Shown: positions 1 through 64,000 of the stretch, piece by piece
How positions within the stretch are numbered: the first letter of the stretch is position 1
How the letters are laid out: every line of letters starts with the position of its first letter
Origin: Flavobacterium celericrescens
Lineage (GTDB): Bacteria > Bacteroidota > Bacteroidia > Flavobacteriales > Flavobacteriaceae
DNA: 64,000 nucleotides
Assembly (NCBI RefSeq): GCF_011392075.1
Contig: NZ_JAAJBV010000001.1
Location: 372,001-436,000, forward strand
Reading direction: 5' to 3'
Notes under the pieces: model-generated
Database searches by the model: none
The model's input: the letters and a program-made list of their open reading frames with translations, nothing else
Told to the model about the DNA's origin: nothing
Made by a program: the position numbers and the translations under genes

Positions 1-226
1 GATTATGCTTACTATTAAAAAAACCAAGGAATCCAATTCCAAATATTAAAATTAAAGGGAAAAGATTATTTATTATTCTTTTAGAAATGGTAATATTACT
101 CGTTAATAATAAACCACTTAATAATAAAAATTGTAATGCAAAATTTACTTTATAAGAGGGAAGATAAATTTCACACAATAAAACAATTACAAATAAAGTT
201 ATTGAGATATATTTTTTTGGAATCAA
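1..226 (-). CDS. possible start of a polytopic membrane protein, cut by the window edge
   Basis: On the minus strand an open frame of about 75 codons runs off the left edge and encodes a strongly hydrophobic sequence with two or three likely membrane helices. No ATG is available after the in-frame stop; the best initiator is the TTG at 224-226, which would give a protein beginning M-I-P-K-K-Y. Position next to sugar-nucleotide, flippase and glycosyltransferase genes makes an O-antigen polymerase or similar glycan membrane protein plausible, but no family motif is visible. It would be divergent from gmd. It could also be a broken remnant or a chance frame in AT-rich DNA. Confidence 0.3.
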   Translation of the reverse strand, partial: MIPKKYISITLFVIVLLCEIYLPSYKVNFALQFLLLSGLLLTSNITISKRIINNLFPLILIFGIGFLGFFNSKHN

Positions 227-306
227 AACATCATTTTTTACATTCCAAATATAACTCAATTAAACAAAATATATTGCTAAAAATTACACATTTACTATTT
301 AAGGCA

Positions 307-314
307 TATATTTG
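307..314 (+). promoter_or_regulatory. -7 promoter element upstream of gmd
   Basis: TATATTTG matches the Bacteroidetes -7 consensus TAnnTTTG exactly and lies 24 bases before the gmd ATG. A TTG at the usual -33 distance is not seen, only TTA at 284-286. It probably starts the gmd-colC-colD-wzx-glycosyltransferase transcript. Confidence 0.55.
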
Positions 315-338
315 TAATTATTAATTTTTTTACCTACA

Positions 339-1424
339 ATGAAAAAAGCCTTAATCACTGGAATTAATGGACAAGATGGCTCTTATCTGGCTGAGTTACT
401 GTTAGAAAAAGGGTATGAAGTTCACGGAATCATCAGAAGAAGCTCTACGTTTAATACTGAAAGAATTGAACACCTATATATTGAATCATTAATTCAAGAC
501 TTACATAAAGATAAAAAAATTCACCTGCATTATGGTGACATGACCGATTCTACGAGCTTAATTCGTTTAGTACAAGAAATTCAGCCTGACGAAGTATATA
601 ATTTAGCTGCGCAATCACACGTTAAAGTTTCGTTTGATATGCCCGAATATACAGCTGAAACGGATGCGGTTGGGACATTACGTTTATTAGAAGCAATTAG
701 AATTTGTGGATTAACTAAAAAAACTAAAATATATCAGGCTTCTACTTCTGAATTATACGGAAAAGTACAAGAAGTGCCTCAAAAAGAAACAACGCCTTTT
801 TATCCGCGTTCTCCTTATGGAGTAGCAAAAATTTACGCTTTTTGGATTACCAAAAATTATAGAGAATCGTATGGAATCTATGCTGTAAACGGAATTTTAT
901 TCAACCATGAATCAGAAAGAAGAGGTGAAACTTTTGTAACTAGAAAAATCACTCTTTCAGCTTCAAGAATTAAACATGGTATTCAAGAAAAATTATACCT
1001 AGGAAACCTTAACGCTATGCGCGATTGGGGTTATGCAAAAGACTATGTAGAATGTATGTGGTTAATGCTACAACAAGAACAACCTGAAGATTATGTAATT
1101 GCAACGGGAATTCAATATTCAGTTCGTTATTTCTGTGAATTAGCGTTTAAAGAAGCGGGTATTGAAATTGAATGGCAAGGTGAAAATGAAAATGAAAAAG
1201 GAATTTGTAAGGCTACTGGAAAAGTAATTATTGAAGTTGATCCTAACTATTATAGACCAGCTGAAGTAGAAAGTTTATTAGGAGATCCTACAAAAGCAAA
1301 AACTCAATTAGGCTGGAATCCAAGTCGCACTTCTATCGAAGAACTAGTAAAAATCATGATGCAACACGATTTAAACTATGTTGTTCGTTTTAAAGATAGA
1401 GATTCATTAAAAAAATACGAATAA
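339..1424 (+). CDS. gmd: GDP-mannose 4,6-dehydratase
   Basis: Converts GDP-D-mannose to GDP-4-keto-6-deoxy-D-mannose in the cytoplasm, the shared precursor of GDP-fucose, GDP-colitose, GDP-perosamine and related sugars. The 361-residue protein is an extended short-chain dehydrogenase: nucleotide-binding GxxGxxG near residues 8-14, the substrate-side Ser/Thr/Glu group near 136-138, and the catalytic Tyr160-x3-Lys164. Length is normal for Gmd. It is the first gene of a tightly packed plus-strand operon, 7 bases before the colC/fcl-like gene. With colD two genes downstream, its product probably feeds colitose synthesis. GDP-mannose supply genes (manB, manC) are not in the window. Confidence 0.93.
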
Positions 1425-1431
1425 TTTCTCT

Positions 1432-2358
1432 ATGAAAATATTAGTTACAGGCGGTAATGGCATGGTGGGCAGAAATATTTTGGAACATCCAAAAGCAAAT
1501 CAGCACATCTTATTATCACCATCAAGTGCTGAACTGAATTTACGAGATTATAACGCAGTTGATGCTTATCTAAAAAAACACCAACCTGATTTTATCATCC
1601 ATTCCGCAGGTTTAGTAGGCGGAATTCAAGCTAATATAGCAAGACCCGTGGATTTCCTGGTTTTCAATTTAGACATGGGAAGAAACATCATTATGGCAGC
1701 TAAAGAAAACGGAATCGAAGGGTTTATGAATATGGCTAGTTCTTGTATGTATCCGCGTGAAGCGCAAAATCCATTGCAAGAAGAGTTAATTTTAAAAGGT
1801 GAATTAGAACCCACAAATGAAGGATATGCTATTGCAAAAGTTGTCGCTACTCGTTTGTGCGAATATATTGTAAAAGAAAATCCAACATTGCAATACAAAA
1901 CCGTTATTCCATGTAATTTATATGGAAAATACGACAAGTTTTCGCCTGAACATTCACACATGGTTCCGGCTGTAATAAAAAAAATTTATGAAGCCAAACA
2001 AAACAACGCTTCTGAAATTGATATATGGGGAGATGGTTTAGCTAGAAGAGAATTCATGTATACGGGAGATTTGGCCGACTTTGTATTCTATGCTTTAGAA
2101 AAATTTGATCAAATGCCACAAAACATCAATGTGGGATTAGGATTTGATTATACGATTAACGAATACTATCAAACCATTGCCAACGTAATTGGTTTTGAAG
2201 GAAAATTTGTTCACGATTTGTCTAAACCAATCGGAATGAAACAAAAATTAATTGATGATACCAAACTAAAGCAATTTGGTTGGCAACATCAAATCTCCTT
2301 AGAAGAAGGAATTAAAAAAACAGTTGAATATTATAAAACATCGGTTTTACATGATTAA
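1432..2358 (+). CDS. colC: GDP-L-colitose synthase (ColC) or GDP-L-fucose synthase
   Basis: NAD(P)-dependent epimerase/reductase of the Fcl family, 308 residues. The Rossmann motif GGNGMVG is at residues 7-13, the Ser-Ser-Cys group at 103-105 and the catalytic Tyr132-x3-Lys136. Fcl enzymes epimerise C3 and C5 and reduce C4 of GDP-4-keto-6-deoxymannose; ColC epimerises C5 and reduces C4 of the 3-deoxy product of ColD. The active-site segment reads NEGYA where classical Fcl has NEPYA, and the gene overlaps colD, so ColC is preferred by context. Without a phylogenetic comparison the choice of ColC over Fcl stays an inference; membership of the epimerase/reductase family is secure. Confidence 0.72.
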   Translation: MKILVTGGNGMVGRNILEHPKANQHILLSPSSAELNLRDYNAVDAYLKKHQPDFIIHSAGLVGGIQANIARPVDFLVFNLDMGRNIIMAAKENGIEGFMNMASSCMYPREAQNPLQEELILKGELEPTNEGYAIAKVVATRLCEYIVKENPTLQYKTVIPCNLYGKYDKFSPEHSHMVPAVIKKIYEAKQNNASEIDIWGDGLARREFMYTGDLADFVFYALEKFDQMPQNINVGLGFDYTINEYYQTIANVIGFEGKFVHDLSKPIGMKQKLIDDTKLKQFGWQHQISLEEGIKKTVEYYKTSVLHD

Positions 2359-3511
2359 ATATCCATTAGCATCCTCAACTTGGGATGAAAAAGAAATAGA
2401 AGCCATCAATGGTGTTATCGCAAAAGACATGTACACCATGGGCGAAGGCGTAAAACAATTTGAAGACGATTTTGCAAAATTTGTCAATTCAAAATACGCG
2501 GTTATGGTAAATTCGGGCTCATCTGCAAATTTAATTGCAGTTGCCGCTATGTTTTATACTAAAAATCCAAAATTAAAAAGAGGAGATGAAGTAATTGTAC
2601 CAGCAGTTTCTTGGTCAACAACTTATTATCCACTATACCAATATGGTTTAAAATTGAAGTTTGTAGATGTTGATTTACACACGTTAAATTTCGATTTAGA
2701 GCAATTGAAATTAGCCGTTTCCGATAACACTAAAATGATTTTAGCGGTAAATCTTTTGGGTAACCCAAATAATTTTGATGCCATAAAAGAAATCATCGGT
2801 TCTAGAGATATCATCTTAATGGAAGATAACTGTGAATCAATGGGAGCGGAATTCAAAGGGAAACAAACTGGAACTTTTGGATTGGTTGGAACTTATTCTA
2901 CCTTTTTCTCACATCACATGGCAACCATGGAAGGTGGTTTAATTGTAACTGATGACGAAGAAATGTATCACGTAATGGTTTGCTTGAGAGCGCATGGTTG
3001 GACACGTCATTTACCAAAAGAAAATAAAATCTCTAACAAAAGTGATAATTGGTTTGAAGAATCATTTCGCTTTTTATTACCTGGTTACAATGTGAGACCA
3101 GTAGAAATGAGTGGTGTAATCGGAGTGGAACAATTGAAAAAACTACCTTCGTTCTTAAACCAAAGAAGAAAAAATGCCGAGTTGTTTGTTTCTTTATTTA
3201 AGGATCATAAAGATTTCTACATTCAAAAAGACATCGACAACAGTAGTTGGTTTGGGTTTAGTTTTATTATCAAACCTGAATCTAATTTAAACCGATTAGA
3301 TATTGTAAAAAAATTAGAAGAAAATCATATCGATTGTCGTCCGATAGTAACGGGTGATTTTACTAAAAACGAAGTGTTGAAGTACTTTGATTGTGAAATT
3401 TTTGGTGAAATGAAAAACGCACAATACTTAGACAAAAAAGGTTTCTTTGTAGGCAATCATCAAATCGACTTAACGGAAGAAATTAAGCATTTATATAAAG
3501 TTTTATCATAA
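2351..3511 (+). CDS. colD: GDP-4-keto-6-deoxy-D-mannose 3-dehydratase (ColD)
   Basis: PLP-dependent enzyme of the DegT/DnrJ/EryC1/StrS aminotransferase fold that removes the C3 hydroxyl of GDP-4-keto-6-deoxymannose on the way to GDP-L-colitose. Starting at the ATG at 2351 (8 bases inside the previous gene; an in-frame ATG at 2324 is less likely) the protein has 386 residues. The position where aminotransferases carry the PLP-binding Lys is His188 in the motif SHHMATMEGG, as in E. coli ColD, and the PLP-ring Asp is Asp159. The start MIKYPLASSTWD and the segment VPAVSWSTTYYP are also ColD-like. The next gene begins within the stop codon, indicating translational coupling. Confidence 0.9.
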   Translation: MIKYPLASSTWDEKEIEAINGVIAKDMYTMGEGVKQFEDDFAKFVNSKYAVMVNSGSSANLIAVAAMFYTKNPKLKRGDEVIVPAVSWSTTYYPLYQYGLKLKFVDVDLHTLNFDLEQLKLAVSDNTKMILAVNLLGNPNNFDAIKEIIGSRDIILMEDNCESMGAEFKGKQTGTFGLVGTYSTFFSHHMATMEGGLIVTDDEEMYHVMVCLRAHGWTRHLPKENKISNKSDNWFEESFRFLLPGYNVRPVEMSGVIGVEQLKKLPSFLNQRRKNAELFVSLFKDHKDFYIQKDIDNSSWFGFSFIIKPESNLNRLDIVKKLEENHIDCRPIVTGDFTKNEVLKYFDCEIFGEMKNAQYLDKKGFFVGNHQIDLTEEIKHLYKVLS

Positions 3512-4839
3512 TGCTTTTAGAAAAAATATTAAAAAATTTATCAAGCCAAGCGGCTCAAAGTGCTGTTTTTAAAGGCTTAACTGGTTTTTTTATGTTTATT
3601 TCTATTTCTTTTTTAGTTAGATTTCTTGGTGAAACAGGTTATGGTATATGGGTTTTAGTTTTTAGTTTTTTTCAATGGGGTTTATATTTTGATTTTGGAA
3701 TTTCGAATGTTTTAAAATCAAAAATTCCTGAATTAATCTCAAAAAAACAAGAAAATCAAATTAATATTTTTATAGCCGAATCCATAAAAATTACAACTCT
3801 GATTGCTTTTGTATTATTATTTATTTGTGTGTTTTTTATTTATGTTTTTAATCTAAACGCCACTTTTAATATTGATATAGACCTTTATTTTACTAAAAAA
3901 TTATTCTTTTTAAATGCAGTTTTTTTCTGTATTAACTTTGTATTGTCGATTAATAAATCACTTTATATTGGTGTTTTAAATCCTAAAATTTCAGAATTAT
4001 CATCAACCATTACGCAGTTCTTCTTTTTTATATCAATTGGAATTGTTTTTATCTTCTTTAATTCAATATCTATTGAAGAAAAACTCTTAACAATTACTTT
4101 ATTAAATGGCGTTAATACTACATTTATTAATGGTGTATTTTTATATTTATTTTTTAGAAAAAACAACTATAAGCCTTTACTTTTTCAAAAATTCAATTCT
4201 ATTATTTCTAAAGAAATTTTTAATAATGGAATGAAATTTATGATCATACAAATTTTTATGGTAGTAATTTTTTTTTCTGATCCTTATTTTATAGCCTCCT
4301 ATTGCAGTACAAAAGATGTTTCTGTGTTTGATGTTTTAAATCGTTTATACCAATTGCCACTATTAATAATCGTCTCTGGGTTAGCCTCTTTTTGGCCTTT
4401 TTTTTCTAAAAAATTTCACGAGAAACAATTTCTTTGGTTTAAGTCTACTTTTCAAAGATTTCAAAAAATATATTTCATGATTTTTATTTGCCTAATCTTT
4501 TTTACAATCCTATCTAACTATTTATTGCAATTTTGGGTTGGTAACGAAATGAGTTCTTATATCGATAAAAACTACTTAATTTTAATGATGTTCATTGTAT
4601 TGTTTAGAATATACTTCACTTTTTATGCGAATTTTTTTAATGGTATAAATCGATTAAAAAGTCAAATTGTAGTTATGGGTTTAACTGCTGTCATTAAAAT
4701 TCCATTAACTATATTTTTACTAAAAAACGGATTTGGTTTAAATGGAATATTTTTACAGTTATTATTTTTTATGTTACTTTGGGCTATATATTTTAAGATT
4801 GAATCTTCTATTGTAATCAATAAAATGATAAATGAATAA
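3511..4839 (+). CDS. polysaccharide flippase of the MOP superfamily (Wzx-like)
   Basis: A 442-residue, almost entirely hydrophobic protein with about 12 membrane segments and short polar loops, the layout of Wzx/RfbX O-unit flippases, which move undecaprenyl-linked oligosaccharide across the inner membrane. The N-terminal segment with VRFLGETGYGIWVLVFSF fits the polysaccharide biosynthesis family. Its ATG overlaps the colD stop by one base and its end overlaps the following glycosyltransferase by 8 bases. Base composition is even more AT-rich than gmd or colD, as often seen for exchangeable O-antigen genes. Export of a colitose-containing unit is inferred from the operon only. Confidence 0.8.
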   Translation: MLLEKILKNLSSQAAQSAVFKGLTGFFMFISISFLVRFLGETGYGIWVLVFSFFQWGLYFDFGISNVLKSKIPELISKKQENQINIFIAESIKITTLIAFVLLFICVFFIYVFNLNATFNIDIDLYFTKKLFFLNAVFFCINFVLSINKSLYIGVLNPKISELSSTITQFFFFISIGIVFIFFNSISIEEKLLTITLLNGVNTTFINGVFLYLFFRKNNYKPLLFQKFNSIISKEIFNNGMKFMIIQIFMVVIFFSDPYFIASYCSTKDVSVFDVLNRLYQLPLLIIVSGLASFWPFFSKKFHEKQFLWFKSTFQRFQKIYFMIFICLIFFTILSNYLLQFWVGNEMSSYIDKNYLILMMFIVLFRIYFTFYANFFNGINRLKSQIVVMGLTAVIKIPLTIFLLKNGFGLNGIFLQLLFFMLLWAIYFKIESSIVINKMINE

Positions 4840-5599
4840 TACTCCTTTTTTTTCTGTAATAACCGCAAGTTTTAATAGCGAAAGAACTATTTATAAAACT
4901 ATAGAATCTCTATTAAATCAAACCTATACTAATTATGAATATATCATTATTGATGGAAATTCTAAGGATACTACATTAGATATTATTAAATCATTTGAGT
5001 CGAAATTTAAAGAGAAAAACATTACTTATAAATTCATATCAGAACCAGATAAAGGTATTTATGATGCTTGGAATAAAGGTGTTAAATTAGCAAATGGTGA
5101 GTGGATAAGTTTTATAGGCTCCGATGATTATTATCTAGATAACGCTTTATATAACTACTTTGAAGAAATAAAGAAATCATCAAAAAACATTAATTATATT
5201 TCTTCGAAAGTAATGGTAATAGACAGCAAAGGAAATAATATTCGAACAATCGGTAAAAAATTTAACTGGGCTAGCATTATTAATAATATGAATATTGCTC
5301 AAGTGGGTTCTTTTCATAAAAAAGAATTGTTTGATCATATCGGAGTGTTTTCTACAGATTATAAAATCGTAGGAGATTTAGATTTTTATATTCGTTGTAG
5401 AGAAGTTATAATACCTTCTTTTTTTAACACTGTTACCGCTAGAATGGAAAATAATGGTGTGAGTAATCAAATTCACAAAGCTTTAAATGAAGCTCTTAAA
5501 GTAAGATTGAAATATGGTTATGATTCAAAATTAAGTATTTATTTGAATCATTATATAATTTTAGTAAAATGCTATGCTAACTTAATACTAAAAAAATAA
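4832..5599 (+). CDS. family 2 glycosyltransferase
   Basis: Cytoplasmic GT-A fold transferase of 255 residues. The N-terminal nucleotide-sugar binding segment (FSVITASFNSERTI, then DGNSKDTT near 41-48) and the metal-binding acidic cluster GSDD at 96-99 are clear; the EPDKGIYDAWNKG segment near 71-83 is typical of WcaA/WcaE-like O-antigen transferases. There are no membrane helices. It ends the colitose operon and may add a sugar, possibly colitose, to the lipid-linked unit; donor and acceptor cannot be read from sequence. A hairpin terminator overlaps its last codons. Confidence 0.82.
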   Translation: MNNTPFFSVITASFNSERTIYKTIESLLNQTYTNYEYIIIDGNSKDTTLDIIKSFESKFKEKNITYKFISEPDKGIYDAWNKGVKLANGEWISFIGSDDYYLDNALYNYFEEIKKSSKNINYISSKVMVIDSKGNNIRTIGKKFNWASIINNMNIAQVGSFHKKELFDHIGVFSTDYKIVGDLDFYIRCREVIIPSFFNTVTARMENNGVSNQIHKALNEALKVRLKYGYDSKLSIYLNHYIILVKCYANLILKK

Positions 5600-5621
5600 G
5601 GAGCTAAGCTCCTTATTTTTT
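5592..5621. terminator. bidirectional rho-independent terminator
   Basis: Perfect 13-base stem (5592-5604 with 5608-5620) around TAA, with T runs on both sides. It overlaps the stop codon of the plus-strand glycosyltransferase and lies just beyond the minus-strand lipoprotein, so it serves both converging transcripts. Confidence 0.85.
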
Positions 5622-6161
5622 TTATTTAAATAATTTTTCCAACTCAATAGGTAATTTTTCTATTGGGTATAAAGATATATTATCTCCTTTTTTTAAAGGT
5701 TTAAAAACGTTAGCTGTTGAATCATAAACTGTACATAATTCATTTGGTCTAAAATAACTACTAATCTCTGCTCCTTTTATATTAAGTGTCTTGTCCAAAT
5801 ATGTAATCTCAATATTTTCAATCGAAACACCGTCTATATTATTAATTCCAAAATCAAGTCTTAATTGATTTGGTAAGACATCATTAGGTAATTTATAAAC
5901 AACTTTTAGATTCTCCGCTGATCCATTTTCAAATTCAGCCCATACTGTGTGTTTTTCATCAAAATTTAAACTTTTGTCTTCAGTATAATAAACATGAAAT
6001 GTATTATCTTTTTTTCCCTTAACATCTAGTTTAATTTCAAAAAAATCATTTAATACTTTTTTATCTTCAACTTTTTCTGCGTCTTTAACATCATTTTCGT
6101 TTTTACATGACATCACAAACAAAACCGAAAACAACAGACTAATAATTCTAAAATTTTTCAT
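5622..6161 (-). CDS. small lipoprotein of unknown function
   Basis: A 179-residue protein with a lipoprotein signal: Met-Lys, a hydrophobic stretch, then a lipobox ending at Cys19 (VMSC). The mature part starts with an acidic and lysine-rich linker and looks like a soluble beta-rich domain; I do not recognise a family. It lies 49 bases after the GT39-like gene and is probably the last member of the long minus-strand operon, next to the shared terminator. Location is likely the periplasmic face of the inner or outer membrane. A role linked to the surface glycan is only a guess from position. Confidence 0.7.
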   Translation of the reverse strand: MKNFRIISLLFSVLFVMSCKNENDVKDAEKVEDKKVLNDFFEIKLDVKGKKDNTFHVYYTEDKSLNFDEKHTVWAEFENGSAENLKVVYKLPNDVLPNQLRLDFGINNIDGVSIENIEITYLDKTLNIKGAEISSYFRPNELCTVYDSTANVFKPLKKGDNISLYPIEKLPIELEKLFK

Positions 6162-6210
6162 TATGATTACGTATTATTATTTTTTTGCAAATATATATTT
6201 TTTTTATAAA

Positions 6211-8055
6211 CTAATTCTTAATAACTAAATCTGTTAACTTAATTTCTTCAATTTTTTTATTAGAATTAGCAACATAAATAGCTAATTTATAATTCCCTTT
6301 AGGAATATTATCTAAATTTATTTGTGATTGGAAACCAGACATGTCATAATTAGTGTTGTGGTCTTTAAAAAAAGAGGTAATATCTTTTCTAATTATTTGT
6401 TCCGATTCAATATTTATTTGACTACTATCATTAACTAAAAAAAGCTCTAATATATTATCTTTTGATTCAATGCCTTTCACGTAAGCCCATCCGCTAATAA
6501 TAAATTTATTATCTTTATTCTCAAAAACTTCGATATTTGATTCAATAATACTCTGTTTTATTTTGAAGTTTAACTTAGATATATCAATTTTAGGCTTATT
6601 AGTTTTTAACTCATATTTTTTTACCCAAACATCATGAGCATTAAGATTTTTTTCAACATAAAAATATTTATCTAAAAAATCAATTGTTGTTTGAGTTGGA
6701 TTATATATTCTTCCGTGTGCATCTATGTACCAAAATGCTTGTATTTTAGTTGTATCTAACTTTATTTCATCAACATAATTATCTAATGATTTATCTATTA
6801 ACTCATAGTTTACTTTTTTATTTTGTAAAAAGTACTTAAAATACCAACCTAAACTAGTAACAACTTTAGTTTTATTACTGTTGTTCTCTATAATAAAATT
6901 ACTTCCTTCTCTAAATTGAGATTTTGTAGTATTAAAATAATAATTTTTTACAAAGACAATATCGCTTATAGTAAAAATAAATAACATCAAGATAAAAGCA
7001 TATTGGATAATCTTATTTTTAAACTGTGTTATTCCAACTGATATTATTAATAATATAGCTGGTAATACAACTATAAAATATCTACTAATAATCATTGGTA
7101 CAGAAACATAAGATCTAATTAATGGAATTAATAATACTAGTGAAATCCAAGGCAATAGTATTATAAAAGAAAATAACATTTTATTTTCAACTATATTATT
7201 ATATTTTATTTCAAGATGATTTGTTTTAGATAGTTTTATAAAATATAATAATATAAAAATTCCTAATAATGATAATACTATTTCAGAATTTCCAAAAAAC
7301 TCTCTAAAAATCAATGTATAAACATCAACGGTTGGTGCTGGAATCCAAAATTCTTTTATTTCGGTTACCTTTATAAATATTTTTAAAGCAGGTATAAATA
7401 AAATTAAAACAATAATACAAGAAAACAGTGACTTCTTAAAAAAGTCTAACATGTTATTTTTTTTACTAATTAAAAAGAAAAAAAGTAAAACAAATAATTG
7501 AGAAAAAAAGACAAATAATCCAAAAAAGTGAGATAAAAGCATTAATCCTGTGCAAGAACCATAAATAATTGCATTTTTAAAGTTACTTATTTTAATATAT
7601 CTTACTAACCCATAAAATGATAGTATAGAAAAAAGAAAAAGTAAAATATAAGGTCTTGCTTCTTGAGAATAATATAAATGAAAAGAATTTATCGATAATA
7701 AAAAAGAAGCTATTAAAGCTACTTTTTTATTAAAAAGTTCTTTCGAAAACTTATAAAGAGCAAATATGGAAATAACTCCTAAAATTGCAGAAAACAATCT
7801 TGCAACTAAAGTCGTATATCCAAAAATTTTAAAAATAAAATACAATGAATAAAAATACAATGGAGGCATTTGCTCACCAGCCATTATTGCGCCATATAAA
7901 TCTGAGATTTTTGTGTTTGGATTTGATTCATTCATTGTGTGAATTTCATCTAACCATATACTTTGAAAATCAATATGATAAAATCTTAATATTGAACTCA
8001 AAAGCAATATAGAAAATAACCAATAATTGTTTTTTAACATGCTAAACAAATTCAT
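6211..8055 (-). CDS. GT39-like membrane glycosyltransferase (GT-C fold)
   Basis: Large polytopic protein, 614 residues from the ATG at 8055. Upstream in-frame starts at 8079 (ATG) and 8085 (TTG) would overlap the preceding gene, whereas 8055 leaves a 4-base gap. The first periplasmic loop carries the acidic motif WLDE typical of PMT/ArnT-like enzymes, followed by about 10 membrane helices and a C-terminal soluble domain of roughly 200 residues. Such enzymes use polyprenyl-phosphate-linked sugars as donors on the periplasmic side. The immediately preceding gene encodes a polyprenyl-phosphate-type GT2, a natural donor-making partner. The acceptor (lipid A, glycan or protein) is unknown. Confidence 0.75.
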   Translation of the reverse strand: MNLFSMLKNNYWLFSILLLSSILRFYHIDFQSIWLDEIHTMNESNPNTKISDLYGAIMAGEQMPPLYFYSLYFIFKIFGYTTLVARLFSAILGVISIFALYKFSKELFNKKVALIASFLLSINSFHLYYSQEARPYILLFLFSILSFYGLVRYIKISNFKNAIIYGSCTGLMLLSHFFGLFVFFSQLFVLLFFFLISKKNNMLDFFKKSLFSCIIVLILFIPALKIFIKVTEIKEFWIPAPTVDVYTLIFREFFGNSEIVLSLLGIFILLYFIKLSKTNHLEIKYNNIVENKMLFSFIILLPWISLVLLIPLIRSYVSVPMIISRYFIVVLPAILLIISVGITQFKNKIIQYAFILMLFIFTISDIVFVKNYYFNTTKSQFREGSNFIIENNSNKTKVVTSLGWYFKYFLQNKKVNYELIDKSLDNYVDEIKLDTTKIQAFWYIDAHGRIYNPTQTTIDFLDKYFYVEKNLNAHDVWVKKYELKTNKPKIDISKLNFKIKQSIIESNIEVFENKDNKFIISGWAYVKGIESKDNILELFLVNDSSQINIESEQIIRKDITSFFKDHNTNYDMSGFQSQINLDNIPKGNYKLAIYVANSNKKIEEIKLTDLVIKN

Positions 8056-8059
8056 TTTT

Positions 8060-9019
8060 TTAATTTTTAATATGTACATCTTCAATAAAATCTTTATAAA
8101 TTTTTGGCTTTGGTGCGCTAATATTTTTTCTTGAACTTAACTGTAACAATAGCACTATAAGTGTAACAGAAAACAACTGTAAAATTATCCCTGAAATAAT
8201 TAAAATTAAACTTGAAGCCCAACCAGGAATGGCATTATCTGTAAACAGTTTTTGATAAAGAATATACACAACTGAAAAGAAGCAGATTCCAATTCCATAT
8301 AACGAATATCTTAAAATTCTTAACGACAAAAAATCAAAATAAACTGCAATTGAGCTTAACCCGTGAATTATTAGGCTGTTGAAATTCATTTTAGAAATAC
8401 CTTTATAGCGTTTTCCTCTATCAAGCAATACTTTTTCATAAGGAATTTTAGACTGAATAATTCCACCGGAATAATGATTCCAAATATTGTTTTGATGAAC
8501 GACTTTAGAAAGTAGTTTTTTAGGTATTATACTAAAGTTTCCAAAACTAATTTTTTGTCCAGTTAAAAAATAAAACAAGTATTTGTAGAAAAAATAGCCC
8601 ACTTTAAAAAAAGTAGATTCTTGACGTTTTTTTCGTTGGGCAAAAATGATTTTCTTTACTTTTTCTTGTTCTGCTTTTTTGATTAATTCTTTTATGTCTT
8701 GGGGTTTATCTTCCCCATCACTATCCATCACCACGACAAAATCATAATCAGAAACTTCATTGCAAATATATTGTAAGCCAACAGCAATGGCTCTTTGATG
8801 TCCAATGTTTATTTTTAAATTTAAAACCGTTACAGGTATATTTTTGTAATCAAAATCTTCTGGAATATCTTCAGTAGAACCATCATTTACTGCTACTATA
8901 AAAAAATCGTAAACACTTAAATTTTGTTTTAAAAGACCAATCTCTTGAATCAAAACAGCAAAGCTTTCCCAATCATTATAAATAGGAGTTAAACAATAGA
9001 TATTTTTCTTTTGAATCAT
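8060..9019 (-). CDS. membrane-anchored GT2 glycosyltransferase (DPM1/ArnC type)
   Basis: 319 residues: an N-terminal GT-A domain with the NDGSTED segment near 45-51 and the metal-binding Asp99-Ser-Asp101, followed by two predicted membrane helices near 225-250 and 265-295. This layout is that of polyprenyl-phosphate sugar synthases such as ArnC, GtrB and bacterial Dpm1. It is 3 bases after the DUF2807 gene and 4 bases before the GT39-like gene, so the pair probably makes and uses one lipid-linked sugar. Which sugar cannot be told. Confidence 0.8.
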   Translation of the reverse strand: MIQKKNIYCLTPIYNDWESFAVLIQEIGLLKQNLSVYDFFIVAVNDGSTEDIPEDFDYKNIPVTVLNLKINIGHQRAIAVGLQYICNEVSDYDFVVVMDSDGEDKPQDIKELIKKAEQEKVKKIIFAQRKKRQESTFFKVGYFFYKYLFYFLTGQKISFGNFSIIPKKLLSKVVHQNNIWNHYSGGIIQSKIPYEKVLLDRGKRYKGISKMNFNSLIIHGLSSIAVYFDFLSLRILRYSLYGIGICFFSVVYILYQKLFTDNAIPGWASSLILIISGIILQLFSVTLIVLLLQLSSRKNISAPKPKIYKDFIEDVHIKN

Positions 9020-9022
9020 TTT

Positions 9023-9790
9023 CTAATATATTACTCGTCCCGTATAAACCTCATCTACATCAACAATAGGAGGCACGTTTTTTAAAACAACATTTCCTGT
9101 GGCAAAAATAGTTCCTTCTATTTTTTGAATCGGATATACAAACATGTCATTTGAACCTCTTTGATATATCTTTATTATTTCTGTATGCAGTTGTTCTCCA
9201 TAAAAACGACCGTTTCCAAAATAAAAATTCAATAACATTTCATTACAATGTCCTGTAATATAAAAATTTGAAACATTATTGTTTTCTACTACTAGTTGTC
9301 CATTATCAACCGCTATGTGAAAATCCCCAGTACCAGCTCCATCAGAAACATCAATTGAAAACAAACGAATAATTGGTGAATGTAAAACACCTTCTGATTG
9401 TATTTTTTGTTCCGTTTTACAGTGCAATTCAAGTTCTTGAATTAAAGGTAAAATTGTTCCATCTGGAATAGTTACATAAACCGTAGTTTGTCCATAATCG
9501 CGAGCAATATTACAAGAAGAATTATCTTTAACCACTAATGTATTTCCTTCCAACTTCACATCTAGGTTGTCAATAATGTTGTCAGATGTTTTTACTTTAA
9601 CTTCATAACCTGGCCCTTCTTTTACAACCAAACCCACACCATCATACACTTTTATTTTTGTAAAATTTTCTAACGAAAATGTTTGTGTAATTTGAGTGCC
9701 ATTTCCTTTGAAACAATCTTCAGAAATACCACAACTTGTAACCAAAAACAGGCAACAAAAAGTAACTATATGTAAAATACTTTTTTTCAT
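9023..9790 (-). CDS. DUF2807 (GIN domain) lipoprotein
   Basis: From the ATG at 9790 the protein has 255 residues and opens with a lipoprotein signal ending in LVTSC. An in-frame ATG at 9841 would lie inside the previous gene and hide the signal. The mature part is a repetitive beta-strand protein with motifs such as FTKIKVYDGVGLVV and GAGTGDFHI, characteristic of DUF2807, also called putative auto-transporter adhesin head GIN domain, with a beta-helix fold. It is probably surface or periplasmic. It sits inside the long glycan operon between the PagL-like gene (1-base gap) and the polyprenyl-phosphate glycosyltransferase. Exact role unknown. Confidence 0.78.
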   Translation of the reverse strand: MKKSILHIVTFCCLFLVTSCGISEDCFKGNGTQITQTFSLENFTKIKVYDGVGLVVKEGPGYEVKVKTSDNIIDNLDVKLEGNTLVVKDNSSCNIARDYGQTTVYVTIPDGTILPLIQELELHCKTEQKIQSEGVLHSPIIRLFSIDVSDGAGTGDFHIAVDNGQLVVENNNVSNFYITGHCNEMLLNFYFGNGRFYGEQLHTEIIKIYQRGSNDMFVYPIQKIEGTIFATGNVVLKNVPPIVDVDEVYTGRVIY

Positions 9791-9791
9791 A

Positions 9792-10889
9792 TTATAATCG
9801 CACACCAACTGTCGCTTCAATGGCTTCTGCTCTTCCGCCATGCGTTTTTAGTCCAACTCCTGTGAATATTTTTTTATAAAGATAATATTTTATTCCAACT
9901 CTTTGATAAATGTCAATTTCATAATCAAAAGGTTTATAAACATAATAGCCTACTTGTGTTTCAATTGATAATTTATTGATAAATAATTCGTGACCTACAA
10001 ATAATCCAATTCGTTTATAATCGGTATCTGGGTCAGTATATGATTCATGACCTTCTGGAAAAGCTACCGAAACAAATTTGATATAATCTTGTAAATAGCG
10101 TGAGAAAAAAACATCTGTTCCTAATTGTAACGCGCTTTTTCTACCTATTCGTTTATCGGCATACAATCCAATATGATAAAATTGACGCTGTCCTAAATGT
10201 GGTACTGGTCCTTCAGAAATTCCAGTTCTAAAAGCAAAATTATATTTTATTTTTTCTTTATACGTCTCTGATGGAGGTAACGAATCAACTACGATTTCTT
10301 GTTTTTCATCTAAATTATAATTTAATCCTACGTTAAAAGCAATGGTGTTAATTCCGCTGTTAGGAGCTTTGAATCTTCCGTTAGAAAAATGGGTCAGCAT
10401 AAAACCGGCTTGTAAACCTATTTTATCAATGATATTTTCCTTTTTATATTGCAATAAAAAGTAATTATTATCCATTATTTTAGTCCCAAAAGCATTATTT
10501 TTATTGTTAGTTTCTTTATCATAAGGCGAAGATGTCATCCCAATTCCTTGCGAAATTCGAAACATCAATTGACGTTTGAAAAAATAAAAATTATAATGCA
10601 CTCCTATTGCATGATTAACCCCTAAATATTGGTTTTTAAAATCCAAATAATGATATGAAACGCCATAATCAGGATAATTATAAACTTGTTGCCATTCTTT
10701 TTTCCCAAAGGTTTTCCAATTATAGCTTAATAAAAATCCGTCCGGATGACCTGTAATTAAATGACCAATATCATTGGTGTGCTTATAGACATTTCCTCTA
10801 AAAAGCTGCACATCAAAATAGGTTGATGTTTTTTCTTGCGAAAAGGAAAAAAAGAAAGTAAAACAAAAGAGTAAAATTATTTTTTTCAT
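9792..10889 (-). CDS. acyloxyacyl hydrolase / PagL-like outer-membrane barrel
   Basis: 365 residues with a signal peptide ending in FSFSQ. The N-terminal half resembles PagL lipid A 3-O-deacylase: the active-site His167-x-Ser169 lies in THFSNGRFKAPNSGIN. The acidic third residue of PagL falls at Asn181 here, so catalysis is uncertain. The protein is about twice PagL length; the second half (200-365) looks like further outer-membrane beta-strands with alternating aromatic residues and GVRL at the C terminus. It lies 4 bases after rmlD, suggesting lipid A remodelling together with O-antigen synthesis. Confidence 0.72.
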   Translation of the reverse strand: MKKIILLFCFTFFFSFSQEKTSTYFDVQLFRGNVYKHTNDIGHLITGHPDGFLLSYNWKTFGKKEWQQVYNYPDYGVSYHYLDFKNQYLGVNHAIGVHYNFYFFKRQLMFRISQGIGMTSSPYDKETNNKNNAFGTKIMDNNYFLLQYKKENIIDKIGLQAGFMLTHFSNGRFKAPNSGINTIAFNVGLNYNLDEKQEIVVDSLPPSETYKEKIKYNFAFRTGISEGPVPHLGQRQFYHIGLYADKRIGRKSALQLGTDVFFSRYLQDYIKFVSVAFPEGHESYTDPDTDYKRIGLFVGHELFINKLSIETQVGYYVYKPFDYEIDIYQRVGIKYYLYKKIFTGVGLKTHGGRAEAIEATVGVRL

Positions 10890-10893
10890 GAAC

Positions 10894-11805
10894 TTACAAT
10901 TGATTAATACACTTTGCTAAACTCGTTTGCCATTCGCTGATTTCAATATCGAATGTGTTTTTAATTTTTGTTTTATCCAAAACACTATACGCAGGTCTTT
11001 TTGCCGCTGTTGGATAAGCCGCTGTTGAAATTGGTTTTAAATCGATTTTAATTCCTTTTTGATGAAATATTGCTGCCGCGAAATCATACCAAGAACATTT
11101 TCCTTCATTACTGAAGTTGTAAATACCAAAATTTGATGATTGATGGGTGTTCGGTGATTGAATGATTTTTATCAAAACTTCAGCTAAATCAACAGCGTTT
11201 GTTGGTGTTCCTATTTGGTCCACAACAACAGAAAGGCTGTCACGTTCTGAGGCCAATCGCAACATAGTTTTCATAAAATTGTTTCCAAATTGTGAATATA
11301 CCCAAGAAGTCCTAATGATAAAATATTTTTCCCAATTCGCCTGAATCGCTTGTTCTCCTTGCAATTTTGTTAAACCATACACACAACTTGGAAAAGACAC
11401 ATCTGTCTCTGTAAGTCCTAAATTACTTCTTAATGGCAACCTATATTCTCTATCATAATAAGCAATTCCTTCTGAAAAATAAGCATCAAATACAAAATCA
11501 GTAGAAATATGAATTAGAATGGTATTGTGTTTTTTACAAGTAATTGCTAGGTTTTCAGGTCCGTTTGCGTTGCTATCAAAAGCTTTTGATGGCTCACTTT
11601 CGGCTTTGTCAACTGCTGTGTAAGCGGCTGCATTGATACAAAAATGTGGTTGATGAGTTGAAAAAACTGCCTGACAGTTTTCTAAATTTGTAATATCTAA
11701 TTCAGAAGAAGAACAAAACACAAAATCTATTTCAGGATATTTACCAGAAATAGATTGAATAGCTTGACCTAATTGTCCGTTTGCTCCTGCTACAAGTACT
11801 ACCAT
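10894..11805 (-). CDS. rmlD: dTDP-4-dehydrorhamnose reductase
   Basis: Last step of dTDP-L-rhamnose synthesis: reduces dTDP-4-keto-L-rhamnose with NAD(P)H. The 303-residue protein has the Rossmann motif GANGQLG at 7-13, an INAAAYTAVDKAE segment typical of RmlD near 57-69, and the catalytic YGLTK near 140. Length is normal. The start overlaps the end of rmlC by 7 bases, and rmlA and rmlB precede, giving a complete rml set in the order B-A-C-D. Some Bacteroidetes RmlD proteins carry short insertions; none disrupts the motifs here. Confidence 0.93.
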   Translation of the reverse strand: MVVLVAGANGQLGQAIQSISGKYPEIDFVFCSSSELDITNLENCQAVFSTHQPHFCINAAAYTAVDKAESEPSKAFDSNANGPENLAITCKKHNTILIHISTDFVFDAYFSEGIAYYDREYRLPLRSNLGLTETDVSFPSCVYGLTKLQGEQAIQANWEKYFIIRTSWVYSQFGNNFMKTMLRLASERDSLSVVVDQIGTPTNAVDLAEVLIKIIQSPNTHQSSNFGIYNFSNEGKCSWYDFAAAIFHQKGIKIDLKPISTAAYPTAAKRPAYSVLDKTKIKNTFDIEISEWQTSLAKCINQL

Positions 11806-12350
11806 ACTTTTTTAGCGTTTTGTAAATTGGGTAATACTTTGTCTTTATCGGAAATTATCAAATCTTGGATAGGAAAATTCCAATTAATGTTAATGGTTTC
11901 ATCATTAAATAGTAAACCACCTTCACTTTCTTTGTTATAAAAATTATCACATTTATAAAAGAAAGTTGCTGATTCGCTTAACACCAAAAATCCGTGCGCA
12001 AAACCTCTAGGAATAAAAAACTGTTTTTGATTTTCTGCTGAAAGCAAAACGGCTTCATATTGACCATACGTTTCAGAATTTGGTCGTAAATCAACAGCAA
12101 CGTCTAAAACTTCGCCTTGTAAAACACGAACTAATTTGGCTTGCGCATGTTCGCCACATTGGTAATGCAATCCTCTCAAAACCCCTTTAGTAGAAAACGA
12201 TTGATTGTCTTGCACAAAAGTTACTTTTTGACCAATTCCTTCTTGAAAAGTCTTTTCATTAAAGCTTTCCATGAAATAACCGCGTTCATCTTTTATTATT
12301 TTTGGTTCAAGGATAAAACATCCTTTAAGTTTGGTTTCTATGAATTTCAT
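11799..12350 (-). CDS. rmlC: dTDP-4-dehydrorhamnose 3,5-epimerase
   Basis: Cupin enzyme, 183 residues, that epimerises C3 and C5 of dTDP-4-keto-6-deoxyglucose. The motif LRGLHYQ with the catalytic His is near residues 58-64, and the FIPRGFAHGFLVLS segment near 112-125 is also diagnostic. It starts one base after rmlA and overlaps rmlD by 7 bases. Translational coupling with its neighbours is likely. Nothing unusual in length or residues. Confidence 0.94.
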   Translation of the reverse strand: MKFIETKLKGCFILEPKIIKDERGYFMESFNEKTFQEGIGQKVTFVQDNQSFSTKGVLRGLHYQCGEHAQAKLVRVLQGEVLDVAVDLRPNSETYGQYEAVLLSAENQKQFFIPRGFAHGFLVLSESATFFYKCDNFYNKESEGGLLFNDETININWNFPIQDLIISDKDKVLPNLQNAKKVW

Positions 12351-12351
12351 T

Positions 12352-13212
12352 TTAACTCACTAAACTCATTAAATGTTTTCCATAACCACTTTTTAATAAT
12401 GGTTCTGCTAATTTTTTTAATTGATCAGCATTGATAAAACCCATTTTGTATGCTGCTTCTTCGATGGCGCCAATTTTTAATCCTTGACGTTCTTCAATTA
12501 CTTGTACAAACTGTCCTGCTTGCATTAATGATTGAAATGTTCCTGTGTCTAACCAAGCGGTTCCTCTATCTAAAATGGAAACTTTTAAATTTCCTTGTTC
12601 TAAATAAGCTTTGTTAATATCGGTGATTTCTAATTCTCCTCGTGAACTTGGTTTAATGTTTGCAGCTATTTCAACTACTTGATTATCATAAAAATAAATT
12701 CCTGGAACGGCAAAATTTGATTTTGGATGTGTTGGTTTTTCTTCAATAGATAAAACTTTCCCAGCACCATCAAACTCTACTACACCGTAGCGTTCTGGGT
12801 CGTGAACATGATAAGCATAAACAATTCCTCCATTCGGATTGCTGTTTTCTTGCAATAGTTCAGCTAAACCTGTTCCGTAGAAAATATTATCTCCAAGAAT
12901 TAAAGCAACTTTATCGTTTCCAATAAATTCTTTTCCAATGATAAATGCTTCAGCTAGTCCATTTGGGTGTTCTTGAACTGCATATTCGAATTTACAACCT
13001 AACGTTTTTCCATCACCTAATAATTGACGAAATAAAGGTAAATCATGTGGTGTTGAAATAATTAAAATTTCGCTAATTCCTGCCCACATCAAGGTTGATA
13101 ATGGATAGTAAATCATCGGTTTATCATAAATAGGCATTAGTTGTTTACTAACCGCCAATGTTAACGGATGTAAACGTGTGCCTGAACCTCCTGCTAATAT
13201 AATTCCTTTCAT
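12352..13212 (-). CDS. rmlA: glucose-1-phosphate thymidylyltransferase
   Basis: Makes dTDP-glucose from dTTP and glucose-1-phosphate, the first step toward dTDP-rhamnose. The 286-residue protein starts [18 protein letters not shown], the nucleotidyltransferase signature, with the sugar-binding segments GLAEAF (about 85-90) and EEKP (about 156-159) in place. Length is standard for RmlA. The gap of 57 bases to rmlB is the largest within the rml set and holds a short AT-rich tandem repeat. Confidence 0.95.
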
Positions 13213-13221
13213 TCTTTAAAG

Positions 13222-13250
13222 ATAAAAGTAAAAAGTAAAAAGTAAAAAAG
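13222..13250. repeat. short tandem repeat, 7-base unit
   Basis: Between rmlB and rmlA the unit GTAAAAA is repeated a little over three times. It is noncoding, low-complexity filler with no sign of function. Confidence 0.6.
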
Positions 13251-13269
13251 TTTAAAAAACCTTTAATTT

Positions 13270-14283
13270 TTATCTTTTAAACTTGGTTAAATACCATTGA
13301 ACTGTTTTCTTGATTCCAGATTCGAAATTTTCATCAGCTTTCCAGCCTAATTCTGTTTCAATTTTGGTGGCATCAATAGCATAACGTAAATCATGACCTG
13401 GTCTATCTTTCACAAATGTAATTTGATCTTGATATTTTCCTTCTGATTTTGGTTGCAATTCATTCAAAATTGAACAAACAGTATCAACTATATATAAATT
13501 ATTACGCTCGTTTCTTCCTCCTATATTGTAGGTTTCTCCAGCTTTTCCGATTTTAAACGCTAATTCAATTCCTTTGCAATGATCTAAAACATATAACCAA
13601 TCGCGGACATTTTTTCCATCGCCATAAATTGGAATATTTTCGCCAGAAATCGCTTTACGAATAATCGTTGGAATTAACTTTTCATCGTGTTGTTTTGGTC
13701 CGTAATTGTTAGAGCAATTTGTTGTTACAACGTTCATTCCATACGTATGAAAATAACTTCTCACAATCATATCTGAACCTGCCTTTGATGCAGAATATGG
13801 ACTATTTGGCGCATACGGAGTAGTTTCTTCAAACAAGCCTGTTTCACCTAAAGTTCCATAAACCTCATCTGTAGAAACATGATGAAAACGCGAATTTTGA
13901 AATTCAGCATTGTATTGATTTGGGGCCAACATCCAAAGTTTTCTTGCGGTATCCAATAAATTAAACGTTCCTAAAACATTAGTTTTAATAAACGCTTCTG
14001 GTCCAGAAATAGAATTATCAACATGGCTTTCTGCTGCGAAATGAATCACATCATGAAACTGATATTTTTGAAATAGTTCTTCTACAAAATTTCTATCGCA
14101 AATATCGCCTTGCACAAACGTATATCTCGGATGATTTTCAACTTCTGAAACGTTTTCTAAATTTCCAGCATAAGTAAGTAAATCCAAATTTACCACATGA
14201 TAATCTGAATTATTTTCTATGAAGTAGGGAACAAAATTAGCTCCAATAAATCCGGCACCGCCTGTTACTAATATGTTTTTCAT
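13270..14283 (-). CDS. rmlB: dTDP-glucose 4,6-dehydratase
   Basis: Second step of dTDP-rhamnose synthesis, giving dTDP-4-keto-6-deoxyglucose. Extended short-chain dehydrogenase of 337 residues with GGAGFIG at 8-14, the HVSTDEVYG active-site segment (Thr-Asp-Glu) near 138-146 and the catalytic YSASK near 172-176. It overlaps the Wzz-like gene before it by one base. rmlA, rmlC and rmlD follow, so the whole pathway is in one transcript. Confidence 0.95.
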   Translation of the reverse strand: MKNILVTGGAGFIGANFVPYFIENNSDYHVVNLDLLTYAGNLENVSEVENHPRYTFVQGDICDRNFVEELFQKYQFHDVIHFAAESHVDNSISGPEAFIKTNVLGTFNLLDTARKLWMLAPNQYNAEFQNSRFHHVSTDEVYGTLGETGLFEETTPYAPNSPYSASKAGSDMIVRSYFHTYGMNVVTTNCSNNYGPKQHDEKLIPTIIRKAISGENIPIYGDGKNVRDWLYVLDHCKGIELAFKIGKAGETYNIGGRNERNNLYIVDTVCSILNELQPKSEGKYQDQITFVKDRPGHDLRYAIDATKIETELGWKADENFESGIKKTVQWYLTKFKR

Positions 14284-15239
14284 TAACTATTAATTCTTGC
14301 TAATTGTTTTTTGTATAGCGAACTAAATTTATAAAATCCTAAGTATAGAAACACAAATAAAACAGGTAAAATTAACTTCATCTTGTTATTTAAACCTTTT
14401 GTGCTAACATTATTTAAGGAAACATTTTGTGTTTTAATAATATCCTCATACTCATGTTTATGTATTTTTAGATATTGAGATTCTATAACTAATTCATTCT
14501 TTTTGTTAATCAACTCACTAATTCCTTTATTTTCAGAAATAGATACATTACTACCCGAATTATTATCAGACAATTTTACAATTAATCCATCAATCTGTTT
14601 TATTAACGAATCATTAAATTTGATTTTATCATTTGTGTTTTCCTGATAAATTTTTTGCTGTGTTTTGTAAAACGAATTGTCTTGTAAATATTTTAAAAGA
14701 GGGTCAATAACTTCATTTTGATTAATTTTTTCAGCTGTTTGAAAAGTGATGTTGTGCAAATAATAATTTTTACTTGTTATATCACTTTTTATAATTTCAT
14801 CAATATTTCCGTCTTCAGCCATTAATTTAATTAATTCAAAATTTTGCTCATTGTCTCGCATATTTACAAAACCAAAAATTCCATTAATCGCTTTAATTTG
14901 TATTTTTCCTATTTCATCTGAATTATTAATCCCAATACTTTTGAAAAATTGTTCATCCTTTTCAATAATTCTTGAGTTTAAGAAATCTACTTTTTTGTAC
15001 AAATATTCATTACTACCAAAATTTGGAATCACTGTAATGTCTTGTGTATAGACTGGGTTTTTATCGATAAAAAAACCTAATACAATTCCAATTAAAAAAA
15101 GTGTTCCAATAACAATAATCTTCTTTTTTACGAAGAAAATAACGTCAAAAATTGAATTAATTATTCCGTTGAAAAATTTTTTGATTCCTATTCTAATTTG
15201 TCCTAAATCAATTTCTTGGTCTTGAGAATTTGTACTCAT
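14283..15239 (-). CDS. Wzz-like chain-length determinant / polysaccharide co-polymerase
   Basis: 318 residues with one membrane helix near 38-55 and a second near the C terminus (about 288-305), enclosing a long, largely helical and coiled-coil periplasmic region. This two-helix layout is that of Wzz/PCP proteins that set O-antigen length. Sequence motifs of the family are weak: there is no clear proline-rich segment before the last helix, so the call rests on topology and on its place one base from rmlB. It follows the DUF6909-type gene by 3 bases. Confidence 0.6.
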   Translation of the reverse strand: MSTNSQDQEIDLGQIRIGIKKFFNGIINSIFDVIFFVKKKIIVIGTLFLIGIVLGFFIDKNPVYTQDITVIPNFGSNEYLYKKVDFLNSRIIEKDEQFFKSIGINNSDEIGKIQIKAINGIFGFVNMRDNEQNFELIKLMAEDGNIDEIIKSDITSKNYYLHNITFQTAEKINQNEVIDPLLKYLQDNSFYKTQQKIYQENTNDKIKFNDSLIKQIDGLIVKLSDNNSGSNVSISENKGISELINKKNELVIESQYLKIHKHEYEDIIKTQNVSLNNVSTKGLNNKMKLILPVLFVFLYLGFYKFSSLYKKQLARINS

Positions 15240-15242
15240 TTA

Positions 15243-16934
15243 TTATTGTTTTACATTAAAAATTTGTTCCAATATTTTAATCGTAATTAAATACGTTGGT
15301 TTTACTCCTGTGGTTCCTAGACCCCCTGAAGCCAATGTACTTCCAGTTTCTAATGGATTATCAGAAGCATAATAAGCATATCTAACTTTTACATTAGGAT
15401 TGATGCTTTTTCTAATTTTTGAAGCCGATTGAATTGCTTTTTGATAATAAGCTCCTTCCATTTCTAATCCTATCGCTTGCCATGTAGATTCGTGGAAAAA
15501 TTTCAATAAATCTCTATTTTGAAGTGATGTTCCTAAAACAGTAATCATTGGTCCTTCAAAAACCGGTATATCATTTCCTCTCAACATGTCTGCGGTTAAT
15601 TCATTTTCAAAAGGATAATTATCAGCTGTTCCTTCATTTACATGAGAAGTTGGAATCATAATATCTCCTTTTCCTCCTTCTAAAATTCCAGCTTTACCCA
15701 TTATAGAAACCGATTCTACATTTAAAAAGATTTTATTCTTATTTATTTTATATGGTTTCAATAACTCATCTATTGTTTCATAAGCTTGTTCTCCAAAAGC
15801 ATAATCCATTACAATTAACACTGGTTTACTGTCGCCTAAATTTGCCTTTGCAAAAGCTGATTTTTTAATATCAATTTTTGCTGTATCAAAAATTTGAACA
15901 TCAATATTAGTTCCAGATGTATCTGGTAAAGAAATCATTCCTTGTTGTAACGCAAAATCTTCAACTTTCTTGCGTAACTCTTTGTTATTTGAACTACTTA
16001 AATCTTCAAATATTTGAAAATCAGGCGCATCTTTGTATTTTTTTCCTAAAACAGGTTCTGCAAAAATAGAATTCATTACACTGTGCATATTGGCACTAAT
16101 AATATGAATTGGTCTTTCAATTAAATTGTTTTTTACCAAAACTTCTTTAATGTCGTTTGCCCAAATTTCGCCATAAATATGATGTCCTAAACGCTCTCTT
16201 AAAATAGGGCTGAAAGTAATGGTTCTTTTATTGTTATCAACTATTTCTTCAATAGCTAACTTTCCTAACCAATAAACGATGTGTAAAAAACGCTCTGGTG
16301 TTTCTGCGGTACCAAAATCTTCATAAATTTCTTTTACTTCGGCAAATGTTCTTCCCAAAATATTTGAAGCATGGGATATTGCCTTTTCTCGATCAACAAG
16401 AGTTAGCTTTTTATTTTGTAAAACTACTTGTTCAAGTTTTTCCCAATCGCGTGTAAATCTTCCTTCTTCATCGATTAAAACTCTGTCTTTTATTTTATGT
16501 GATTCTATGAAAATGAAGGTCAAATGCGTTAAAATATCATAAATGTCAGAACGTCCACGTGTGATTTCGATATTCATTTGCTCGTCGTCAATACGGTAGC
16601 AATTTCTTCTTCTTTTTGGTGGAACAATTGCTTTAAAATGCGAATTTGAATAGCCTTCATCTGATGTTAAATTGATGTATCTACATTGCTCGATACCTAC
16701 TGGTAAACGTTCAATTACATACAACAATCCGTTTAATTCTACTTTTTCTTCGGCAATTGAACCGTAAATTTCTGGTCGAAGTGCTAATAAAGCTTCTCTT
16801 AAAGTTTCACCTGAAACACCCATTGGTTTATAAAAACCTCTGTTGAATAAATGTCTCATGGTAATGTACAGTCGCTCAATAGCTGCTGAGGACTCTTGCG
16901 CTCTTGAGCGCGAAATGTTTTTAATGTCTTTCAT
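15243..16934 (-). CDS. DUF6909-type protein with a nucleoside-phosphorylase-like C-terminal half
   Basis: 563 residues, no signal peptide, likely cytoplasmic. The N-terminal 300 or so residues are rich in charged helices and match no enzyme I know; the family is known to me only as DUF6909 of Bacteroidetes. The C-terminal part (about 370-560) resembles the nucleoside phosphorylase/nucleosidase fold: GLEMEGA at 489-495 resembles the substrate-binding Met-Glu, and Ser524-Asp525 occupies the place of the catalytic Asp. AMP nucleosidase has a similar two-domain layout. It is the first gene of the minus-strand rml operon, with a good promoter element 24 bases before its ATG. Substrate and link to polysaccharide are unknown. 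Confidence 0.7.
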   Translation of the reverse strand: MKDIKNISRSRAQESSAAIERLYITMRHLFNRGFYKPMGVSGETLREALLALRPEIYGSIAEEKVELNGLLYVIERLPVGIEQCRYINLTSDEGYSNSHFKAIVPPKRRRNCYRIDDEQMNIEITRGRSDIYDILTHLTFIFIESHKIKDRVLIDEEGRFTRDWEKLEQVVLQNKKLTLVDREKAISHASNILGRTFAEVKEIYEDFGTAETPERFLHIVYWLGKLAIEEIVDNNKRTITFSPILRERLGHHIYGEIWANDIKEVLVKNNLIERPIHIISANMHSVMNSIFAEPVLGKKYKDAPDFQIFEDLSSSNNKELRKKVEDFALQQGMISLPDTSGTNIDVQIFDTAKIDIKKSAFAKANLGDSKPVLIVMDYAFGEQAYETIDELLKPYKINKNKIFLNVESVSIMGKAGILEGGKGDIMIPTSHVNEGTADNYPFENELTADMLRGNDIPVFEGPMITVLGTSLQNRDLLKFFHESTWQAIGLEMEGAYYQKAIQSASKIRKSINPNVKVRYAYYASDNPLETGSTLASGGLGTTGVKPTYLITIKILEQIFNVKQ

Positions 16935-16957
16935 TAATATTTTGTTTTTCTAACCTG

Positions 16958-16965
16958 CAAAGGTA
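16958..16965 (-). promoter_or_regulatory. -7 element for the DUF6909-wzz-rml operon
   Basis: On the minus strand TACCTTTG is an exact TAnnTTTG match 23 bases before the ATG at 16934. No clear -33 TTG is seen at the expected distance. Genes downstream are separated by 57 bases or less down to 5.6 kb, so this may drive about twelve genes. Confidence 0.6.
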
Positions 16966-16976
16966 CAATATTTATT

Positions 16977-17792
16977 TTAGTTAGATAATACTAGATTTAT
17001 GGCCGGTTCATTCAATTGTAACTTTGTAGCTTCCTCAGCTTTTTGTTTATTCCATTTTCCTCCTGAAAAAGTATAAAAAAAATCTCTTTCCACATAATTA
17101 TATAAAACATAAGGCTGATATTTTGTGCCTGTTTTATTACTTTCAATTAACAACTTTTCATAGGCAACAAAAAGTCCATTTTTTGGAAATTCTAAATCAA
17201 ATTGACTTAAGTTAAATTTGTGTTTAATAACGCCTTTTTTTAAAGTAACAATGTAATCTTTGGTAAGAAGTTCTTCTCCTGGCGCTCCATCTTTATCAAC
17301 CTTGTAAAAGTGTAATTTAATTGTTGCGCTGTCAATCCTACTATCAGTAAAAATAGTGACTTGTTTTATGAATCTTGTTTTACTATATAATTTGTCATAA
17401 GGAAAAAATTTTGCCTCCACTTTTGGTCCATTATCAAATGCTTGAAAAGTTGTGTTTTTGATATTTCCTATTTCGATTTGTTTGGTTTCTTTTTTGTTTA
17501 GAATGACAACTTCTTTCAAATCAAAAGTTGCTGGTTTTAAAAACACATTTGACACTTGAGAAGCTTTAATGATTTTTTTTTCAAATCCTAAAATTGAAAA
17601 AATAATGTTTTTTTCTGGTTTTGTCTCTAAGAAAAAACTACCATCAATTTCAGAAGTGGTAGCTATATTTTCATTCTCCACCCAAATATTCACAAACGGA
17701 ATTGGTTCTCCCGAAAGACTATCTTTAACCACGCCACGGATTTGTGCAGAAATAGAAAAGGATGTTAAGTATAGAAAAATGATATATTTCAT
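16977..17792 (-). CDS. secreted carboxypeptidase-regulatory-like domain protein, copy 2
   Basis: 271 residues with a short signal peptide ending near FSISAQ and then a CarboxypepD_reg-like beta-sandwich (about 17-90) with the usual start IRGVVKDSLSGEPIPFVNIW. This domain is common as the N-terminal module of TonB-dependent receptors, but here no receptor follows; the rest (about 95-271) is an unassigned beta-rich domain. It overlaps the preceding paralogue by one base. The first 16 to 40 codons share a 77-bp identical block with that paralogue, so the pair arose by tandem duplication. Likely periplasmic or outer-membrane associated. Confidence 0.75.
   Translation of the reverse strand: MKYIIFLYLTSFSISAQIRGVVKDSLSGEPIPFVNIWVENENIATTSEIDGSFFLETKPEKNIIFSILGFEKKIIKASQVSNVFLKPATFDLKEVVILNKKETKQIEIGNIKNTTFQAFDNGPKVEAKFFPYDKLYSKTRFIKQVTIFTDSRIDSATIKLHFYKVDKDGAPGEELLTKDYIVTLKKGVIKHKFNLSQFDLEFPKNGLFVAYEKLLIESNKTGTKYQPYVLYNYVERDFFYTFSGGKWNKQKAEEATKLQLNEPAINLVLSN
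17670..17746 (-). repeat. 77-bp identical repeat, copy A
   Basis: Identical over 77 bases to 18533-18609. It encodes the conserved start of the carboxypeptidase-regulatory-like domain in each of the two tandem genes; the surrounding coding DNA is far more diverged. Confidence 0.95.
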
Positions 17793-18664
17793 TAGTTAGT
17801 TAAAGTTAGAGTTATTGCAGGCGCAAATGAACGTGTTTCTTTTTCGTTATATTTAGCTTTCTTTTGTTTTATCCATCTTGATGAGCGAAAAACATAACTA
17901 GTTTCATTACTATCCATACAATATTCTATATGAGGACCATAGTTCACAATATATGCAGTTTTTTTGGTGCCATTTACACTAGCTTTTTGATTATATTTAT
18001 TTCTATCTATGAATAAACTTTCAAAACCTACAACTATTCCCTCTTTTGGGATTTGAATATTGTATTTTGAAACATCTACTGTTATTTTACTTTTTCCTTT
18101 TTTAACTTCAACAATTATTTCATCAGAAACTAAATCTTCTCCAGGCATTCCATCTGAATTAACTCCAAAAAGCCTAACTCTAAAAACACCATTTTGTATC
18201 TCGCTTTTTATGAAGAAACTCAAATCTTTTACAAAATTCAAATCTGGATTGTTTTCTTCTAAATTAAACTTTTTAGCAATAATCCATGGTACTACTTGAC
18301 TTTCAGGTAAATAAAACCTTTTATTTAAAACGCCTATTTCAACCTCTTTTGTTTTCTTCGGAATTGATATTACCACTTCTTTTAATTCAAAATTTTTTGG
18401 TTTTAATAAAATGATTTCACTTTTTGTAGAGGTTTTTTTTATTTCATAACCCAAAGTCGAAAAAACCAATATTTTTTCTTGTTCTATCTTTAATGAAAAA
18501 CTACCGTCAACTTCTGACGTAGTACCTATTGGTTCATTCTCCACCCAAATATTCACAAACGGAATTGGTTCTCCCGAAAGACTATCTTTAACCACGCCAC
18601 GGATTTGTGAAAATGTAAATTGTGAAACAGCTAAAAAAATCCAAATCAGTCTTTTATCTTTCAT
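17792..18664 (-). CDS. secreted carboxypeptidase-regulatory-like domain protein, copy 1
   Basis: 290 residues with a signal peptide ending near FTFSQ, a CarboxypepD_reg-like domain beginning IRGVVKDSLSGEPIPFVNIW, and a C-terminal beta-rich region ending AITLTLTN, parallel to the ending AINLVLSN of its neighbour. It follows the GH3-family gene by 2 bases and precedes its paralogue with a one-base overlap. Outside the first domain the two proteins keep only scattered identities, for example FVAYEKLLI against VVGFESLFI. Function unknown; export to the periplasm or outer membrane is expected. Confidence 0.75.
   Translation of the reverse strand: MKDKRLIWIFLAVSQFTFSQIRGVVKDSLSGEPIPFVNIWVENEPIGTTSEVDGSFSLKIEQEKILVFSTLGYEIKKTSTKSEIILLKPKNFELKEVVISIPKKTKEVEIGVLNKRFYLPESQVVPWIIAKKFNLEENNPDLNFVKDLSFFIKSEIQNGVFRVRLFGVNSDGMPGEDLVSDEIIVEVKKGKSKITVDVSKYNIQIPKEGIVVGFESLFIDRNKYNQKASVNGTKKTAYIVNYGPHIEYCMDSNETSYVFRSSRWIKQKKAKYNEKETRSFAPAITLTLTN
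18533..18609 (-). repeat. 77-bp identical repeat, copy B
   Basis: Exact copy of 17670-17746 in the upstream paralogue, 863 bases apart. Such perfect identity inside diverged duplicates suggests recent recombination or gene conversion. Confidence 0.95.
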
Positions 18665-18666
18665 CT

Positions 18667-20157
18667 TTATTCTTTTATCTCAAAAAACTGAGCAATTTTT
18701 CTATCGTTACTTAATCTTGGTAGTTTATTTTGTCCTCCTAATTTTCCTATGGATTTCATGTAGTCTTGGAAACCTTTTTTTGGAACCTTTGAAATTACTA
18801 AAGTTCGTAAAACATTACCCACAATTAAATCGTCATAATATACATTTTGTTTGCGCATAGCGTTATCAATTCGTAAAGCAAAATCGTCTAAATTATTCGG
18901 TTCATTTTCAAATTCGATGAACCATTCGTGATAAGGTAAACCTTCTGAAGGATTGATTTGTGGTGCAACTGTAAATTCGTTTACACTAACATTGGTGCCT
19001 TCCATCGCTTCTTTTAAAGCCGATTCCACTTCTTTTCCAATAACGTGTTCACCAAAAGCCGAAATGTAATGTTTAATTCTTCCCGAAACGATTACGCGAT
19101 ACGGTTTTAAACTCGTAAACTGAATAGTATCTCCAATATTGTAAGCCCAAAGTCCAGCATTTGTGGAAATAATTAAAACGTAGTTTACGCCTAATGCTAC
19201 TTCACCAATCGTATAACGTTTTGGGTTTTCGGTGAAAAATTCGTCTGCTTTTATGAATTCATAGAAAATTCCAGAATTCAATAATAGCAACATTCCTTTT
19301 GCTGACTGAGAATCTTGGTATGCAAAAAAACCTTCTGAAGCTGGAAATAATTCAATAGAATCAACTTTTCTTCCAATTAGGTTTTCAAATTTTGCACGAT
19401 AAGGTTCATAATTCACTCCACCATAAATGAATAAATTAAAGTTTTTGAAAATTTCGCCAACCGGTTTATTCGCTTTTGCTGCCAATTTCTCAAAATACAT
19501 TTGTACCCAAGAAGGAATGCCTGAAATTACTGCCATGTCTTCATTAATAGTCTCGGCAACTATTGTATTTACTTTGGTTTCCCAATCTTCGATGCAATTG
19601 GTTTCCCAACTTGGCATACGGTTTTTTTGCAAATATTTAGGAACAAAATGCGCTACAATTCCTGATAATCGCCCTAATTTGATTCCGTTTTTTTCTTCTA
19701 AAATTGGACTTCCTTGCAAGAAAATCATTTTACCTGAAACGAAATCAGCTTTACCTGTTTCGTGTATATAACTTAAAATAGCATTTCGAGCGGCTTGAAT
19801 ATGAAACGGCATCGATTCTTTTGTCAACGGAATATATTTAGCACCTGAAGTGGTTCCAGAAGTTTTAGCAAAATATAACGGTTTTCCTTTCCAAAGTACA
19901 TTTTCTTCGCCTTTCACCACTTTATCTACATAATGTTTTAACCCTTCATAATCTCGAACAGGAACTTTTTGAACAAAATCGGAATGAGATTTTATCATAC
20001 AGAAATCGTGGTCTTTTCCAAACTGAGTTTGATTAGCCTGTTTGATTAAATTTTCAAAAACTTTTTGTTGCGTTTCAATAGGATTTGTAGCCCATTTTTG
20101 AGTGATTTTATGAATTCTTTTGGCAAAAATTTTTGCTGCTAAAGCTTTTAACGACAT
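18667..20157 (-). CDS. GH3-family acyl-adenylate-forming protein
   Basis: Member of the GH3 (auxin-responsive promoter) family of the ANL superfamily, expected to activate a carboxylate with ATP and perhaps join it to an amino group. From the ATG at 20157 the protein has 496 residues; an in-frame start at 20232 would lie inside the preceding gene. The phosphate-binding motif KTSGTTSG near residues 98-105, an SEGF segment and the YNIGDTI motif support adenylation. Bacterial substrates are not established. It is one base after the LytM-like gene, suggesting co-transcription. Confidence 0.85.
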   Translation of the reverse strand: MSLKALAAKIFAKRIHKITQKWATNPIETQQKVFENLIKQANQTQFGKDHDFCMIKSHSDFVQKVPVRDYEGLKHYVDKVVKGEENVLWKGKPLYFAKTSGTTSGAKYIPLTKESMPFHIQAARNAILSYIHETGKADFVSGKMIFLQGSPILEEKNGIKLGRLSGIVAHFVPKYLQKNRMPSWETNCIEDWETKVNTIVAETINEDMAVISGIPSWVQMYFEKLAAKANKPVGEIFKNFNLFIYGGVNYEPYRAKFENLIGRKVDSIELFPASEGFFAYQDSQSAKGMLLLLNSGIFYEFIKADEFFTENPKRYTIGEVALGVNYVLIISTNAGLWAYNIGDTIQFTSLKPYRVIVSGRIKHYISAFGEHVIGKEVESALKEAMEGTNVSVNEFTVAPQINPSEGLPYHEWFIEFENEPNNLDDFALRIDNAMRKQNVYYDDLIVGNVLRTLVISKVPKKGFQDYMKSIGKLGGQNKLPRLSNDRKIAQFFEIKE

Positions 20158-20158
20158 G

Positions 20159-21028
20159 CTAATTGAAATTGATAAATTGAGTTGGATCAATTGGGAAACC
20201 ATCTTTCCATAATTCGAATCGTAAAGTGGCATTTGGCTTTTGTGGTGTTGAACTTCCTGCTAAAGCGATTACTTCTCCAGATTTTACTACATTTCCTTGA
20301 GATTTTGTAACCGAAGCTGCGTTTTTATATACAGATAAAATATCATCTTTATGACGAATGATTACTACATAACCAGCACTCGGTGTCCAATCTGAAAAAA
20401 TAATTGTTCCTGCTCCAATTGATTTTATTGGCGTGTTATTTGTTAAAGCTATTGTAATAGCAAAATGTTTGTTTTTTGGATTATATTTTTCCAAAATTGC
20501 ACCTTGAGCTGGAGGAAATAATACAAAACTAACTTTTGGTTCAGCTGATTCAAATACATTAAATTTATCTTCTTTAATTACTTGATTTCTTAGCTCTATT
20601 TCTTGTTCGGTTGGAGAAAGACTTTCATTGCTAATTCCTTCTAAATCGGATGCTTTTATTGAATCTTTATTCAATTTTGCATATTCTAAATCGCCTGTTA
20701 AAACTTTTTTTATTGAGGCAATATAGGCATTATTAAGTTTAACAGATTTTTCTAAAGAATCAGATTTAATTGCCATTTCCAAAGCTTCTTGTTTTAATTT
20801 TGAAGAAGCATATCCAGGAATATATTCGCGAAGTGGCGTAAATGCAATAATATAAGTTGTGACAAAAATGATTAAAATAGCACCAATAGAACCAACTACA
20901 AAAACATTCATCAAGTTTAATTTTAATGAAAAGGTTTCCTCAAAAGTATCTTCATTAAGAATAACTAATCTTCTTTTATTGTATAACTTTTTGAGAAGTA
21001 GTTGTCGTTTAAGTCGTTTATTAGGCAT
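20159..21028 (-). CDS. degenerate M23/LytM-domain protein, membrane anchored
   Basis: 289 residues from the ATG at 21028. A basic N terminus is followed by one membrane helix near 40-60, a helical linker, and a C-terminal LytM domain (about 190-287). The catalytic motifs are lost: the first zinc motif (HxxxD) reads NKHFAITIAL, and the HxH motif reads LRFELW, so two of three zinc ligands are missing. Such inactive LytM proteins, like EnvC and NlpD, activate amidases or organise cell-wall complexes. It probably has a periplasmic regulatory role in peptidoglycan turnover. Confidence 0.8.
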   Translation of the reverse strand: MPNKRLKRQLLLKKLYNKRRLVILNEDTFEETFSLKLNLMNVFVVGSIGAILIIFVTTYIIAFTPLREYIPGYASSKLKQEALEMAIKSDSLEKSVKLNNAYIASIKKVLTGDLEYAKLNKDSIKASDLEGISNESLSPTEQEIELRNQVIKEDKFNVFESAEPKVSFVLFPPAQGAILEKYNPKNKHFAITIALTNNTPIKSIGAGTIIFSDWTPSAGYVVIIRHKDDILSVYKNAASVTKSQGNVVKSGEVIALAGSSTPQKPNATLRFELWKDGFPIDPTQFINFN

Positions 21029-21050
21029 TTTTAAAAACAAATTAGTATCA

Positions 21051-21058
21051 CAAATATA
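21051..21058 (-). promoter_or_regulatory. -7 element for the LytM-GH3 operon
   Basis: Minus-strand TATATTTG, an exact TAnnTTTG match, lies 22 bases before the LytM-like ATG. No clear -33 element is seen. Confidence 0.5.
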
Positions 21059-21130
21059 CTAAATACAACGTGTTGTTACTTTAATACACATAATAATTAG
21101 TTAAAAAATAATGGTTTGTTAATTTCTTAT

Positions 21131-21138
21131 TATCTTTG
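21131..21138 (+). promoter_or_regulatory. -7 element for tatA
   Basis: TATCTTTG is an exact TAnnTTTG match 40 bases before the tatA ATG. TTTG at 21115-21118 lies too close (12 bases) for a normal -33 element. Confidence 0.5.
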
Positions 21139-21178
21139 TAACGTATTAAATGAATAAAAGTTATAAATTTTACATATC

Positions 21179-21355
21179 ATGGGAAAATTAGGTCTTACAG
21201 AAATATTAGTCATTTTAGCTATTGTTTTATTACTTTTTGGAGGTAAAAAAATTCCTGAATTAATGAAAGGATTAGGTAGTGGTATCAAAGAATTTAAAAA
21301 TGCCGCTAAAGACGACCAACCTGCAAATTCTAAAAAAGAGGAAGAAACGAAATAG
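21179..21355 (+). CDS. tatA: twin-arginine translocase subunit TatA
   Basis: A 58-residue protein with the TatA/E layout: short N terminus MGKLGLTEI, one membrane helix (about 6-20), the hinge FGGKKIPEL at 20-28, then an amphipathic helix (about 28-42) and a lysine/glutamate-rich tail. TatA oligomers form the pore that exports folded proteins in partnership with TatC. tatC is not in the window. The gene stands alone, divergent from the LytM-like gene, with its own promoter element and a strong hairpin terminator. Confidence 0.92.
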
Positions 21356-21369
21356 TTTTTGTAGATAAA

Positions 21370-21410
21370 AAAACAAAACCCAAATTATTAAGTAATTTGG
21401 GTTTTGTTTT
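21370..21410. terminator. bidirectional terminator between tatA and tex
   Basis: A perfect 18-base stem (21370-21387 with 21393-21410) around TTAAG, flanked by A and T runs, separates the convergent genes tatA and tex. Confidence 0.88.
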
Positions 21411-23536
21411 TATAAAATCATCGTCAACTGAATGCGTTTTCTAGCTTCATCAACCTCAACTACTTTTACTTGCACATGTTGGTGCATTTTTACGACTTCG
21501 TTTACATCAGAAACATAACCTTCTTTCAATTGTGAAATGTGAACCAAACCACTTTCTTTGATTCCTAAATCTACAAAACATCCAAAAGCGGTAATATTAT
21601 TCACAATTCCTGGTAAAATCATTCCGGTTCTTAAATCGGAAATGGAGCGAACATTTGGGTCGAATTCGAAAATTTTAGCAGCTTTTCTAGGGTCTAAGCC
21701 TGGTTTTTCTAGCTCTTTTAAAATATCTTTTAAAGTTAAAATTCCTATTTCAGCCGTGATGTAATTTTCAGGTTTTATTTGAGCGATTTTTTCTTTATTA
21801 GCAATTAATTCAGTGGTTTTTATGCCCAAATCTTTAGCCATTTTTTCCACAATTGGATACGCTTCTGGATGCACTGCAGAATTATCCAACGGATTTTTCC
21901 CATCACGAATTCTGATGAAAGCTGCCGCTTGTTGATACGCTTTTTCTCCTAAACGCGGTACTTTTTTCAATTGCTTTCTATCTTCAAAAGGGCCGTTTTC
22001 CGAACGATAGGCTACAATATTTTCCGCCATTTTTTCACCAATTCCTGAAACGTAACTCAACAACGATTTACTAGCAGTATTAATGTTAATCCCAACAGAA
22101 TTCACACAACTCATTACCGTACTATCTAATGCTGATTGCAATTTTGTTTGGTCTACATCGTGTTGATATTGTCCAACACCAATAGATTTTGGATCAATTT
22201 TTACCAATTCTGCTAATGGGTCTGAAAGGCGTCTCCCAATCGAAACCGAACCTCGAACGGTTACATCATAATTAGCAAATTCTTCTCTAGCAATTTTACT
22301 CGCAGAATAGACAGATGCTCCCGCTTCCGAAACTACAAAAACCTGAACAGGTTTGTCAAAAGCGATTTTTTTGATGAAAAATTCGGTTTCACGAGAAGCG
22401 GTTCCGTTACCAATAGAAATCGCTTCAATATTATAAGCATTCACCATCGAACGGATTTTTTTCATTGCCATAGCGGTATCGTTTTGTGGCGCATGTGGAT
22501 AAATAGTTTCGTTATTTAACAAATCTCCTTTTTCATCCAAACACACAACTTTACAACCTGTTCTATAACCTGGATCGATGGCTAAAATTCTTTTTTCACC
22601 TAATGGTGGTGCTAACAATAACTGACGTAAATTTTCGGAAAATACATCAATCGCTTTTATGTCGGCTTTGGCTTTTGCTTCTTGTAAGGCTTCATTTGAA
22701 ATAGCAGGTTCTAACAAGCGTTTGTAACTGTCTTTTATCGCTAATTCCAAATGTTCAGTCGCATCCGAATTTTTATTTTTGATGATATTTTCTTCGATGA
22801 AATCTAGCGCTTCTTCTTTTTCGATTGCGACATTTAGTTTCACAAAACCTTCCGCTTCAGCACGTAACATAGCTAATAAACGATGTGATGGTGCTTTAGC
22901 AATTGGTTCCGCCCAATCGAAATATTGGGAGAATTTCTGAGCCGCCTCGTCATCTTTTTTGGTTTTAACTACCTTAGTTGTAATTTCTGCTTTTCTTTGA
23001 AACAAGCGACGTAAATTTTTACGAATAAATATATTTTCATTAATCCATTCGGCAATAATATCTCGAGCACCTTGTAACGCTTCGTCTTCGTTTTTTACAT
23101 TCGCATTCAAATATTTGGAAGCTAAAAATTCAATATCATCATTTTTTTGACTCATGATGATTTTTGCCAAAGGTTCTAATCCGTTTTCACGAGCGACATC
23201 AGCTTTGGTTTTTTTCTTCTTTTTATAGGGCAAATAGAAATCTTCCAATTCTTGTAAATCGAAACTGTTTTCAATTTTAGCTTTCAATTCTGGAGAAAGT
23301 GCATTTTGCTCTTCAATCGATTTTAAAATGCTTTCTTTTCGTTTGATGATTTCATCAAATTGCTTGTTTAATTTTGAAATGGCTTCGATTTGTACCTCAT
23401 CTAAATTTCCGGTTTGGTCTTTTCGGTAACGCGAAATAAACGGAATTGTACAATCTTCTGAAAGTAATTTTATAGTAGCTTCAATGCTCTTTGGAGCAAT
23501 GTTAGTTTGGTTTTGAATGAATTGAATGTGAGTCAT
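21410..23536 (-). CDS. tex: Tex-family RNA-binding protein
   Basis: 708 residues: N-terminal helical Tex domain, a YqgF/RNase-H-like domain (about 330-440, with ILAIDPGYRTGCKVV), helix-hairpin-helix repeats (about 490-560) and a C-terminal S1 RNA-binding domain (about 635-708). This is the standard architecture of Tex, a relative of eukaryotic Spt6 that binds nucleic acids and affects transcription and stress tolerance. Length is slightly shorter than E. coli Tex, with a short tail after S1. It stands alone, bounded by a terminator and divergent from the DUF1294 gene. Confidence 0.94.
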   Translation of the reverse strand: MTHIQFIQNQTNIAPKSIEATIKLLSEDCTIPFISRYRKDQTGNLDEVQIEAISKLNKQFDEIIKRKESILKSIEEQNALSPELKAKIENSFDLQELEDFYLPYKKKKKTKADVARENGLEPLAKIIMSQKNDDIEFLASKYLNANVKNEDEALQGARDIIAEWINENIFIRKNLRRLFQRKAEITTKVVKTKKDDEAAQKFSQYFDWAEPIAKAPSHRLLAMLRAEAEGFVKLNVAIEKEEALDFIEENIIKNKNSDATEHLELAIKDSYKRLLEPAISNEALQEAKAKADIKAIDVFSENLRQLLLAPPLGEKRILAIDPGYRTGCKVVCLDEKGDLLNNETIYPHAPQNDTAMAMKKIRSMVNAYNIEAISIGNGTASRETEFFIKKIAFDKPVQVFVVSEAGASVYSASKIAREEFANYDVTVRGSVSIGRRLSDPLAELVKIDPKSIGVGQYQHDVDQTKLQSALDSTVMSCVNSVGININTASKSLLSYVSGIGEKMAENIVAYRSENGPFEDRKQLKKVPRLGEKAYQQAAAFIRIRDGKNPLDNSAVHPEAYPIVEKMAKDLGIKTTELIANKEKIAQIKPENYITAEIGILTLKDILKELEKPGLDPRKAAKIFEFDPNVRSISDLRTGMILPGIVNNITAFGCFVDLGIKESGLVHISQLKEGYVSDVNEVVKMHQHVQVKVVEVDEARKRIQLTMIL

Positions 23537-23565
23537 CGTAAATAAAAATTGAAATGCTAAAATAC

Positions 23566-23573
23566 TATCTTTG
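23566..23573 (+). promoter_or_regulatory. -7 element for the DUF1294 gene
   Basis: TATCTTTG matches TAnnTTTG exactly, 17 bases before the ATG at 23591. Confidence 0.5.
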
Positions 23574-23590
23574 AATAAAATTATAAACCT

Positions 23591-23863
23591 ATGGAACCAA
23601 TATTATTTTATTTATTGATGATAAATTTAATAACTCTTTTTGTTTGGGGTTATGATAAAAAAATGGCTAAAAAAAATGGTAATCGTATTTCTGAAATTCG
23701 TTTACTATGGTTAATTTTTTTAGGAGGCTTATTGGGGGGTATTGTTGGGATGTTACTTTTTAGACATAAAATTTCAAAACGAAGTTTTTTACTAAAGTTT
23801 TTTACAGTTGGAATACTTCAATTAATTGTTTTGCGATTTATCTTAAGAATTCTATGGAATTAA
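23591..23863 (+). CDS. DUF1294 small membrane protein
   Basis: 90 residues with three hydrophobic segments. The motif YDKKMAKKNGNRISE followed by LLWLIFLGGLLGGIVGM is typical of DUF1294, a family of small inner-membrane proteins, sometimes fused to a cold-shock domain, which is absent here. Function unknown. It is divergent from tex and converges on the cation-efflux gene with a 9-base gap. Confidence 0.82.
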   Translation: MEPILFYLLMINLITLFVWGYDKKMAKKNGNRISEIRLLWLIFLGGLLGGIVGMLLFRHKISKRSFLLKFFTVGILQLIVLRFILRILWN

Positions 23864-23872
23864 TCTTGTTTT

Positions 23873-24781
23873 TTAATCTTGAACGATAAAATCTTTTGGA
23901 TCTTCTTTCTTAAATTCAGGCTGAATTGTGATGTGATTAATTCCAAAGTTTTCAAACAAAACTAATTCTATACGGTGTAAAACTTCGTCGAATTGAGTTA
24001 ACGTAAAATCTTCTGGACAATCTAAATGGGCTTCTAAATGAATTTCTTCTTCGTTTAAGTGCCAAACATGAATGTGATGCAATTTTCCTGCTCCAGGAAC
24101 TTTATGAACTTCTCTAACAATTTCTTTAATATCAATATGTTCTGGTGTAAAAAGCATTAACATTTTTGTTGCTTTTTTTATCAAATCATAACCCACCACA
24201 ATTAAGTAAACAGCAATTAAAATTGTCATCACACTATCTACCCAAAACCAACCATAAAATTTCATCAATAATCCACCTACTAAAACCGCTACTGAAGCCA
24301 TCATATCGGTTAATAAATGCAAATAAGCAGATTTCATATTCAAATTATGATCGGCATCTTTTTTTAATAAAATCACTGACAAACCATTAACAGCAATTCC
24401 TAATACCGCTAACCAAATTACTAAATTTGATTTGATTTCATGAGGATGAAAAAAACGTTCAACAGCACCATATATAAGGATAAAAGCAACAATGATTAAA
24501 GTTGCAGCATTTACAAAAGCCGCAATAAGTTCGGCTCTTTTCAACCCAAAAGTTTGATCTATTGAAGCTTTTCTACGTGATAATTTATGAGCCACTAAAC
24601 TAAAAACTAGCGAAAGCACATCAGAAAAATTGTGTAATGCATCAGAAATTAATGCCAAACTTCCTGAAATAATTCCGCCCACTATTTGAGCAACCGTAAT
24701 TAGTAAATTCAATAAAATAGAATAAACTAAATTTTTTGCTTTTACTTCGTGTTTGTGAATATGAACGTGGTTGTGACTCAT
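23873..24781 (-). CDS. cation diffusion facilitator family transporter (CzcD/ZitB-like)
   Basis: Proton-coupled exporter of Zn2+ or related divalent metals in the inner membrane. 302 residues: a His-rich cytoplasmic N terminus (HNHVHIHKHE), six membrane helices, and a cytoplasmic C-terminal domain. The metal-site motifs ISDALHNFSD (helix 2) and HLLTDMMAS (helix 5, HxxxD) are intact, the His/Asp pairing usual for Zn transporters. It follows rpiB by 6 bases and is probably co-transcribed with it. Confidence 0.92.
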   Translation of the reverse strand: MSHNHVHIHKHEVKAKNLVYSILLNLLITVAQIVGGIISGSLALISDALHNFSDVLSLVFSLVAHKLSRRKASIDQTFGLKRAELIAAFVNAATLIIVAFILIYGAVERFFHPHEIKSNLVIWLAVLGIAVNGLSVILLKKDADHNLNMKSAYLHLLTDMMASVAVLVGGLLMKFYGWFWVDSVMTILIAVYLIVVGYDLIKKATKMLMLFTPEHIDIKEIVREVHKVPGAGKLHHIHVWHLNEEEIHLEAHLDCPEDFTLTQFDEVLHRIELVLFENFGINHITIQPEFKKEDPKDFIVQD

Positions 24782-24787
24782 TTAAAA

Positions 24788-25219
24788 CTATTTACAAGCT
24801 ATTTTTTTTACACGATTAGCATGTCTTCCTCCTTCAAAAGGTGTGTTTAAAAAAGTATCTACCATTTCAATAGCTTGCTGAATAGAAGTATAACGCGCTG
24901 GAATGCTTAAAATATTTGCATCATTATGTTGACGTGCTAAAGCAGCAATTTCTTTTGTCCAACATAAAGCCGCACGAATGTCTTGATGTTTATTCACTGT
25001 CATAGCGATTCCGTTTCCTGAGCCACAAATTACAATTCCTAAATCAGCTTTTTTTGATTCCACATCATACGCTACTGGATGACCAAAATCAGGATAATCT
25101 ACACTATCAAAAGTATCTGTTCCGTGGTTAAAAACAGTGTGTCCTTTTTCTTCTAAAAATTGAACTATAGCTTTTTTGTAGTCTGGACCAGCGTGGTCAT
25201 TACCGATTGAAATTTTCAT
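24788..25219 (-). CDS. rpiB: ribose 5-phosphate isomerase B
   Basis: Interconverts ribose-5-phosphate and ribulose-5-phosphate in the pentose phosphate pathway. 143 residues, normal for RpiB. The GNDHAGPDYK start and the active-site Cys in CGSGNGIAM (near 65-73) with the His-Asn of QHNDANIL are present. It begins an operon with the metal exporter; its promoter overlaps the divergent promoter of the DUF1905 gene. Confidence 0.94.
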   Translation of the reverse strand: MKISIGNDHAGPDYKKAIVQFLEEKGHTVFNHGTDTFDSVDYPDFGHPVAYDVESKKADLGIVICGSGNGIAMTVNKHQDIRAALCWTKEIAALARQHNDANILSIPARYTSIQQAIEMVDTFLNTPFEGGRHANRVKKIACK

Positions 25220-25249
25220 GATGTGTGTTGTGTTGTTAATTATATTTTA

Positions 25250-25257
25250 CAAAAGTA
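25250..25257 (-). promoter_or_regulatory. -7 element for rpiB
   Basis: Minus-strand TACTTTTG matches TAnnTTTG exactly, 30 bases before the rpiB ATG. Confidence 0.5.
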
Positions 25258-25261
25258 ATCA

Positions 25262-25289
25262 TTTGTTGTTTTATATTAAATTAGCTTTG
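25262..25289 (+). promoter_or_regulatory. promoter for the DUF1905 gene
   Basis: TTTG at 25262-25265 and TAGCTTTG at 25282-25289 (exact TAnnTTTG) are separated by 16 bases, slightly short for the Bacteroidetes spacing. The ATG follows 18 bases later. It lies beside the oppositely directed rpiB promoter. Confidence 0.55.
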
Positions 25290-25307
25290 TATATAAAAAT
25301 AAATAAA

Positions 25308-25832
25308 ATGAAATTTCAAGGAAAAATAGACTCTTTTGCTGAAAACAATTTAGGACACGGACCATATATTGAAATTCCAGAAGATGTTTATAAAGAATTA
25401 TTAAAAACAACCATTGATAAACGTGTAAAATGTACTTTGAATAATACAATTACTGTAAGTAGAGCAATGGCTCCAAAAGGAAACTTCCATTATATATTGT
25501 TAAACAAAGAGGTTTTAAAAGAAATAAAAATAAATGTTGGTGATGCTGTTTTAGTAGAGCTTCAACCAGATGAATCTAAATATGGTATGCCAATTTCTGA
25601 AGAAATGGAAGAGGTTTTATTTAGTGATCCAGATGGAAGTAATTTATTTCACAAACTAACCCCTGGTGTGCAACGAACTCTTATTCATGTTATTAATAAA
25701 TTTAAAAGTTCTAACTTAAAAATAGAGCGCAGTTTTGTGATTTTGGAACACCTGAAAAAAAATAAAGGAAAAATAGATTTCAAACTTTTGCAAGAAGATT
25801 TTAAAAACTATCGAAACAATATGAAATTTTAA
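25308..25832 (+). CDS. DUF1905/YdeI-like protein
   Basis: 174 residues from the ATG at 25308; earlier in-frame starts would put the promoter inside the gene. The N-terminal part (about 1-90), with a small beta-barrel pattern around KVKCTLNNT and DAVLVELQPD, fits DUF1905. The C-terminal part is a helical segment of the type seen in YdeI/OmpD-associated bacteriocin-protection proteins. Cytoplasmic; molecular function unknown. It is followed by the longest gene-free stretch of the window. Confidence 0.7.
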   Translation: MKFQGKIDSFAENNLGHGPYIEIPEDVYKELLKTTIDKRVKCTLNNTITVSRAMAPKGNFHYILLNKEVLKEIKINVGDAVLVELQPDESKYGMPISEEMEEVLFSDPDGSNLFHKLTPGVQRTLIHVINKFKSSNLKIERSFVILEHLKKNKGKIDFKLLQEDFKNYRNNMKF

Positions 25833-26456
25833 TCTATTTCATTAAAAATCAACAAAGTATTCAACTTTCCACTATGATTTTTATCATATGTTAATTCTTT
25901 TTTGTAAATCATTGATAATCAGATAAATTTAAATTAACAACATTTGTTAACAACTTTAGATAGAAAATTAGAACTTTTTTTAGGTTGTATTGAAAAAATA
26001 TGTAATCAAAAATTGAATTTAAAAAATCAAGGTTAGTTATCTTTTTTTGTTGAAAATTTATTAATAGTTTTTAGGTAGTTATTAACACAAATCTCTTATA
26101 AAAGTTATTTACAAAATAATAATAAAATCAACTATGAACATCTGTTGATAAGTTGATTATTAAAATTTTATATAAACTAATTTTCAATTCTTTACAATAT
26201 TATTTAATTGTTAATTTCGTTGTATAAGTATCAATAACTTTTAAACAACACTATTATAAAAAAACTTATTCCACATATTAACACGCTATAATAACCATCA
26301 TAAATTTAAATTTAATTAAAAATATTTTTTATTGTTTTTAATAAATGTTGAAAACTTCTTTTTTTCAATTTTGTTATAATTTGGTTAATTCTAATTTACG
26401 AATTCTTATTTCTAATTTCTTCTTCGTAACTTTCAACTTTAATTAGAAATGATACA
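25833..26456. other. candidate replication origin (oriC) in a 624-bp gene-free AT-rich stretch
   Basis: No convincing gene is seen. The stretch is very AT-rich and holds several DnaA-box-like words: TTATTAACA (26079-26087), TTATTTACA (26105-26113), TTATCAACA on the minus strand (26143-26151, one mismatch to TTATCCACA), and a degenerate TTATTCCACA at 26266-26275. Genes to the left for 20 kb are mostly leftward and those to the right for 22 kb mostly rightward, as expected on both sides of an origin. Three exact parS sites lie 16-18 kb away. dnaA is not in the window, and none of the boxes is perfect, so this is a hypothesis. The right end must also hold the rnr promoter. Confidence 0.45.
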
Positions 26457-28634
26457 ATGAGTAAGAAACCAAAAAAATTAGGTAAAAAACCAAAAGATTT
26501 TACTGCACAAATATTTAAAATACTTTCAAGAGAACCTTCTAAATCTTTTAATTACAAGCAAATAGCTGCTGTTTTAGAGTTAAGTGATACCAAAAGCCGA
26601 AACGAAATAATTAGAGATTTAAAAATACTTAAAGCACAAGATAAAATTCACGAAACAGAAATTGGAAAATATCAAATTATTTCCAAAGCCGAATATTACG
26701 AAGGAATTGTAGATATGACGTCTCGTAAAACAGGTTATTTTGTTTGTGACGAATTAGAAGACGATGTTTTTATTCCGTTTATCAACTTGAATCATGCTTT
26801 AGATGGTGATAAAGTAAAAGCGTATATCTACAACAGAAGAAGTTCACGTAAACCAGAAGCTGAAGTTTTAGAAATTTTAGAACGTAAAAAATCAGAGTTT
26901 GTTGGAGTTATTGATGTGCAAAAAAACTTTGCTTTCGTAACGACTGCGAATGCTAAAATGTATACTGATATCTTCATTCCAAAAAATAAAATTGGTGATG
27001 CAGAACACGGAGATGTTGTTTTAGTAACATTAGAAGATTGGCCTAAAAAAGCCGATTCTCCTTTTGGTTCCGTGATTAAAGTGTTAGGAAAACCAGGTGA
27101 ACATAACACCGAAATTCATGCGATTTTAGCTGAATATGGTTTACCGTATGATTTTCCAATTGAAGTAGAAGCTTATGCAAATAAAATAGATACTTCAATT
27201 ACTGAAGAAGAAATTAAAAAGCGTCGCGATATGCGTGATGTTTTAACGTTTACGATTGACCCGAAAGATGCAAAAGATTTTGATGATGCGTTATCGTTTC
27301 AGGTTTTAGAAAATGGAAATTACGAAATCGGAGTTCATATTGCAGATGTTTCGCATTATTTACAAGAAGGAACAATTCTAGATGATGAAGCTTATAAAAG
27401 AGCAACTTCGGTGTATTTAGTTGATAGAGTGGTTCCAATGTTACCAGAAGTGTTATCCAACTTTGCTTGTTCACTTCGTCCACATGAAGAAAAATATACC
27501 TTTTCAGCAGTTTTTCAACTGAATAATAAAGCAGAAGTGTTAAATGCTTGGTTTGGACGAACCGTAACGTATTCTGATCAACGTTTTGCGTATGAAGAAG
27601 CTCAGAGTATCATCGAAACTAAATCAGATGCAATTCCAGCCGAAATTTCATTAACTGGAAGCGAATATATCGTTCCAAAACCAATTGTTGATGCTACTTT
27701 AAAAATGGATGAATTAGCTAAAATTCTTAGAAGAAAAAGAATGGCAGCTGGAGCGATTTCTTTTGATAAAGTAGAAGTGAAATTCAATTTGAATGAAGAT
27801 GCGGAACCAATTGGAGTTTACTTCAAACAAAGTAAAGATGCTAATCATTTGATTGAAGAATTTATGTTATTAGCGAATAGAAAAGTAGCGGAATTCATTG
27901 GAAAACAGAAGAAAACTTTTATTTACAGAATTCACGATGAACCAAATGAAGATAAATTAATTAATCTTCAAACCGTGATTGCTAAGTTTGGTTATTCAAT
28001 CAATTTCCGATCTAAAAAAGATATTTCGAGTTCTTTGAATAATTTACTTTCAGAAGTTGTTGGTAAAAAAGAACAAAATTTAGTGGATACGCTTACGATT
28101 CGAAGCATGAGTAAGGCTGCTTATTCAACTGAAAATATTGGTCATTATGGATTAGCATTTGATTATTACAGTCATTTTACCTCACCAATTCGTCGTTATC
28201 CTGATGTTATGGCACACCGTTTGTTACAGTATTATATAGACGGCGGAAAAAGTGTTAGTGAAGAAGAATACGAAGAAAAATGTGAACATTCTTCACAAAT
28301 GGAAGCTTTAGCCGCTCAAGCAGAAAGAGATTCTGTCAAATACATGCAAGTAAAATACATGCAAGATCATAAAGATCAAGAGTTTTTAGGTGTAATTTCT
28401 GGAGTTACCGAATGGGGAATTTATGTGGAAATTATTGAAAATAAATGCGAAGGAATGGTTAGAATTCGTGAAATTAGAGATGATTATTACACCTTTGATG
28501 ACAAACAATATGCTTTAGTAGGTGAAGTTTCTAAAAATATTTTACAATTAGGAGATGAAATTTACGTTAAAGTAAAAAATGCCGATTTAGTGAAAAAACA
28601 ATTGGATTTTCATTATTTAAGAAAGAGAGAGTAA
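26457..28634 (+). CDS. rnr: ribonuclease R
   Basis: 3'-5' exoribonuclease of the RNase II/R family that degrades structured RNA. 725 residues: a basic N terminus with a winged-helix-like domain (about 10-75), cold-shock domains (about 80-230), the RNB catalytic domain with DPKDAKDFDDALS near 267-279 holding the metal-binding Asp residues, and a C-terminal S1 domain (about 640-723). Full length for the family. It is the first rightward gene beyond the putative origin, and the DUF2807 gene follows after 32 bases. Confidence 0.95.
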   Translation: MSKKPKKLGKKPKDFTAQIFKILSREPSKSFNYKQIAAVLELSDTKSRNEIIRDLKILKAQDKIHETEIGKYQIISKAEYYEGIVDMTSRKTGYFVCDELEDDVFIPFINLNHALDGDKVKAYIYNRRSSRKPEAEVLEILERKKSEFVGVIDVQKNFAFVTTANAKMYTDIFIPKNKIGDAEHGDVVLVTLEDWPKKADSPFGSVIKVLGKPGEHNTEIHAILAEYGLPYDFPIEVEAYANKIDTSITEEEIKKRRDMRDVLTFTIDPKDAKDFDDALSFQVLENGNYEIGVHIADVSHYLQEGTILDDEAYKRATSVYLVDRVVPMLPEVLSNFACSLRPHEEKYTFSAVFQLNNKAEVLNAWFGRTVTYSDQRFAYEEAQSIIETKSDAIPAEISLTGSEYIVPKPIVDATLKMDELAKILRRKRMAAGAISFDKVEVKFNLNEDAEPIGVYFKQSKDANHLIEEFMLLANRKVAEFIGKQKKTFIYRIHDEPNEDKLINLQTVIAKFGYSINFRSKKDISSSLNNLLSEVVGKKEQNLVDTLTIRSMSKAAYSTENIGHYGLAFDYYSHFTSPIRRYPDVMAHRLLQYYIDGGKSVSEEEYEEKCEHSSQMEALAAQAERDSVKYMQVKYMQDHKDQEFLGVISGVTEWGIYVEIIENKCEGMVRIREIRDDYYTFDDKQYALVGEVSKNILQLGDEIYVKVKNADLVKKQLDFHYLRKRE

Positions 28635-28666
28635 TTATTTTTTTATAAGAATTTAAAAATATTAAA

Positions 28667-29335
28667 ATGAAAAAAATAGTTTATAGTTTACTAATAATTA
28701 GTTCAATAGCTTTTGCACAAACCGAAAAAAACGTTGGTGATTTTACCAAAGTAACCGCTTTTGATAAAATTGATGTCAATTTAGTTGCTTCATCTGAAAA
28801 TAAAATTATTTTGACTGGAGCTAATTCTCAAGAAGTAGAAGTAATTAATAAAAGTGGTGAATTAAAAATCAGAATGCCTTTGACAAAAATGTTAAGTGGT
28901 GATGATGTTTCTGCTACCGTTTATTACAAAAAATTAGACGCTGTAGAAGCAAATGAAGGAAGTAGAATTGCTTCAAAAGATGAAATTTCAGCAATAAATT
29001 TTGATATCATTTGTAAAGAAGGTTCTGAAATTAAACTTACTAATTTACAAGCAGATAGATTACAAGTTCGTGTTTCGCAAGGAAGTATTGTAACTACAAA
29101 AGGAACTGTTAAAAACCAAGATATTTTATCGAATTCAGGTGGAAAATATGACGGTCAAGATTGCAAAACAGAACAAACTGTAGTTACTGTAAACGCTGGT
29201 GGAATGGCTGATGTATATGCTACTGATTTAGTGGATGCTAAAACAAGAGCTGGTGGAGAAATCACTATTTATGGGAAACCAAAACAAATCAACGAAAAGA
29301 AAATCGCAGGAGGAACAATTGAACAAGCGAAGTAA
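28667..29335 (+). CDS. DUF2807 (GIN domain) secreted protein
   Basis: 222 residues with a signal peptide ending in AFAQ and no lipobox Cys. The body is a repetitive beta-strand protein (GDFTKVTAFDKIDVNLV, then EGSRIAS, EGSEIKL, AGGMADVYA, AGGEITIYG), the pattern of DUF2807 beta-helix domains. It is a shorter relative of the lipoprotein at 9.0-9.8 kb. Likely periplasmic or surface exposed; role unknown. Probably read through from rnr. Confidence 0.8.
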   Translation: MKKIVYSLLIISSIAFAQTEKNVGDFTKVTAFDKIDVNLVASSENKIILTGANSQEVEVINKSGELKIRMPLTKMLSGDDVSATVYYKKLDAVEANEGSRIASKDEISAINFDIICKEGSEIKLTNLQADRLQVRVSQGSIVTTKGTVKNQDILSNSGGKYDGQDCKTEQTVVTVNAGGMADVYATDLVDAKTRAGGEITIYGKPKQINEKKIAGGTIEQAK

Positions 29336-29429
29336 GTTTGTATTCAATCATTAGTTTTAGTTGGCAGATTTTTTTGTAAATTCGTATTTTATTAAATGCA
29401 CTGAATACTAATAATTGAACACTGAACAC

Positions 29430-30107
29430 TTGATAATACAAGATATATTAGCTGCTATTCCTTGGGGTTTTTTACTCGCAATTTCTATTGGACCTGGTTT
29501 TTTCGTTTTATTAGAAACCAGTATTACCAAAGGATTTAAAGCCGCTTTTACTTTAGATTGTGGAATTATTTTTAGTGATATTATTTTTATTTTAATTGCT
29601 TATTTTGCTTCTAATCAAATCTTAGCGCAGTTTAAAGATAATCCTAATTTATATATTATTGGAGGATTAATTATGTCGGTTTATGGTTTGATTTCATATA
29701 CTCAATTAAAGAAGAAATTTGTAATTGACGAAGAAAAAGACATTGACGATATTCCAAAAAACAACTATTTAGGATTATTTTTTAAAGGTTTTTTCTTAAA
29801 TGTAATTAACATCGGAATATTAGGTTTTTGGATGATGGTTATCATTACTCAAGGACCAAGATTGCAAATGATTCCATCTAGAGTTTTTACTTTTTTTACA
29901 GCTACTTTGTTTTTTTACTTAGCGATAGATGTAGTAAAAATTATTTTAGCAAAACAATTAAAACACCGACTTACTCCTGTAAATATTTATAAAATTAAAA
30001 GAGTGATTAGTTTTATATTAATCATCTTTGGTGTGTTCTTTTTACTACAAGGAATTTTCCCAGGATTTAAAGAAAAAGTAGTTGATAAAATCGAAGAAAC
30101 GAGATAA
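29430..30107 (+). CDS. LysE/RhtB-family exporter
   Basis: About 225 residues with five or six membrane helices and the family start AIPWGFLLAISIGPGFFVLLE, typical of LysE-type amino-acid exporters. No ATG is available: an in-frame stop lies at 29412-29414, leaving TTG at 29415 or TTG at 29430. The latter gives M-I-I-Q-D-I-L, closer to where I expect family members to begin. The C-terminal part has an extra helix near 195-215. Inner membrane; substrate unknown. The next gene starts directly after its stop codon. Confidence 0.8.
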   Translation: MIIQDILAAIPWGFLLAISIGPGFFVLLETSITKGFKAAFTLDCGIIFSDIIFILIAYFASNQILAQFKDNPNLYIIGGLIMSVYGLISYTQLKKKFVIDEEKDIDDIPKNNYLGLFFKGFFLNVINIGILGFWMMVIITQGPRLQMIPSRVFTFFTATLFFYLAIDVVKIILAKQLKHRLTPVNIYKIKRVISFILIIFGVFFLLQGIFPGFKEKVVDKIEETR

Positions 30108-30749
30108 ATGAGAAATTTTTTGATATTTCTATTTTTTGTAACTTTTAGTTCTTTTGCTCAAGATACTATTCCAGCTACAAAAAGCGTAGTTGCTTTAGAT
30201 AAAATGAACGTGGTTTATTGTGGTGTTTCGAATCCTATTTCAATAGCTGTTAACAACGCTAAATCATATGTTATTTCTGGTAATGGCGTTTCAAAAAATG
30301 AAGATGGAAGTTATGTTCTTCGTCCAGGCTCTGGTAACGAAACAAAAGTATTTGTTGAAATAGAAAACTTCGATGGTTCAAAAGTTGTTGAAGAACATGT
30401 TTTTAGAATTAAAGGATTGCCTACTCCAATCGGAACTTTAAACGGAGAATATAGTACTAAAGGAAATTTAATTTTTACTTTAGAAGAAATGAAAGAGGCT
30501 AAAATTGGTATTAAATACATTGATTTACTATTTGATGTAAAATATGAAGTAACCCAATTTTCAATAAAAATATCAAGACTTGATACTATAATAATTGATG
30601 GTAATATTATATCTGATGATATTTTAGAATTATTAAAAAAAGTTAAGAAAGATGATTATATCTTGATTAGAGATATAAAAACAAACTATATGTTTGGAGA
30701 TGGTTTACATAAATCAATAAAACCAATTATTTTTCAAATAATTCAATAA
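30108..30749 (+). CDS. secreted protein with a GldM C-terminal-like domain
   Basis: 213 residues with a signal peptide ending in SSFAQ. Residues 25-110 (VVALDKMNVVYCGVSNPISIAV, then GNGVSKNEDGSYVLRPGSG) resemble the periplasmic repeat domains of GldM, the type IX secretion/gliding motor protein. The membrane helix and long periplasmic stalk of GldM are absent. The rest (about 110-213) has no clear match. It begins one base after the LysE-type gene stop. It may be a periplasmic partner or a domain spin-off; direct involvement in type IX secretion is unproven. Confidence 0.68.
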   Translation: MRNFLIFLFFVTFSSFAQDTIPATKSVVALDKMNVVYCGVSNPISIAVNNAKSYVISGNGVSKNEDGSYVLRPGSGNETKVFVEIENFDGSKVVEEHVFRIKGLPTPIGTLNGEYSTKGNLIFTLEEMKEAKIGIKYIDLLFDVKYEVTQFSIKISRLDTIIIDGNIISDDILELLKKVKKDDYILIRDIKTNYMFGDGLHKSIKPIIFQIIQ

Positions 30750-30778
30750 AAAAACCTCCTAATTTCTTAGAAGGTTTT
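30749..30778 (-). terminator. terminator after tRNA-Cys
   Basis: Read on the minus strand, an AAAACCTTCT / AGGAGGTTTT stem with one G-U pair is followed by a run of seven T. It follows the tRNA gene directly and may also stop the converging plus-strand transcript. Confidence 0.75.
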
Positions 30779-30780
30779 AG

Positions 30781-30851
30781 AGGCATCGCCCGGATTCGAA
30801 CCGGGGTAGACGGTTTTGCAGACCGCTGCCTAGCCGCTCGGCCACGACGCC
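30781..30851 (-). tRNA. tRNA-Cys (GCA)
   Basis: 71 bases fold as a cloverleaf: acceptor stem GGCGTCG with CGATGCC (one G-U pair), T arm with GGTTCGAATCC, anticodon loop TCTGCAAAA giving GCA for cysteine, discriminator T, no encoded CCA. It stands alone and opposite to its neighbours. Confidence 0.96.
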
Positions 30852-30942
30852 ATTGTTTGAACGGACTGCAAATTTACATTTTATTTCCTCTTTTCCAAAA
30901 ATATTAAGCATTTATTAAGTACAAATATTTAGTTTTAAAGTT

Positions 30943-30950
30943 TAATTTTG
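30943..30950 (+). promoter_or_regulatory. -7 element for the sulfatase gene
   Basis: TAATTTTG matches TAnnTTTG exactly, 24 bases before the ATG at 30975. Confidence 0.5.
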
Positions 30951-30974
30951 TGCAAAACAAATAGTTGATTAATT

Positions 30975-32894
30975 ATGAAGAATTTACGTTACTTAAAACC
31001 TATATTTAGTTTTTTCTTAATCGGTTTATGTATAACCACTATTAGCAGAATTCTTTTGTTTTTTGTCTTTAAAGAACGCGTCGTGGAGAATCCAAACTAT
31101 GGACAATTGTTTCTAATTGGTCTTCGTTTCGATTTAATTCTTATGAGTTACATCGCATTTTTACCCACTGTTTTATTATCATTACTTCCAGATTCGGTTT
31201 TAAAGTACATTAAAAAGTTTTTTAATTTTTACTTTATTTTCTTCTTGTTTTTATTTCTCTTGATGGAATTATCAACATTAGATTTTATTAATCAATACGA
31301 CACACGTCCAAATCGCTTGTTTTTAGATTATTTAATTTATCCTAAAGAAGTTGTTGGAACATTATTTAAAAGTTATTTACCTTCTTTAATTATCACTACT
31401 ATTTTACTTTGTGTTGCTTTATTTTTTGCTTTTAAACATGGTAAAAAAATATTTTATCCGCTTGATAGTGTATATAAAACAAGGTTACTTTTATTTCCTG
31501 TAGTTGCTTTCTTTTTATTTTTTGGGGCTAGAGGAAGTTTAACCTCTAAACGTCCAATAAACGCTAGTAATGCCATATTTTGTTCAGATCAAATGACGAA
31601 CTCATTAGGATTAAATTCGCTTTATACAGTTGCATTTGCTGCATATTCAATTAAGAATGAAGGTGATGTTAAAAAATATGGTAAAATGGATGAATTAGAA
31701 GCTTATACTCGTGTAAAAAAATACATGGATGTAACTGAATTTATCAATCCAGAAATACCTTTTTTGCATCATGTAAAACCTGATACTATACAACCAAAAT
31801 ATAATGTTGTTATTTTTTTACAAGAAAGTTTAGGAGCTGAATATGTTGGTTGTTTAAACGGTTTACCCTTAACACCTGAATTGGATAAATTATCAAAAGA
31901 AGGTTTATTATTCACCAATTTATATTGTACCGGAACACGAAGCGTAAGAGGAATTGAACAAGTAACGTCAGGTTTTTTACCGAATCCTTCTGAGAGTGTG
32001 GTAAAATTAAGTGGTTCGCAGCAAGGCTTTTTTACATTAGCTGAAGTTTTCGGAAAACAAAATTATGATACCAGTTTTATATATGGTGGTATGGCAAATT
32101 TTGATAATATGGCTTCTTTTTTTAATGGAAATGGTTTTAAAAACATCATAGATGAAACCGATTTTGATAAAGATGGAAAAAAATATGCCATGAAAGGAAC
32201 TTGGGGCTATTCCGATGAAGATTTAGCGGTTAAAGCAAACGATTATTTTAAATCTTTGGGTAAAAAACCATTCTTTTCTTTAATGTTTTCTACTTCAAAT
32301 CATGAGCCTTTTGAATTTCCAGAAGGAAGAATAGAATTGTATGAAAAACCTAAAAATACTGTAAATAACGCCATGAAATATGCCGATTTTTCAATTGGTA
32401 AATTCTTTGAATTAGCTAAAAAAGAAGCTTATTTTCAAAACACAATTTTTGTTGTAATCGCTGATCATAATACTAGAACTTACGGAAAAAATTTAGTTCC
32501 AATTAATAAGTTTCATATTCCAGCTTTAATTATTGCTCCTAATGTTAAAAAAGGAACAACTTATGATAATTTAGCAAGTCAAATGGATATTCCTTCAACC
32601 GTTTTGGCATTATCAGGAATTACCACAAATTCAACAATGCCTGGTAGAAATTTAATAAAATTGCCAAAAGGAATAAAAGGAAGAACAATAATGTTGTTTC
32701 ATGAAACATATGCTTTTCGTGTTGAAAATGATGTCATTATTATGAATCCAAATGCAAAGCCATTACAATTTAAAATAAAAAGTGATACCGAATTAATTCC
32801 AACTCCATTGGATAAAGAATTAGCAAAAGATGCTTTGGCTCATATAGTAGCGTCGAGCAATTTATATAAAGGAAGAAAGTATAGATTAGAATAA
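30975..32894 (+). CDS. LtaS/MdoB-like membrane sulfatase-fold transferase
   Basis: 639 residues: five membrane helices in the first 185 residues, then a large periplasmic alkaline-phosphatase-superfamily domain (about 275-570). The nucleophile motif CTGTRSVRG is near 318-326, the metal ligand Glu in FLQESLG near 281-287, and a metal-binding ADHNTR segment follows. Relatives transfer phosphoglycerol (LtaS, MdoB) or phosphoethanolamine. In a Gram-negative bacterium without lipoteichoic acid, modification of periplasmic or surface glycans or lipids is most likely. It is monocistronic between its own promoter element and a terminator. Confidence 0.86.
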   Translation: MKNLRYLKPIFSFFLIGLCITTISRILLFFVFKERVVENPNYGQLFLIGLRFDLILMSYIAFLPTVLLSLLPDSVLKYIKKFFNFYFIFFLFLFLLMELSTLDFINQYDTRPNRLFLDYLIYPKEVVGTLFKSYLPSLIITTILLCVALFFAFKHGKKIFYPLDSVYKTRLLLFPVVAFFLFFGARGSLTSKRPINASNAIFCSDQMTNSLGLNSLYTVAFAAYSIKNEGDVKKYGKMDELEAYTRVKKYMDVTEFINPEIPFLHHVKPDTIQPKYNVVIFLQESLGAEYVGCLNGLPLTPELDKLSKEGLLFTNLYCTGTRSVRGIEQVTSGFLPNPSESVVKLSGSQQGFFTLAEVFGKQNYDTSFIYGGMANFDNMASFFNGNGFKNIIDETDFDKDGKKYAMKGTWGYSDEDLAVKANDYFKSLGKKPFFSLMFSTSNHEPFEFPEGRIELYEKPKNTVNNAMKYADFSIGKFFELAKKEAYFQNTIFVVIADHNTRTYGKNLVPINKFHIPALIIAPNVKKGTTYDNLASQMDIPSTVLALSGITTNSTMPGRNLIKLPKGIKGRTIMLFHETYAFRVENDVIIMNPNAKPLQFKIKSDTELIPTPLDKELAKDALAHIVASSNLYKGRKYRLE

Positions 32895-32898
32895 AAAG

Positions 32899-32922
32899 AA
32901 GAGCTTTTAAAGCTCTTTTTTA
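32899..32922. terminator. bidirectional terminator between the sulfatase gene and folB
   Basis: AAGAGCTTT/AAAGCTCTT stem at 32899-32917 with flanking A and T runs, between two convergent genes. Confidence 0.82.
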
Positions 32923-33279
32923 ATTTCTAAACTCTTCCATTTCTATTGTAACAGCTTCTACATCACCACCAATTGGAGGATTCAATTTAGAAACCGCTAA
33001 TTTTATTCTAGAAACTGCTGGAATTTCAGAAAAGCATCTAGTGATTATACGTTGGGCAACATGCTCTAATAATTTAGAACGAATTGCCATTTCTTCTACC
33101 ACAATTTTGTTTAATAATACATAATCAACGGTATCGGCTAATTCGTCGGTTTGAGACGATTTGCGTAAATCTGTTTTTATTTCCAAATCTACACTATAAT
33201 CTGATCCAATTTTTCCTTCCTCAATCAAACAACCATGGTAAGAGAATGTTCGGATATTTTGTAATTTAATTGTTCCCAT
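32920..33279 (-). CDS. folB: dihydroneopterin aldolase
   Basis: Folate pathway enzyme that cleaves 7,8-dihydroneopterin to 6-hydroxymethyl-dihydropterin and glycolaldehyde. 119 residues, typical size, with FSYHGCLIEEGKIG near 12-25 (the Tyr-His-Gly-active region with the catalytic Glu) and a C-terminal KLNPPIGG segment with the conserved Lys. It is divergent from glnS, with back-to-back promoter elements in the 97-base gap. Confidence 0.92.
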   Translation of the reverse strand: MGTIKLQNIRTFSYHGCLIEEGKIGSDYSVDLEIKTDLRKSSQTDELADTVDYVLLNKIVVEEMAIRSKLLEHVAQRIITRCFSEIPAVSRIKLAVSKLNPPIGGDVEAVTIEMEEFRN

Positions 33280-33298
33280 TTTTTCTTTTATTATATAC

Positions 33299-33306
33299 CA
33301 AATTTA
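33299..33306 (-). promoter_or_regulatory. -7 element for folB
   Basis: Minus-strand TAAATTTG matches TAnnTTTG exactly, 19 bases before the folB ATG. Confidence 0.45.
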
Positions 33307-33351
33307 CCAATTTTTAGCCATTTTTAAGGTATTAAACCATGAAAGTTTATA

Positions 33352-33359
33352 TATCTTTG
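33352..33359 (+). promoter_or_regulatory. -7 element for glnS
   Basis: TATCTTTG matches TAnnTTTG exactly, 17 bases before the glnS ATG. Confidence 0.55.
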
Positions 33360-33376
33360 CATAAATTTTTGATACT

Positions 33377-35059
33377 ATGTCAACAGAAGAAAAATCATTG
33401 AATTTTATAGAACAAATCATTGAAGAAGATTTAAAAAATGGTTTGTCAAAAGATAAATTACGTTTTCGTTTTCCACCAGAGCCAAATGGGTATTTACACG
33501 TAGGTCATGCTAGTGCTATTTGTTTAAATTTTGGTTTAGGAATCGATTATAAAGCGCCGGTAAACCTTCGTTTCGACGATACGAATCCATCTAAAGAAGA
33601 GCAAGAATATGTTGATGCTATCAAGCGCGATGTAGAATGGCTAGGTTTTAAATGGGATAAAGAATGTTATGCTTCAGATTATTTCCAACAATTGTATGAT
33701 TGGGCAGTGGAATTAATCAAAAAAGATAAAGCGTATGTAGATAGCCAAACTTCGGAAGAAATGGCGCAACAAAAAGGAACTCCAACGCAACCAGGAACCG
33801 ATTCTCCGTACAGAAATCGTTCTATCGAAGAGAATTTAGATTTATTTACACGTATGAAAAACGGAGAATTTGAAAAAGGAACTCACGTTTTACGTGCTAA
33901 AATTTCAATGGGTGCCAACAATATGTTGATGCGTGATCCTATTATTTATCGTATCATGCACGCACATCACCACAGAACAGGAAACGATTGGTGTATTTAT
34001 CCAATGTACGATTGGGCTCATGGTGAAAGTGATTATTTAGAGCAAATTTCGCACTCGTTTTGTACGTTAGAATTCTTACCTCACCGTGAATTATATGATT
34101 GGTTTTTGAATCAAATTTATGATGAAACTAAAGTGCGACCAAAGCAAAGAGAATTTGCGCGTAGAAATCTATCGCATACCGTAGTTTCTAAACGTAAATT
34201 ATTACAATTAGTTGAAGAAAAACATGTTACAGGTTGGGATGACCCGAGAATGTCAACGATTTCAGGTATGAGAAGACGTGGTTATACACCAAACTCTATC
34301 GTGAATTTTGCTAACACAATCGGAATTGCAAAACGCGATAATTTGATTGATGTTTCGCTTTTAGAATTCTGTGTTCGTGAAGATTTGAACAAAGTTGCAC
34401 CTCGTGTAATGGCGGTTTTAGATCCTGTGAAATTAGTAATCACGAATTATCCAGAAGGTCAAGAAGAATGGTTAGAAGCTGAAAATAATCCAGAAGAAGA
34501 GGTAATGACGTACAGAAAAGTGCCATTTTCTAAAGAATTGTATATCGAAAGAGAAGATTTTCAAGAAGAAGCACATAAGAAATTTTTCCGTTTGACATTA
34601 GGAACTGAAGTTCGTTTAAAAAATGCCTATATCATTAAAGGTGAGTCTGTTATAAAAGATGAAAACGGAAATATTACCGAAATTCACGCTACTTACGACG
34701 TAGATTCTAAATCAGGAAGTGGAACAGAAGCTAGTCAAAGAAAAGTAAAAGGAACGATTCATTGGGTTTCAATTCCTCATGCAAAAGAAGCAGAAGTTCG
34801 TGTGTATGATAGATTATTTACAAACGAAAGTCCAGATAAAGACAAAGAAGTTGATTTTAAAGAGTTTATCAATCCAAATTCATTAAAAGTAATTACAGGT
34901 TATGTAGAACCAAGTTTAGTTACTTCAAAAGAATTAGATCATTTTCAATTTCAACGTTTAGGATATTTTTGTGTAGATAGAGATTCAACAGCTGAAAAAT
35001 TAGTTTTCAACAAAACAGTTGGCTTAAGAGATACTTGGGCAAAAATTTCTGAGCAATAA
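33377..35059 (+). CDS. glnS: glutaminyl-tRNA synthetase
   Basis: Class I aminoacyl-tRNA synthetase charging tRNA-Gln. 560 residues: HIGH-type motif HVGHA at about 41-45 in the typical PPEPNGYLHVGHA context, KMSKS-type motif VVSKRK near 272-277, then the two beta-barrel anticodon-binding domains. Length matches bacterial GlnRS. Its presence together with gltX below means this organism charges Gln directly. A strong terminator follows. Confidence 0.96.
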   Translation: MSTEEKSLNFIEQIIEEDLKNGLSKDKLRFRFPPEPNGYLHVGHASAICLNFGLGIDYKAPVNLRFDDTNPSKEEQEYVDAIKRDVEWLGFKWDKECYASDYFQQLYDWAVELIKKDKAYVDSQTSEEMAQQKGTPTQPGTDSPYRNRSIEENLDLFTRMKNGEFEKGTHVLRAKISMGANNMLMRDPIIYRIMHAHHHRTGNDWCIYPMYDWAHGESDYLEQISHSFCTLEFLPHRELYDWFLNQIYDETKVRPKQREFARRNLSHTVVSKRKLLQLVEEKHVTGWDDPRMSTISGMRRRGYTPNSIVNFANTIGIAKRDNLIDVSLLEFCVREDLNKVAPRVMAVLDPVKLVITNYPEGQEEWLEAENNPEEEVMTYRKVPFSKELYIEREDFQEEAHKKFFRLTLGTEVRLKNAYIIKGESVIKDENGNITEIHATYDVDSKSGSGTEASQRKVKGTIHWVSIPHAKEAEVRVYDRLFTNESPDKDKEVDFKEFINPNSLKVITGYVEPSLVTSKELDHFQFQRLGYFCVDRDSTAEKLVFNKTVGLRDTWAKISEQ

Positions 35060-35079
35060 AAATTTCTATTTTTTTGCCA

Positions 35080-35099
35080 AATCGAGCGAAGTCGAGATT
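35080..35099. repeat. small palindromic dispersed repeat, copy 1
   Basis: AATCGAGCGAAGTCGAGATT contains TCGA arms around a short loop and reappears with two changes inside gltX at 37641-37660. Here it sits in the noncoding space after glnS. Confidence 0.6.
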
Positions 35100-35112
35100 T
35101 TTTAAATAATTT

Positions 35113-35144
35113 AAACCTGCAAAATTTTCTTTGCAGGTTTTTTT
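35113..35144 (+). terminator. terminator of glnS
   Basis: An 11-base perfect stem (AAACCTGCAAA, 35113-35123, with 35130-35140) around a short loop is followed by seven T. Confidence 0.88.
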
Positions 35145-35458
35145 ATTTCTATTTGGTTAAAATAAATAACATCAATGGAGTTTTAATTTTTAATCTTTTT
35201 TTGTTATTATTAGTAAAAACTATCAAAATTTAATTTTAAATAATTAAAAACTTTAAAAAATGACTTTCATAATTAATTTGTAAGAAAATATTTTTTTTAG
35301 GTAAAGTGTTTTTACATCTTTAGTTGTGAAAGCGGCTGAAATCGCTTTATTTTAATTTTTACCAAAAATTGAGGTAATTTTATTCTGATTTTCTCTTCTT
35401 GTAATTACTTTTATAAAAGTATCACTGAATTTATAAAATTATAACATTTGGTTATAAA
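35145..35458. other. gene-free AT-rich stretch with palindromes
   Basis: No gene is convincing here. It holds a small hairpin AAAGCG-N8-CGCTTT followed by a T-rich run near 35329-35360, and a perfect 16-base palindrome TACTTTTATAAAAGTA at 35406-35421. Either could belong to an untracked small RNA or an operator, but I see no promoter strong enough to claim one. Confidence 0.4.
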
Positions 35459-35487
35459 AAAACCACCAATTAAAAATTGATGGTTTT
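35459..35487 (-). terminator. terminator of the SPFH gene
   Basis: On the minus strand AAAACCATCAATT pairs with AATTGGTGGTTTT (one G-U pair), followed by a T run. Confidence 0.8.
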
Positions 35488-35507
35488 AAAAATAGGTTTT
35501 AATCAAA

Positions 35508-36488
35508 TTAAGAAACTTCGTTAGAAGTATCTGATGGATTATAATCTGTTGATGTATGATCATCTTTTTTCTTAGAACGTTTTGGTTGATTTTTCATGGT
35601 TTCACCTATTTGGTTACTTGCCGTAAAACTAGCTACCATATTGTTCAACATATCACTTCCAGCTTGTGGTGAATTTGGTAATAAAATTAAATTACTATTT
35701 GTATCAGCACCAATTGCTTGTAAGGTGTCATAATGTTGTGTAACTACAATCAATGCCGAAGCTTCTTGAGAATTAATTCCTACATTATTTAATACTTCAA
35801 CACTTTCTACCAGTCCACGAGCAATTTCTCTACGTTGATCTGCAATACCTTGACCTTGTAAACGTTTGCTTTCTGCTTCTGCTTTTGCTTTTGCTACAAT
35901 TCTAATACGTTGTGCTTCAGATTCAAACTCTGCTGCTGTTTTTTCTCGGTCTGCAGCATTAATTCTATTCATTGCATTTTTTACTTGAATATCTGGGTCA
36001 ATATCAGTTACTAAAGTATTTATAATGTCATAACCATACGCCATCATTGCTTCATTTAATTCACGTTTAACCGCAATTGCAATATCATCTTTACGTTCAA
36101 AAACATCATCTAATTTTAATTTAGGAACTTCAGCACGCACTACGTCAAACACATAGGCTGTAATTTGATCATGTGGATATTCTAATTTATAAAAAGCTTC
36201 ATATACTTTTTCTTGAATGACTTTAAATTGTACCGAAACTTTCATTTTTACAAACACATTGTCTTTGGTTTTTGTTTCGATAATAACATCAAGTTGTTGA
36301 ATTCTAAGATTTACTCTTCCGGCAATTCTATCTATGATAGGGATTTTAAGCTGTAAACCCGAGTTTCTAATACTCATGAACTTTCCAAAACGTTCAATAA
36401 CAACCGATGTTTGCTGTTTTACAGTAAAGAAAGAAGAAAAAAGAACAATTACTCCAATAAATAAAATTGGAAACATAATAAACTCCAT
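35508..36488 (-). CDS. SPFH/band 7 domain membrane protein (stomatin/QmcA-like)
   Basis: 326 residues: one N-terminal membrane helix (about 4-22), the SPFH domain (about 25-180, with VVIERFGKF and LRIQQLDVIIETKTKDNVFV), then an Ala/Glu-rich coiled-coil (about 180-240) typical of flotillin and stomatin relatives, and a polar Lys/Ser/Asp tail. Such proteins form large membrane-associated rings and bind or regulate proteases. The usual partner gene for an NfeD-like protein is not adjacent. It stands alone, with its own terminator. Confidence 0.9.
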   Translation of the reverse strand: MEFIMFPILFIGVIVLFSSFFTVKQQTSVVIERFGKFMSIRNSGLQLKIPIIDRIAGRVNLRIQQLDVIIETKTKDNVFVKMKVSVQFKVIQEKVYEAFYKLEYPHDQITAYVFDVVRAEVPKLKLDDVFERKDDIAIAVKRELNEAMMAYGYDIINTLVTDIDPDIQVKNAMNRINAADREKTAAEFESEAQRIRIVAKAKAEAESKRLQGQGIADQRREIARGLVESVEVLNNVGINSQEASALIVVTQHYDTLQAIGADTNSNLILLPNSPQAGSDMLNNMVASFTASNQIGETMKNQPKRSKKKDDHTSTDYNPSDTSNEVS

Positions 36489-36560
36489 AATTTATAGTTT
36501 TTAGATTTGTAGTTATACGCTTTTTTAAGTAAAAAGTTACAGAATACAAATTATTAAGTT

Positions 36561-36568
36561 TACTTTTG
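36561..36568 (+). promoter_or_regulatory. -7 element for the barrel gene
   Basis: TACTTTTG matches TAnnTTTG exactly, 18 bases before the ATG at 36587. Confidence 0.5.
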
Positions 36569-36586
36569 GCGCCTAAATTTATAGTA

Positions 36587-37234
36587 ATGAAGAAATTAGT
36601 TGTTTTGTTTGTGATGATTTCAAGTGTTTCCCTAGCACAACGCGGACATAAAGACAGTAACCGAATAGGAATTGGGGCGGGTTTAACCCAAATGAGTATA
36701 TATACCGATAATTTTTCTGTGACTCCAGAAGCTGGATGGATTGGTGGATTGAGTGTTAGAGGAAACTATTACAACAATTGGCAAATGAGTTTCGGAATGT
36801 TTTTTACCGATAGTAATTTCTCAATTCCATCTCAAAATGGATTGTTGCAAGGTAAAACAATGTACAAAATGTCGGCAGTTCAAATTTATATTGTTCCTAG
36901 TTATGTAGCTATTGAAGACCATTTGAATTTAGAATTTGGTCCTGTTTTACAAATTAATGGTAAGCTAACTATTGACAAAGATGATGAAAACAATTTATTA
37001 CTAGACCAGCCAGGTTTAATAGCTAAAGATATTGTTGATGTTTCAAAAATAAACGCCAATTTCTACGTAGGAATCAATGGCGGAATTAAAAACGTAAGAG
37101 CTAGAATTGGTTACCAATATGGTTTAACGAATTTCTTCGGTAACTTAAAAAACAACGATAACGTTAAGTTGCTTGGCGAAAAAATGAAAGGAAATATTGG
37201 TTTGATTAGTGGTCAGATTACGATATATCTTTAA
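36587..37234 (+). CDS. outer-membrane beta-barrel protein
   Basis: 215 residues from the ATG at 36587; a TTG start at 36566 lies inside the -7 element and is rejected. Signal peptide ends at SLAQ. The mature part has alternating hydrophobic strands with aromatic girdles (NRIGIGAGLTQMSIY, NWQMSFGMFF, ARIGYQYGLTNFF) and ends ISGQITIYL, as in small OmpW/OmpX-like barrels of Bacteroidetes. No specific family recognised. Monocistronic between a promoter element and a terminator. Confidence 0.75.
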   Translation: MKKLVVLFVMISSVSLAQRGHKDSNRIGIGAGLTQMSIYTDNFSVTPEAGWIGGLSVRGNYYNNWQMSFGMFFTDSNFSIPSQNGLLQGKTMYKMSAVQIYIVPSYVAIEDHLNLEFGPVLQINGKLTIDKDDENNLLLDQPGLIAKDIVDVSKINANFYVGINGGIKNVRARIGYQYGLTNFFGNLKNNDNVKLLGEKMKGNIGLISGQITIYL

Positions 37235-37237
37235 CAA

Positions 37238-37266
37238 AAAAGCCCTGAATTATCAGGGCTTTTCTT
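37238..37266. terminator. bidirectional terminator between barrel gene and gltX
   Basis: AAAGCCCTGA/TCAGGGCTTT stem with loop ATTA and A and T runs on both sides, between convergent genes. Confidence 0.88.
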
Positions 37267-38763
37267 TTATAAACTAGCAATTGCTTTTTCTATTCTTTTT
37301 ACCGTTTCAGCTTTTCCAATCATTTCGATAATATCAAATAAATGTGGGCCTTTTAAAGCTCCTACTAAACTCAATCGTAACGGTTGCATTACTTTCCCCA
37401 TTCCAATTTCGTTCGTCGTCATCCATTCTTTTAATAAGGTTTCGATGTTAACTGAAGTAAAATCTTCAATTTTATTCAATTCTGAAATCACTTGTTGCAT
37501 TAATCCTGGCGTTTCCTCTTTCCAGTTTTTAGCCGCTTTTTCGTCGTAAGTTGTTGGCGCTTCAAAGAAATAATCGGCTAAATCCCAAAATTCATTCACA
37601 AAATGCGCTCTTTCTTTTATTAAAGAAACAACTTTTGTTAAATCAAGAGAAGTCGAGATTCCTTTTTTATCTAAAATCACTTTAAAGCTTTCTGCTAAAC
37701 TTACATCAGATTGTTTTTGTAAATACTGATGATTGAACCATTTGTTTTTCTCTGGGTCAAACTTTGCTCCTGCTTTGTGAATTCGGTTTAAATCAAATTT
37801 TTGTACCAATTCTTCTAATGAGAAAATCTCTTGTTCGGTTCCATCATTCCAACCTAATAAAGCTAAAAAGTTGATCACCGCTTCAGGGAAAAATCCGTTT
37901 TCTCTATATCCTGATGAAATTCCTTCTTCTGTTTTCCATTCCAAAGGAAATACTGGGAATCCCATTTTATCACCATCACGTTTTGATAATTTTCCGTTAC
38001 CGATTGGTTTTAAAATCAGTGGTAAATGCGCAAATTCTGGTGCGTTCCAACCAAAGGCTTTGTATAATAAATGGTGTAAAGGCAAACTTGGCAACCATTC
38101 TTCACCGCGAATTACATGCGAAGTTTCCATTAAATGATCATCCACAATATTCGCTAAATGGTACGTTGGCATACCATCTGATTTGAACAACACTTTATCG
38201 TCTAATAAATTCGTATCAAATTTAATGTCGCCACGAATGATGTCTTTCAATTCTAAAATTTCATTCACAGGTGTTTTAAATCGGATAACATATTGTTCGC
38301 CAGCTGTAATTCTCTCTTCCACTTTTTCACGTGAAACCGTCAACGAGTTATCTAATTGCTCTCTTACCGAATGATTATAAATGAATGTTTTTCCATTTGC
38401 TTCAGCTTCTTTTCGCATCGCATCTAAACTTTCTGCTGTATCAAAAGCATAATACGCCCAACCTGAATTAATCAACTGGTCTGCATATTGTTGGTACATC
38501 GCTTTGCGTTCGCTTTGACGATAAGGTCCAAATTTTTCGTTCTTTCCAACGGTTTCATCTGGCGCAATTCCTAACCATTCTAAAGCTTCAAAAATATAGG
38601 CTTCTGCTCCTGGAACAAAACGCGTTTGATCGGTATCTTCAATTCGTAAATAGAAAGTACCACCATGTTTTTTGGCAAATAAATAATTGAATAAAGCGGT
38701 ACGAACACCACCAATATGCAAAGGTCCTGTTGGACTTGGTGCAAATCTTACTCTTACTGACAT
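37267..38763 (-). CDS. gltX: glutamyl-tRNA synthetase
   Basis: Class I synthetase charging tRNA-Glu. 498 residues from the ATG at 38763 (MSVRVRFAPSPTGPLHIGG); a TTG further upstream is not needed. HIGH motif HIGG near 16-19 and KMSKS-type KLSKRDGD near 257-264 are intact, followed by the all-helical anticodon domain. A short segment ISTSLDLTK near residue 370 is encoded by DNA that matches a small palindromic repeat found after glnS, perhaps an in-frame insertion. Confidence 0.95.
   Translation of the reverse strand: MSVRVRFAPSPTGPLHIGGVRTALFNYLFAKKHGGTFYLRIEDTDQTRFVPGAEAYIFEALEWLGIAPDETVGKNEKFGPYRQSERKAMYQQYADQLINSGWAYYAFDTAESLDAMRKEAEANGKTFIYNHSVREQLDNSLTVSREKVEERITAGEQYVIRFKTPVNEILELKDIIRGDIKFDTNLLDDKVLFKSDGMPTYHLANIVDDHLMETSHVIRGEEWLPSLPLHHLLYKAFGWNAPEFAHLPLILKPIGNGKLSKRDGDKMGFPVFPLEWKTEEGISSGYRENGFFPEAVINFLALLGWNDGTEQEIFSLEELVQKFDLNRIHKAGAKFDPEKNKWFNHQYLQKQSDVSLAESFKVILDKKGISTSLDLTKVVSLIKERAHFVNEFWDLADYFFEAPTTYDEKAAKNWKEETPGLMQQVISELNKIEDFTSVNIETLLKEWMTTNEIGMGKVMQPLRLSLVGALKGPHLFDIIEMIGKAETVKRIEKAIASL
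37641..37660. repeat. small palindromic dispersed repeat, copy 2, inside gltX
   Basis: AATCAAGAGAAGTCGAGATT differs from 35080-35099 at 2 of 20 positions and is read in frame within gltX. Confidence 0.5.
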
Positions 38764-38881
38764 TTCATTAAATTTTGTGCAAAGATACGATTCCAATTTA
38801 GAAGTTAGAATTTAGATTTTAGAAAATCATTATGTTATTAACAATCCGATGCTGCAAATGTTAAGTTTCACTAAAAACCTA

Positions 38882-38912
38882 TTGACAATTCTAGGAAGAT
38901 GTTGTATTTTTA
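38882..38912 (+). promoter_or_regulatory. promoter for the DUF4175-ybeY operon
   Basis: TTG at 38882-38884 and TATTTTTA at 38905-38912 (one mismatch to TAnnTTTG) are 20 bases apart, close to the Bacteroidetes spacing; the start codon follows 27 bases later. Confidence 0.5.
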
Positions 38913-38939
38913 TCGGTTATAAACAGTATATCAACAATT

Positions 38940-41900
38940 TTGGAAGCAAAAAGCATTATTTTCGATAAACTCGAAGGGTTTATCAAGAAATTTTACACCA
39001 ACGAACTGATAAAAGGAGTCATTCTTTTTATTGGTTTGGGCTTGTTGTATTTTATTTTTACCTTATTGATTGAATACTTTTTATGGTTATCCACATCAGG
39101 AAGAACCATTTTGTTCTGGTTGTTCATTGGAATAGAATCTTTTTTATTGATTCGATTCATCGCTTTCCCGTTGTTCAAATTATTCAAACTGCAACAAGGA
39201 ATTAATTACGAACAAGCTTCAGAAATCATTGGTAATCACTTTTCGGAAGTACAAGATAAGTTGTTGAATTTTCTACAATTGGCGAATCAAAGCCAAACTT
39301 CAGAATTATTAGCAGCATCAATCGAACAGAAAGCAGCTTCTTTACAACCGATTCCATTTTCGAATGCTGTGAATTTTGCCAAGAACAAAAAGTTTTTGCC
39401 TTATGCGATTGTTCCAATTTTATTATTGATACTGTTTTTCGTTACCGGAAATTCAGAAATTATTTCGAAAAGTTTTGCTCGTGTGGTGAATTATGAGACG
39501 AAATTTGCTCCACCAGCACCATTTGAATTTGTGGTGTTGAATAAATCTTTGATCGCACAACAGAATTCCGATTTTGTACTTCAAGTGAAAACACAAGGAA
39601 AAGTAATGCCTGAAAATGTTGCGATTCAAATTGGTGATGAAGAATATTTTTTACAAAGTACAAAGCCAGGCCTTTTCGAATATACGTTTTCAAAACTATC
39701 AAAAGATGTTACTTTTTCGTTTCAAGCTAATGGTTTGAATTCAAAAGATTATCAAATTAATGTGGTTGATGTTCCAACGATTGCCAATTTCGAAATGGTA
39801 TTGCAATATCCTTCTTACTTAGGAAAGAAATCTGAAATTATACAAGGAACTGGAAATGCTGTTGTTCCTGAAGGAACAGTTGTGAATTGGAGAATTAACG
39901 CTTTGGCTACGGATAAAGTGAGTTTCAAATCGAACAATCAAGTGAGTGTTTTCGCTATTAAAGAAAACAACTTTTCGCTTTCAAGAAGAATCACCGATAA
40001 TTTAAGTTATGAAATAATTACTTCAAACAGAAATATCAACGAGTTTGAAAAATTGTCGTATCAAATCGCAACCATTAAAGATCAATATCCAACAATCTCG
40101 GTTCAAATTGCGCCTGATTCCTTAAAGTTAAAATCAAAAATGATAATTGGTCAAGTTGCCGATGATCATGGTTTATCAAAATTACAAGTTGTTTTTTATC
40201 CGAAAGGAAATCCAAATGCAGTTCGAAAAGCGAATTTAGCGATTAACAAACAAGCGGTTGACCAATTTATTTATTCGTTTCCTAATGGATTATCGATTGA
40301 AGAAGGTGTAAATTACGAATATTACTTTGAAGTATTTGATAATGATGTAGTTAACAATTATAAAAGCACAAAATCTTCTGTTTTTCTTCATTATGAACTT
40401 ACTGAAGAGCAAAAAGAAGACAAACAACTGCAAGAGCAGAATGAAAATATCAATAGCTTAGAAAAATCGCTTCAAAATCAAGATAAGCAAATTTCAGAAT
40501 TGGATAAACTCCAAAAAATGAATAAAGAAAAATCTACTCTTGATTTTAAAGATCAAAAGAAAGTGGAAGACTTTATCAATCGTCAAAAACAACAAGACGA
40601 AATGATGAAAGAATTCACTAAAAAGCTAACCGAAAATTTAGAAGAATTCAATCCAAAATCGCAAGATAAAGACAAAGAAGAATTACTACGAAGATTAGAA
40701 GAAGCCGAAAAACAATCTGAGAAAAACGAAAAGTTGTTAAAAGAATTGGAAGAGCTTTCTAAAAAGTTAGAGAAAGAAGAACTTTTTGACAAAGCAGATA
40801 AATTGAAACAAAATGCTAAAAATCAAAAGCAGAATTTAGAACAGTTAGTTGAGTTGACAAAACGTTTTTATGTAGAGAAAAAAGCGGAGCAAATTGCTGA
40901 CAAATTAGATAAACTTTCTGAAAAGCAAGATAAGCTTTCTGAAGATTCAAAGGAAAACACAGAAAAAAATCAGGAAGAAATAAATAAAGAGTTTGATGCT
41001 ATTCAAGAAGAATTGCAAGAATTAGATAAAGAAAATAAGGATTTAAAATCTCCTATGGATATTCCAAATGATAAGAATGAACAAGAAGATATTAAAAAGG
41101 ATTTAGAAAAAGCTTCTAGTGAATTACAAAAACAAAACCAGCAAAAAGCCAAACCTAAGCAGAAAACAGCATCCAAAAAGATGAAAGAAATGGGTCAAAA
41201 AATGTCCGCTTCTATGTCTGCAGGTGATATGAAAGAGATGGCTGAAGACGCAAAATTACTTCGTCAAATTCTTGATAATTTATTGGCTTTTTCATTTGAT
41301 GAAGAATCACTGATTAAAACTACTAATGCAACGCAAACACGTTCTTTAGAATTAAATAAAGTTTTAAAAAGACAACAAGATTTGAAGTTGCAATTCAAAC
41401 ATGTCGATGATAGTTTGTTTGCTGTTTCAATGCGCAATCCTCAAATCACTGAGACAATTCTTAAAGAAGTTGGAGAAATACATTACAATTTAGACAAGAG
41501 TTTAGAAACACTTGCTGATAATAATATTGCTAAAGGCGCTTCTCATCAACAATATGTTTTAACTTCTGCTAACCGTTTGGCGGATTTCTTGAGTAATATA
41601 CAAAGTCAAATGAGCATGGAAATGCAAGGTCAAGGTCAAGGAAAACCAAAACATGGAAAAGGTCAAGGCTCTGGAATGCAATTACCAGATATTATTAAAA
41701 AGCAAGATGGGTTAGGTGAAAAAATGAAAGAGGGCATGAAGCCAGGAGAAAAACCTGGTGAAAAACCCGGCGAAGGAAAACAAAAAGGTAAGGATGGTAA
41801 AGGAGAATCTGGAGAAGGTTCTCAAGAGGGAGAAAACGGATCAGAAGGTAATGCGGGAAAAGTATTAGAGATTCTTAAAGAGCAAAGACAATTGCGTGAT

Positions 41901-42257
41901 GCTTTACAAAAAGCATTGGAAAAAGAAGGTATGACTGGTCAAGGGCAGAACGTTCTTAATCAGATGAAAGAATTAGAAAAGCAACTTATAAATAAAGGTT
42001 TTAAAAATGAAACTTTACAAAAGATGCTTAATTTAAAACATGAACTTTTGAAATTAGAGAAAGCAATTCAACAACAAGGTGAAGATACCAAACGTCAATC
42101 TAAAACTAATGACAAAAACTATAACGGTACCACTACTCCGCTTTCTAAGGAATTGAAAGAATATTTGAATAGTGTTGAAATATTAAACAGACAAAGCTTA
42201 CCTTTGCAACCCAATTTTAATCAGAAGGTTCAAAACTATTTTAAAGGCAATGATTAG
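38940..42257 (+). CDS. large DUF4175-family membrane protein with coiled coil
   Basis: 1105 residues. The start codon is TTG at 38940; no ATG lies near the conserved N terminus. Two membrane helices near 25-45 and 57-77, a third near 152-170, then beta-rich periplasmic domains (about 175-490), a very long Lys/Glu/Gln-rich coiled coil (about 490-760) and a Gly/Gln/Lys-rich low-complexity stretch (about 890-975) before a final helical part. DUF4175 proteins are widespread in Bacteroidetes and of unknown function; the layout suggests an envelope structural or signalling role. The last 8 bases overlap ybeY. Confidence 0.82.
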   Translation: MEAKSIIFDKLEGFIKKFYTNELIKGVILFIGLGLLYFIFTLLIEYFLWLSTSGRTILFWLFIGIESFLLIRFIAFPLFKLFKLQQGINYEQASEIIGNHFSEVQDKLLNFLQLANQSQTSELLAASIEQKAASLQPIPFSNAVNFAKNKKFLPYAIVPILLLILFFVTGNSEIISKSFARVVNYETKFAPPAPFEFVVLNKSLIAQQNSDFVLQVKTQGKVMPENVAIQIGDEEYFLQSTKPGLFEYTFSKLSKDVTFSFQANGLNSKDYQINVVDVPTIANFEMVLQYPSYLGKKSEIIQGTGNAVVPEGTVVNWRINALATDKVSFKSNNQVSVFAIKENNFSLSRRITDNLSYEIITSNRNINEFEKLSYQIATIKDQYPTISVQIAPDSLKLKSKMIIGQVADDHGLSKLQVVFYPKGNPNAVRKANLAINKQAVDQFIYSFPNGLSIEEGVNYEYYFEVFDNDVVNNYKSTKSSVFLHYELTEEQKEDKQLQEQNENINSLEKSLQNQDKQISELDKLQKMNKEKSTLDFKDQKKVEDFINRQKQQDEMMKEFTKKLTENLEEFNPKSQDKDKEELLRRLEEAEKQSEKNEKLLKELEELSKKLEKEELFDKADKLKQNAKNQKQNLEQLVELTKRFYVEKKAEQIADKLDKLSEKQDKLSEDSKENTEKNQEEINKEFDAIQEELQELDKENKDLKSPMDIPNDKNEQEDIKKDLEKASSELQKQNQQKAKPKQKTASKKMKEMGQKMSASMSAGDMKEMAEDAKLLRQILDNLLAFSFDEESLIKTTNATQTRSLELNKVLKRQQDLKLQFKHVDDSLFAVSMRNPQITETILKEVGEIHYNLDKSLETLADNNIAKGASHQQYVLTSANRLADFLSNIQSQMSMEMQGQGQGKPKHGKGQGSGMQLPDIIKKQDGLGEKMKEGMKPGEKPGEKPGEGKQKGKDGKGESGEGSQEGENGSEGNAGKVLEILKEQRQLRDALQKALEKEGMTGQGQNVLNQMKELEKQLINKGFKNETLQKMLNLKHELLKLEKAIQQQGEDTKRQSKTNDKNYNGTTTPLSKELKEYLNSVEILNRQSLPLQPNFNQKVQNYFKGND

Positions 42258-42669
42258 TTTTAATTACGAAACAGATTTCGAGCTAGAAAACGAAACACAA
42301 TATGAAGATTGGATTTCTCGAATCATAGAATCAGAAGGATTTGATGAAGGAGAAATCAATTATATTTTTTGTGATGATGAATACTTGCATAAAATTAATG
42401 TTGAGTATCTAGATCATGACACATTAACTGATATCATTAGCTTTGATTACACAGTAGGAAATTTAGTACAAGGCGATATTTTTATTTCCATAGAGCGCGT
42501 TCAAGATAATGCCAATGATTTTAATGTTTCTTTCGATGAAGAATTGAAACGTGTATTGTCTCACGGTGTTTTACATTACTGTGGATATAAAGATAAATCT
42601 CCTAAAGACGAAGCATTGATGCGTTCAAAGGAAGAAGAAAAAATGAAAATGTTTCACGTGGAACATTAA
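42250..42669 (+). CDS. ybeY: endoribonuclease YbeY, rRNA maturation factor
   Basis: 139-residue UPF0054 protein acting in 16S rRNA 3' processing and ribosome quality control. The metal motif reads SHGVLHYCGYKDK: His105 and His109 are present, but the third ligand, normally His, is Asp115. This may be lineage-typical in Bacteroidetes and compatible with metal binding. The gene overlaps the DUF4175 gene by 8 bases. Its last codons (MFHVEH, residues 134-139) encode an exact parS site, so the C terminus is shaped by a DNA-binding sequence. Confidence 0.92.
   Translation: MISFNYETDFELENETQYEDWISRIIESEGFDEGEINYIFCDDEYLHKINVEYLDHDTLTDIISFDYTVGNLVQGDIFISIERVQDNANDFNVSFDEELKRVLSHGVLHYCGYKDKSPKDEALMRSKEEEKMKMFHVEH
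42650..42665. promoter_or_regulatory. parS site 1 (ParB/Spo0J binding)
   Basis: TGTTTCACGTGGAACA; its reverse complement TGTTCCACGTGAAACA is the B. subtilis parS sequence. It lies in the last codons of ybeY, 45 bases from a second copy. Confidence 0.9.
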
Positions 42670-42694
42670 GCTTATAAACTAGAATTTTTTTAAA

Positions 42695-42710
42695 TGTTTC
42701 ACGTGGAACA
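42695..42710. promoter_or_regulatory. parS site 2 (ParB/Spo0J binding)
   Basis: Second identical TGTTTCACGTGGAACA, in the gap between ybeY and mnmG, in the same orientation as site 1. Confidence 0.9.
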
Positions 42711-42725
42711 TAATATTTATAGAAG

Positions 42726-44597
42726 ATGTTTTTAAATCAATATGATGTAATTGTTGTGGGTGCTGGTCACGCCGGTTGTGAAGCTGCTGCTGCTGCTGCC
42801 AACATGGGGTGCTCTACGCTTTTGGTGACAATGAATCTTCAAAACATTGCACAGATGTCGTGTAATCCTGCTATGGGAGGAATTGCAAAAGGACAAATTG
42901 TGCGTGAGATTGATGCTTTGGGTGGATACTCTGGAATTGTTTCAGATAAAACTGCGATCCAATTCAAGATGTTGAACAAATCAAAAGGACCAGCTATGTG
43001 GTCTCCTAGAGTACAATCAGACAGAATGCGTTTTTCAGATGAATGGAGATCGATGTTGGAGAATACTCCGAACTTGGATTTCTACCAAGAAATGGTGGCT
43101 GGAATTTTGTCTGAGAATGGAAAGGTGGTTGGAGTGAAAACTTCTCTTGGAGTGGAAATCAAAGCCAAGGCGGTTGTATTGACAAACGGAACTTTTTTAA
43201 ATGGTTTGATCCATATTGGAGATAAACAATTTGGTGGTGGTCGTGCAGGTGAAAGTGCTTCTTTTGGAATCACAGAAGATTTGGTGAAATTAGGTTTTGA
43301 ATCCGGAAGAATGAAAACGGGAACTCCTCCACGTGTCGATGGTCGATCTTTGGATTTTTCTAAAATGGTGGAACAACCTGGTGATGAAGTTCCAGAAAAG
43401 TTTTCGTATTCTAATTTGACGGCTCCATTAAAAACACAACGCTCTTGTTGGATGTCGTATACTTCATTAGAAGTGCATGATATTTTACGTGAAGGTTTTG
43501 ATAGAAGTCCAATGTTCAACGGAAGAATCAAAAGTTTAGGCCCGAGATATTGTCCATCAATTGAAGATAAGATTAATCGTTTTGCAGATAAAGAACGCCA
43601 TCAGCTTTTTGTTGAACCTGAAGGTTGGACAACTTGCGAATATTACATCAATGGTTTCTCAACTTCGTTACCAGAAGATATTCAATTCAAAGCATTGCGC
43701 TCGGTTGCTGGATTTGAGAATGTGAAATTTTTCAGACCAGGTTATGCAATCGAATACGATTACTTCCCTCCTACGCAATTGCAACACACTTTAGAAACCA
43801 AGTTGGTTGATGGGTTGTATTTCGCAGGACAAATTAATGGAACGACTGGTTATGAAGAAGCAGCCTCTCAAGGTTTAATGGCTGGAATAAATGCAGCATT
43901 AAAAGTACAGAATAGAGAGCCGTTTATCTTAAAAAGAGACGAAGCCTATATCGGAGTTTTAATTGACGACTTAATTACAAAAGGAACAGAAGAACCATAT
44001 CGAATGTTTACTTCTCGTGCTGAATACAGAACGTTACTTCGTCAAGATAATGCTGATTTTAGATTAACACCAAAAGCTTTTGAAATTGGTTTAGCTAAAG
44101 AAGAGCGTTTGATTCGTATGGAACAAAAATTCTCTCAATCGGATGCGATGGTAAATTTCTTCAGAGAAACAAGTTTAAAACCTGAAGAAGCTAATCCAAT
44201 CTTAGAAGCTAAAGGTTCTGCTCCGATGAGTCAGCCTGATAAAATGTTCAAAGTGTTCTCTCGTCCGCAATTGGATTTGGAAGATTTTAGAAAATTCAAA
44301 AAAGTAGCGGCTTATATCGAAGAACATGATTTAGATCAAGAAGTAGTTGAGCAAGCCGAAATTCAAGTGAAATATTCTGGTTATATTGAAAAGGAAAAAA
44401 ATAATGCGGATAAGTTAACTCGTTTAGAAGATATGATAATACCGGATAATTTTAATTTTGATAAAATCCAATCCATTTCAATTGAAGCCAAACAAAAATT
44501 AAATAAAATTCGACCACGAACTATCGCACAAGCTTCTCGCATAAGTGGAGTTTCGCCAAGTGATATTTCAGTGTTATTAATATATATGGGTCGATAG
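42726..44597 (+). CDS. mnmG: tRNA uridine 5-carboxymethylaminomethyl modification enzyme MnmG (GidA)
   Basis: FAD-dependent protein that with MnmE modifies the wobble uridine of several tRNAs. 623 residues, normal length. FAD-binding GAGHAGCEAA near 12-21, the MSCNPAMGGIAKG segment near 46-58 and the GTPPRVDG motif near 200-207 are intact, with the C-terminal helical domain for MnmE/tRNA binding. mnmE is not in the window. The gene is flanked by three parS sites, consistent with its frequent location near chromosome origins. Confidence 0.96.
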   Translation: MFLNQYDVIVVGAGHAGCEAAAAAANMGCSTLLVTMNLQNIAQMSCNPAMGGIAKGQIVREIDALGGYSGIVSDKTAIQFKMLNKSKGPAMWSPRVQSDRMRFSDEWRSMLENTPNLDFYQEMVAGILSENGKVVGVKTSLGVEIKAKAVVLTNGTFLNGLIHIGDKQFGGGRAGESASFGITEDLVKLGFESGRMKTGTPPRVDGRSLDFSKMVEQPGDEVPEKFSYSNLTAPLKTQRSCWMSYTSLEVHDILREGFDRSPMFNGRIKSLGPRYCPSIEDKINRFADKERHQLFVEPEGWTTCEYYINGFSTSLPEDIQFKALRSVAGFENVKFFRPGYAIEYDYFPPTQLQHTLETKLVDGLYFAGQINGTTGYEEAASQGLMAGINAALKVQNREPFILKRDEAYIGVLIDDLITKGTEEPYRMFTSRAEYRTLLRQDNADFRLTPKAFEIGLAKEERLIRMEQKFSQSDAMVNFFRETSLKPEEANPILEAKGSAPMSQPDKMFKVFSRPQLDLEDFRKFKKVAAYIEEHDLDQEVVEQAEIQVKYSGYIEKEKNNADKLTRLEDMIIPDNFNFDKIQSISIEAKQKLNKIRPRTIAQASRISGVSPSDISVLLIYMGR

Positions 44598-44668
44598 TCT
44601 CAGTTTTCAGTCTCAGGTTCTAGTTTTTTATTTAACTGCGACTGAACACCGCGACTGCCAACTGAATA

Positions 44669-44684
44669 TGTTTCACGTGAAACA
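44669..44684. promoter_or_regulatory. parS site 3 (ParB/Spo0J binding)
   Basis: TGTTTCACGTGAAACA is a perfect 16-base palindrome and matches the bacterial parS consensus. It lies between mnmG and the methyltransferase gene. Confidence 0.93.
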
Positions 44685-44732
44685 ACGTCGTCAACCCCAT
44701 TAAAATAAGCCTTTCGCATAAAAATAAAATAA

Positions 44733-45581
44733 ATGAATTTTTTAGAAGATAAAAGTTTTATTACCGTTAAAGATTTTTCAGTTTCTGGAGAATCTTTTTC
44801 CTTGTTGTTAAATGAGGAATATCAAATTTTAAAAACACATCCCCAACCTACTTTAGATAAATTAGGTTCGTATTACGAATTCGAAGATTACATTTCGCAC
44901 ACTGATGGAAAACGTACACTATTTGAAAAAATGTATCATTTCATCAAAAGAAAAGCAATTCGTGATAAAGTGAAATTAATTAATTCGTACCAACCTGTTA
45001 AAGGAAAAATTTTAGACATCGGAGCTGGAACAGGAGATTTCCTTTTGGAATGTAAAAATCAGAATTGGGATATTCTTGGAATTGAGCCAAACGATAAAGC
45101 AAAAGGAATTGCTGTTGGAAAAGGAATTAAATTTGGCGATACTATCGAAAAGTTAGAAAGCAATTCTTTTGATGTAATTACCATGTGGCATGTTTTAGAA
45201 CACGTTCCAGATGTCGAATATCAAGTTGCTGAATTGAAACGTTTATTGAAACCATCGGGAACAATTATTATTGCAGTTCCTAATTTCAAATCGTATGATG
45301 CGAAATATTACAAAGAATTTTGGGCAGCTTATGATGTGCCTAGACATTTGTGGCATTTCTCAAAAACAGCAATTGAAAAATTATTCGACAAACAAAATAT
45401 GAATCTTGAAGATATTAAACCAATGTGGTTTGATAGTTTTTATGTGTCACTTTTGTCAGAAAAATATAAAACCAGAAAAATGAATTTCATTTCTGGATTT
45501 TTTATCGGTTTGATCTCAAATGTGTCAGGATTCTTTAAAAAAGAGTTTTCATCGCATATTTATGTGTTAAAAAACAAGTAA
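44733..45581 (+). CDS. class I SAM-dependent methyltransferase
   Basis: 282 residues with a Methyltransf_23-type domain: SAM-binding ILDIGAGTGDFL near 93-104 and the post-motif MWHVLEHVPD near 150-159. The N-terminal 85 residues are a helical extension, and hydrophobic segments near the C terminus suggest membrane association. Relatives include UbiG/UbiE-like and polysaccharide-linked methyltransferases; the substrate cannot be inferred. It follows mnmG with a 135-base gap holding a parS site. Confidence 0.8.
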   Translation: MNFLEDKSFITVKDFSVSGESFSLLLNEEYQILKTHPQPTLDKLGSYYEFEDYISHTDGKRTLFEKMYHFIKRKAIRDKVKLINSYQPVKGKILDIGAGTGDFLLECKNQNWDILGIEPNDKAKGIAVGKGIKFGDTIEKLESNSFDVITMWHVLEHVPDVEYQVAELKRLLKPSGTIIIAVPNFKSYDAKYYKEFWAAYDVPRHLWHFSKTAIEKLFDKQNMNLEDIKPMWFDSFYVSLLSEKYKTRKMNFISGFFIGLISNVSGFFKKEFSSHIYVLKNK

Positions 45582-45761
45582 AAACCATTTTAAAGCGATT
45601 TTAGCCATTTTCTTAATGGTTTTGATAAGAATTATTGTCTTTTTTTGAAAGATTTAATCTAATTAATCTATGAGAGCTGCTTTTAATAGCTTGAATCTAT
45701 CATTTTTAAAAAAGTATATAAGAAATTCTTATAATCGAAAAATAAATAAAAAACCAACAAA

Positions 45762-45792
45762 TTTGTAACTTGATAACTTATTATTACTTTTA
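45762..45792 (+). promoter_or_regulatory. promoter for the OmpH-like gene
   Basis: TTTG at 45762-45765, a 19-base spacer and TACTTTTA at 45785-45792 (one mismatch to TAnnTTTG) fit the Bacteroidetes promoter well. A near-palindrome TATAAGAA-A-TTCTTATA at 45717-45733 lies just upstream. Confidence 0.6.
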
Positions 45793-45818
45793 CAAAAATT
45801 ATTAATTATTTACAACAA

Positions 45819-46385
45819 ATGAAAAAAGCCATTTTAATTTTAGGCGTTGCATTAAGCATTTTAGCTTGTAACAAAAATGAAGGAAAATCAGAAAGTTTAA
45901 AAACAGCATATATTGATACTGCAGAAATTTTAGAAAAATATGAAAAATTCAAAGCAGAAGATGAAAAATTCAAAGTGAAATCTCAAGAAATGGGACGTCC
46001 TTTAGAAGCAAAAGTGAAAGCTTTTCAAGCTGAAGCTCAAAATTTTCAACAAAATGCTCAAGTAAAAGGACCGCAATGGGCACAACAAAAAGGTGCTGAA
46101 TTAACTCAAAGAGAGCAACAATTAGGTATGGAGCAAAACGCTTTATTACAACAATTACAGCAAGAAGGCGGTGTTTTAAGAGATTCTATTATAAAAGAAG
46201 TTAAAGTTTTTATCAAGGAATATGGTAAAAAGAAAGGTTATGATTATGTATATGGTACAGGTGATGCGGCTACTATTTTGTACGCTAAAGACGCTTATAA
46301 TATTACAGATGAAGTTTTAAAAGAACTGAATGATAATTATAAAGCTTCAGATAAAAAAGAAGAAAAAACAGCTGTAAAAAAATAA
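45819..46385 (+). CDS. OmpH/Skp-family lipoprotein
   Basis: 188 residues, lipoprotein signal ending in LSILAC. The mature protein is largely a helical coiled coil (about 35-130, rich in Gln, Glu, Lys and Ala), then KKGYDYVYGTGDAATILYA, the conserved end of the OmpH/Skp fold. Skp is a periplasmic chaperone for outer-membrane proteins; the lipid anchor seen here is not present in E. coli Skp. Monocistronic between a promoter and a terminator. Confidence 0.85.
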   Translation: MKKAILILGVALSILACNKNEGKSESLKTAYIDTAEILEKYEKFKAEDEKFKVKSQEMGRPLEAKVKAFQAEAQNFQQNAQVKGPQWAQQKGAELTQREQQLGMEQNALLQQLQQEGGVLRDSIIKEVKVFIKEYGKKKGYDYVYGTGDAATILYAKDAYNITDEVLKELNDNYKASDKKEEKTAVKK

Positions 46386-46389
46386 ATTC

Positions 46390-46415
46390 AAGTCCTGAGA
46401 AATCAGGACTTTTTT
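46390..46415 (+). terminator. terminator of the OmpH-like gene
   Basis: AAGTCCTGA-GAAA-TCAGGACTT hairpin followed by a T run. Confidence 0.9.
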
Positions 46416-46432
46416 ATTTCTAATCCTTTCTA

Positions 46433-46440
46433 TATATTTG
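46433..46440 (+). promoter_or_regulatory. -7 element for the helicase gene
   Basis: TATATTTG matches TAnnTTTG exactly, 21 bases before the ATG at 46462. Confidence 0.5.
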
Positions 46441-46461
46441 TTTATTAAAATTTTACGCCAC

Positions 46462-48738
46462 ATGGAACAAGTATCAGCCGCAGCCAATTACACCCTCAGA
46501 TTTATTAATCAGACCAATAAATCCATCTTCCTTACCGGAAAAGCAGGAACCGGAAAAACTACTCTTTTAAAAGAAATTATCGCCACAACACATAAAAACA
46601 CGGTTGTTGTAGCTCCTACAGGAATTGCCGCTTTGAACGCTAATGGAGTAACAATTCATTCCATGTTTCAATTGCCTTTTGCTGCTTTTATACCTGATAA
46701 TAAGCAACTTCCGCATTTTTCCGACACTGTAAAATTCGAAAATCGCGATTCACTTGGACGTCATTTCAAAATGAATAACGTGAAACGCTCCGTTATTAGA
46801 AATATGGAATTGTTGGTCATCGATGAAGTTTCTATGTTACGAGCTGATGTGCTTGATGCCATGGATTTTATGATGCGAAAAGTCCGAAGAAATGAAAGAC
46901 CTTTCGGTGGAGCTCAAGTATTATTTATAGGAGATTTACTACAATTACCACCTGTCGTAAAAAATGAAGAATGGGAAATGCTTAAGAATTACTATCGAGG
47001 CATGTTCTTTTTTCATTCGCACGTAATTCAGCAATTTCCGCCTTTATACATTGAATTAGATAAAATTTTCCGTCAAACGGATGCGGAATTTATTGATGTT
47101 CTGAACAATTTGAGACATAATAAAATCACTTCGGAAGATGTGCAACTGCTAAATCAGTTTGTTAAAGCCGATTTTGATCTAAAGAAAAACAAAGGTTTCA
47201 TTATTTTAACCACACATAATTCCAAAGCAGATACCATAAATGCTCAGTCGTTAAAAGATTTAGAAGGAAAACAATTCACTTATTTACCTGAAATTACCGG
47301 AGATTTTTCCGAAAAAATCTATCCATTAGAAGAACAATTGCAGTTGAAAGTCGGAGCACAAGTCATGTTTATTAAAAACGATTTGAATTTCGAAAAGCAA
47401 TTCTTCAATGGAAAAATGGGTATCATCAGTTCGTTAACCGAAAAAGAAATTTTTGTTCATTTTCCAGAAGAAAACAAAACGATTGAAGTGGAACGTTACG
47501 AATGGCAAAACATTCGCTACAAAGTCAACGAAAACAGCAAAGAAATCGAAGAAGAAGTCATAGGAACATTTGTCCACTACCCTATCAAATTGGCTTGGGC
47601 GATTACCGTGCATAAAAGTCAAGGTTTAACTTTCGACAAAGCAGCGCTCGATGTATCGCAAGTTTTTGCACCTGGACAAGCGTACGTGGCTTTATCGCGT
47701 TTGCGTTCGTTAAAAGGGCTTATTTTGCTTTCTCCGTTGCGAATGAATGGCATTTCGAGCGATGAACAAGTGCTCAGTTATGCTGAAAACAAAGCTTCTG
47801 AAGAAATTTTACAACATTCGTTAGCTAAAGAAACCTTGTTTTTTTGGTTGAATACTTTGCTTAATTCATTTGATTTCAAAGAATTAGGTCAAGAATGGCG
47901 CAATCATTTGTTCAGTTACAATTCCGAAGCACCAAAATCGCCAAAAACAAAGCATAACGATTGGGCAAAAACTCAAAATGATAAAATCGCTGAAATTTTA
48001 GAACCTTCAGGGAAATTTATGTCGCAATTGCATAAAATTTTTTCCGATGAAAATTTGGATGTCAATTTCGTAAAAGAGCGATGTGATGCGGCTTATCAGT
48101 ACTTTTTTAAAACTTTAGACACTGTAGCCGAAGAATTGTTGTTGAAGATCGAAGAAGTCAAACGCATCAAAAAAGTAAAAGCGTTTTATGATGAATTATT
48201 GGTTTTAGAAGAACTTCAAATCAAAGCGATTTTACAGCTTAAAAAAGCAAAATTATTAACGAATATCATTGTTGAAGGAAAAGAAATTTCGAAGAAAAAT
48301 TTAATTTCGGAAGACATGAGTACTTACAAAATCAATAAGTTAGTGGTTGTGGCAGAACGCTTTAGAACTTCGCATGCAGCTTTGGTAGAAGATGATGAAG
48401 ACGTTTCGTATTACACGGATTCAAAAAAGAAAAAAACAAAAGAACCAAAAAAATCGACTTACGAAGACACCTTGGAATTGTGGAAACAAAACTTATCGAT
48501 TTACGAAATTGCAAAACACAGAAAGCTAACACCTCAAACGATTTACAACCATTTTGCTAAGTTAATCCAAATGGAAATCGTGCAACTTTCCGACATTTTA
48601 CCAGAAGATAAAATTTCAGATTTAAGAGCTGCTTTCAAAGATTTTAAAGGCGAAAGTTTAGGCGAATTAAAAGAAATTCACGGTGATCAATTCTCTTGGG
48701 ATGAATTGCGGTTGTATAAAGCTAGTTTAAACAATTAA
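46462..48738 (+). CDS. PIF1-like helicase with C-terminal helix-turn-helix domain
   Basis: 758 residues from the ATG at 46462; a TTG at 46438 lies inside the promoter element. Walker A GKAGTGKT at 26-33, an AAA/PIF1-type Walker B VIDEVSML near 115-122, and the late helicase motif WAITVHKSQGLTFDKAALD near 375-393 with VALSRLRS show an SF1B helicase. The region about 490-600 is helical, and the last part (about 650-750) with YEIAKHRKLTPQTIYNHFAKLIQ is a RecQ-like helix-turn-helix. Likely acts on DNA in repair or replication. Confidence 0.88.
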   Translation: MEQVSAAANYTLRFINQTNKSIFLTGKAGTGKTTLLKEIIATTHKNTVVVAPTGIAALNANGVTIHSMFQLPFAAFIPDNKQLPHFSDTVKFENRDSLGRHFKMNNVKRSVIRNMELLVIDEVSMLRADVLDAMDFMMRKVRRNERPFGGAQVLFIGDLLQLPPVVKNEEWEMLKNYYRGMFFFHSHVIQQFPPLYIELDKIFRQTDAEFIDVLNNLRHNKITSEDVQLLNQFVKADFDLKKNKGFIILTTHNSKADTINAQSLKDLEGKQFTYLPEITGDFSEKIYPLEEQLQLKVGAQVMFIKNDLNFEKQFFNGKMGIISSLTEKEIFVHFPEENKTIEVERYEWQNIRYKVNENSKEIEEEVIGTFVHYPIKLAWAITVHKSQGLTFDKAALDVSQVFAPGQAYVALSRLRSLKGLILLSPLRMNGISSDEQVLSYAENKASEEILQHSLAKETLFFWLNTLLNSFDFKELGQEWRNHLFSYNSEAPKSPKTKHNDWAKTQNDKIAEILEPSGKFMSQLHKIFSDENLDVNFVKERCDAAYQYFFKTLDTVAEELLLKIEEVKRIKKVKAFYDELLVLEELQIKAILQLKKAKLLTNIIVEGKEISKKNLISEDMSTYKINKLVVVAERFRTSHAALVEDDEDVSYYTDSKKKKTKEPKKSTYEDTLELWKQNLSIYEIAKHRKLTPQTIYNHFAKLIQMEIVQLSDILPEDKISDLRAAFKDFKGESLGELKEIHGDQFSWDELRLYKASLNN

Positions 48739-49401
48739 ACCATCTTTCATTTCTATAATTCGGTCACTTTTTTTCGCAAAATCATCATCGTGTGTTACAG
48801 CAATGATGGTTTGGCCATAGTTTTGGGTTAATTCCTGAAAAATATCAAAAACAATGTTGGTGTTTTTACTGTCTAAATTTCCAGTAGGTTCGTCACCCAT
48901 GATTAATAATGGGTCGTTTATCAATGCACGAGCAATTGCTACACGCTGTTGTTGCCCGCCCGAAAGTTTGTTGGCAGGTTTTAAAGCTTGATCTTCTAAT
49001 CCAAGAATTTTGAGTTTTTCGTATGCTTTTTCTTCGATTTCTTTTTCGGAAAGTTTTCCAAGTTTAATTGCAGGAATCATAACGTTTTTTAAGCATGTAA
49101 ATTCTGAAAGTAAGTAATGAAATTGAAAAACAAACCCAATTTTTTCATTTCGAATTGCTGCTAATTTATCAGTTGATAAACCCGTCATTAATTCGTTATC
49201 AATGAATAAATTTCCTTTGTATTCAGTATCCATTGTTGATAAAACATACAATAGTGTAGATTTTCCACTGCCCGATTTTCCAACCATTGAAAGAAATTCT
49301 CCTTTTTGGACTTCAAATGAAATATTTTTCAAGACTTGAAATTCAATTGGGTCATAGAAATATTTATCTATATTTTCGGTTTTTAGAATAGTTTGACGCA
49401 T
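48727..49401 (-). CDS. ABC transporter ATP-binding protein (LolD/MacB type)
   Basis: 224-residue ATPase with Walker [10 protein letters not shown] near 42-50, signature [15 protein letters not shown] near 145-159 and Walker [15 protein letters not shown] near 166-179. The MacB/LolD subfamily works with FtsX-like permeases. Its 3' end overlaps the convergent helicase gene by 12 bases. It is the last gene of the TetR-controlled efflux operon, 3 bases after the permease. Confidence 0.93.
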
Positions 49402-49404
49402 AAT

Positions 49405-50628
49405 TTATTTTCTAAAAATGGTTACAGGATCAACTTGTGCTGCTTTTTTTGCTGGAATATAACCTGCGAAAAAAGTAATTACTAAACCAATAACAACGCC
49501 TTGTAAATATTTTATAGGTTCATAATCAATAGGAAAATAACCAATATCACCACCAACATATACTTTTTTCAAAAAAGTTATTAAAACGGTTGCCATAATC
49601 ATTCCTCCGATAACGCCCATGATTCCTATTGTTACTGCTTGTGTCACGAATATTCTAATGACATCTTTCCCTTTAAAACCCATAGCTTTTAAAATGGCGA
49701 TATCATTAATTTTTTGTGAAACCGTCATGTTTAAAATGTTATAAATTCCAAAACCTGCGACTAACAAAATAGTTAGAGAAACAAAAGTGATAATCATTTT
49801 TCGCATTTTGTTGGCAGCCATAAAAGTTTCGTTAGCTTCTTTCCATCCTTCTGCTTTGTAACCCGTTATATTAGAAATTTTTTCAGCTATTACTTTTGCC
49901 TTTTCTGGATCAACAATATTTACGTTAATATCTGTAATATAGGACGCTCCTTCTTTCAATAATTGTTGAGAACTAGCTAAATTTACATAGGAATTTGATT
50001 TATCAACTTTTGAATTATTGGTTTTAAAAATTCCAACAACTTTGTACGTTTTGTTTACACTTTTTGAGGAAGTTAAATTGATATTATCGCCAATTTTTGC
50101 ATTCATTTTTTCTGCAATTCCGCTTCCAATAATAATTCCGTTTGGATTTGATTTTAATAAGTCGAAATTACCTTCGGCCATAAACGATTTGATGTTGTAC
50201 ATCACATTCGCTTCTTCAGGTTTGATGCCAATTGCTAATCCCGAGATTTGTGATTTTCCATTGTTATAAAAAACATTAACGCTTACTTGAGGCGTAACTA
50301 CAGTAACCTCGGGCTGTTTTAAAATGGTTTCAGAAATTAACTTCGGATTAATAATTGTATTGTTTGACGGAACAATTTTCGGATTAATAATCACATAATT
50401 TTCTTTAGAATTTTTAACTAAAACCTTGCTAATTTCGTCGTCTTTATATACTCGAATATGAGATGTTGTTTTGAAAATACTTGCACTCGAACTTTTATCA
50501 AATCCAACTAACATGCTATTCATAAAAATATAAATAGACATTCCTAAAACCACACCAGCCGCTGCAACAGCGGTTAATTTTTTGTTGGAAATAATATACG
50601 TTTTTGCTATTTCGGTATTGATGTTCAT
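49405..50628 (-). CDS. FtsX/MacB-family ABC transporter permease
   Basis: 407 residues with one N-terminal membrane helix (about 17-38), a large periplasmic MacB-PCD domain (about 40-275) and three C-terminal helices (about 280-305, 330-355, 375-395), ending in the family-typical PAKKAAQVDPVTIFRK. Acts as the mechanotransmission permease of a tripartite efflux or secretion pump with the ATPase, the adaptor and the TolC protein of the same operon. Substrate unknown. Confidence 0.92.
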   Translation of the reverse strand: MNINTEIAKTYIISNKKLTAVAAAGVVLGMSIYIFMNSMLVGFDKSSSASIFKTTSHIRVYKDDEISKVLVKNSKENYVIINPKIVPSNNTIINPKLISETILKQPEVTVVTPQVSVNVFYNNGKSQISGLAIGIKPEEANVMYNIKSFMAEGNFDLLKSNPNGIIIGSGIAEKMNAKIGDNINLTSSKSVNKTYKVVGIFKTNNSKVDKSNSYVNLASSQQLLKEGASYITDINVNIVDPEKAKVIAEKISNITGYKAEGWKEANETFMAANKMRKMIITFVSLTILLVAGFGIYNILNMTVSQKINDIAILKAMGFKGKDVIRIFVTQAVTIGIMGVIGGMIMATVLITFLKKVYVGGDIGYFPIDYEPIKYLQGVVIGLVITFFAGYIPAKKAAQVDPVTIFRK

Positions 50629-50631
50629 GGC

Positions 50632-51720
50632 TTAAGGTTTTAAAGGCAACAAAACATCTTCTTTAGTGATTCCGTCTAAAATTTCTACATATTCTGTAGA
50701 AACTATCCCTGTTTTTACGATAATGGCTTCGTCTTTTCCTTTTACCATTACTTTGTTTCCAAAGCCCAAAAAGTTTCTTGGAATTAAAAGTGCATTTTTC
50801 TTTTCGCCAACTAGAATATTAGCTTCTAATTGCGTTCCATAAAGCGAAGTATTCAAAGGTTTGTCGAAAATTACTTTACAAATAAACGATTGGGTTTGCT
50901 CATCAAAAGCGGCTAAAATTTCGCTGATTTTTGCATTATACACTTCGTTTTTATTGGTGTTTAATTGCACAAAAACGGTTTGACCAATTTTTACTTTCCC
51001 AATACTATTTTCATCTACATTTAAAACTCCTTCAACTTTATTTTCATCTGCGATTACGGCAATTACATCTCCTTTTTTCACATAATCACCAGAAAATTTT
51101 AGCTTTTTAATAATTGTTCCTTTTTGTGGAACAACTAATTTATTATACCCTAAAACCACTTGATTGTTTTTCAATTGATTTTCAGTGTTGATGTAATTTT
51201 GTTTCGATTGTTGTAAAACTTGTTGGTACTGTTTTTTCAAAGCATTCAATTGCGATAATGAATTTTCTGCGGCTAATTGCATGTTTTCATATTCAACTTT
51301 GGCAATACTCTGCGAATCGTATAATCTTTTGTAGCGTTCGGCTTGCGTTTTATCTTGCTGATATTTGCTTTCTGCAAACTTTATATTTTGCTGTAATTGT
51401 TGCAAAGCTGGAGCATTATCCGTTAAGTTTTCTTTGGAAATAACTACCAAATCTTTAGCAGAAGCGGTATTGTTTTCATTAGTTTTATTGTCAATTGAAG
51501 CAATAATTTGGTTTTCAGTTACTTTATTTCCAACGTCAAAAGTTGCATTTACTAAAATTCCATCTGTTTGAGCAGTAAGATTATAGGAATTGTCCCATTC
51601 TAATTCGCCCGAAGCAAAAACTAATTCTTTAATGTCTTGCACAACGGGCTTTCCTTCTTCTTTTGTTCCACATGAAAACAAAGTAGAAAGTGTTAGTAAA
51701 AGAAGCAGACTATTTTTCAT
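50632..51720 (-). CDS. periplasmic adaptor lipoprotein (HlyD/MacA family)
   Basis: 362 residues with a lipoprotein signal ending in LFSC. Biotinyl-lipoyl-like hairpin halves flank a coiled-coil (about 85-190, Gln/Asn-rich), followed by a beta-barrel domain (about 215-300, NKVEGVLNVDENSIGKVKIGQTVFV) and a membrane-proximal domain. It bridges the inner-membrane FtsX-like permease and the TolC-like channel. It lies 3 bases before the permease and 11 bases after the TolC gene. Confidence 0.9.
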   Translation of the reverse strand: MKNSLLLLLTLSTLFSCGTKEEGKPVVQDIKELVFASGELEWDNSYNLTAQTDGILVNATFDVGNKVTENQIIASIDNKTNENNTASAKDLVVISKENLTDNAPALQQLQQNIKFAESKYQQDKTQAERYKRLYDSQSIAKVEYENMQLAAENSLSQLNALKKQYQQVLQQSKQNYINTENQLKNNQVVLGYNKLVVPQKGTIIKKLKFSGDYVKKGDVIAVIADENKVEGVLNVDENSIGKVKIGQTVFVQLNTNKNEVYNAKISEILAAFDEQTQSFICKVIFDKPLNTSLYGTQLEANILVGEKKNALLIPRNFLGFGNKVMVKGKDEAIIVKTGIVSTEYVEILDGITKEDVLLPLKP

Positions 51721-51731
51721 TTTGAATATTT

Positions 51732-53069
51732 TTAGTTGTTGTTTATCACAATTTTATTTTTTGAAAATCCTATGTTTGCCAAAGCATTTACCAGATTTAT
51801 CTCACTGATTAACAAATCATTTTGCGAAATTAGAAGCTTGTCTAATGGTAAAATTTGTTCTTGGTATTGATTGAAATTTTTTTCAAAAGTGTCTTTTTTT
51901 AGCAGATATATTTTTTTGAAATTTTTATATTGCTCAATCGCTTTTTCATATTCAATTTCTAGTTGTTTGTTGGCAAATTCATTTTCTTTTTCCGAATGTT
52001 CTGCGCTGTTTTTCAATTGATTCAATTGAATTTTCTTATTGTAAACCGTTGCTAATTTTTGCACATTCGTTGGAAAATCCCAAGTAACTTTTAAACCTAC
52101 ATAATTATAGTTTACCCAATTTGAATTCGCATCAAAATAGTTTACATTACTTAGATTTTGCCAATTAAATGATGATATGAAAGATAAAACAGGCAATTGT
52201 TGCAAACGAGCAATTTTTAAATCTTGTTGCATCATTTGGTATTGTAACTTATAGTTTTCGCTTTTAAAATTGGAGTTGGTTGCAACCAAATCTTCTCTAT
52301 TTTCATAATTTGAAAGCGGTTCTGTAAGTTTTAAATCAAATTCATTTTCAAAGAAAAGCGCTAAACTTTGCTTTTGTATCTTTTCATTTAAGATAAGTTG
52401 CGATAATTTATCTTGTAGCGCAATTAAATTAGCTTCTGCTTCATTTACATCTTGTTTTCTTGTAATTCCTTCGTTAAATTTGTTTTGGTTTATTAAAACT
52501 AAGTTTTCGGCTATTTTGATGTTTTCTTGAAGAATTTTTTTCTGAGCTTCAAACGAAAGCAAGTTAAAATACACGCCGTTAATTTGATTATAAATGTTTT
52601 GCTCGTTTAGTTTGTTTTGATTTTCAACTAATTGTTCGTTGATTTTTGCACTTTTAATTTGGGCAATACTTCCAAAATTTAAAATATCAAATTGAGGTTG
52701 TACCGAAAAGGTGCTGGTATATTGTTGCCCCATAGTAACTTCCTTAAAAGTTCCTTCGGGTAATCCAAAGATTGGACCTGGTAAAAAACTTACTTGTTGT
52801 TCAAAATTATTCAAGGATTGAGCAGTTGCTGGAATTCTTGGATTTAATACATTTCCTATCGCTGTTTTTTTTGTCAAATTTGCTAATTGCGTTTGCAATG
52901 TTGCATTTTGTAAAGCATAATTTTTTTCTTTCGAAAGTTGTAACGCTTCTGGTAAAGAATTTACGATTTTTTCTTCTTGTGAAAAACTTGACAATCCACA
53001 AAAGATTGAAAAGAGTATCAAAAATCCTTTTTTTGAAGGTATAGGAATATTTTCAAATTTTTTCATCAC
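51732..53069 (-). CDS. TolC-family outer-membrane channel
   Basis: 445 residues with a signal peptide (basic start, then LILFSIFCGLSSFSQ). The mature protein is built of long alpha-helical hairpins with periodic Gln/Asn/Leu and the repeated internal symmetry of OEP domains (about 35-220 and 250-435). It provides the outer-membrane exit duct for the pump encoded downstream. It follows the tetR-like gene by 4 bases. Confidence 0.9.
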   Translation of the reverse strand: MMKKFENIPIPSKKGFLILFSIFCGLSSFSQEEKIVNSLPEALQLSKEKNYALQNATLQTQLANLTKKTAIGNVLNPRIPATAQSLNNFEQQVSFLPGPIFGLPEGTFKEVTMGQQYTSTFSVQPQFDILNFGSIAQIKSAKINEQLVENQNKLNEQNIYNQINGVYFNLLSFEAQKKILQENIKIAENLVLINQNKFNEGITRKQDVNEAEANLIALQDKLSQLILNEKIQKQSLALFFENEFDLKLTEPLSNYENREDLVATNSNFKSENYKLQYQMMQQDLKIARLQQLPVLSFISSFNWQNLSNVNYFDANSNWVNYNYVGLKVTWDFPTNVQKLATVYNKKIQLNQLKNSAEHSEKENEFANKQLEIEYEKAIEQYKNFKKIYLLKKDTFEKNFNQYQEQILPLDKLLISQNDLLISEINLVNALANIGFSKNKIVINNN

Positions 53070-53073
53070 ATTG

Positions 53074-53670
53074 TCATTTCTTTTGTATTAATAGCAATAA
53101 GTTTTCAATGATTTTGTTTCCTTCTATAGAAATATCGTATTGAAAACCAGAAAGTTTCCACTTTAACATTTGAAAACGAAAAGTACCGAGTATAATTGGC
53201 AATAAATCTTCGGTTGAAATTTCTGTGGTAAATTCGTTGCTCTGTTTTCCTTGTTCAAGTATTTGTGCCAATAATTGTATTTTGTTTTGCATCAATTGAA
53301 GAATTATGGCTTTAATTTCTTTAGATTCATCTATTAATCCATCAGATAAAACAGCAACAACAAAATGTGGATTGTTTTTAAAATAGTTGAATTGACTTGT
53401 AAAAACTGCTTTAAAATTTTCAGTTGCAGAATTTTGCGGTTTTATTTGTGCTGTTAAACGCTTGTTCATGTTTTGTTTTAGTAGCGATAATAAAGCAACT
53501 AAAATTTCTTCTTTTGATTTGAAATGGCGATAAATAGCACTTTCAGAAAAATTCATTTCAGATGCAACCGTTTTTGTTGTTAAACCTTTTATTCCTTTTT
53601 CAATAAGTATTTTTCCTGAAACTTCTATGATTTCAAGTTGTCTGATTGATATTTCGTTTGTATTTGTCAT
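53074..53670 (-). CDS. TetR/AcrR-family repressor of the efflux operon
   Basis: 198 residues from the ATG at 53670; a GTG at 53688 falls inside the operator-like palindrome. N-terminal TetR helix-turn-helix (about 8-50) with GIKGLTTKTVASEMNFSESAIYRHFKSKEEIL split over the usual three helices; the C-terminal half is the ligand-binding helical domain. It is first in the operon with TolC, adaptor, permease and ATPase genes, so it probably represses its own transcript. The ligand is unknown. Confidence 0.9.
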   Translation of the reverse strand: MTNTNEISIRQLEIIEVSGKILIEKGIKGLTTKTVASEMNFSESAIYRHFKSKEEILVALLSLLKQNMNKRLTAQIKPQNSATENFKAVFTSQFNYFKNNPHFVVAVLSDGLIDESKEIKAIILQLMQNKIQLLAQILEQGKQSNEFTTEISTEDLLPIILGTFRFQMLKWKLSGFQYDISIEGNKIIENLLLLIQKK

Positions 53671-53676
53671 AAGTGA

Positions 53677-53688
53677 GTGAATATTCAC
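53677..53688. promoter_or_regulatory. operator-like palindrome for the TetR regulator
   Basis: GTGAATATTCAC is a perfect 12-base palindrome lying between the -7 element and the tetR ATG, where a bound repressor would block initiation. Confidence 0.6.
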
Positions 53689-53692
53689 ACTA

Positions 53693-53700
53693 CAAAGATA
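53693..53700 (-). promoter_or_regulatory. -7 element of the efflux operon
   Basis: Minus-strand TATCTTTG matches TAnnTTTG exactly, 22 bases before the ATG, directly next to the palindrome. Confidence 0.6.
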
Positions 53701-53743
53701 TGTGTTTTTAAAACATGAAATATAAAAACGTTCAAAAATTAAT

Positions 53744-54133
53744 TTAACTCAATAAAAAAACCGCTAAAACTGCTGGAATAAAGTAAATTACGATAGTTCT
53801 TGCGCCATCGTAATCTTTAGCTAAACGCTGTCCAAAAAGTAAACACAATAATGTTAAACAAGAAACGATTGCGCCATAATATCCTAATCCTTTTGTGACA
53901 GGTTGTTGAATAAAAAGTTGAATGATTCCAGAAACACATAACACACCCGCGATAATTTCTAATACAAGAATCGTCATAAGCGCCATAGGAACTTGTTTAG
54001 CTAAGATTGTGTTTGCAAAATGACCAGTTAACCATTCTACATTCCCTTTCCAATCTTTGATTTTATCATATCCAGATTGTAAAAAAGTAATTGCTAATAA
54101 TGCTAAGACTAAAATTGGAGCTGCTTCTGTCAT
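53744..54133 (-). CDS. DoxX-like small membrane protein
   Basis: 129 residues with four membrane helices; LVLALLAITFLQSGYDKI at the start and an acidic-Arg loop near LAKDYDGA fit the DoxX-like family of inner-membrane proteins, whose roles include redox and oxidative-stress functions in some bacteria. It lies 2 bases after holB and is probably co-transcribed. Confidence 0.75.
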   Translation of the reverse strand: MTEAAPILVLALLAITFLQSGYDKIKDWKGNVEWLTGHFANTILAKQVPMALMTILVLEIIAGVLCVSGIIQLFIQQPVTKGLGYYGAIVSCLTLLCLLFGQRLAKDYDGARTIVIYFIPAVLAVFLLS

Positions 54134-54135
54134 AA

Positions 54136-55287
54136 TTATGCGTTTTTATGTATTAATCTAGTTAATTTTATAGATAAATCGGTTAGAATTATTTTACTAT
54201 TCCCGTTTCTTTCAATGTGGTAAATAGCATCTTCTAATTCTTTGTAAATATCTGTAATATTTGCGCCATTTACAAACGGAGCAAATTTTTCCAATTCAAA
54301 TTTCGGAACTTTTGTTTCTAAGAAAACCAAATCATTGGCTTTATAATTGAGCAATAAAGCTTGTCTAAAGAAATGAATACAATAGTGTAAAAATTGTTTT
54401 TGAGTTTCTCTTCCTGTAGACGCAATGTTTTCGCTCCAAGCGATTAAATCGTTTATGGCTGCGGCATTTCCTTTAGCACGAAAAGCACTTCTCACCCATT
54501 CTACAAACCATTCGTCAAATGGAAATTCATCGTCTTCTTTTCTTAAAATATGTAAAGCTTTATTATAATTTCCTTCACTTTGATGTGCGATTTTTTTAGC
54601 AATAGTAGGCTCGCAGTTTTCACGTGAAACCAAAGCTTCGGCAATCACACTTTCACTCAAACCAATAAAATCAATTACTTGACAACGCGATAAAATGGTT
54701 TGCAACATATCGCTGGTGCTTTCGGTAATTAAAATGAAAACAGTTTTAGCTGGCGGTTCTTCTAATAATTTCAACAATTTATTGGCTGAAGCACCATTCA
54801 TCTTATCCGCCATCCAAATGATCATGACTTTGTAACCACCTTCGTATGCTTTTAACGCTAATTTTTTGTTGATTTCGGTTGCTTCGTCAACACCAATTAA
54901 ACCTTGTTTGTTCTGAATTCCAAGGTTTTTTAACCAATCAAACAAACTTCCATAAGGACTTTCGGTTAAAAATTGGCGCCATTCTACCATGAAATTATCA
55001 CTAACCGCATGACTTTTTATACTATCTGTGGTTGCAACCGGAAAAACAAAATGCAAATCGGGATGTGAAAAATGCTCAAATTTTAGATTACAAGCCGATT
55101 TTTCGCCTATATTTTCTCCGCCACCATTCCCACACAAAATATATTGCGCATAAGCAATCGCCATAGGAAGTGTTCCACAACCTTCTGGACCTACAAATAA
55201 TTGGGCGTGCGGAATTCTTCCGGCTTCGGCACTTTTTGTGAGGTGATTTTTAATATGATCTTGACCTAAAATATCTTTGAAAAGCAT
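54136..55287 (-). CDS. holB: DNA polymerase III delta-prime subunit
   Basis: Clamp-loader subunit, 383 residues. AAA+ fold with a degenerate P-loop (GPEGCGTL, no Lys), as expected for delta prime, which does not hydrolyse ATP, and the SRC motif (ILSRCQVIDF near 193-202) that completes the neighbouring ATPase site. The C-terminal helical collar domain follows. A parS-like sequence (13 of 16 bases) lies inside at 54616-54631. DoxX-like gene follows directly. Confidence 0.93.
   Translation of the reverse strand: MLFKDILGQDHIKNHLTKSAEAGRIPHAQLFVGPEGCGTLPMAIAYAQYILCGNGGGENIGEKSACNLKFEHFSHPDLHFVFPVATTDSIKSHAVSDNFMVEWRQFLTESPYGSLFDWLKNLGIQNKQGLIGVDEATEINKKLALKAYEGGYKVMIIWMADKMNGASANKLLKLLEEPPAKTVFILITESTSDMLQTILSRCQVIDFIGLSESVIAEALVSRENCEPTIAKKIAHQSEGNYNKALHILRKEDDEFPFDEWFVEWVRSAFRAKGNAAAINDLIAWSENIASTGRETQKQFLHYCIHFFRQALLLNYKANDLVFLETKVPKFELEKFAPFVNGANITDIYKELEDAIYHIERNGNSKIILTDLSIKLTRLIHKNA
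54616..54631. promoter_or_regulatory. degenerate parS-like sequence inside holB
   Basis: The core GTTTCACGTGAAA is intact on the minus strand, but three outer positions differ from TGTTTCACGTGAAACA. It is coding DNA, so chance or weak ParB binding are both possible. Confidence 0.3.
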
Positions 55288-55408
55288 TCAACAAACCTAA
55301 TCAAAATTTAGCAAAATTGATAGAAAAGATGGCAAAAAATCTGTAACCGAAAGTTTTAAAAAATTACTAAATATGATATTTGTTATAAAGATTTAGGTTA
55401 CAATAAAT

Positions 55409-55416
55409 TATATTTG
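55409..55416 (+). promoter_or_regulatory. -7 element for pgk
   Basis: TATATTTG matches TAnnTTTG exactly, 27 bases before the pgk ATG. Confidence 0.55.
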
Positions 55417-55443
55417 CATTCATTCGAATTAAAAAAACTTAAA

Positions 55444-56631
55444 ATGAAAACACTTAACGACTTCAATTTCAATAATAAAAAAGCAATTATCAGAGTAGAT
55501 TTTAATGTGCCTTTAGATGAAAATTTTAAGGTTACCGATGCTACAAGAATCGAGGCAGCAAAGCCAACAATTGACAAAATATTGAAAGATGGCGGAAGTG
55601 TAATTTTAATGAGTCACTTAGGTAGACCAAAAGGTGTTGAAGCGAAATATTCATTACAACACATCGTTGCAAAAACAGAAGAAATTTTAGGTCAAAAAGT
55701 GCATTTTGCTTCGGATTGTATCGGAGAAATTGCTGAAAATGCAGCAAAAAATCTAAAATCAGGCGAAATTTTATTATTAGAAAACTTACGTTTTTACGCT
55801 GAAGAAGAAAAAGGTGATGTCGATTTTTCGAAAAAATTAGCTGCTTTAGGTGATATTTACGTGAACGATGCTTTTGGAACGGCTCACAGAGCACACGCTT
55901 CAACTACTATTATTGCGCAATTTTTCCAAGATGCGAAATGCTTTGGTTATTTGTTAGCCAAAGAAATTGAAAGCATCGAAAAAGTGTTGAAAAATTCTGA
56001 AAAGCCAGTGGTTGCGATATTAGGAGGAAGTAAAGTTTCTTCAAAAATTACGGTGATTGAAAATATTTTAGACAAAGTAAACCATATGATTATTGGTGGA
56101 GGAATGACCTTTACTTTCGTGAAAGCGTTGGGCGGAAAAATTGGTAACTCAATTTGTGAAGACGATAAATTAGATTTAGCAATTGAAATTTTAAAACAAG
56201 CAAAAGCAAAAGGAGTTCAAATACATATTCCTGTTGATGTAGTGGCTGCAGATTCTTTTTCAAACGATGCGAATACACAAATTGTAGATGTAAATCACAT
56301 TCCTGACGGATGGCAAGGTTTGGATGCTGGACCAAAATCATTAGCAATTTTTAGAAGAATAATTTTAGATTCAAAAACTATTTTATGGAATGGTCCATTA
56401 GGCGTTTTCGAAATGGAAAACTTTACTAAAGGAACAATATCATTGGGAGAATATATAGCAGAATCTACTGCAAATGGTGCTTTTTCGTTAGTAGGAGGTG
56501 GCGACAGTGTTGCTGCGGTTAAACAGTTTGGTTTAGAACCAAAAATGAGTTATGTGTCAACAGGTGGTGGCGCAATGTTAGAAATGCTTGAAGGAAGAAC
56601 CTTACCTGGAATCGCTGCTATTTTAGAATAA
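55444..56631 (+). CDS. pgk: phosphoglycerate kinase
   Basis: Glycolytic enzyme making ATP from 1,3-bisphosphoglycerate. 395 residues from the ATG at 55444 (an upstream in-frame TTG at 55414 overlaps the promoter). The RVDFNVPLD substrate site near 17-25, SHLGRPKG near 56-63, the GGSKVSSKI hinge segment near 195-203 and the nucleotide-site GGGDSVAAV near 353-361 are all present. Monocistronic, with a weak hairpin after the gene. Confidence 0.96.
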
Positions 56632-56640
56632 TCACACAAT

Positions 56641-56671
56641 AAAAACCTGATAATTAAGTTATTAGTTTTTA
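56641..56671 (+). terminator. probable terminator of pgk
   Basis: AAAAACCTGATAA pairs with TTATTAGTTTTT with one bulged C and one G-U pair, giving a hairpin ending in five T. Confidence 0.5.
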
Positions 56672-56697
56672 CGGTGCCCCAAAAAACAAAAACAATA

Positions 56698-58230
56698 ATG
56701 AAAAAATCAATCCTATATGCATCACTTTTGTTGTCGCTTTTTAGCTTTGGGCAAGAAAATGCAGAAAAAGAAATAAACTTACAATTACCCAAAGTTTCGT
56801 ACTTAGATTCTTTGAAATCAACCTTTGTAAATCACAGTACAAGTAATTGTATCGACGAGCGATGGTTAACAGAATTGGCTAATATTGAATTATCTGAAAG
56901 CATGTTTTCGGATATTTCGGATATAAACTTTGATTCTGAAGTAAGTTATGATTTGTCTTCAGAAGTTTTGAAGAAAAGATTAGCAAAATTAGATGCAAAA
57001 TCACCGTTTAATATTGAATATAATCCAGCTTTAGAAAACACGATAAAGTCTTTTTTAAAAAACAGAACCAAAGCTTTTGAGCGATTAATGGCAATTTCTG
57101 AATATTATTTTCCAATGTTTGAAGAACATTTGGCAAAATATAACATTCCGATGGAACTAAAATATTTAGCAATTGTTGAATCAGCTTTAAACCCAAGAGC
57201 AAAATCTAGAGTTGGTGCTTCAGGATTGTGGCAATTTATGTATCCTACAGGTAAGCAATACAATTTAGAGGTAAATTCATATGTTGATGAGCGCTATGAC
57301 CCATTAAAAGCAACCGAAGCGGCTTGTCAGTATTTATCTAGTTTGTATGAAATTTTTGGAGATTGGAGTTTGGTTTTAGCTTCTTATAATGCTGGTCCAG
57401 GCAATGTTTCAAAAGCAATTCGTCGTTCTGGAGGAAGTCAAAATTATTGGAATATTCGTAAAAACCTTCCTCGTGAAACTGCAAATTATGTTCCTGCTTT
57501 TTTAGCTACAATGTATATTTACGAATTTAGAAAAGAGCATGGATTACAACCTAAAAAGGCAACCTTAACGTATTTTGAAACGGATACAATAATGATTAAA
57601 AAACAAATGTCTTTTAAGCATATTTCTGAATTATTAGACATTCCGGTTGAGCAATTAGAATTTTTGAATCCAATTTATAAGTTAAAAGTAATTCCTTTTG
57701 AAACAGATAAAGCGCACTATTTGAGATTACCAAAAAACAAAATGGGTCTTTTTGTTTCAAACGAAGAAAAAATATACGCTTATTTAGAATATTTGGAAAC
57801 ATTTAAAGAAAAATCGAAAACTGAAATTGTTGTATCAAAAGATTCTATTGCAACAAACGTTGATTCAACAGTTGTTTCAAAGCCCAAATTCGAAAGAAAA
57901 ACACAATATTATACTATTAAAAGTGGCGATAATTTAGGCGAAATTGCTGACAAGTATAATGTTTTAATTTCTGAACTTAAAAAATGGAATAATTTAAAAG
58001 GCAATACAATTCAAGCAGGAAGAAGGTTAAAAATTTATTCTGATAAGAAAGTTGTTTCTTCAAACAATGAAAATACAACTAAAAACGGTATTTATACAGT
58101 TCAAAAAGGAGATTCATTGTTCACAATTGCCAAGAAACACCCCGGAGTTACAGTTGAAGAAATAAAAAAATGGAATGATATTAGTGGTGATAATATACAA
58201 CCCGGGATGAAATTAAAAATCAACGGATAA
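56698..58230 (+). CDS. MltD-like lytic murein transglycosylase with LysM domains
   Basis: 510 residues from the ATG at 56698; a GTG at 56674 precedes the signal peptide and is rejected. Signal peptide ends near FSFGQ. The SLT domain (about 140-270) has the catalytic Glu161 in the IVESALNPRAKS motif, GLWQFMYPTGKQY and the later YNAGPGNVSKAI and NYVPAFLATMYI motifs. Two LysM modules (about 400-450 and 462-508, YYTIKSGDNLGEIADKYNV and YTVQKGDSLFTIAKKHPGV) bind peptidoglycan. Periplasmic murein remodelling. The DUF4837 gene follows after 12 bases. Confidence 0.92.
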   Translation: MKKSILYASLLLSLFSFGQENAEKEINLQLPKVSYLDSLKSTFVNHSTSNCIDERWLTELANIELSESMFSDISDINFDSEVSYDLSSEVLKKRLAKLDAKSPFNIEYNPALENTIKSFLKNRTKAFERLMAISEYYFPMFEEHLAKYNIPMELKYLAIVESALNPRAKSRVGASGLWQFMYPTGKQYNLEVNSYVDERYDPLKATEAACQYLSSLYEIFGDWSLVLASYNAGPGNVSKAIRRSGGSQNYWNIRKNLPRETANYVPAFLATMYIYEFRKEHGLQPKKATLTYFETDTIMIKKQMSFKHISELLDIPVEQLEFLNPIYKLKVIPFETDKAHYLRLPKNKMGLFVSNEEKIYAYLEYLETFKEKSKTEIVVSKDSIATNVDSTVVSKPKFERKTQYYTIKSGDNLGEIADKYNVLISELKKWNNLKGNTIQAGRRLKIYSDKKVVSSNNENTTKNGIYTVQKGDSLFTIAKKHPGVTVEEIKKWNDISGDNIQPGMKLKING

Positions 58231-58242
58231 AAATCATCAAAA

Positions 58243-59223
58243 ATGAAACCAGTATTGGTGTTATTAATTACATTTTTTTCGCTTTTTTCGTGCGTAGAAA
58301 AGAGCGGAGAAGAGTCAATAGCATCTGATAGTTCTTTTGGTGAAATTAATTCCATAACCATAGTTGTAGATGATAATTTGTGGAATGGTGAAATAGGAGA
58401 TACAATCCGTAAAAAACTAGCCGCACCAGTTGATGGTTTACCTCAAGAAGAACCGCTTTTTACTTTAAATCAATACCCAACAAAAGTATTTGAAGGCACC
58501 GTAAAAAAAAACAGAAACATTGTAGTTATAAAAAAAGGAAACGAGGTTTCATTTGAACACAAGGAAAATATTTTTGCAAATCCACAGCAGGTTTTTTATC
58601 TAACAGCAACTTCTAACGAAGAAATAGTAAAATTACTTGAACAGAAATCGGGAGAAATTATCAAATTTTTAAAAGAATCTGAAATTATTGAAAACCAATC
58701 TCGAATTATAAAAACACCCATTTCTGATCAAATAATTCAAGAAAGATTTAAAGTAAAAATGGCCATTCGAAACAATTATAAATACGAAATTGTTTCTAAA
58801 AAATTTTTGTGGATAAGAAGAGAACTTCCCACAGGATATAATAGTTTATTAGTTTACGATGTTCCTATTTCAATAATTGAAAAAGACAACAATATCGTTA
58901 ATAACATCATTGCGGTTAGAGATTCATTAGGAAAAAAGTATATTCATGGTACATTTGGTAAAACATGGATGATTACTGAAACCGCATACTCACCTTATTT
59001 TTTACAAACAAAAATTGATAATAAAGTTGCTTTTGAAACGAAAGGAACTTGGCAGTTAAAAAACGATTTTATGGCCGGACCATTTATCAATTATGCCATA
59101 AAGGATAAAAAAAACAATAGGTATTTAATTTTAGACGGTTTTACTTATAATCCTTCAAAAGCAAAAAGAGATTTGGTTTTTGAATTAGAGAGCATGATGA
59201 AGTCTGTTATTTTTACACCATAA
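58243..59223 (+). CDS. DUF4837-family lipoprotein
   Basis: 326 residues with a lipoprotein signal ending in LFSC. The mature domain (about 35-320) starts with SITIVVDDNLWNGEIGDTIRK, the signature I associate with DUF4837, a Bacteroidetes family of unknown function. It is between the transglycosylase and the GNAT gene, with small gaps of 12 and 7 bases, so the three are probably one transcript. Envelope location is likely. Confidence 0.82.
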   Translation: MKPVLVLLITFFSLFSCVEKSGEESIASDSSFGEINSITIVVDDNLWNGEIGDTIRKKLAAPVDGLPQEEPLFTLNQYPTKVFEGTVKKNRNIVVIKKGNEVSFEHKENIFANPQQVFYLTATSNEEIVKLLEQKSGEIIKFLKESEIIENQSRIIKTPISDQIIQERFKVKMAIRNNYKYEIVSKKFLWIRRELPTGYNSLLVYDVPISIIEKDNNIVNNIIAVRDSLGKKYIHGTFGKTWMITETAYSPYFLQTKIDNKVAFETKGTWQLKNDFMAGPFINYAIKDKKNNRYLILDGFTYNPSKAKRDLVFELESMMKSVIFTP

Positions 59224-59230
59224 AAACCAA

Positions 59231-59677
59231 ATGGAAATTACATTTAAAATTAAGCGATTTAACGAGCTTTCTACTGCAGAATTATATTCTTTACTTCAAC
59301 TTCGATCAGAAGTGTTTGTGGTTGAGCAAAATTGCGTTTATCAAGACATTGATGGCAAAGACGAGAAGGCAATTCATGTTTTAGGGTATTATAATAATGA
59401 ATTGGCTGCTTATTCACGCATATTTAATAAAGGATATTATTTTGATGAAGCTTCCATCGGAAGGGTAATTGTTAGTCCAAAATATCGCGATAAGAAATTT
59501 GGTCACGACTTAATGCGTGTTTCAATGAATGCTATAAAAGAAAATTTCAACGAAACAACAATTACTATTTCTGCACAAGAATATTTAAAAAAATTTTACG
59601 AATCACACGGTTTTATCCAAACAAGTGAAATGTATTTAGAGGATGATATTCCGCATATTCAGATGAAGAAAAATTAG
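59231..59677 (+). CDS. ElaA-like GNAT N-acetyltransferase
   Basis: 148 residues with the ElaA-type opening LLQLRSEVFVVEQNCVYQDIDGKD near 21-44 (written here in part) and the acetyl-CoA-binding motif IGRVIVSPKYRDKKFGHDLM near 77-96. Acceptor unknown. It overlaps the convergent OmpA-family gene by 4 bases and is probably co-transcribed with the DUF4837 gene. Confidence 0.88.
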   Translation: MEITFKIKRFNELSTAELYSLLQLRSEVFVVEQNCVYQDIDGKDEKAIHVLGYYNNELAAYSRIFNKGYYFDEASIGRVIVSPKYRDKKFGHDLMRVSMNAIKENFNETTITISAQEYLKKFYESHGFIQTSEMYLEDDIPHIQMKKN

Positions 59678-60522
59678 TTTTTCTTTTCTACTGGTGCTTC
59701 ATTTTTAGTAATCAAAAGTTCTACTCTTCGGTCTAACGCGCTTCCTTTTTTCAAAGATTGAGTGTTGCCATAACCCTTAAAAGTCATTCGGGTTTTGCTG
59801 ATGCGTTTCATTATAAGGTAGTTGTAAACGCGTTTTGCTCTGTTTGTAGAAAGTTCACGTTTTTTGGTGTCTCTATCAATTGCTTCTTTCTGAAAAGTAG
59901 GTGTACAACATACATGGCCTTGAATTTCAAAATGAATGTTTTTATTCTTTTGCAATTGAATGGCAATTTTATCTAATTCTTTTTTAGCTTGATAGGTTAA
60001 TTGGCTACTTCCTCGTTCAAAAAGTACTTTGTCAAGATAAATTCTATCACCTACAATAGCATCTTTATGAACTGAGCTATATACGCCAGGAATTTTTAAG
60101 TCTTCAATTACTATAGGCTTGAAGTTTACCACTACATCGACTCTTCGGTTTTTTGAACGCGCTTCCGGAATATTAGTTTGTAAATCTTCATCCAGCATTA
60201 TTCTTCCTTTTCCTTCAAGGGTAATGATGATTTTACTTTTAATGCCTCTTTCAATTAATTTGTTTTTTACTGTGTTTGCTCTGTTTGTTGACAAAGTGTA
60301 ATTATAAGCATCTTTACCTCTATCGTCGCAATACCCAAAAATTTGAACAGATTCTATACGTGAAGTATCAATTTTGCTAACAAAATTAACCACAGCATCA
60401 GCTTGTTCTTCTTTTAAGTTGTATTTGTCAAATTCAAAAAAAATAGAGTGCACTTCTTCATCTTCTTGAGCGAAAGTAACACTTGAGAAAACGATAAGAA
60501 ATAGGGATAATAAGCGTTTCAT
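59674..60522 (-). CDS. protein with two tandem OmpA-like peptidoglycan-binding domains
   Basis: 282 residues with a signal peptide ending in FAQ. Two OmpA-C-type domains follow one another (about 24-132 and 158-273), each with an FxFxxxxL start, a GHV/GYC-type segment, a STNRA helix and a final NRRVDV or DRRVEL motif, the Arg/Asp set that holds diaminopimelate. There is no barrel or lipobox. It starts 1 base before the S41 protease gene end, so they are likely one operon. Likely a periplasmic wall-associated protein. Confidence 0.85.
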   Translation of the reverse strand: MKRLLSLFLIVFSSVTFAQEDEEVHSIFFEFDKYNLKEEQADAVVNFVSKIDTSRIESVQIFGYCDDRGKDAYNYTLSTNRANTVKNKLIERGIKSKIIITLEGKGRIMLDEDLQTNIPEARSKNRRVDVVVNFKPIVIEDLKIPGVYSSVHKDAIVGDRIYLDKVLFERGSSQLTYQAKKELDKIAIQLQKNKNIHFEIQGHVCCTPTFQKEAIDRDTKKRELSTNRAKRVYNYLIMKRISKTRMTFKGYGNTQSLKKGSALDRRVELLITKNEAPVEKKN

Positions 60523-60523
60523 T

Positions 60524-62158
60524 TTATTTTTTTAAAATAGATTTATATTGGGTTGAATTGTTTAATAGCGCAATTGCTTTTTCAATTTCAATGTTGTTTT
60601 TGGTATAAAAAGTATATAATCCTTCGCGATATTGATAGCGAATAATTAATTCTTCTTGTAATAATTTTTTTATTTGGACTTTATTTTTATCTAATTCAGC
60701 TTCTTGATTTCTTTCTAAGGCAAGTTCTAATTGTTTGTATTCAGCAGCGATTTGAGTATCTATTTTTTCTTTTTTAGCACTTTCTAACACGTTTTTCAGC
60801 GCTTTGTTGGTTTCGGTGTCTAAGCTTATTTTTTCTTGTTTTAAGAAAGCCTTGAAACTTGCAAAATTAACATCAGAAACAGTTGGAATTCCACTTAAAG
60901 AAGGGTTTTTATAATACAATTGAGTAGCAAAATTAAAAATAGCATCATTTTTTACTACTGCATCAGTAATGTTCGCAGTTTTTGTTTCTTCAATTTCTAT
61001 ATCGGGTAGAACACCACCGCCATCATAAACCGTTCTTCCCGCTTTTGTTTTAAAAGCATTGAATTCATTTTGTGATTTTTTAGTGGCTTTACCGTTTTCA
61101 TCTTTTTTAGAATAATCTAAAGCTTGTATACATCTTCCTGAAGGAGTATAATATCTTGAAATGGTTACTTTTACTTGAGTTCCGTATGATAAATCAAGCG
61201 GGCGTTGTACCAAACCTTTTCCAAAACTTCTACTACCAAGAACCACTCCACGATCTAAATCCTGAATGGCACCTGCAACAATTTCTGAAGCGGAAGCGCT
61301 TTTCCCGTCAACAATAACGGCTAGTGGAATCTCTAAATCGGTTGGCTCATTTTTTGTTCTATATTCGTGATTGTGTTTTACATTTTTAGATTTTGTAGTT
61401 ACAATCAGTTCATTTTTTGCCACAAAAAGATTACAAATATTTACAGCTTCGTGAAGCAGTCCTCCTGGATTTCCTCTTAAATCTAAAATAATTTTTGTGG
61501 CACCTTGTTGTTTTAAGTCCAATAAAGCGGCTTTCGTTTCTGAACTAGCTTTTTCATTAAATTTTGAAAGCACTATATAGCCTGTGTTATCTTTTAAAAG
61601 CGAATAAAAAGGCACCGCTTTGATATCTACTTCGTTTAAAATTATGGTTGCCGTTTGTGGTTTACCTTGTCTAAGAAACTGAATAACAACATTTGTGTTT
61701 TTGGCACCTCTAAGCAATTGAGAAGCATCTTCTTTATATTCTTTTAAATTTACATCACCAATTTGCGTAATTTCATCACCTGCTTTTAATCCTGCTTTAT
61801 CTGCTGGAAAACCTTTATAAATTTCTTTTAAATAAACTTTTCCGTCTTTACGTTGCACCATGGCACCAATTCCTGTATACTCGCCTGTATTATTGATTTT
61901 GAATTTTAATACATCTTGTTCGTTAAAAAAAACAGTGTAAGGATCTAGCTCTTTTAACATGTTCTTTATGGCAATATCCATCATTTCACCCGCATTGGTT
62001 TCATCAACGTAATTTTGATTAACAGTTTTGAAAACGCCAGTAAAAATTTCAATTTGCTTAGCAATTTCAAAAAAATCGTTTTTGAAACTTACTCCTATGA
62101 ACAGGAAAGTTAAAGCTACAATAGGGAAAATTATTTTTCTTTTAAAATAACGCTTCAT
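60524..62158 (-). CDS. S41-family C-terminal processing protease (CtpA-like)
   Basis: 544 residues with an N-terminal membrane anchor or signal (about 10-25), a PDZ domain (about 88-175) and the S41 catalytic domain. The catalytic Ser289 is in SASASEI and the Lys314 in SFGKGLVQ, 25 residues apart, as in Prc and CtpA. A C-terminal helical extension (about 420-540) is Lys/Glu-rich. Periplasmic protease that trims or degrades proteins at their C termini. It precedes the tandem-OmpA gene by 1 base. Confidence 0.93.
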   Translation of the reverse strand: MKRYFKRKIIFPIVALTFLFIGVSFKNDFFEIAKQIEIFTGVFKTVNQNYVDETNAGEMMDIAIKNMLKELDPYTVFFNEQDVLKFKINNTGEYTGIGAMVQRKDGKVYLKEIYKGFPADKAGLKAGDEITQIGDVNLKEYKEDASQLLRGAKNTNVVIQFLRQGKPQTATIILNEVDIKAVPFYSLLKDNTGYIVLSKFNEKASSETKAALLDLKQQGATKIILDLRGNPGGLLHEAVNICNLFVAKNELIVTTKSKNVKHNHEYRTKNEPTDLEIPLAVIVDGKSASASEIVAGAIQDLDRGVVLGSRSFGKGLVQRPLDLSYGTQVKVTISRYYTPSGRCIQALDYSKKDENGKATKKSQNEFNAFKTKAGRTVYDGGGVLPDIEIEETKTANITDAVVKNDAIFNFATQLYYKNPSLSGIPTVSDVNFASFKAFLKQEKISLDTETNKALKNVLESAKKEKIDTQIAAEYKQLELALERNQEAELDKNKVQIKKLLQEELIIRYQYREGLYTFYTKNNIEIEKAIALLNNSTQYKSILKK

Positions 62159-62231
62159 GAATTGATGAATTGATTGATACTAGTTTACGAAAGTAAATAA
62201 TATTGTGCAAAAATTAAACCATTGTGGTGAT

Positions 62232-62603
62232 TTACTTTTTAATTTCGTTAAATTTTTGAAAAAGTTGGATGGTTTTTTCCTCAATTTCTTGATAAGAAAG
62301 GCGCTCTTTTGTTTGATAGAAAAACATAAAAGCATACGGTTTTTCCAAATTATCAATTAAAAGATGCTTGTTTAAACGATAGGTTTCACGTAAAACACGT
62401 TTGAAATAATTTCGGTCTACGGCTTTCTTAAAATATTTTTTTGATACCGAAACGCCCATTTTTATTTGTTCGGCATTTTCTTCTTTGTTTTCAACATATA
62501 CCAAGCGCAGTGGAAATTTCGAAACCGAATTTCCTTCTGAAAACAGCAAATCAATAGCGGTTTTGCTTTTTAATTTTTCTTTTTTGGGATAAGTGAATTG
62601 CAT
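62232..62603 (-). CDS. rnpA: ribonuclease P protein component
   Basis: Protein subunit that with the RNA component matures tRNA 5' ends. 123 residues from the ATG at 62603, giving M-Q-F-T-Y-P-K-K; longer starts would run through the terminator hairpin upstream. The RNR-type motif VDRNYFKRVLRETYR near 66-80 is intact. rpmH, which commonly precedes rnpA in bacteria, is absent. A perfect -7 promoter element ends only 4 bases before the ATG, suggesting a very short or absent 5' leader. Confidence 0.92.
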   Translation of the reverse strand: MQFTYPKKEKLKSKTAIDLLFSEGNSVSKFPLRLVYVENKEENAEQIKMGVSVSKKYFKKAVDRNYFKRVLRETYRLNKHLLIDNLEKPYAFMFFYQTKERLSYQEIEEKTIQLFQKFNEIKK

Positions 62604-62607
62604 GGAG

Positions 62608-62615
62608 CAAAGGTA
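62608..62615 (-). promoter_or_regulatory. -7 element immediately before rnpA
   Basis: Minus-strand TACCTTTG matches TAnnTTTG exactly, 4 bases before the rnpA ATG, so transcription would begin at or close to the start codon. Confidence 0.5.
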
Positions 62616-62616
62616 T

Positions 62617-62652
62617 AAAAAAAGCTTCTTCAAATGATGAAGAAGCTTTTTT
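62617..62652 (-). terminator. terminator of the EF-G-like gene
   Basis: A perfect 15-base stem (62618-62632 with 62638-62652) around AATGA, followed on the minus strand by a T run. It lies just upstream of the rnpA promoter element. Confidence 0.88.
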
Positions 62653-62668
62653 AGTGTGTATTTCAAAA

Positions 62669-64000
62669 TTATACTTCTGCTAAAACGGTTTTGTTTTTAA
62701 CTAATTCGGCCTGTACATGTGTTGGAACTAGTTGATAATTTGCAAAATGCAATTTGAATTTTGCTTTTCCTTGTGTTAGTGAGCGAAGTGTTGAACCATA
62801 ATCTTTTAATTCAGCTAGAGGCACTTCTGCAATAATTTTTTGGTAATGTCCGTCTGTATCCATTCCTTGAATGATGGCTCTTCTGGTTTGTAAATCACCC
62901 ATAACATCTCCTGTGTGATGGTCTTCGCACAATACTTCTAAATGATAATAAGGCTCTAATAGTTGAGGTTTAGCCTCGTTAAAAGCCAATCTAAATGCGT
63001 GTGAAGCAGCTAATTGAAACGAAATATCGTTGCTGTCTACAGCATGCATTTTTCCGTCATAAATACAAACACGTATGTTTTGACAATTCGAACCCGTTAA
63101 TGGACCTTCAGTCATTTCCTGCATGATTCCTTTTTTGATTGCAGTTGCATAACGATTATCAATGGCTCCACCAACAATGCACCAATAGAAAGCAAATTTT
63201 CCTCCCCAAGACAATTCTTCAATTTCTTTATGGCGAACATTTACACCATGCGGCTCTGGCATGTCTTCAAAATAAGGTTCAATAGTGATGTGTACTTCAC
63301 CAAATTGCCCTGCACCACCACTTTGTTTTTTATGACGGTATTCTGCTTTTGCCGCCGAAGTGATAGTTTCACGATAGGGAACTTTTGGCTCTTCAAACAC
63401 AATTTCGATGTTGTTTTCGTTTTCGATGCGGTGTTTGATTAAATCCAAATGTAGTTGCCCCTGTCCTTGAATAATGGTTTGTTTTAATTCGGCAGATTGT
63501 TCCACTTTTAAAGTTAAATCTTCTTCCTGAATTTGATGCAATGCCTTAATCATTTTTTCCATATCAGCAAGATTAGCAGTTGAAACGGCTTTTCTGATTC
63601 GGCTGTCTGGAAATTGCATTTTTCTGATTTTTCGGTCTACACCTTTCGTGTTAAGCGTATTATTTGAATGGCCAAATTTTAAACGAACTGTTGCTCCTAA
63701 ATCGCCAGCAACTAATTTTTCCACTGCGGTTCGTTGTTTTCCTTCGGTTACAAAAATTTGAGTTAGGCGTTCGATTTCACCATTATCGGCATTTACTAAT
63801 TCATCTCCTGCGTTCAATTCGCCAGAAAGCACTTTGAAATAAGAAACCATTCCCACTTGAGGTTCAGAAAGTGTTTTGTAAATAAAAACGGTGGTTTTAT
63901 CAGAAGCATCGCATTTTAATTCAGCGCCATTTTCTAATTTTTTAGCAGGTCTGTCGGCTGGAGAAGGCGCAATATCATCAATAAATCCCATAATTCTTCC
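62669..64000 (-). CDS. divergent elongation factor G, C-terminal part (cut by window edge)
   Basis: 444 codons of an open frame that continues past the right edge. The sequence covers the end of the G domain region, domain II (FIYKTLSEPQVGMVSYFKVLSGEL), domain III, domain IV (KAEYRHKKQSGGAGQFGEVHITIEP, with a long variant loop) and domain V (YHLEVLCEDHHTGDVMGDL). The divergent spacing and domain IV loop fit the EF-G-like subgroup often called FusA2 or EF-G2, rather than canonical FusA. The function may be ribosome recycling or an accessory role. The G domain itself lies outside the window. Confidence 0.85.
   Translation of the reverse strand, partial: GRIMGFIDDIAPSPADRPAKKLENGAELKCDASDKTTVFIYKTLSEPQVGMVSYFKVLSGELNAGDELVNADNGEIERLTQIFVTEGKQRTAVEKLVAGDLGATVRLKFGHSNNTLNTKGVDRKIRKMQFPDSRIRKAVSTANLADMEKMIKALHQIQEEDLTLKVEQSAELKQTIIQGQGQLHLDLIKHRIENENNIEIVFEEPKVPYRETITSAAKAEYRHKKQSGGAGQFGEVHITIEPYFEDMPEPHGVNVRHKEIEELSWGGKFAFYWCIVGGAIDNRYATAIKKGIMQEMTEGPLTGSNCQNIRVCIYDGKMHAVDSNDISFQLAASHAFRLAFNEAKPQLLEPYYHLEVLCEDHHTGDVMGDLQTRRAIIQGMDTDGHYQKIIAEVPLAELKDYGSTLRSLTQGKAKFKLHFANYQLVPTHVQAELVKNKTVLAEV

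Follow-up and report, generated by a model that had tools for sequence, protein, structure and literature searches.

A candidate chromosomal replication origin with variant DnaA-box-like words in the AT-rich gap upstream of rnr in a Flavobacterium

The stretch of DNA analysed here, referred to as the window, is 64,000 nucleotides long and corresponds to positions 372001–436000 of contig C1 of a 2.80-Mb Flavobacterium genome assembled in 38 contigs. On a tree of rnr sequences, the genome is nearest to a Flavobacteriaceae bin, Flavobacterium cheniae, and F. odoriferum. The window contains an intergenic gap between a DUF1905 gene and rnr that is flanked by the following genes:

24788–25219, minus strand: rpiB (Pfam LacAB_rpiB), in most relatives the gene to the left of the slot
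25308–25832, plus strand: DUF1905 gene, between rpiB and the conserved block; at this place in few relatives
25833–26456, no strand: candidate oriC, the intergenic space separating the DUF1905 gene from rnr; 624 bp, 82.4% A+T
26457–28634, plus strand: rnr, encoding ribonuclease R (Pfam RNB and cold-shock domains), the right flank

The first-pass annotation of this DNA described the gap as the longest gene-free space of the window and as very AT-rich. Both descriptions hold: the runner-up measures 448 bp, and when the 591-kb contig is scanned in 50-bp steps, the five 600-bp segments richest in A+T all overlap the gap. The ranking of gaps and the counts of gene directions are based on a list in which 56 of 69 open reading frames were kept, nested and overlapping ones were removed by hand, and the start of the DUF1905 frame was shifted to the ATG at 25308. 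Gene direction switches at the gap, as had been noted: 18 of 19 genes between 5.6 and 25.2 kb point left and 14 of 18 between 25.3 and 48.7 kb point right, in place of the 18 of 20 and 14 of 17 counted originally. The bias is weaker across the whole window (18 of 24 genes on the left side and 18 of 32 on the right side), and the orientation of genes turns again past 48.7 kb, which counts against reading the gap as an origin. In most relatives, rpiB and rnr lie side by side and point away from each other. A DUF1905 gene is positioned between rpiB and the block at loci L041, L072, L075, L076, L077, and L085 (short loci are uninformative), and it is probably a newcomer directly beside the origin. 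A gene similar to that of the DNA polymerase III delta-prime subunit (Pfam DNA_pol3_delta2) is located at 54136–55287, 28 kb from the candidate origin.

The gap contains a conserved noncoding block of roughly 450 bp, in which an array of DnaA-box-like words is combined with an AT-rich tract. The block was recognized in alignments of 74 rpiB–rnr gaps and of 24 diverse blocks. One hundred loci with both rpiB and rnr yielded 94 distinct gaps (measured to the DUF1905 gene if present) with a median length of 1061 bp. The conservation of individual sites was scored as the presence of a TTWTYAACA word no more than 6 bp from the aligned position in 73 relatives. The block is organized as follows:

25905–26362, plus strand: conserved noncoding block with box array and AT-rich tract
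25945–25953, minus strand: DnaA-box-like site TTGTTAACA; exact in 62% and with at most one mismatch in 100% of 73 relatives
26058–26066, plus strand: weaker box-like site TTATTAATA; at most one mismatch in 70% of 73, exact in none
26079–26087, plus strand: DnaA-box-like site TTATTAACA; exact in 88% and at most one mismatch in 100% of 73 relatives
26105–26113, plus strand: box-like site TTATTTACA; at most one mismatch in 90% of 73, exact in none
26143–26151, minus strand: DnaA-box-like site TTATCAACA, the box of the first-pass annotation; exact in 33% and at most one mismatch in 88% of 73
26209–26217, minus strand: box-like site, degenerate here, AAATTAACA; exact in 67% and at most one mismatch in 95% of 73
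26275–26283, plus strand: box-like site ATATTAACA; exact in 18% and at most one mismatch in 89% of 73
26285–26297, plus strand: strongly conserved word GCTATAATAACCA, from the alignments of 74 gaps and 24 blocks
26298–26345, no strand: AT-rich tract of low stability, predicted DNA unwinding element
26346–26354, minus strand: DnaA-box-like site TTTTCAACA by the AT-rich tract; exact in 53% and at most one mismatch in 99% of 73

Many relatives have about 270 bp of additional, partly conserved sequence between the block and rnr, which is missing here (between 26362 and 26373).

The origin had originally been argued from DnaA-box-like words. The one-mismatch box at 26143–26151 is real, but the canonical word TTATCCACA is present only at chance level: its one-mismatch matches number 22 in 64 kb, about 0.2 are expected per 624 bp, and the gap contains neither an exact TTATCCACA nor a TTWTNCACA word, that is, no canonical box cluster of the kind expected of an oriC. 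The argument was weak because the array consists of variant boxes, TTWTYAACA. Four copies of this word in a 500-bp stretch inside the gap form the densest cluster of the contig, where the next best clusters have three, and compare with an expectation of 0.16 per 627 bp; the word was picked after inspection of the relatives and then counted in the gap. Among the 74 gaps of 600–1400 bp, TTATTAACA occurs in 62, TTATCAACA in 53, and TTTTCAACA in 52, whereas shuffles give expectations of 5.9, 2.9, and 6.2, respectively; common descent adds to the excess. The spacings of the boxes repeat across species, for example 134 bp followed by 64 or 119 bp. The TTWTNNACA words of 24 blocks (set A1) have YA at positions 5–6 in 60 of 89 cases and NC in two; the corresponding numbers for 14 blocks (set A2) are 33 and three of 43. 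Because the canonical boxes are missing from the gap, the claim of an origin relies on where the block lies, on its single copy, and on its architecture and conservation.

The AT-rich tract at 26298–26345 adjoins the last box, and it is probably the DNA unwinding element. The stretch 26296–26345 ranks among the window's six 50-bp stretches of lowest stability, although others are less stable still, for example that at 7.2 kb. The nearest-neighbour energy of the segment 6889–7288 is as unstable as that of the origin gap, yet the segment lies within the open reading frame 6211–8085. A search for DnaA-trios of a basal unwinding system, as worded in PMC7561715 (3'-[G/A]A[T/A]-5', more than three triplets, preceding GC cluster), identified one tract of four, against a shuffle mean of 1.13, and no GC cluster ahead of it, so that trios do not exceed the shuffled sequences. 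A looser trio rule, 3'-NAN-5', is given in PMC8287927.

Domain IV of the DnaA of this genome contains the motif DRDHATV, whereas the matched chains of the DnaA structures 1j1v, 8btg, 1l8q, 2hcb, and 3pvp have RDHTTV or KDHTTV. The position equivalent to residue 435 of E. coli is occupied by Ser or Thr in all 27 loci read from Bacteroidota outside the family. It is Ala in all three Flavobacterium loci, including that of this genome, and in 28 of the 29 further genera read within the family, with Ser in G111 (L285) as the sole exception; the residue was read in the best-scoring 29 of 59 other family genomes, and G088 yielded no locus. According to the title of a 1997 study by Sutton and Kaguni, cited in PMC11511705, Thr435 reportedly confers sequence-specific binding. 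Residue 435 is listed among the base-reading residues of DnaA (PMC7561715, PMC5043019). In the dnaA loci outside the family, canonical words number 57 and variant words 25 in 84 kb, compared with 26 and 33, respectively, in 102 kb inside the family. In several of the loci outside the family, the canonical boxes are clustered at the end at which the gene is expected to start (the starts are not mapped). These observations suggest a matched change of DnaA and its box, which is a fair hypothesis.

Asymmetric nine-letter words in both orientations beside an AT-rich tract constitute the usual plan of an oriC, which is also that of the array in the gap. This agreement and the different residue 435 in Flavobacteriaceae make it unlikely that the place is an origin in which TTWTYAACA binds another protein and DnaA contacts other words of the gap, even though TTWTYAACA departs from the E. 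coli consensus TTWTNCACA (PMC7561715) and its contact with DnaA is predicted from sequence.

The distribution of the block was determined using R1, a sequence-only model with 358 positions that was built from 24 sequences including the block of this genome. The 24 loci, seven from a set of 30 and 17 from a set of 80, match by construction. R1 matches positions 26022–26373 of the window with an E-value of 3e-44, the matched sequence being part of the model. The search of the whole genome resulted in a single strong match (E 8e-42), followed by one with an E-value of 3; since the block itself is inside the model, the weight lies on the latter value. R1 matches 74 of 80 rnr loci of the larger set, including 57 of the 63 that are outside the model, among them loci of Aquimarina and Psychroserpens, and 26 of 30 rnr loci of the second set (own genome included), 19 of 23 outside the model. 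There is no match in L080, L139, L140, L142, L099, and L141 of the larger set, the last two of which are cut short, nor at rnr in L045, L046, L068, and L070 of the second set. When 20 relatives were searched as whole genomes, the best match had an E-value of 0.005 or lower in all of them. A single place with an E-value of 1e-9 or lower was found in 19, and G027 has a weak match of E 0.005. One conserved locus per chromosome is therefore present in this genome and in 19 of 20 relatives. Weak R1 matches adjoining the block and on its opposite strand are taken to reflect the likeness among the boxes rather than second origins.

The 20 relatives come from 60 drawn genomes and were partly picked for an odd-looking rnr gap. 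The first ten comprise the odd cases G009, G011, and G027, with a short box-less rnr gap, and G022, with rnr far from parS, together with the one-contig genomes G010, G036, G042, G045, G051, and G058. The second ten were hand-picked among genomes without an rnr locus.

The cumulative G−C count of the whole contig drops to a minimum at position 25123 of the window (C1:397123), 0.7 kb from the gap, and climbs afterwards. The minimum of −7050 is much deeper than the 0.1% quantile of −4347 in block-permuted controls. The bootstrap 95% range of its position is approximately −20 to +16 kb for 2-kb blocks and wider for larger blocks. With a precision of about ±20 kb, the skew alone cannot separate the gap from the mnmG/parS region at a distance of 17 kb. 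The first-pass annotation had named a minimum at another place, such as near a dnaA gene, as an outcome that would refute the origin. This outcome did not occur: the contig minimum is at 25123, and dnaA is located on another contig, C2. The 3.5-kb dnaA locus was rejected as an origin, as it contains neither an R1 match nor TTATCCACA; it nonetheless holds two TTATGCACA and five scattered TTWTYAACA words.

The skew of the one-contig relative G036 was calculated from 35 sampled stretches of 20 kb. Interpolation places the minimum at 870 kb, and the contiguous segment 830–910 kb has its local minimum at 871,230. The matching block is positioned at 870,725–871,077, i.e., at the skew minimum. The skew maximum is at 2.51 Mb, and the half-way point from the block is at 2.62 Mb. 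Sixteen of 17 samples are negative on one arm of the chromosome and 15 of 18 are positive on the other.

All six parS-like sites of the genome (at most two mismatches) are located inside the window. Those with the best scores lie on either side of mnmG at 42.6–44.7 kb and are three in number; the nearby parS sites reported before are real and near-perfect, but 16–18 kb from the gap:

42650–42665, no strand: parS, one mismatch, from word search
42695–42710, no strand: parS, one mismatch, from word search
42726–44597, plus strand: mnmG (gidA; Pfam GIDA), between parS sites
44669–44684, no strand: parS, perfect to the searched word, from word search

A stricter parS word is present in 60 of 61 genomes of the genus.

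The block is found at several addresses. Among the 20 relatives searched as whole genomes, it is positioned beside rnr in 12 and elsewhere in seven, three of them by gltX, and G027 has only the weak match; because the relatives were chosen partly for oddity, the ratio 12:7:1 is not an estimate of frequency. In the 12 rnr-side genomes (G005, G007, G010, G016, G017, G025, G029, G036, G042, G045, G051, and G056), the block is located 0.2–0.42 kb upstream of rnr and always has the orientation of rnr. In G009 and G011, it is positioned between gltX and a DUF4175-like gene, and there is none at rnr (loci L045 and L046). It lies between gltX and ybeY in G058, and about 9 kb from rnr in G020 and G041, in G020 between rnr and parS. 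Distances from the block to parS refer to genomes in the parS listing, among which the parS of G041 is not included. The genome studied here has an empty counterpart of the address used in G009 and G011:

38797–38939, no strand: second slot, 143 bp and empty here, separating the divergent gltX and DUF4175-like genes; occupied by the block in G009 and G011

R1 has no match in this 143-bp gap; the DUF4175 assignment is a Pfam match just under the cut-off.

In G022, rnr and parS are separated by approximately 72 kb. The rpiB–rnr gap of G022 is about 0.2 kb long and contains no box, and the box array is located at 999,433–999,813, adjoining ybeY–parS–mnmG. The block of G022 keeps its orientation relative to mnmG, not relative to rnr. 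The cumulative skew is lowest at 970–1000 kb and about 1,200 higher at rnr. The exact fine minimum, 974,513, is 25 kb from the block, which counts against the correspondence. Two stretches near 1041.5–1042.4 kb equal the block in the count of TTWTYAACA (four in 600 bp). The region C1:1041531–1042662 of G022 contains TTATTAACA and TTTTTAACA words at regular steps of 350–390 bp and is repeat-like; R1 does not match these stretches. Taken together, the skew low of G022 tracks the block, not rnr.

The rnr tree has 94 rows, from which G018, G020, and G041 are absent. G009 and G011 group with F. enshiense in a single, well-supported clade within the rnr-side species, and G022 and G058 are placed outside it. 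F. enshiense (L080) was labelled as gltX only because it has no block at rnr and is related to G011. Five rows have no located block: L139, L140, L142, L070 (G060), and L068 (G027). The gltX label changes three times on the tree if these rows are counted as not-gltX, and twice if they are dropped or if four of them are counted as gltX. On this tree, the block must have changed its place at least twice, however the unlocated rows are counted. Loci L081, L082, and L110, titled Chryseobacterium gleum and Rhizobium sp., fall within Flavobacterium on the same tree and are probably mislabelled metagenome bins.

Two papers on Flavobacteriaceae report an Ori-Finder oriC next to mnmG (PMC12843772, PMC11278836). 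In the Mariniflexile paper of this pair, the position of dnaA did not fit the skew, and a figure legend labels mnmG as ter. The array described here lies in the same mnmG neighbourhood; unlike those calls, the present analysis pinpoints the array, which is 16 kb from mnmG in this genome and has variant boxes. That the origin is instead positioned beside mnmG and parS at 42.6–44.7 kb, with the rnr gap merely close, agrees with the published calls in Algorimicrobium and Mariniflexile, with the three best parS sites, with the skew range of about ±20 kb, and with G022 and G018, in which the block itself is located about 0.5 kb from parS. However, the sole strong R1 match of the genome is at the rnr gap, the flanks of mnmG are just 56 and 135 bp long and have no R1 match, the skew minimum is 17 kb away, and that of G036 coincides with the block, which together make an mnmG-side origin improbable. 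It is less probable still, and very unlikely, that the block serves rnr (or rpiB) as a regulatory or 5' untranslated region, or that it is an RNA gene. The block is upstream of rnr in most loci examined, but away from rnr in seven of the 20 relatives searched whole, which were selected in part for this. An RNA gene was rejected, as no Rfam match at the block exceeds the gathering score, either in the window or in four relatives, and RNAalifold yields hardly any consensus fold (−1.5 kcal/mol over 374 columns).

The gap at 25833–26456 is thus very probably the chromosomal oriC of this Flavobacterium, with predicted binding of DnaA, as the first-pass annotation had proposed. The skew turns beside the gap, within about ±20 kb, the conserved array is single, all six parS-like sites are in the region, and the block is away from rnr in some relatives. 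DnaA, encoded elsewhere, would bind the variant TTWTYAACA boxes over approximately 400 bp in both orientations and would oligomerise toward the AT-rich tract at about 26298–26345, by the last box. The opened tract would admit the helicase, and two forks would depart. The parS cluster at 42.6–44.7 kb would let ParB gather and segregate the newly copied origin region.

The differences among relatives may be read jointly. The chances are about equal for and against a history in which residue 435 changed from Ser/Thr to Ala together with the boxes, from TTATCCACA to TTATYAACA, and in which the origin block moved at least twice. The moves would run between gene-free places in the rnr–gltX–mnmG–parS neighbourhood. 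With at least two moves, the origin would behave as a portable cassette.

The general plan of a bacterial oriC, DnaA boxes and an AT-rich unwinding element, is described in PMC5043019 and PMC7561715. The candidate shares with it the box cluster, the AT-rich tract, the skew minimum, the regional parS, and one strong copy; it differs in having TTWTYAACA for TTWTNCACA, in not being positioned by dnaA, and in neighbours that vary among related species. Epsilonproteobacterial origins have lineage-specific boxes tied to helix 5 of DnaA domain IV, with residue 435 as a candidate (PMC5043019). Both have a box word of their own, but the Epsilonproteobacterial mark is T at box position 5, whereas here it is A at position 6 together with Ala at 435. 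The origin of Blattabacterium Bge, also of the Flavobacteriales, was likewise set by skew, and was put in dapB; unlike the genome studied here, Bge is described as being without dnaA and DnaA boxes (PMC2768785). A DnaA-type oriC is already known as a general kind, and the present analysis adds the array itself, the variant word, the other addresses, and the DnaA residue. Among the open-licence literature matches listed, none names rnr or TTWTYAACA boxes as an origin, and none of the listed papers with the nine-letter words is, by title, on a Bacteroidota origin; the locus is not claimed to be unpublished.

The gap provides a sequence-level candidate origin for a large genus, in a family for which the predictions cited here point to the mnmG neighbourhood. 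Because of the variant box word, standard DnaA-box searches would miss this origin. DnaA and its boxes in this family offer a natural test case for a joint change of a protein and its sites. Since related species have the origin at different addresses, the effects of the origin may be separated from those of neighbouring genes, and the origin piece may be usable for replicating plasmids in laboratory strains of Flavobacterium.
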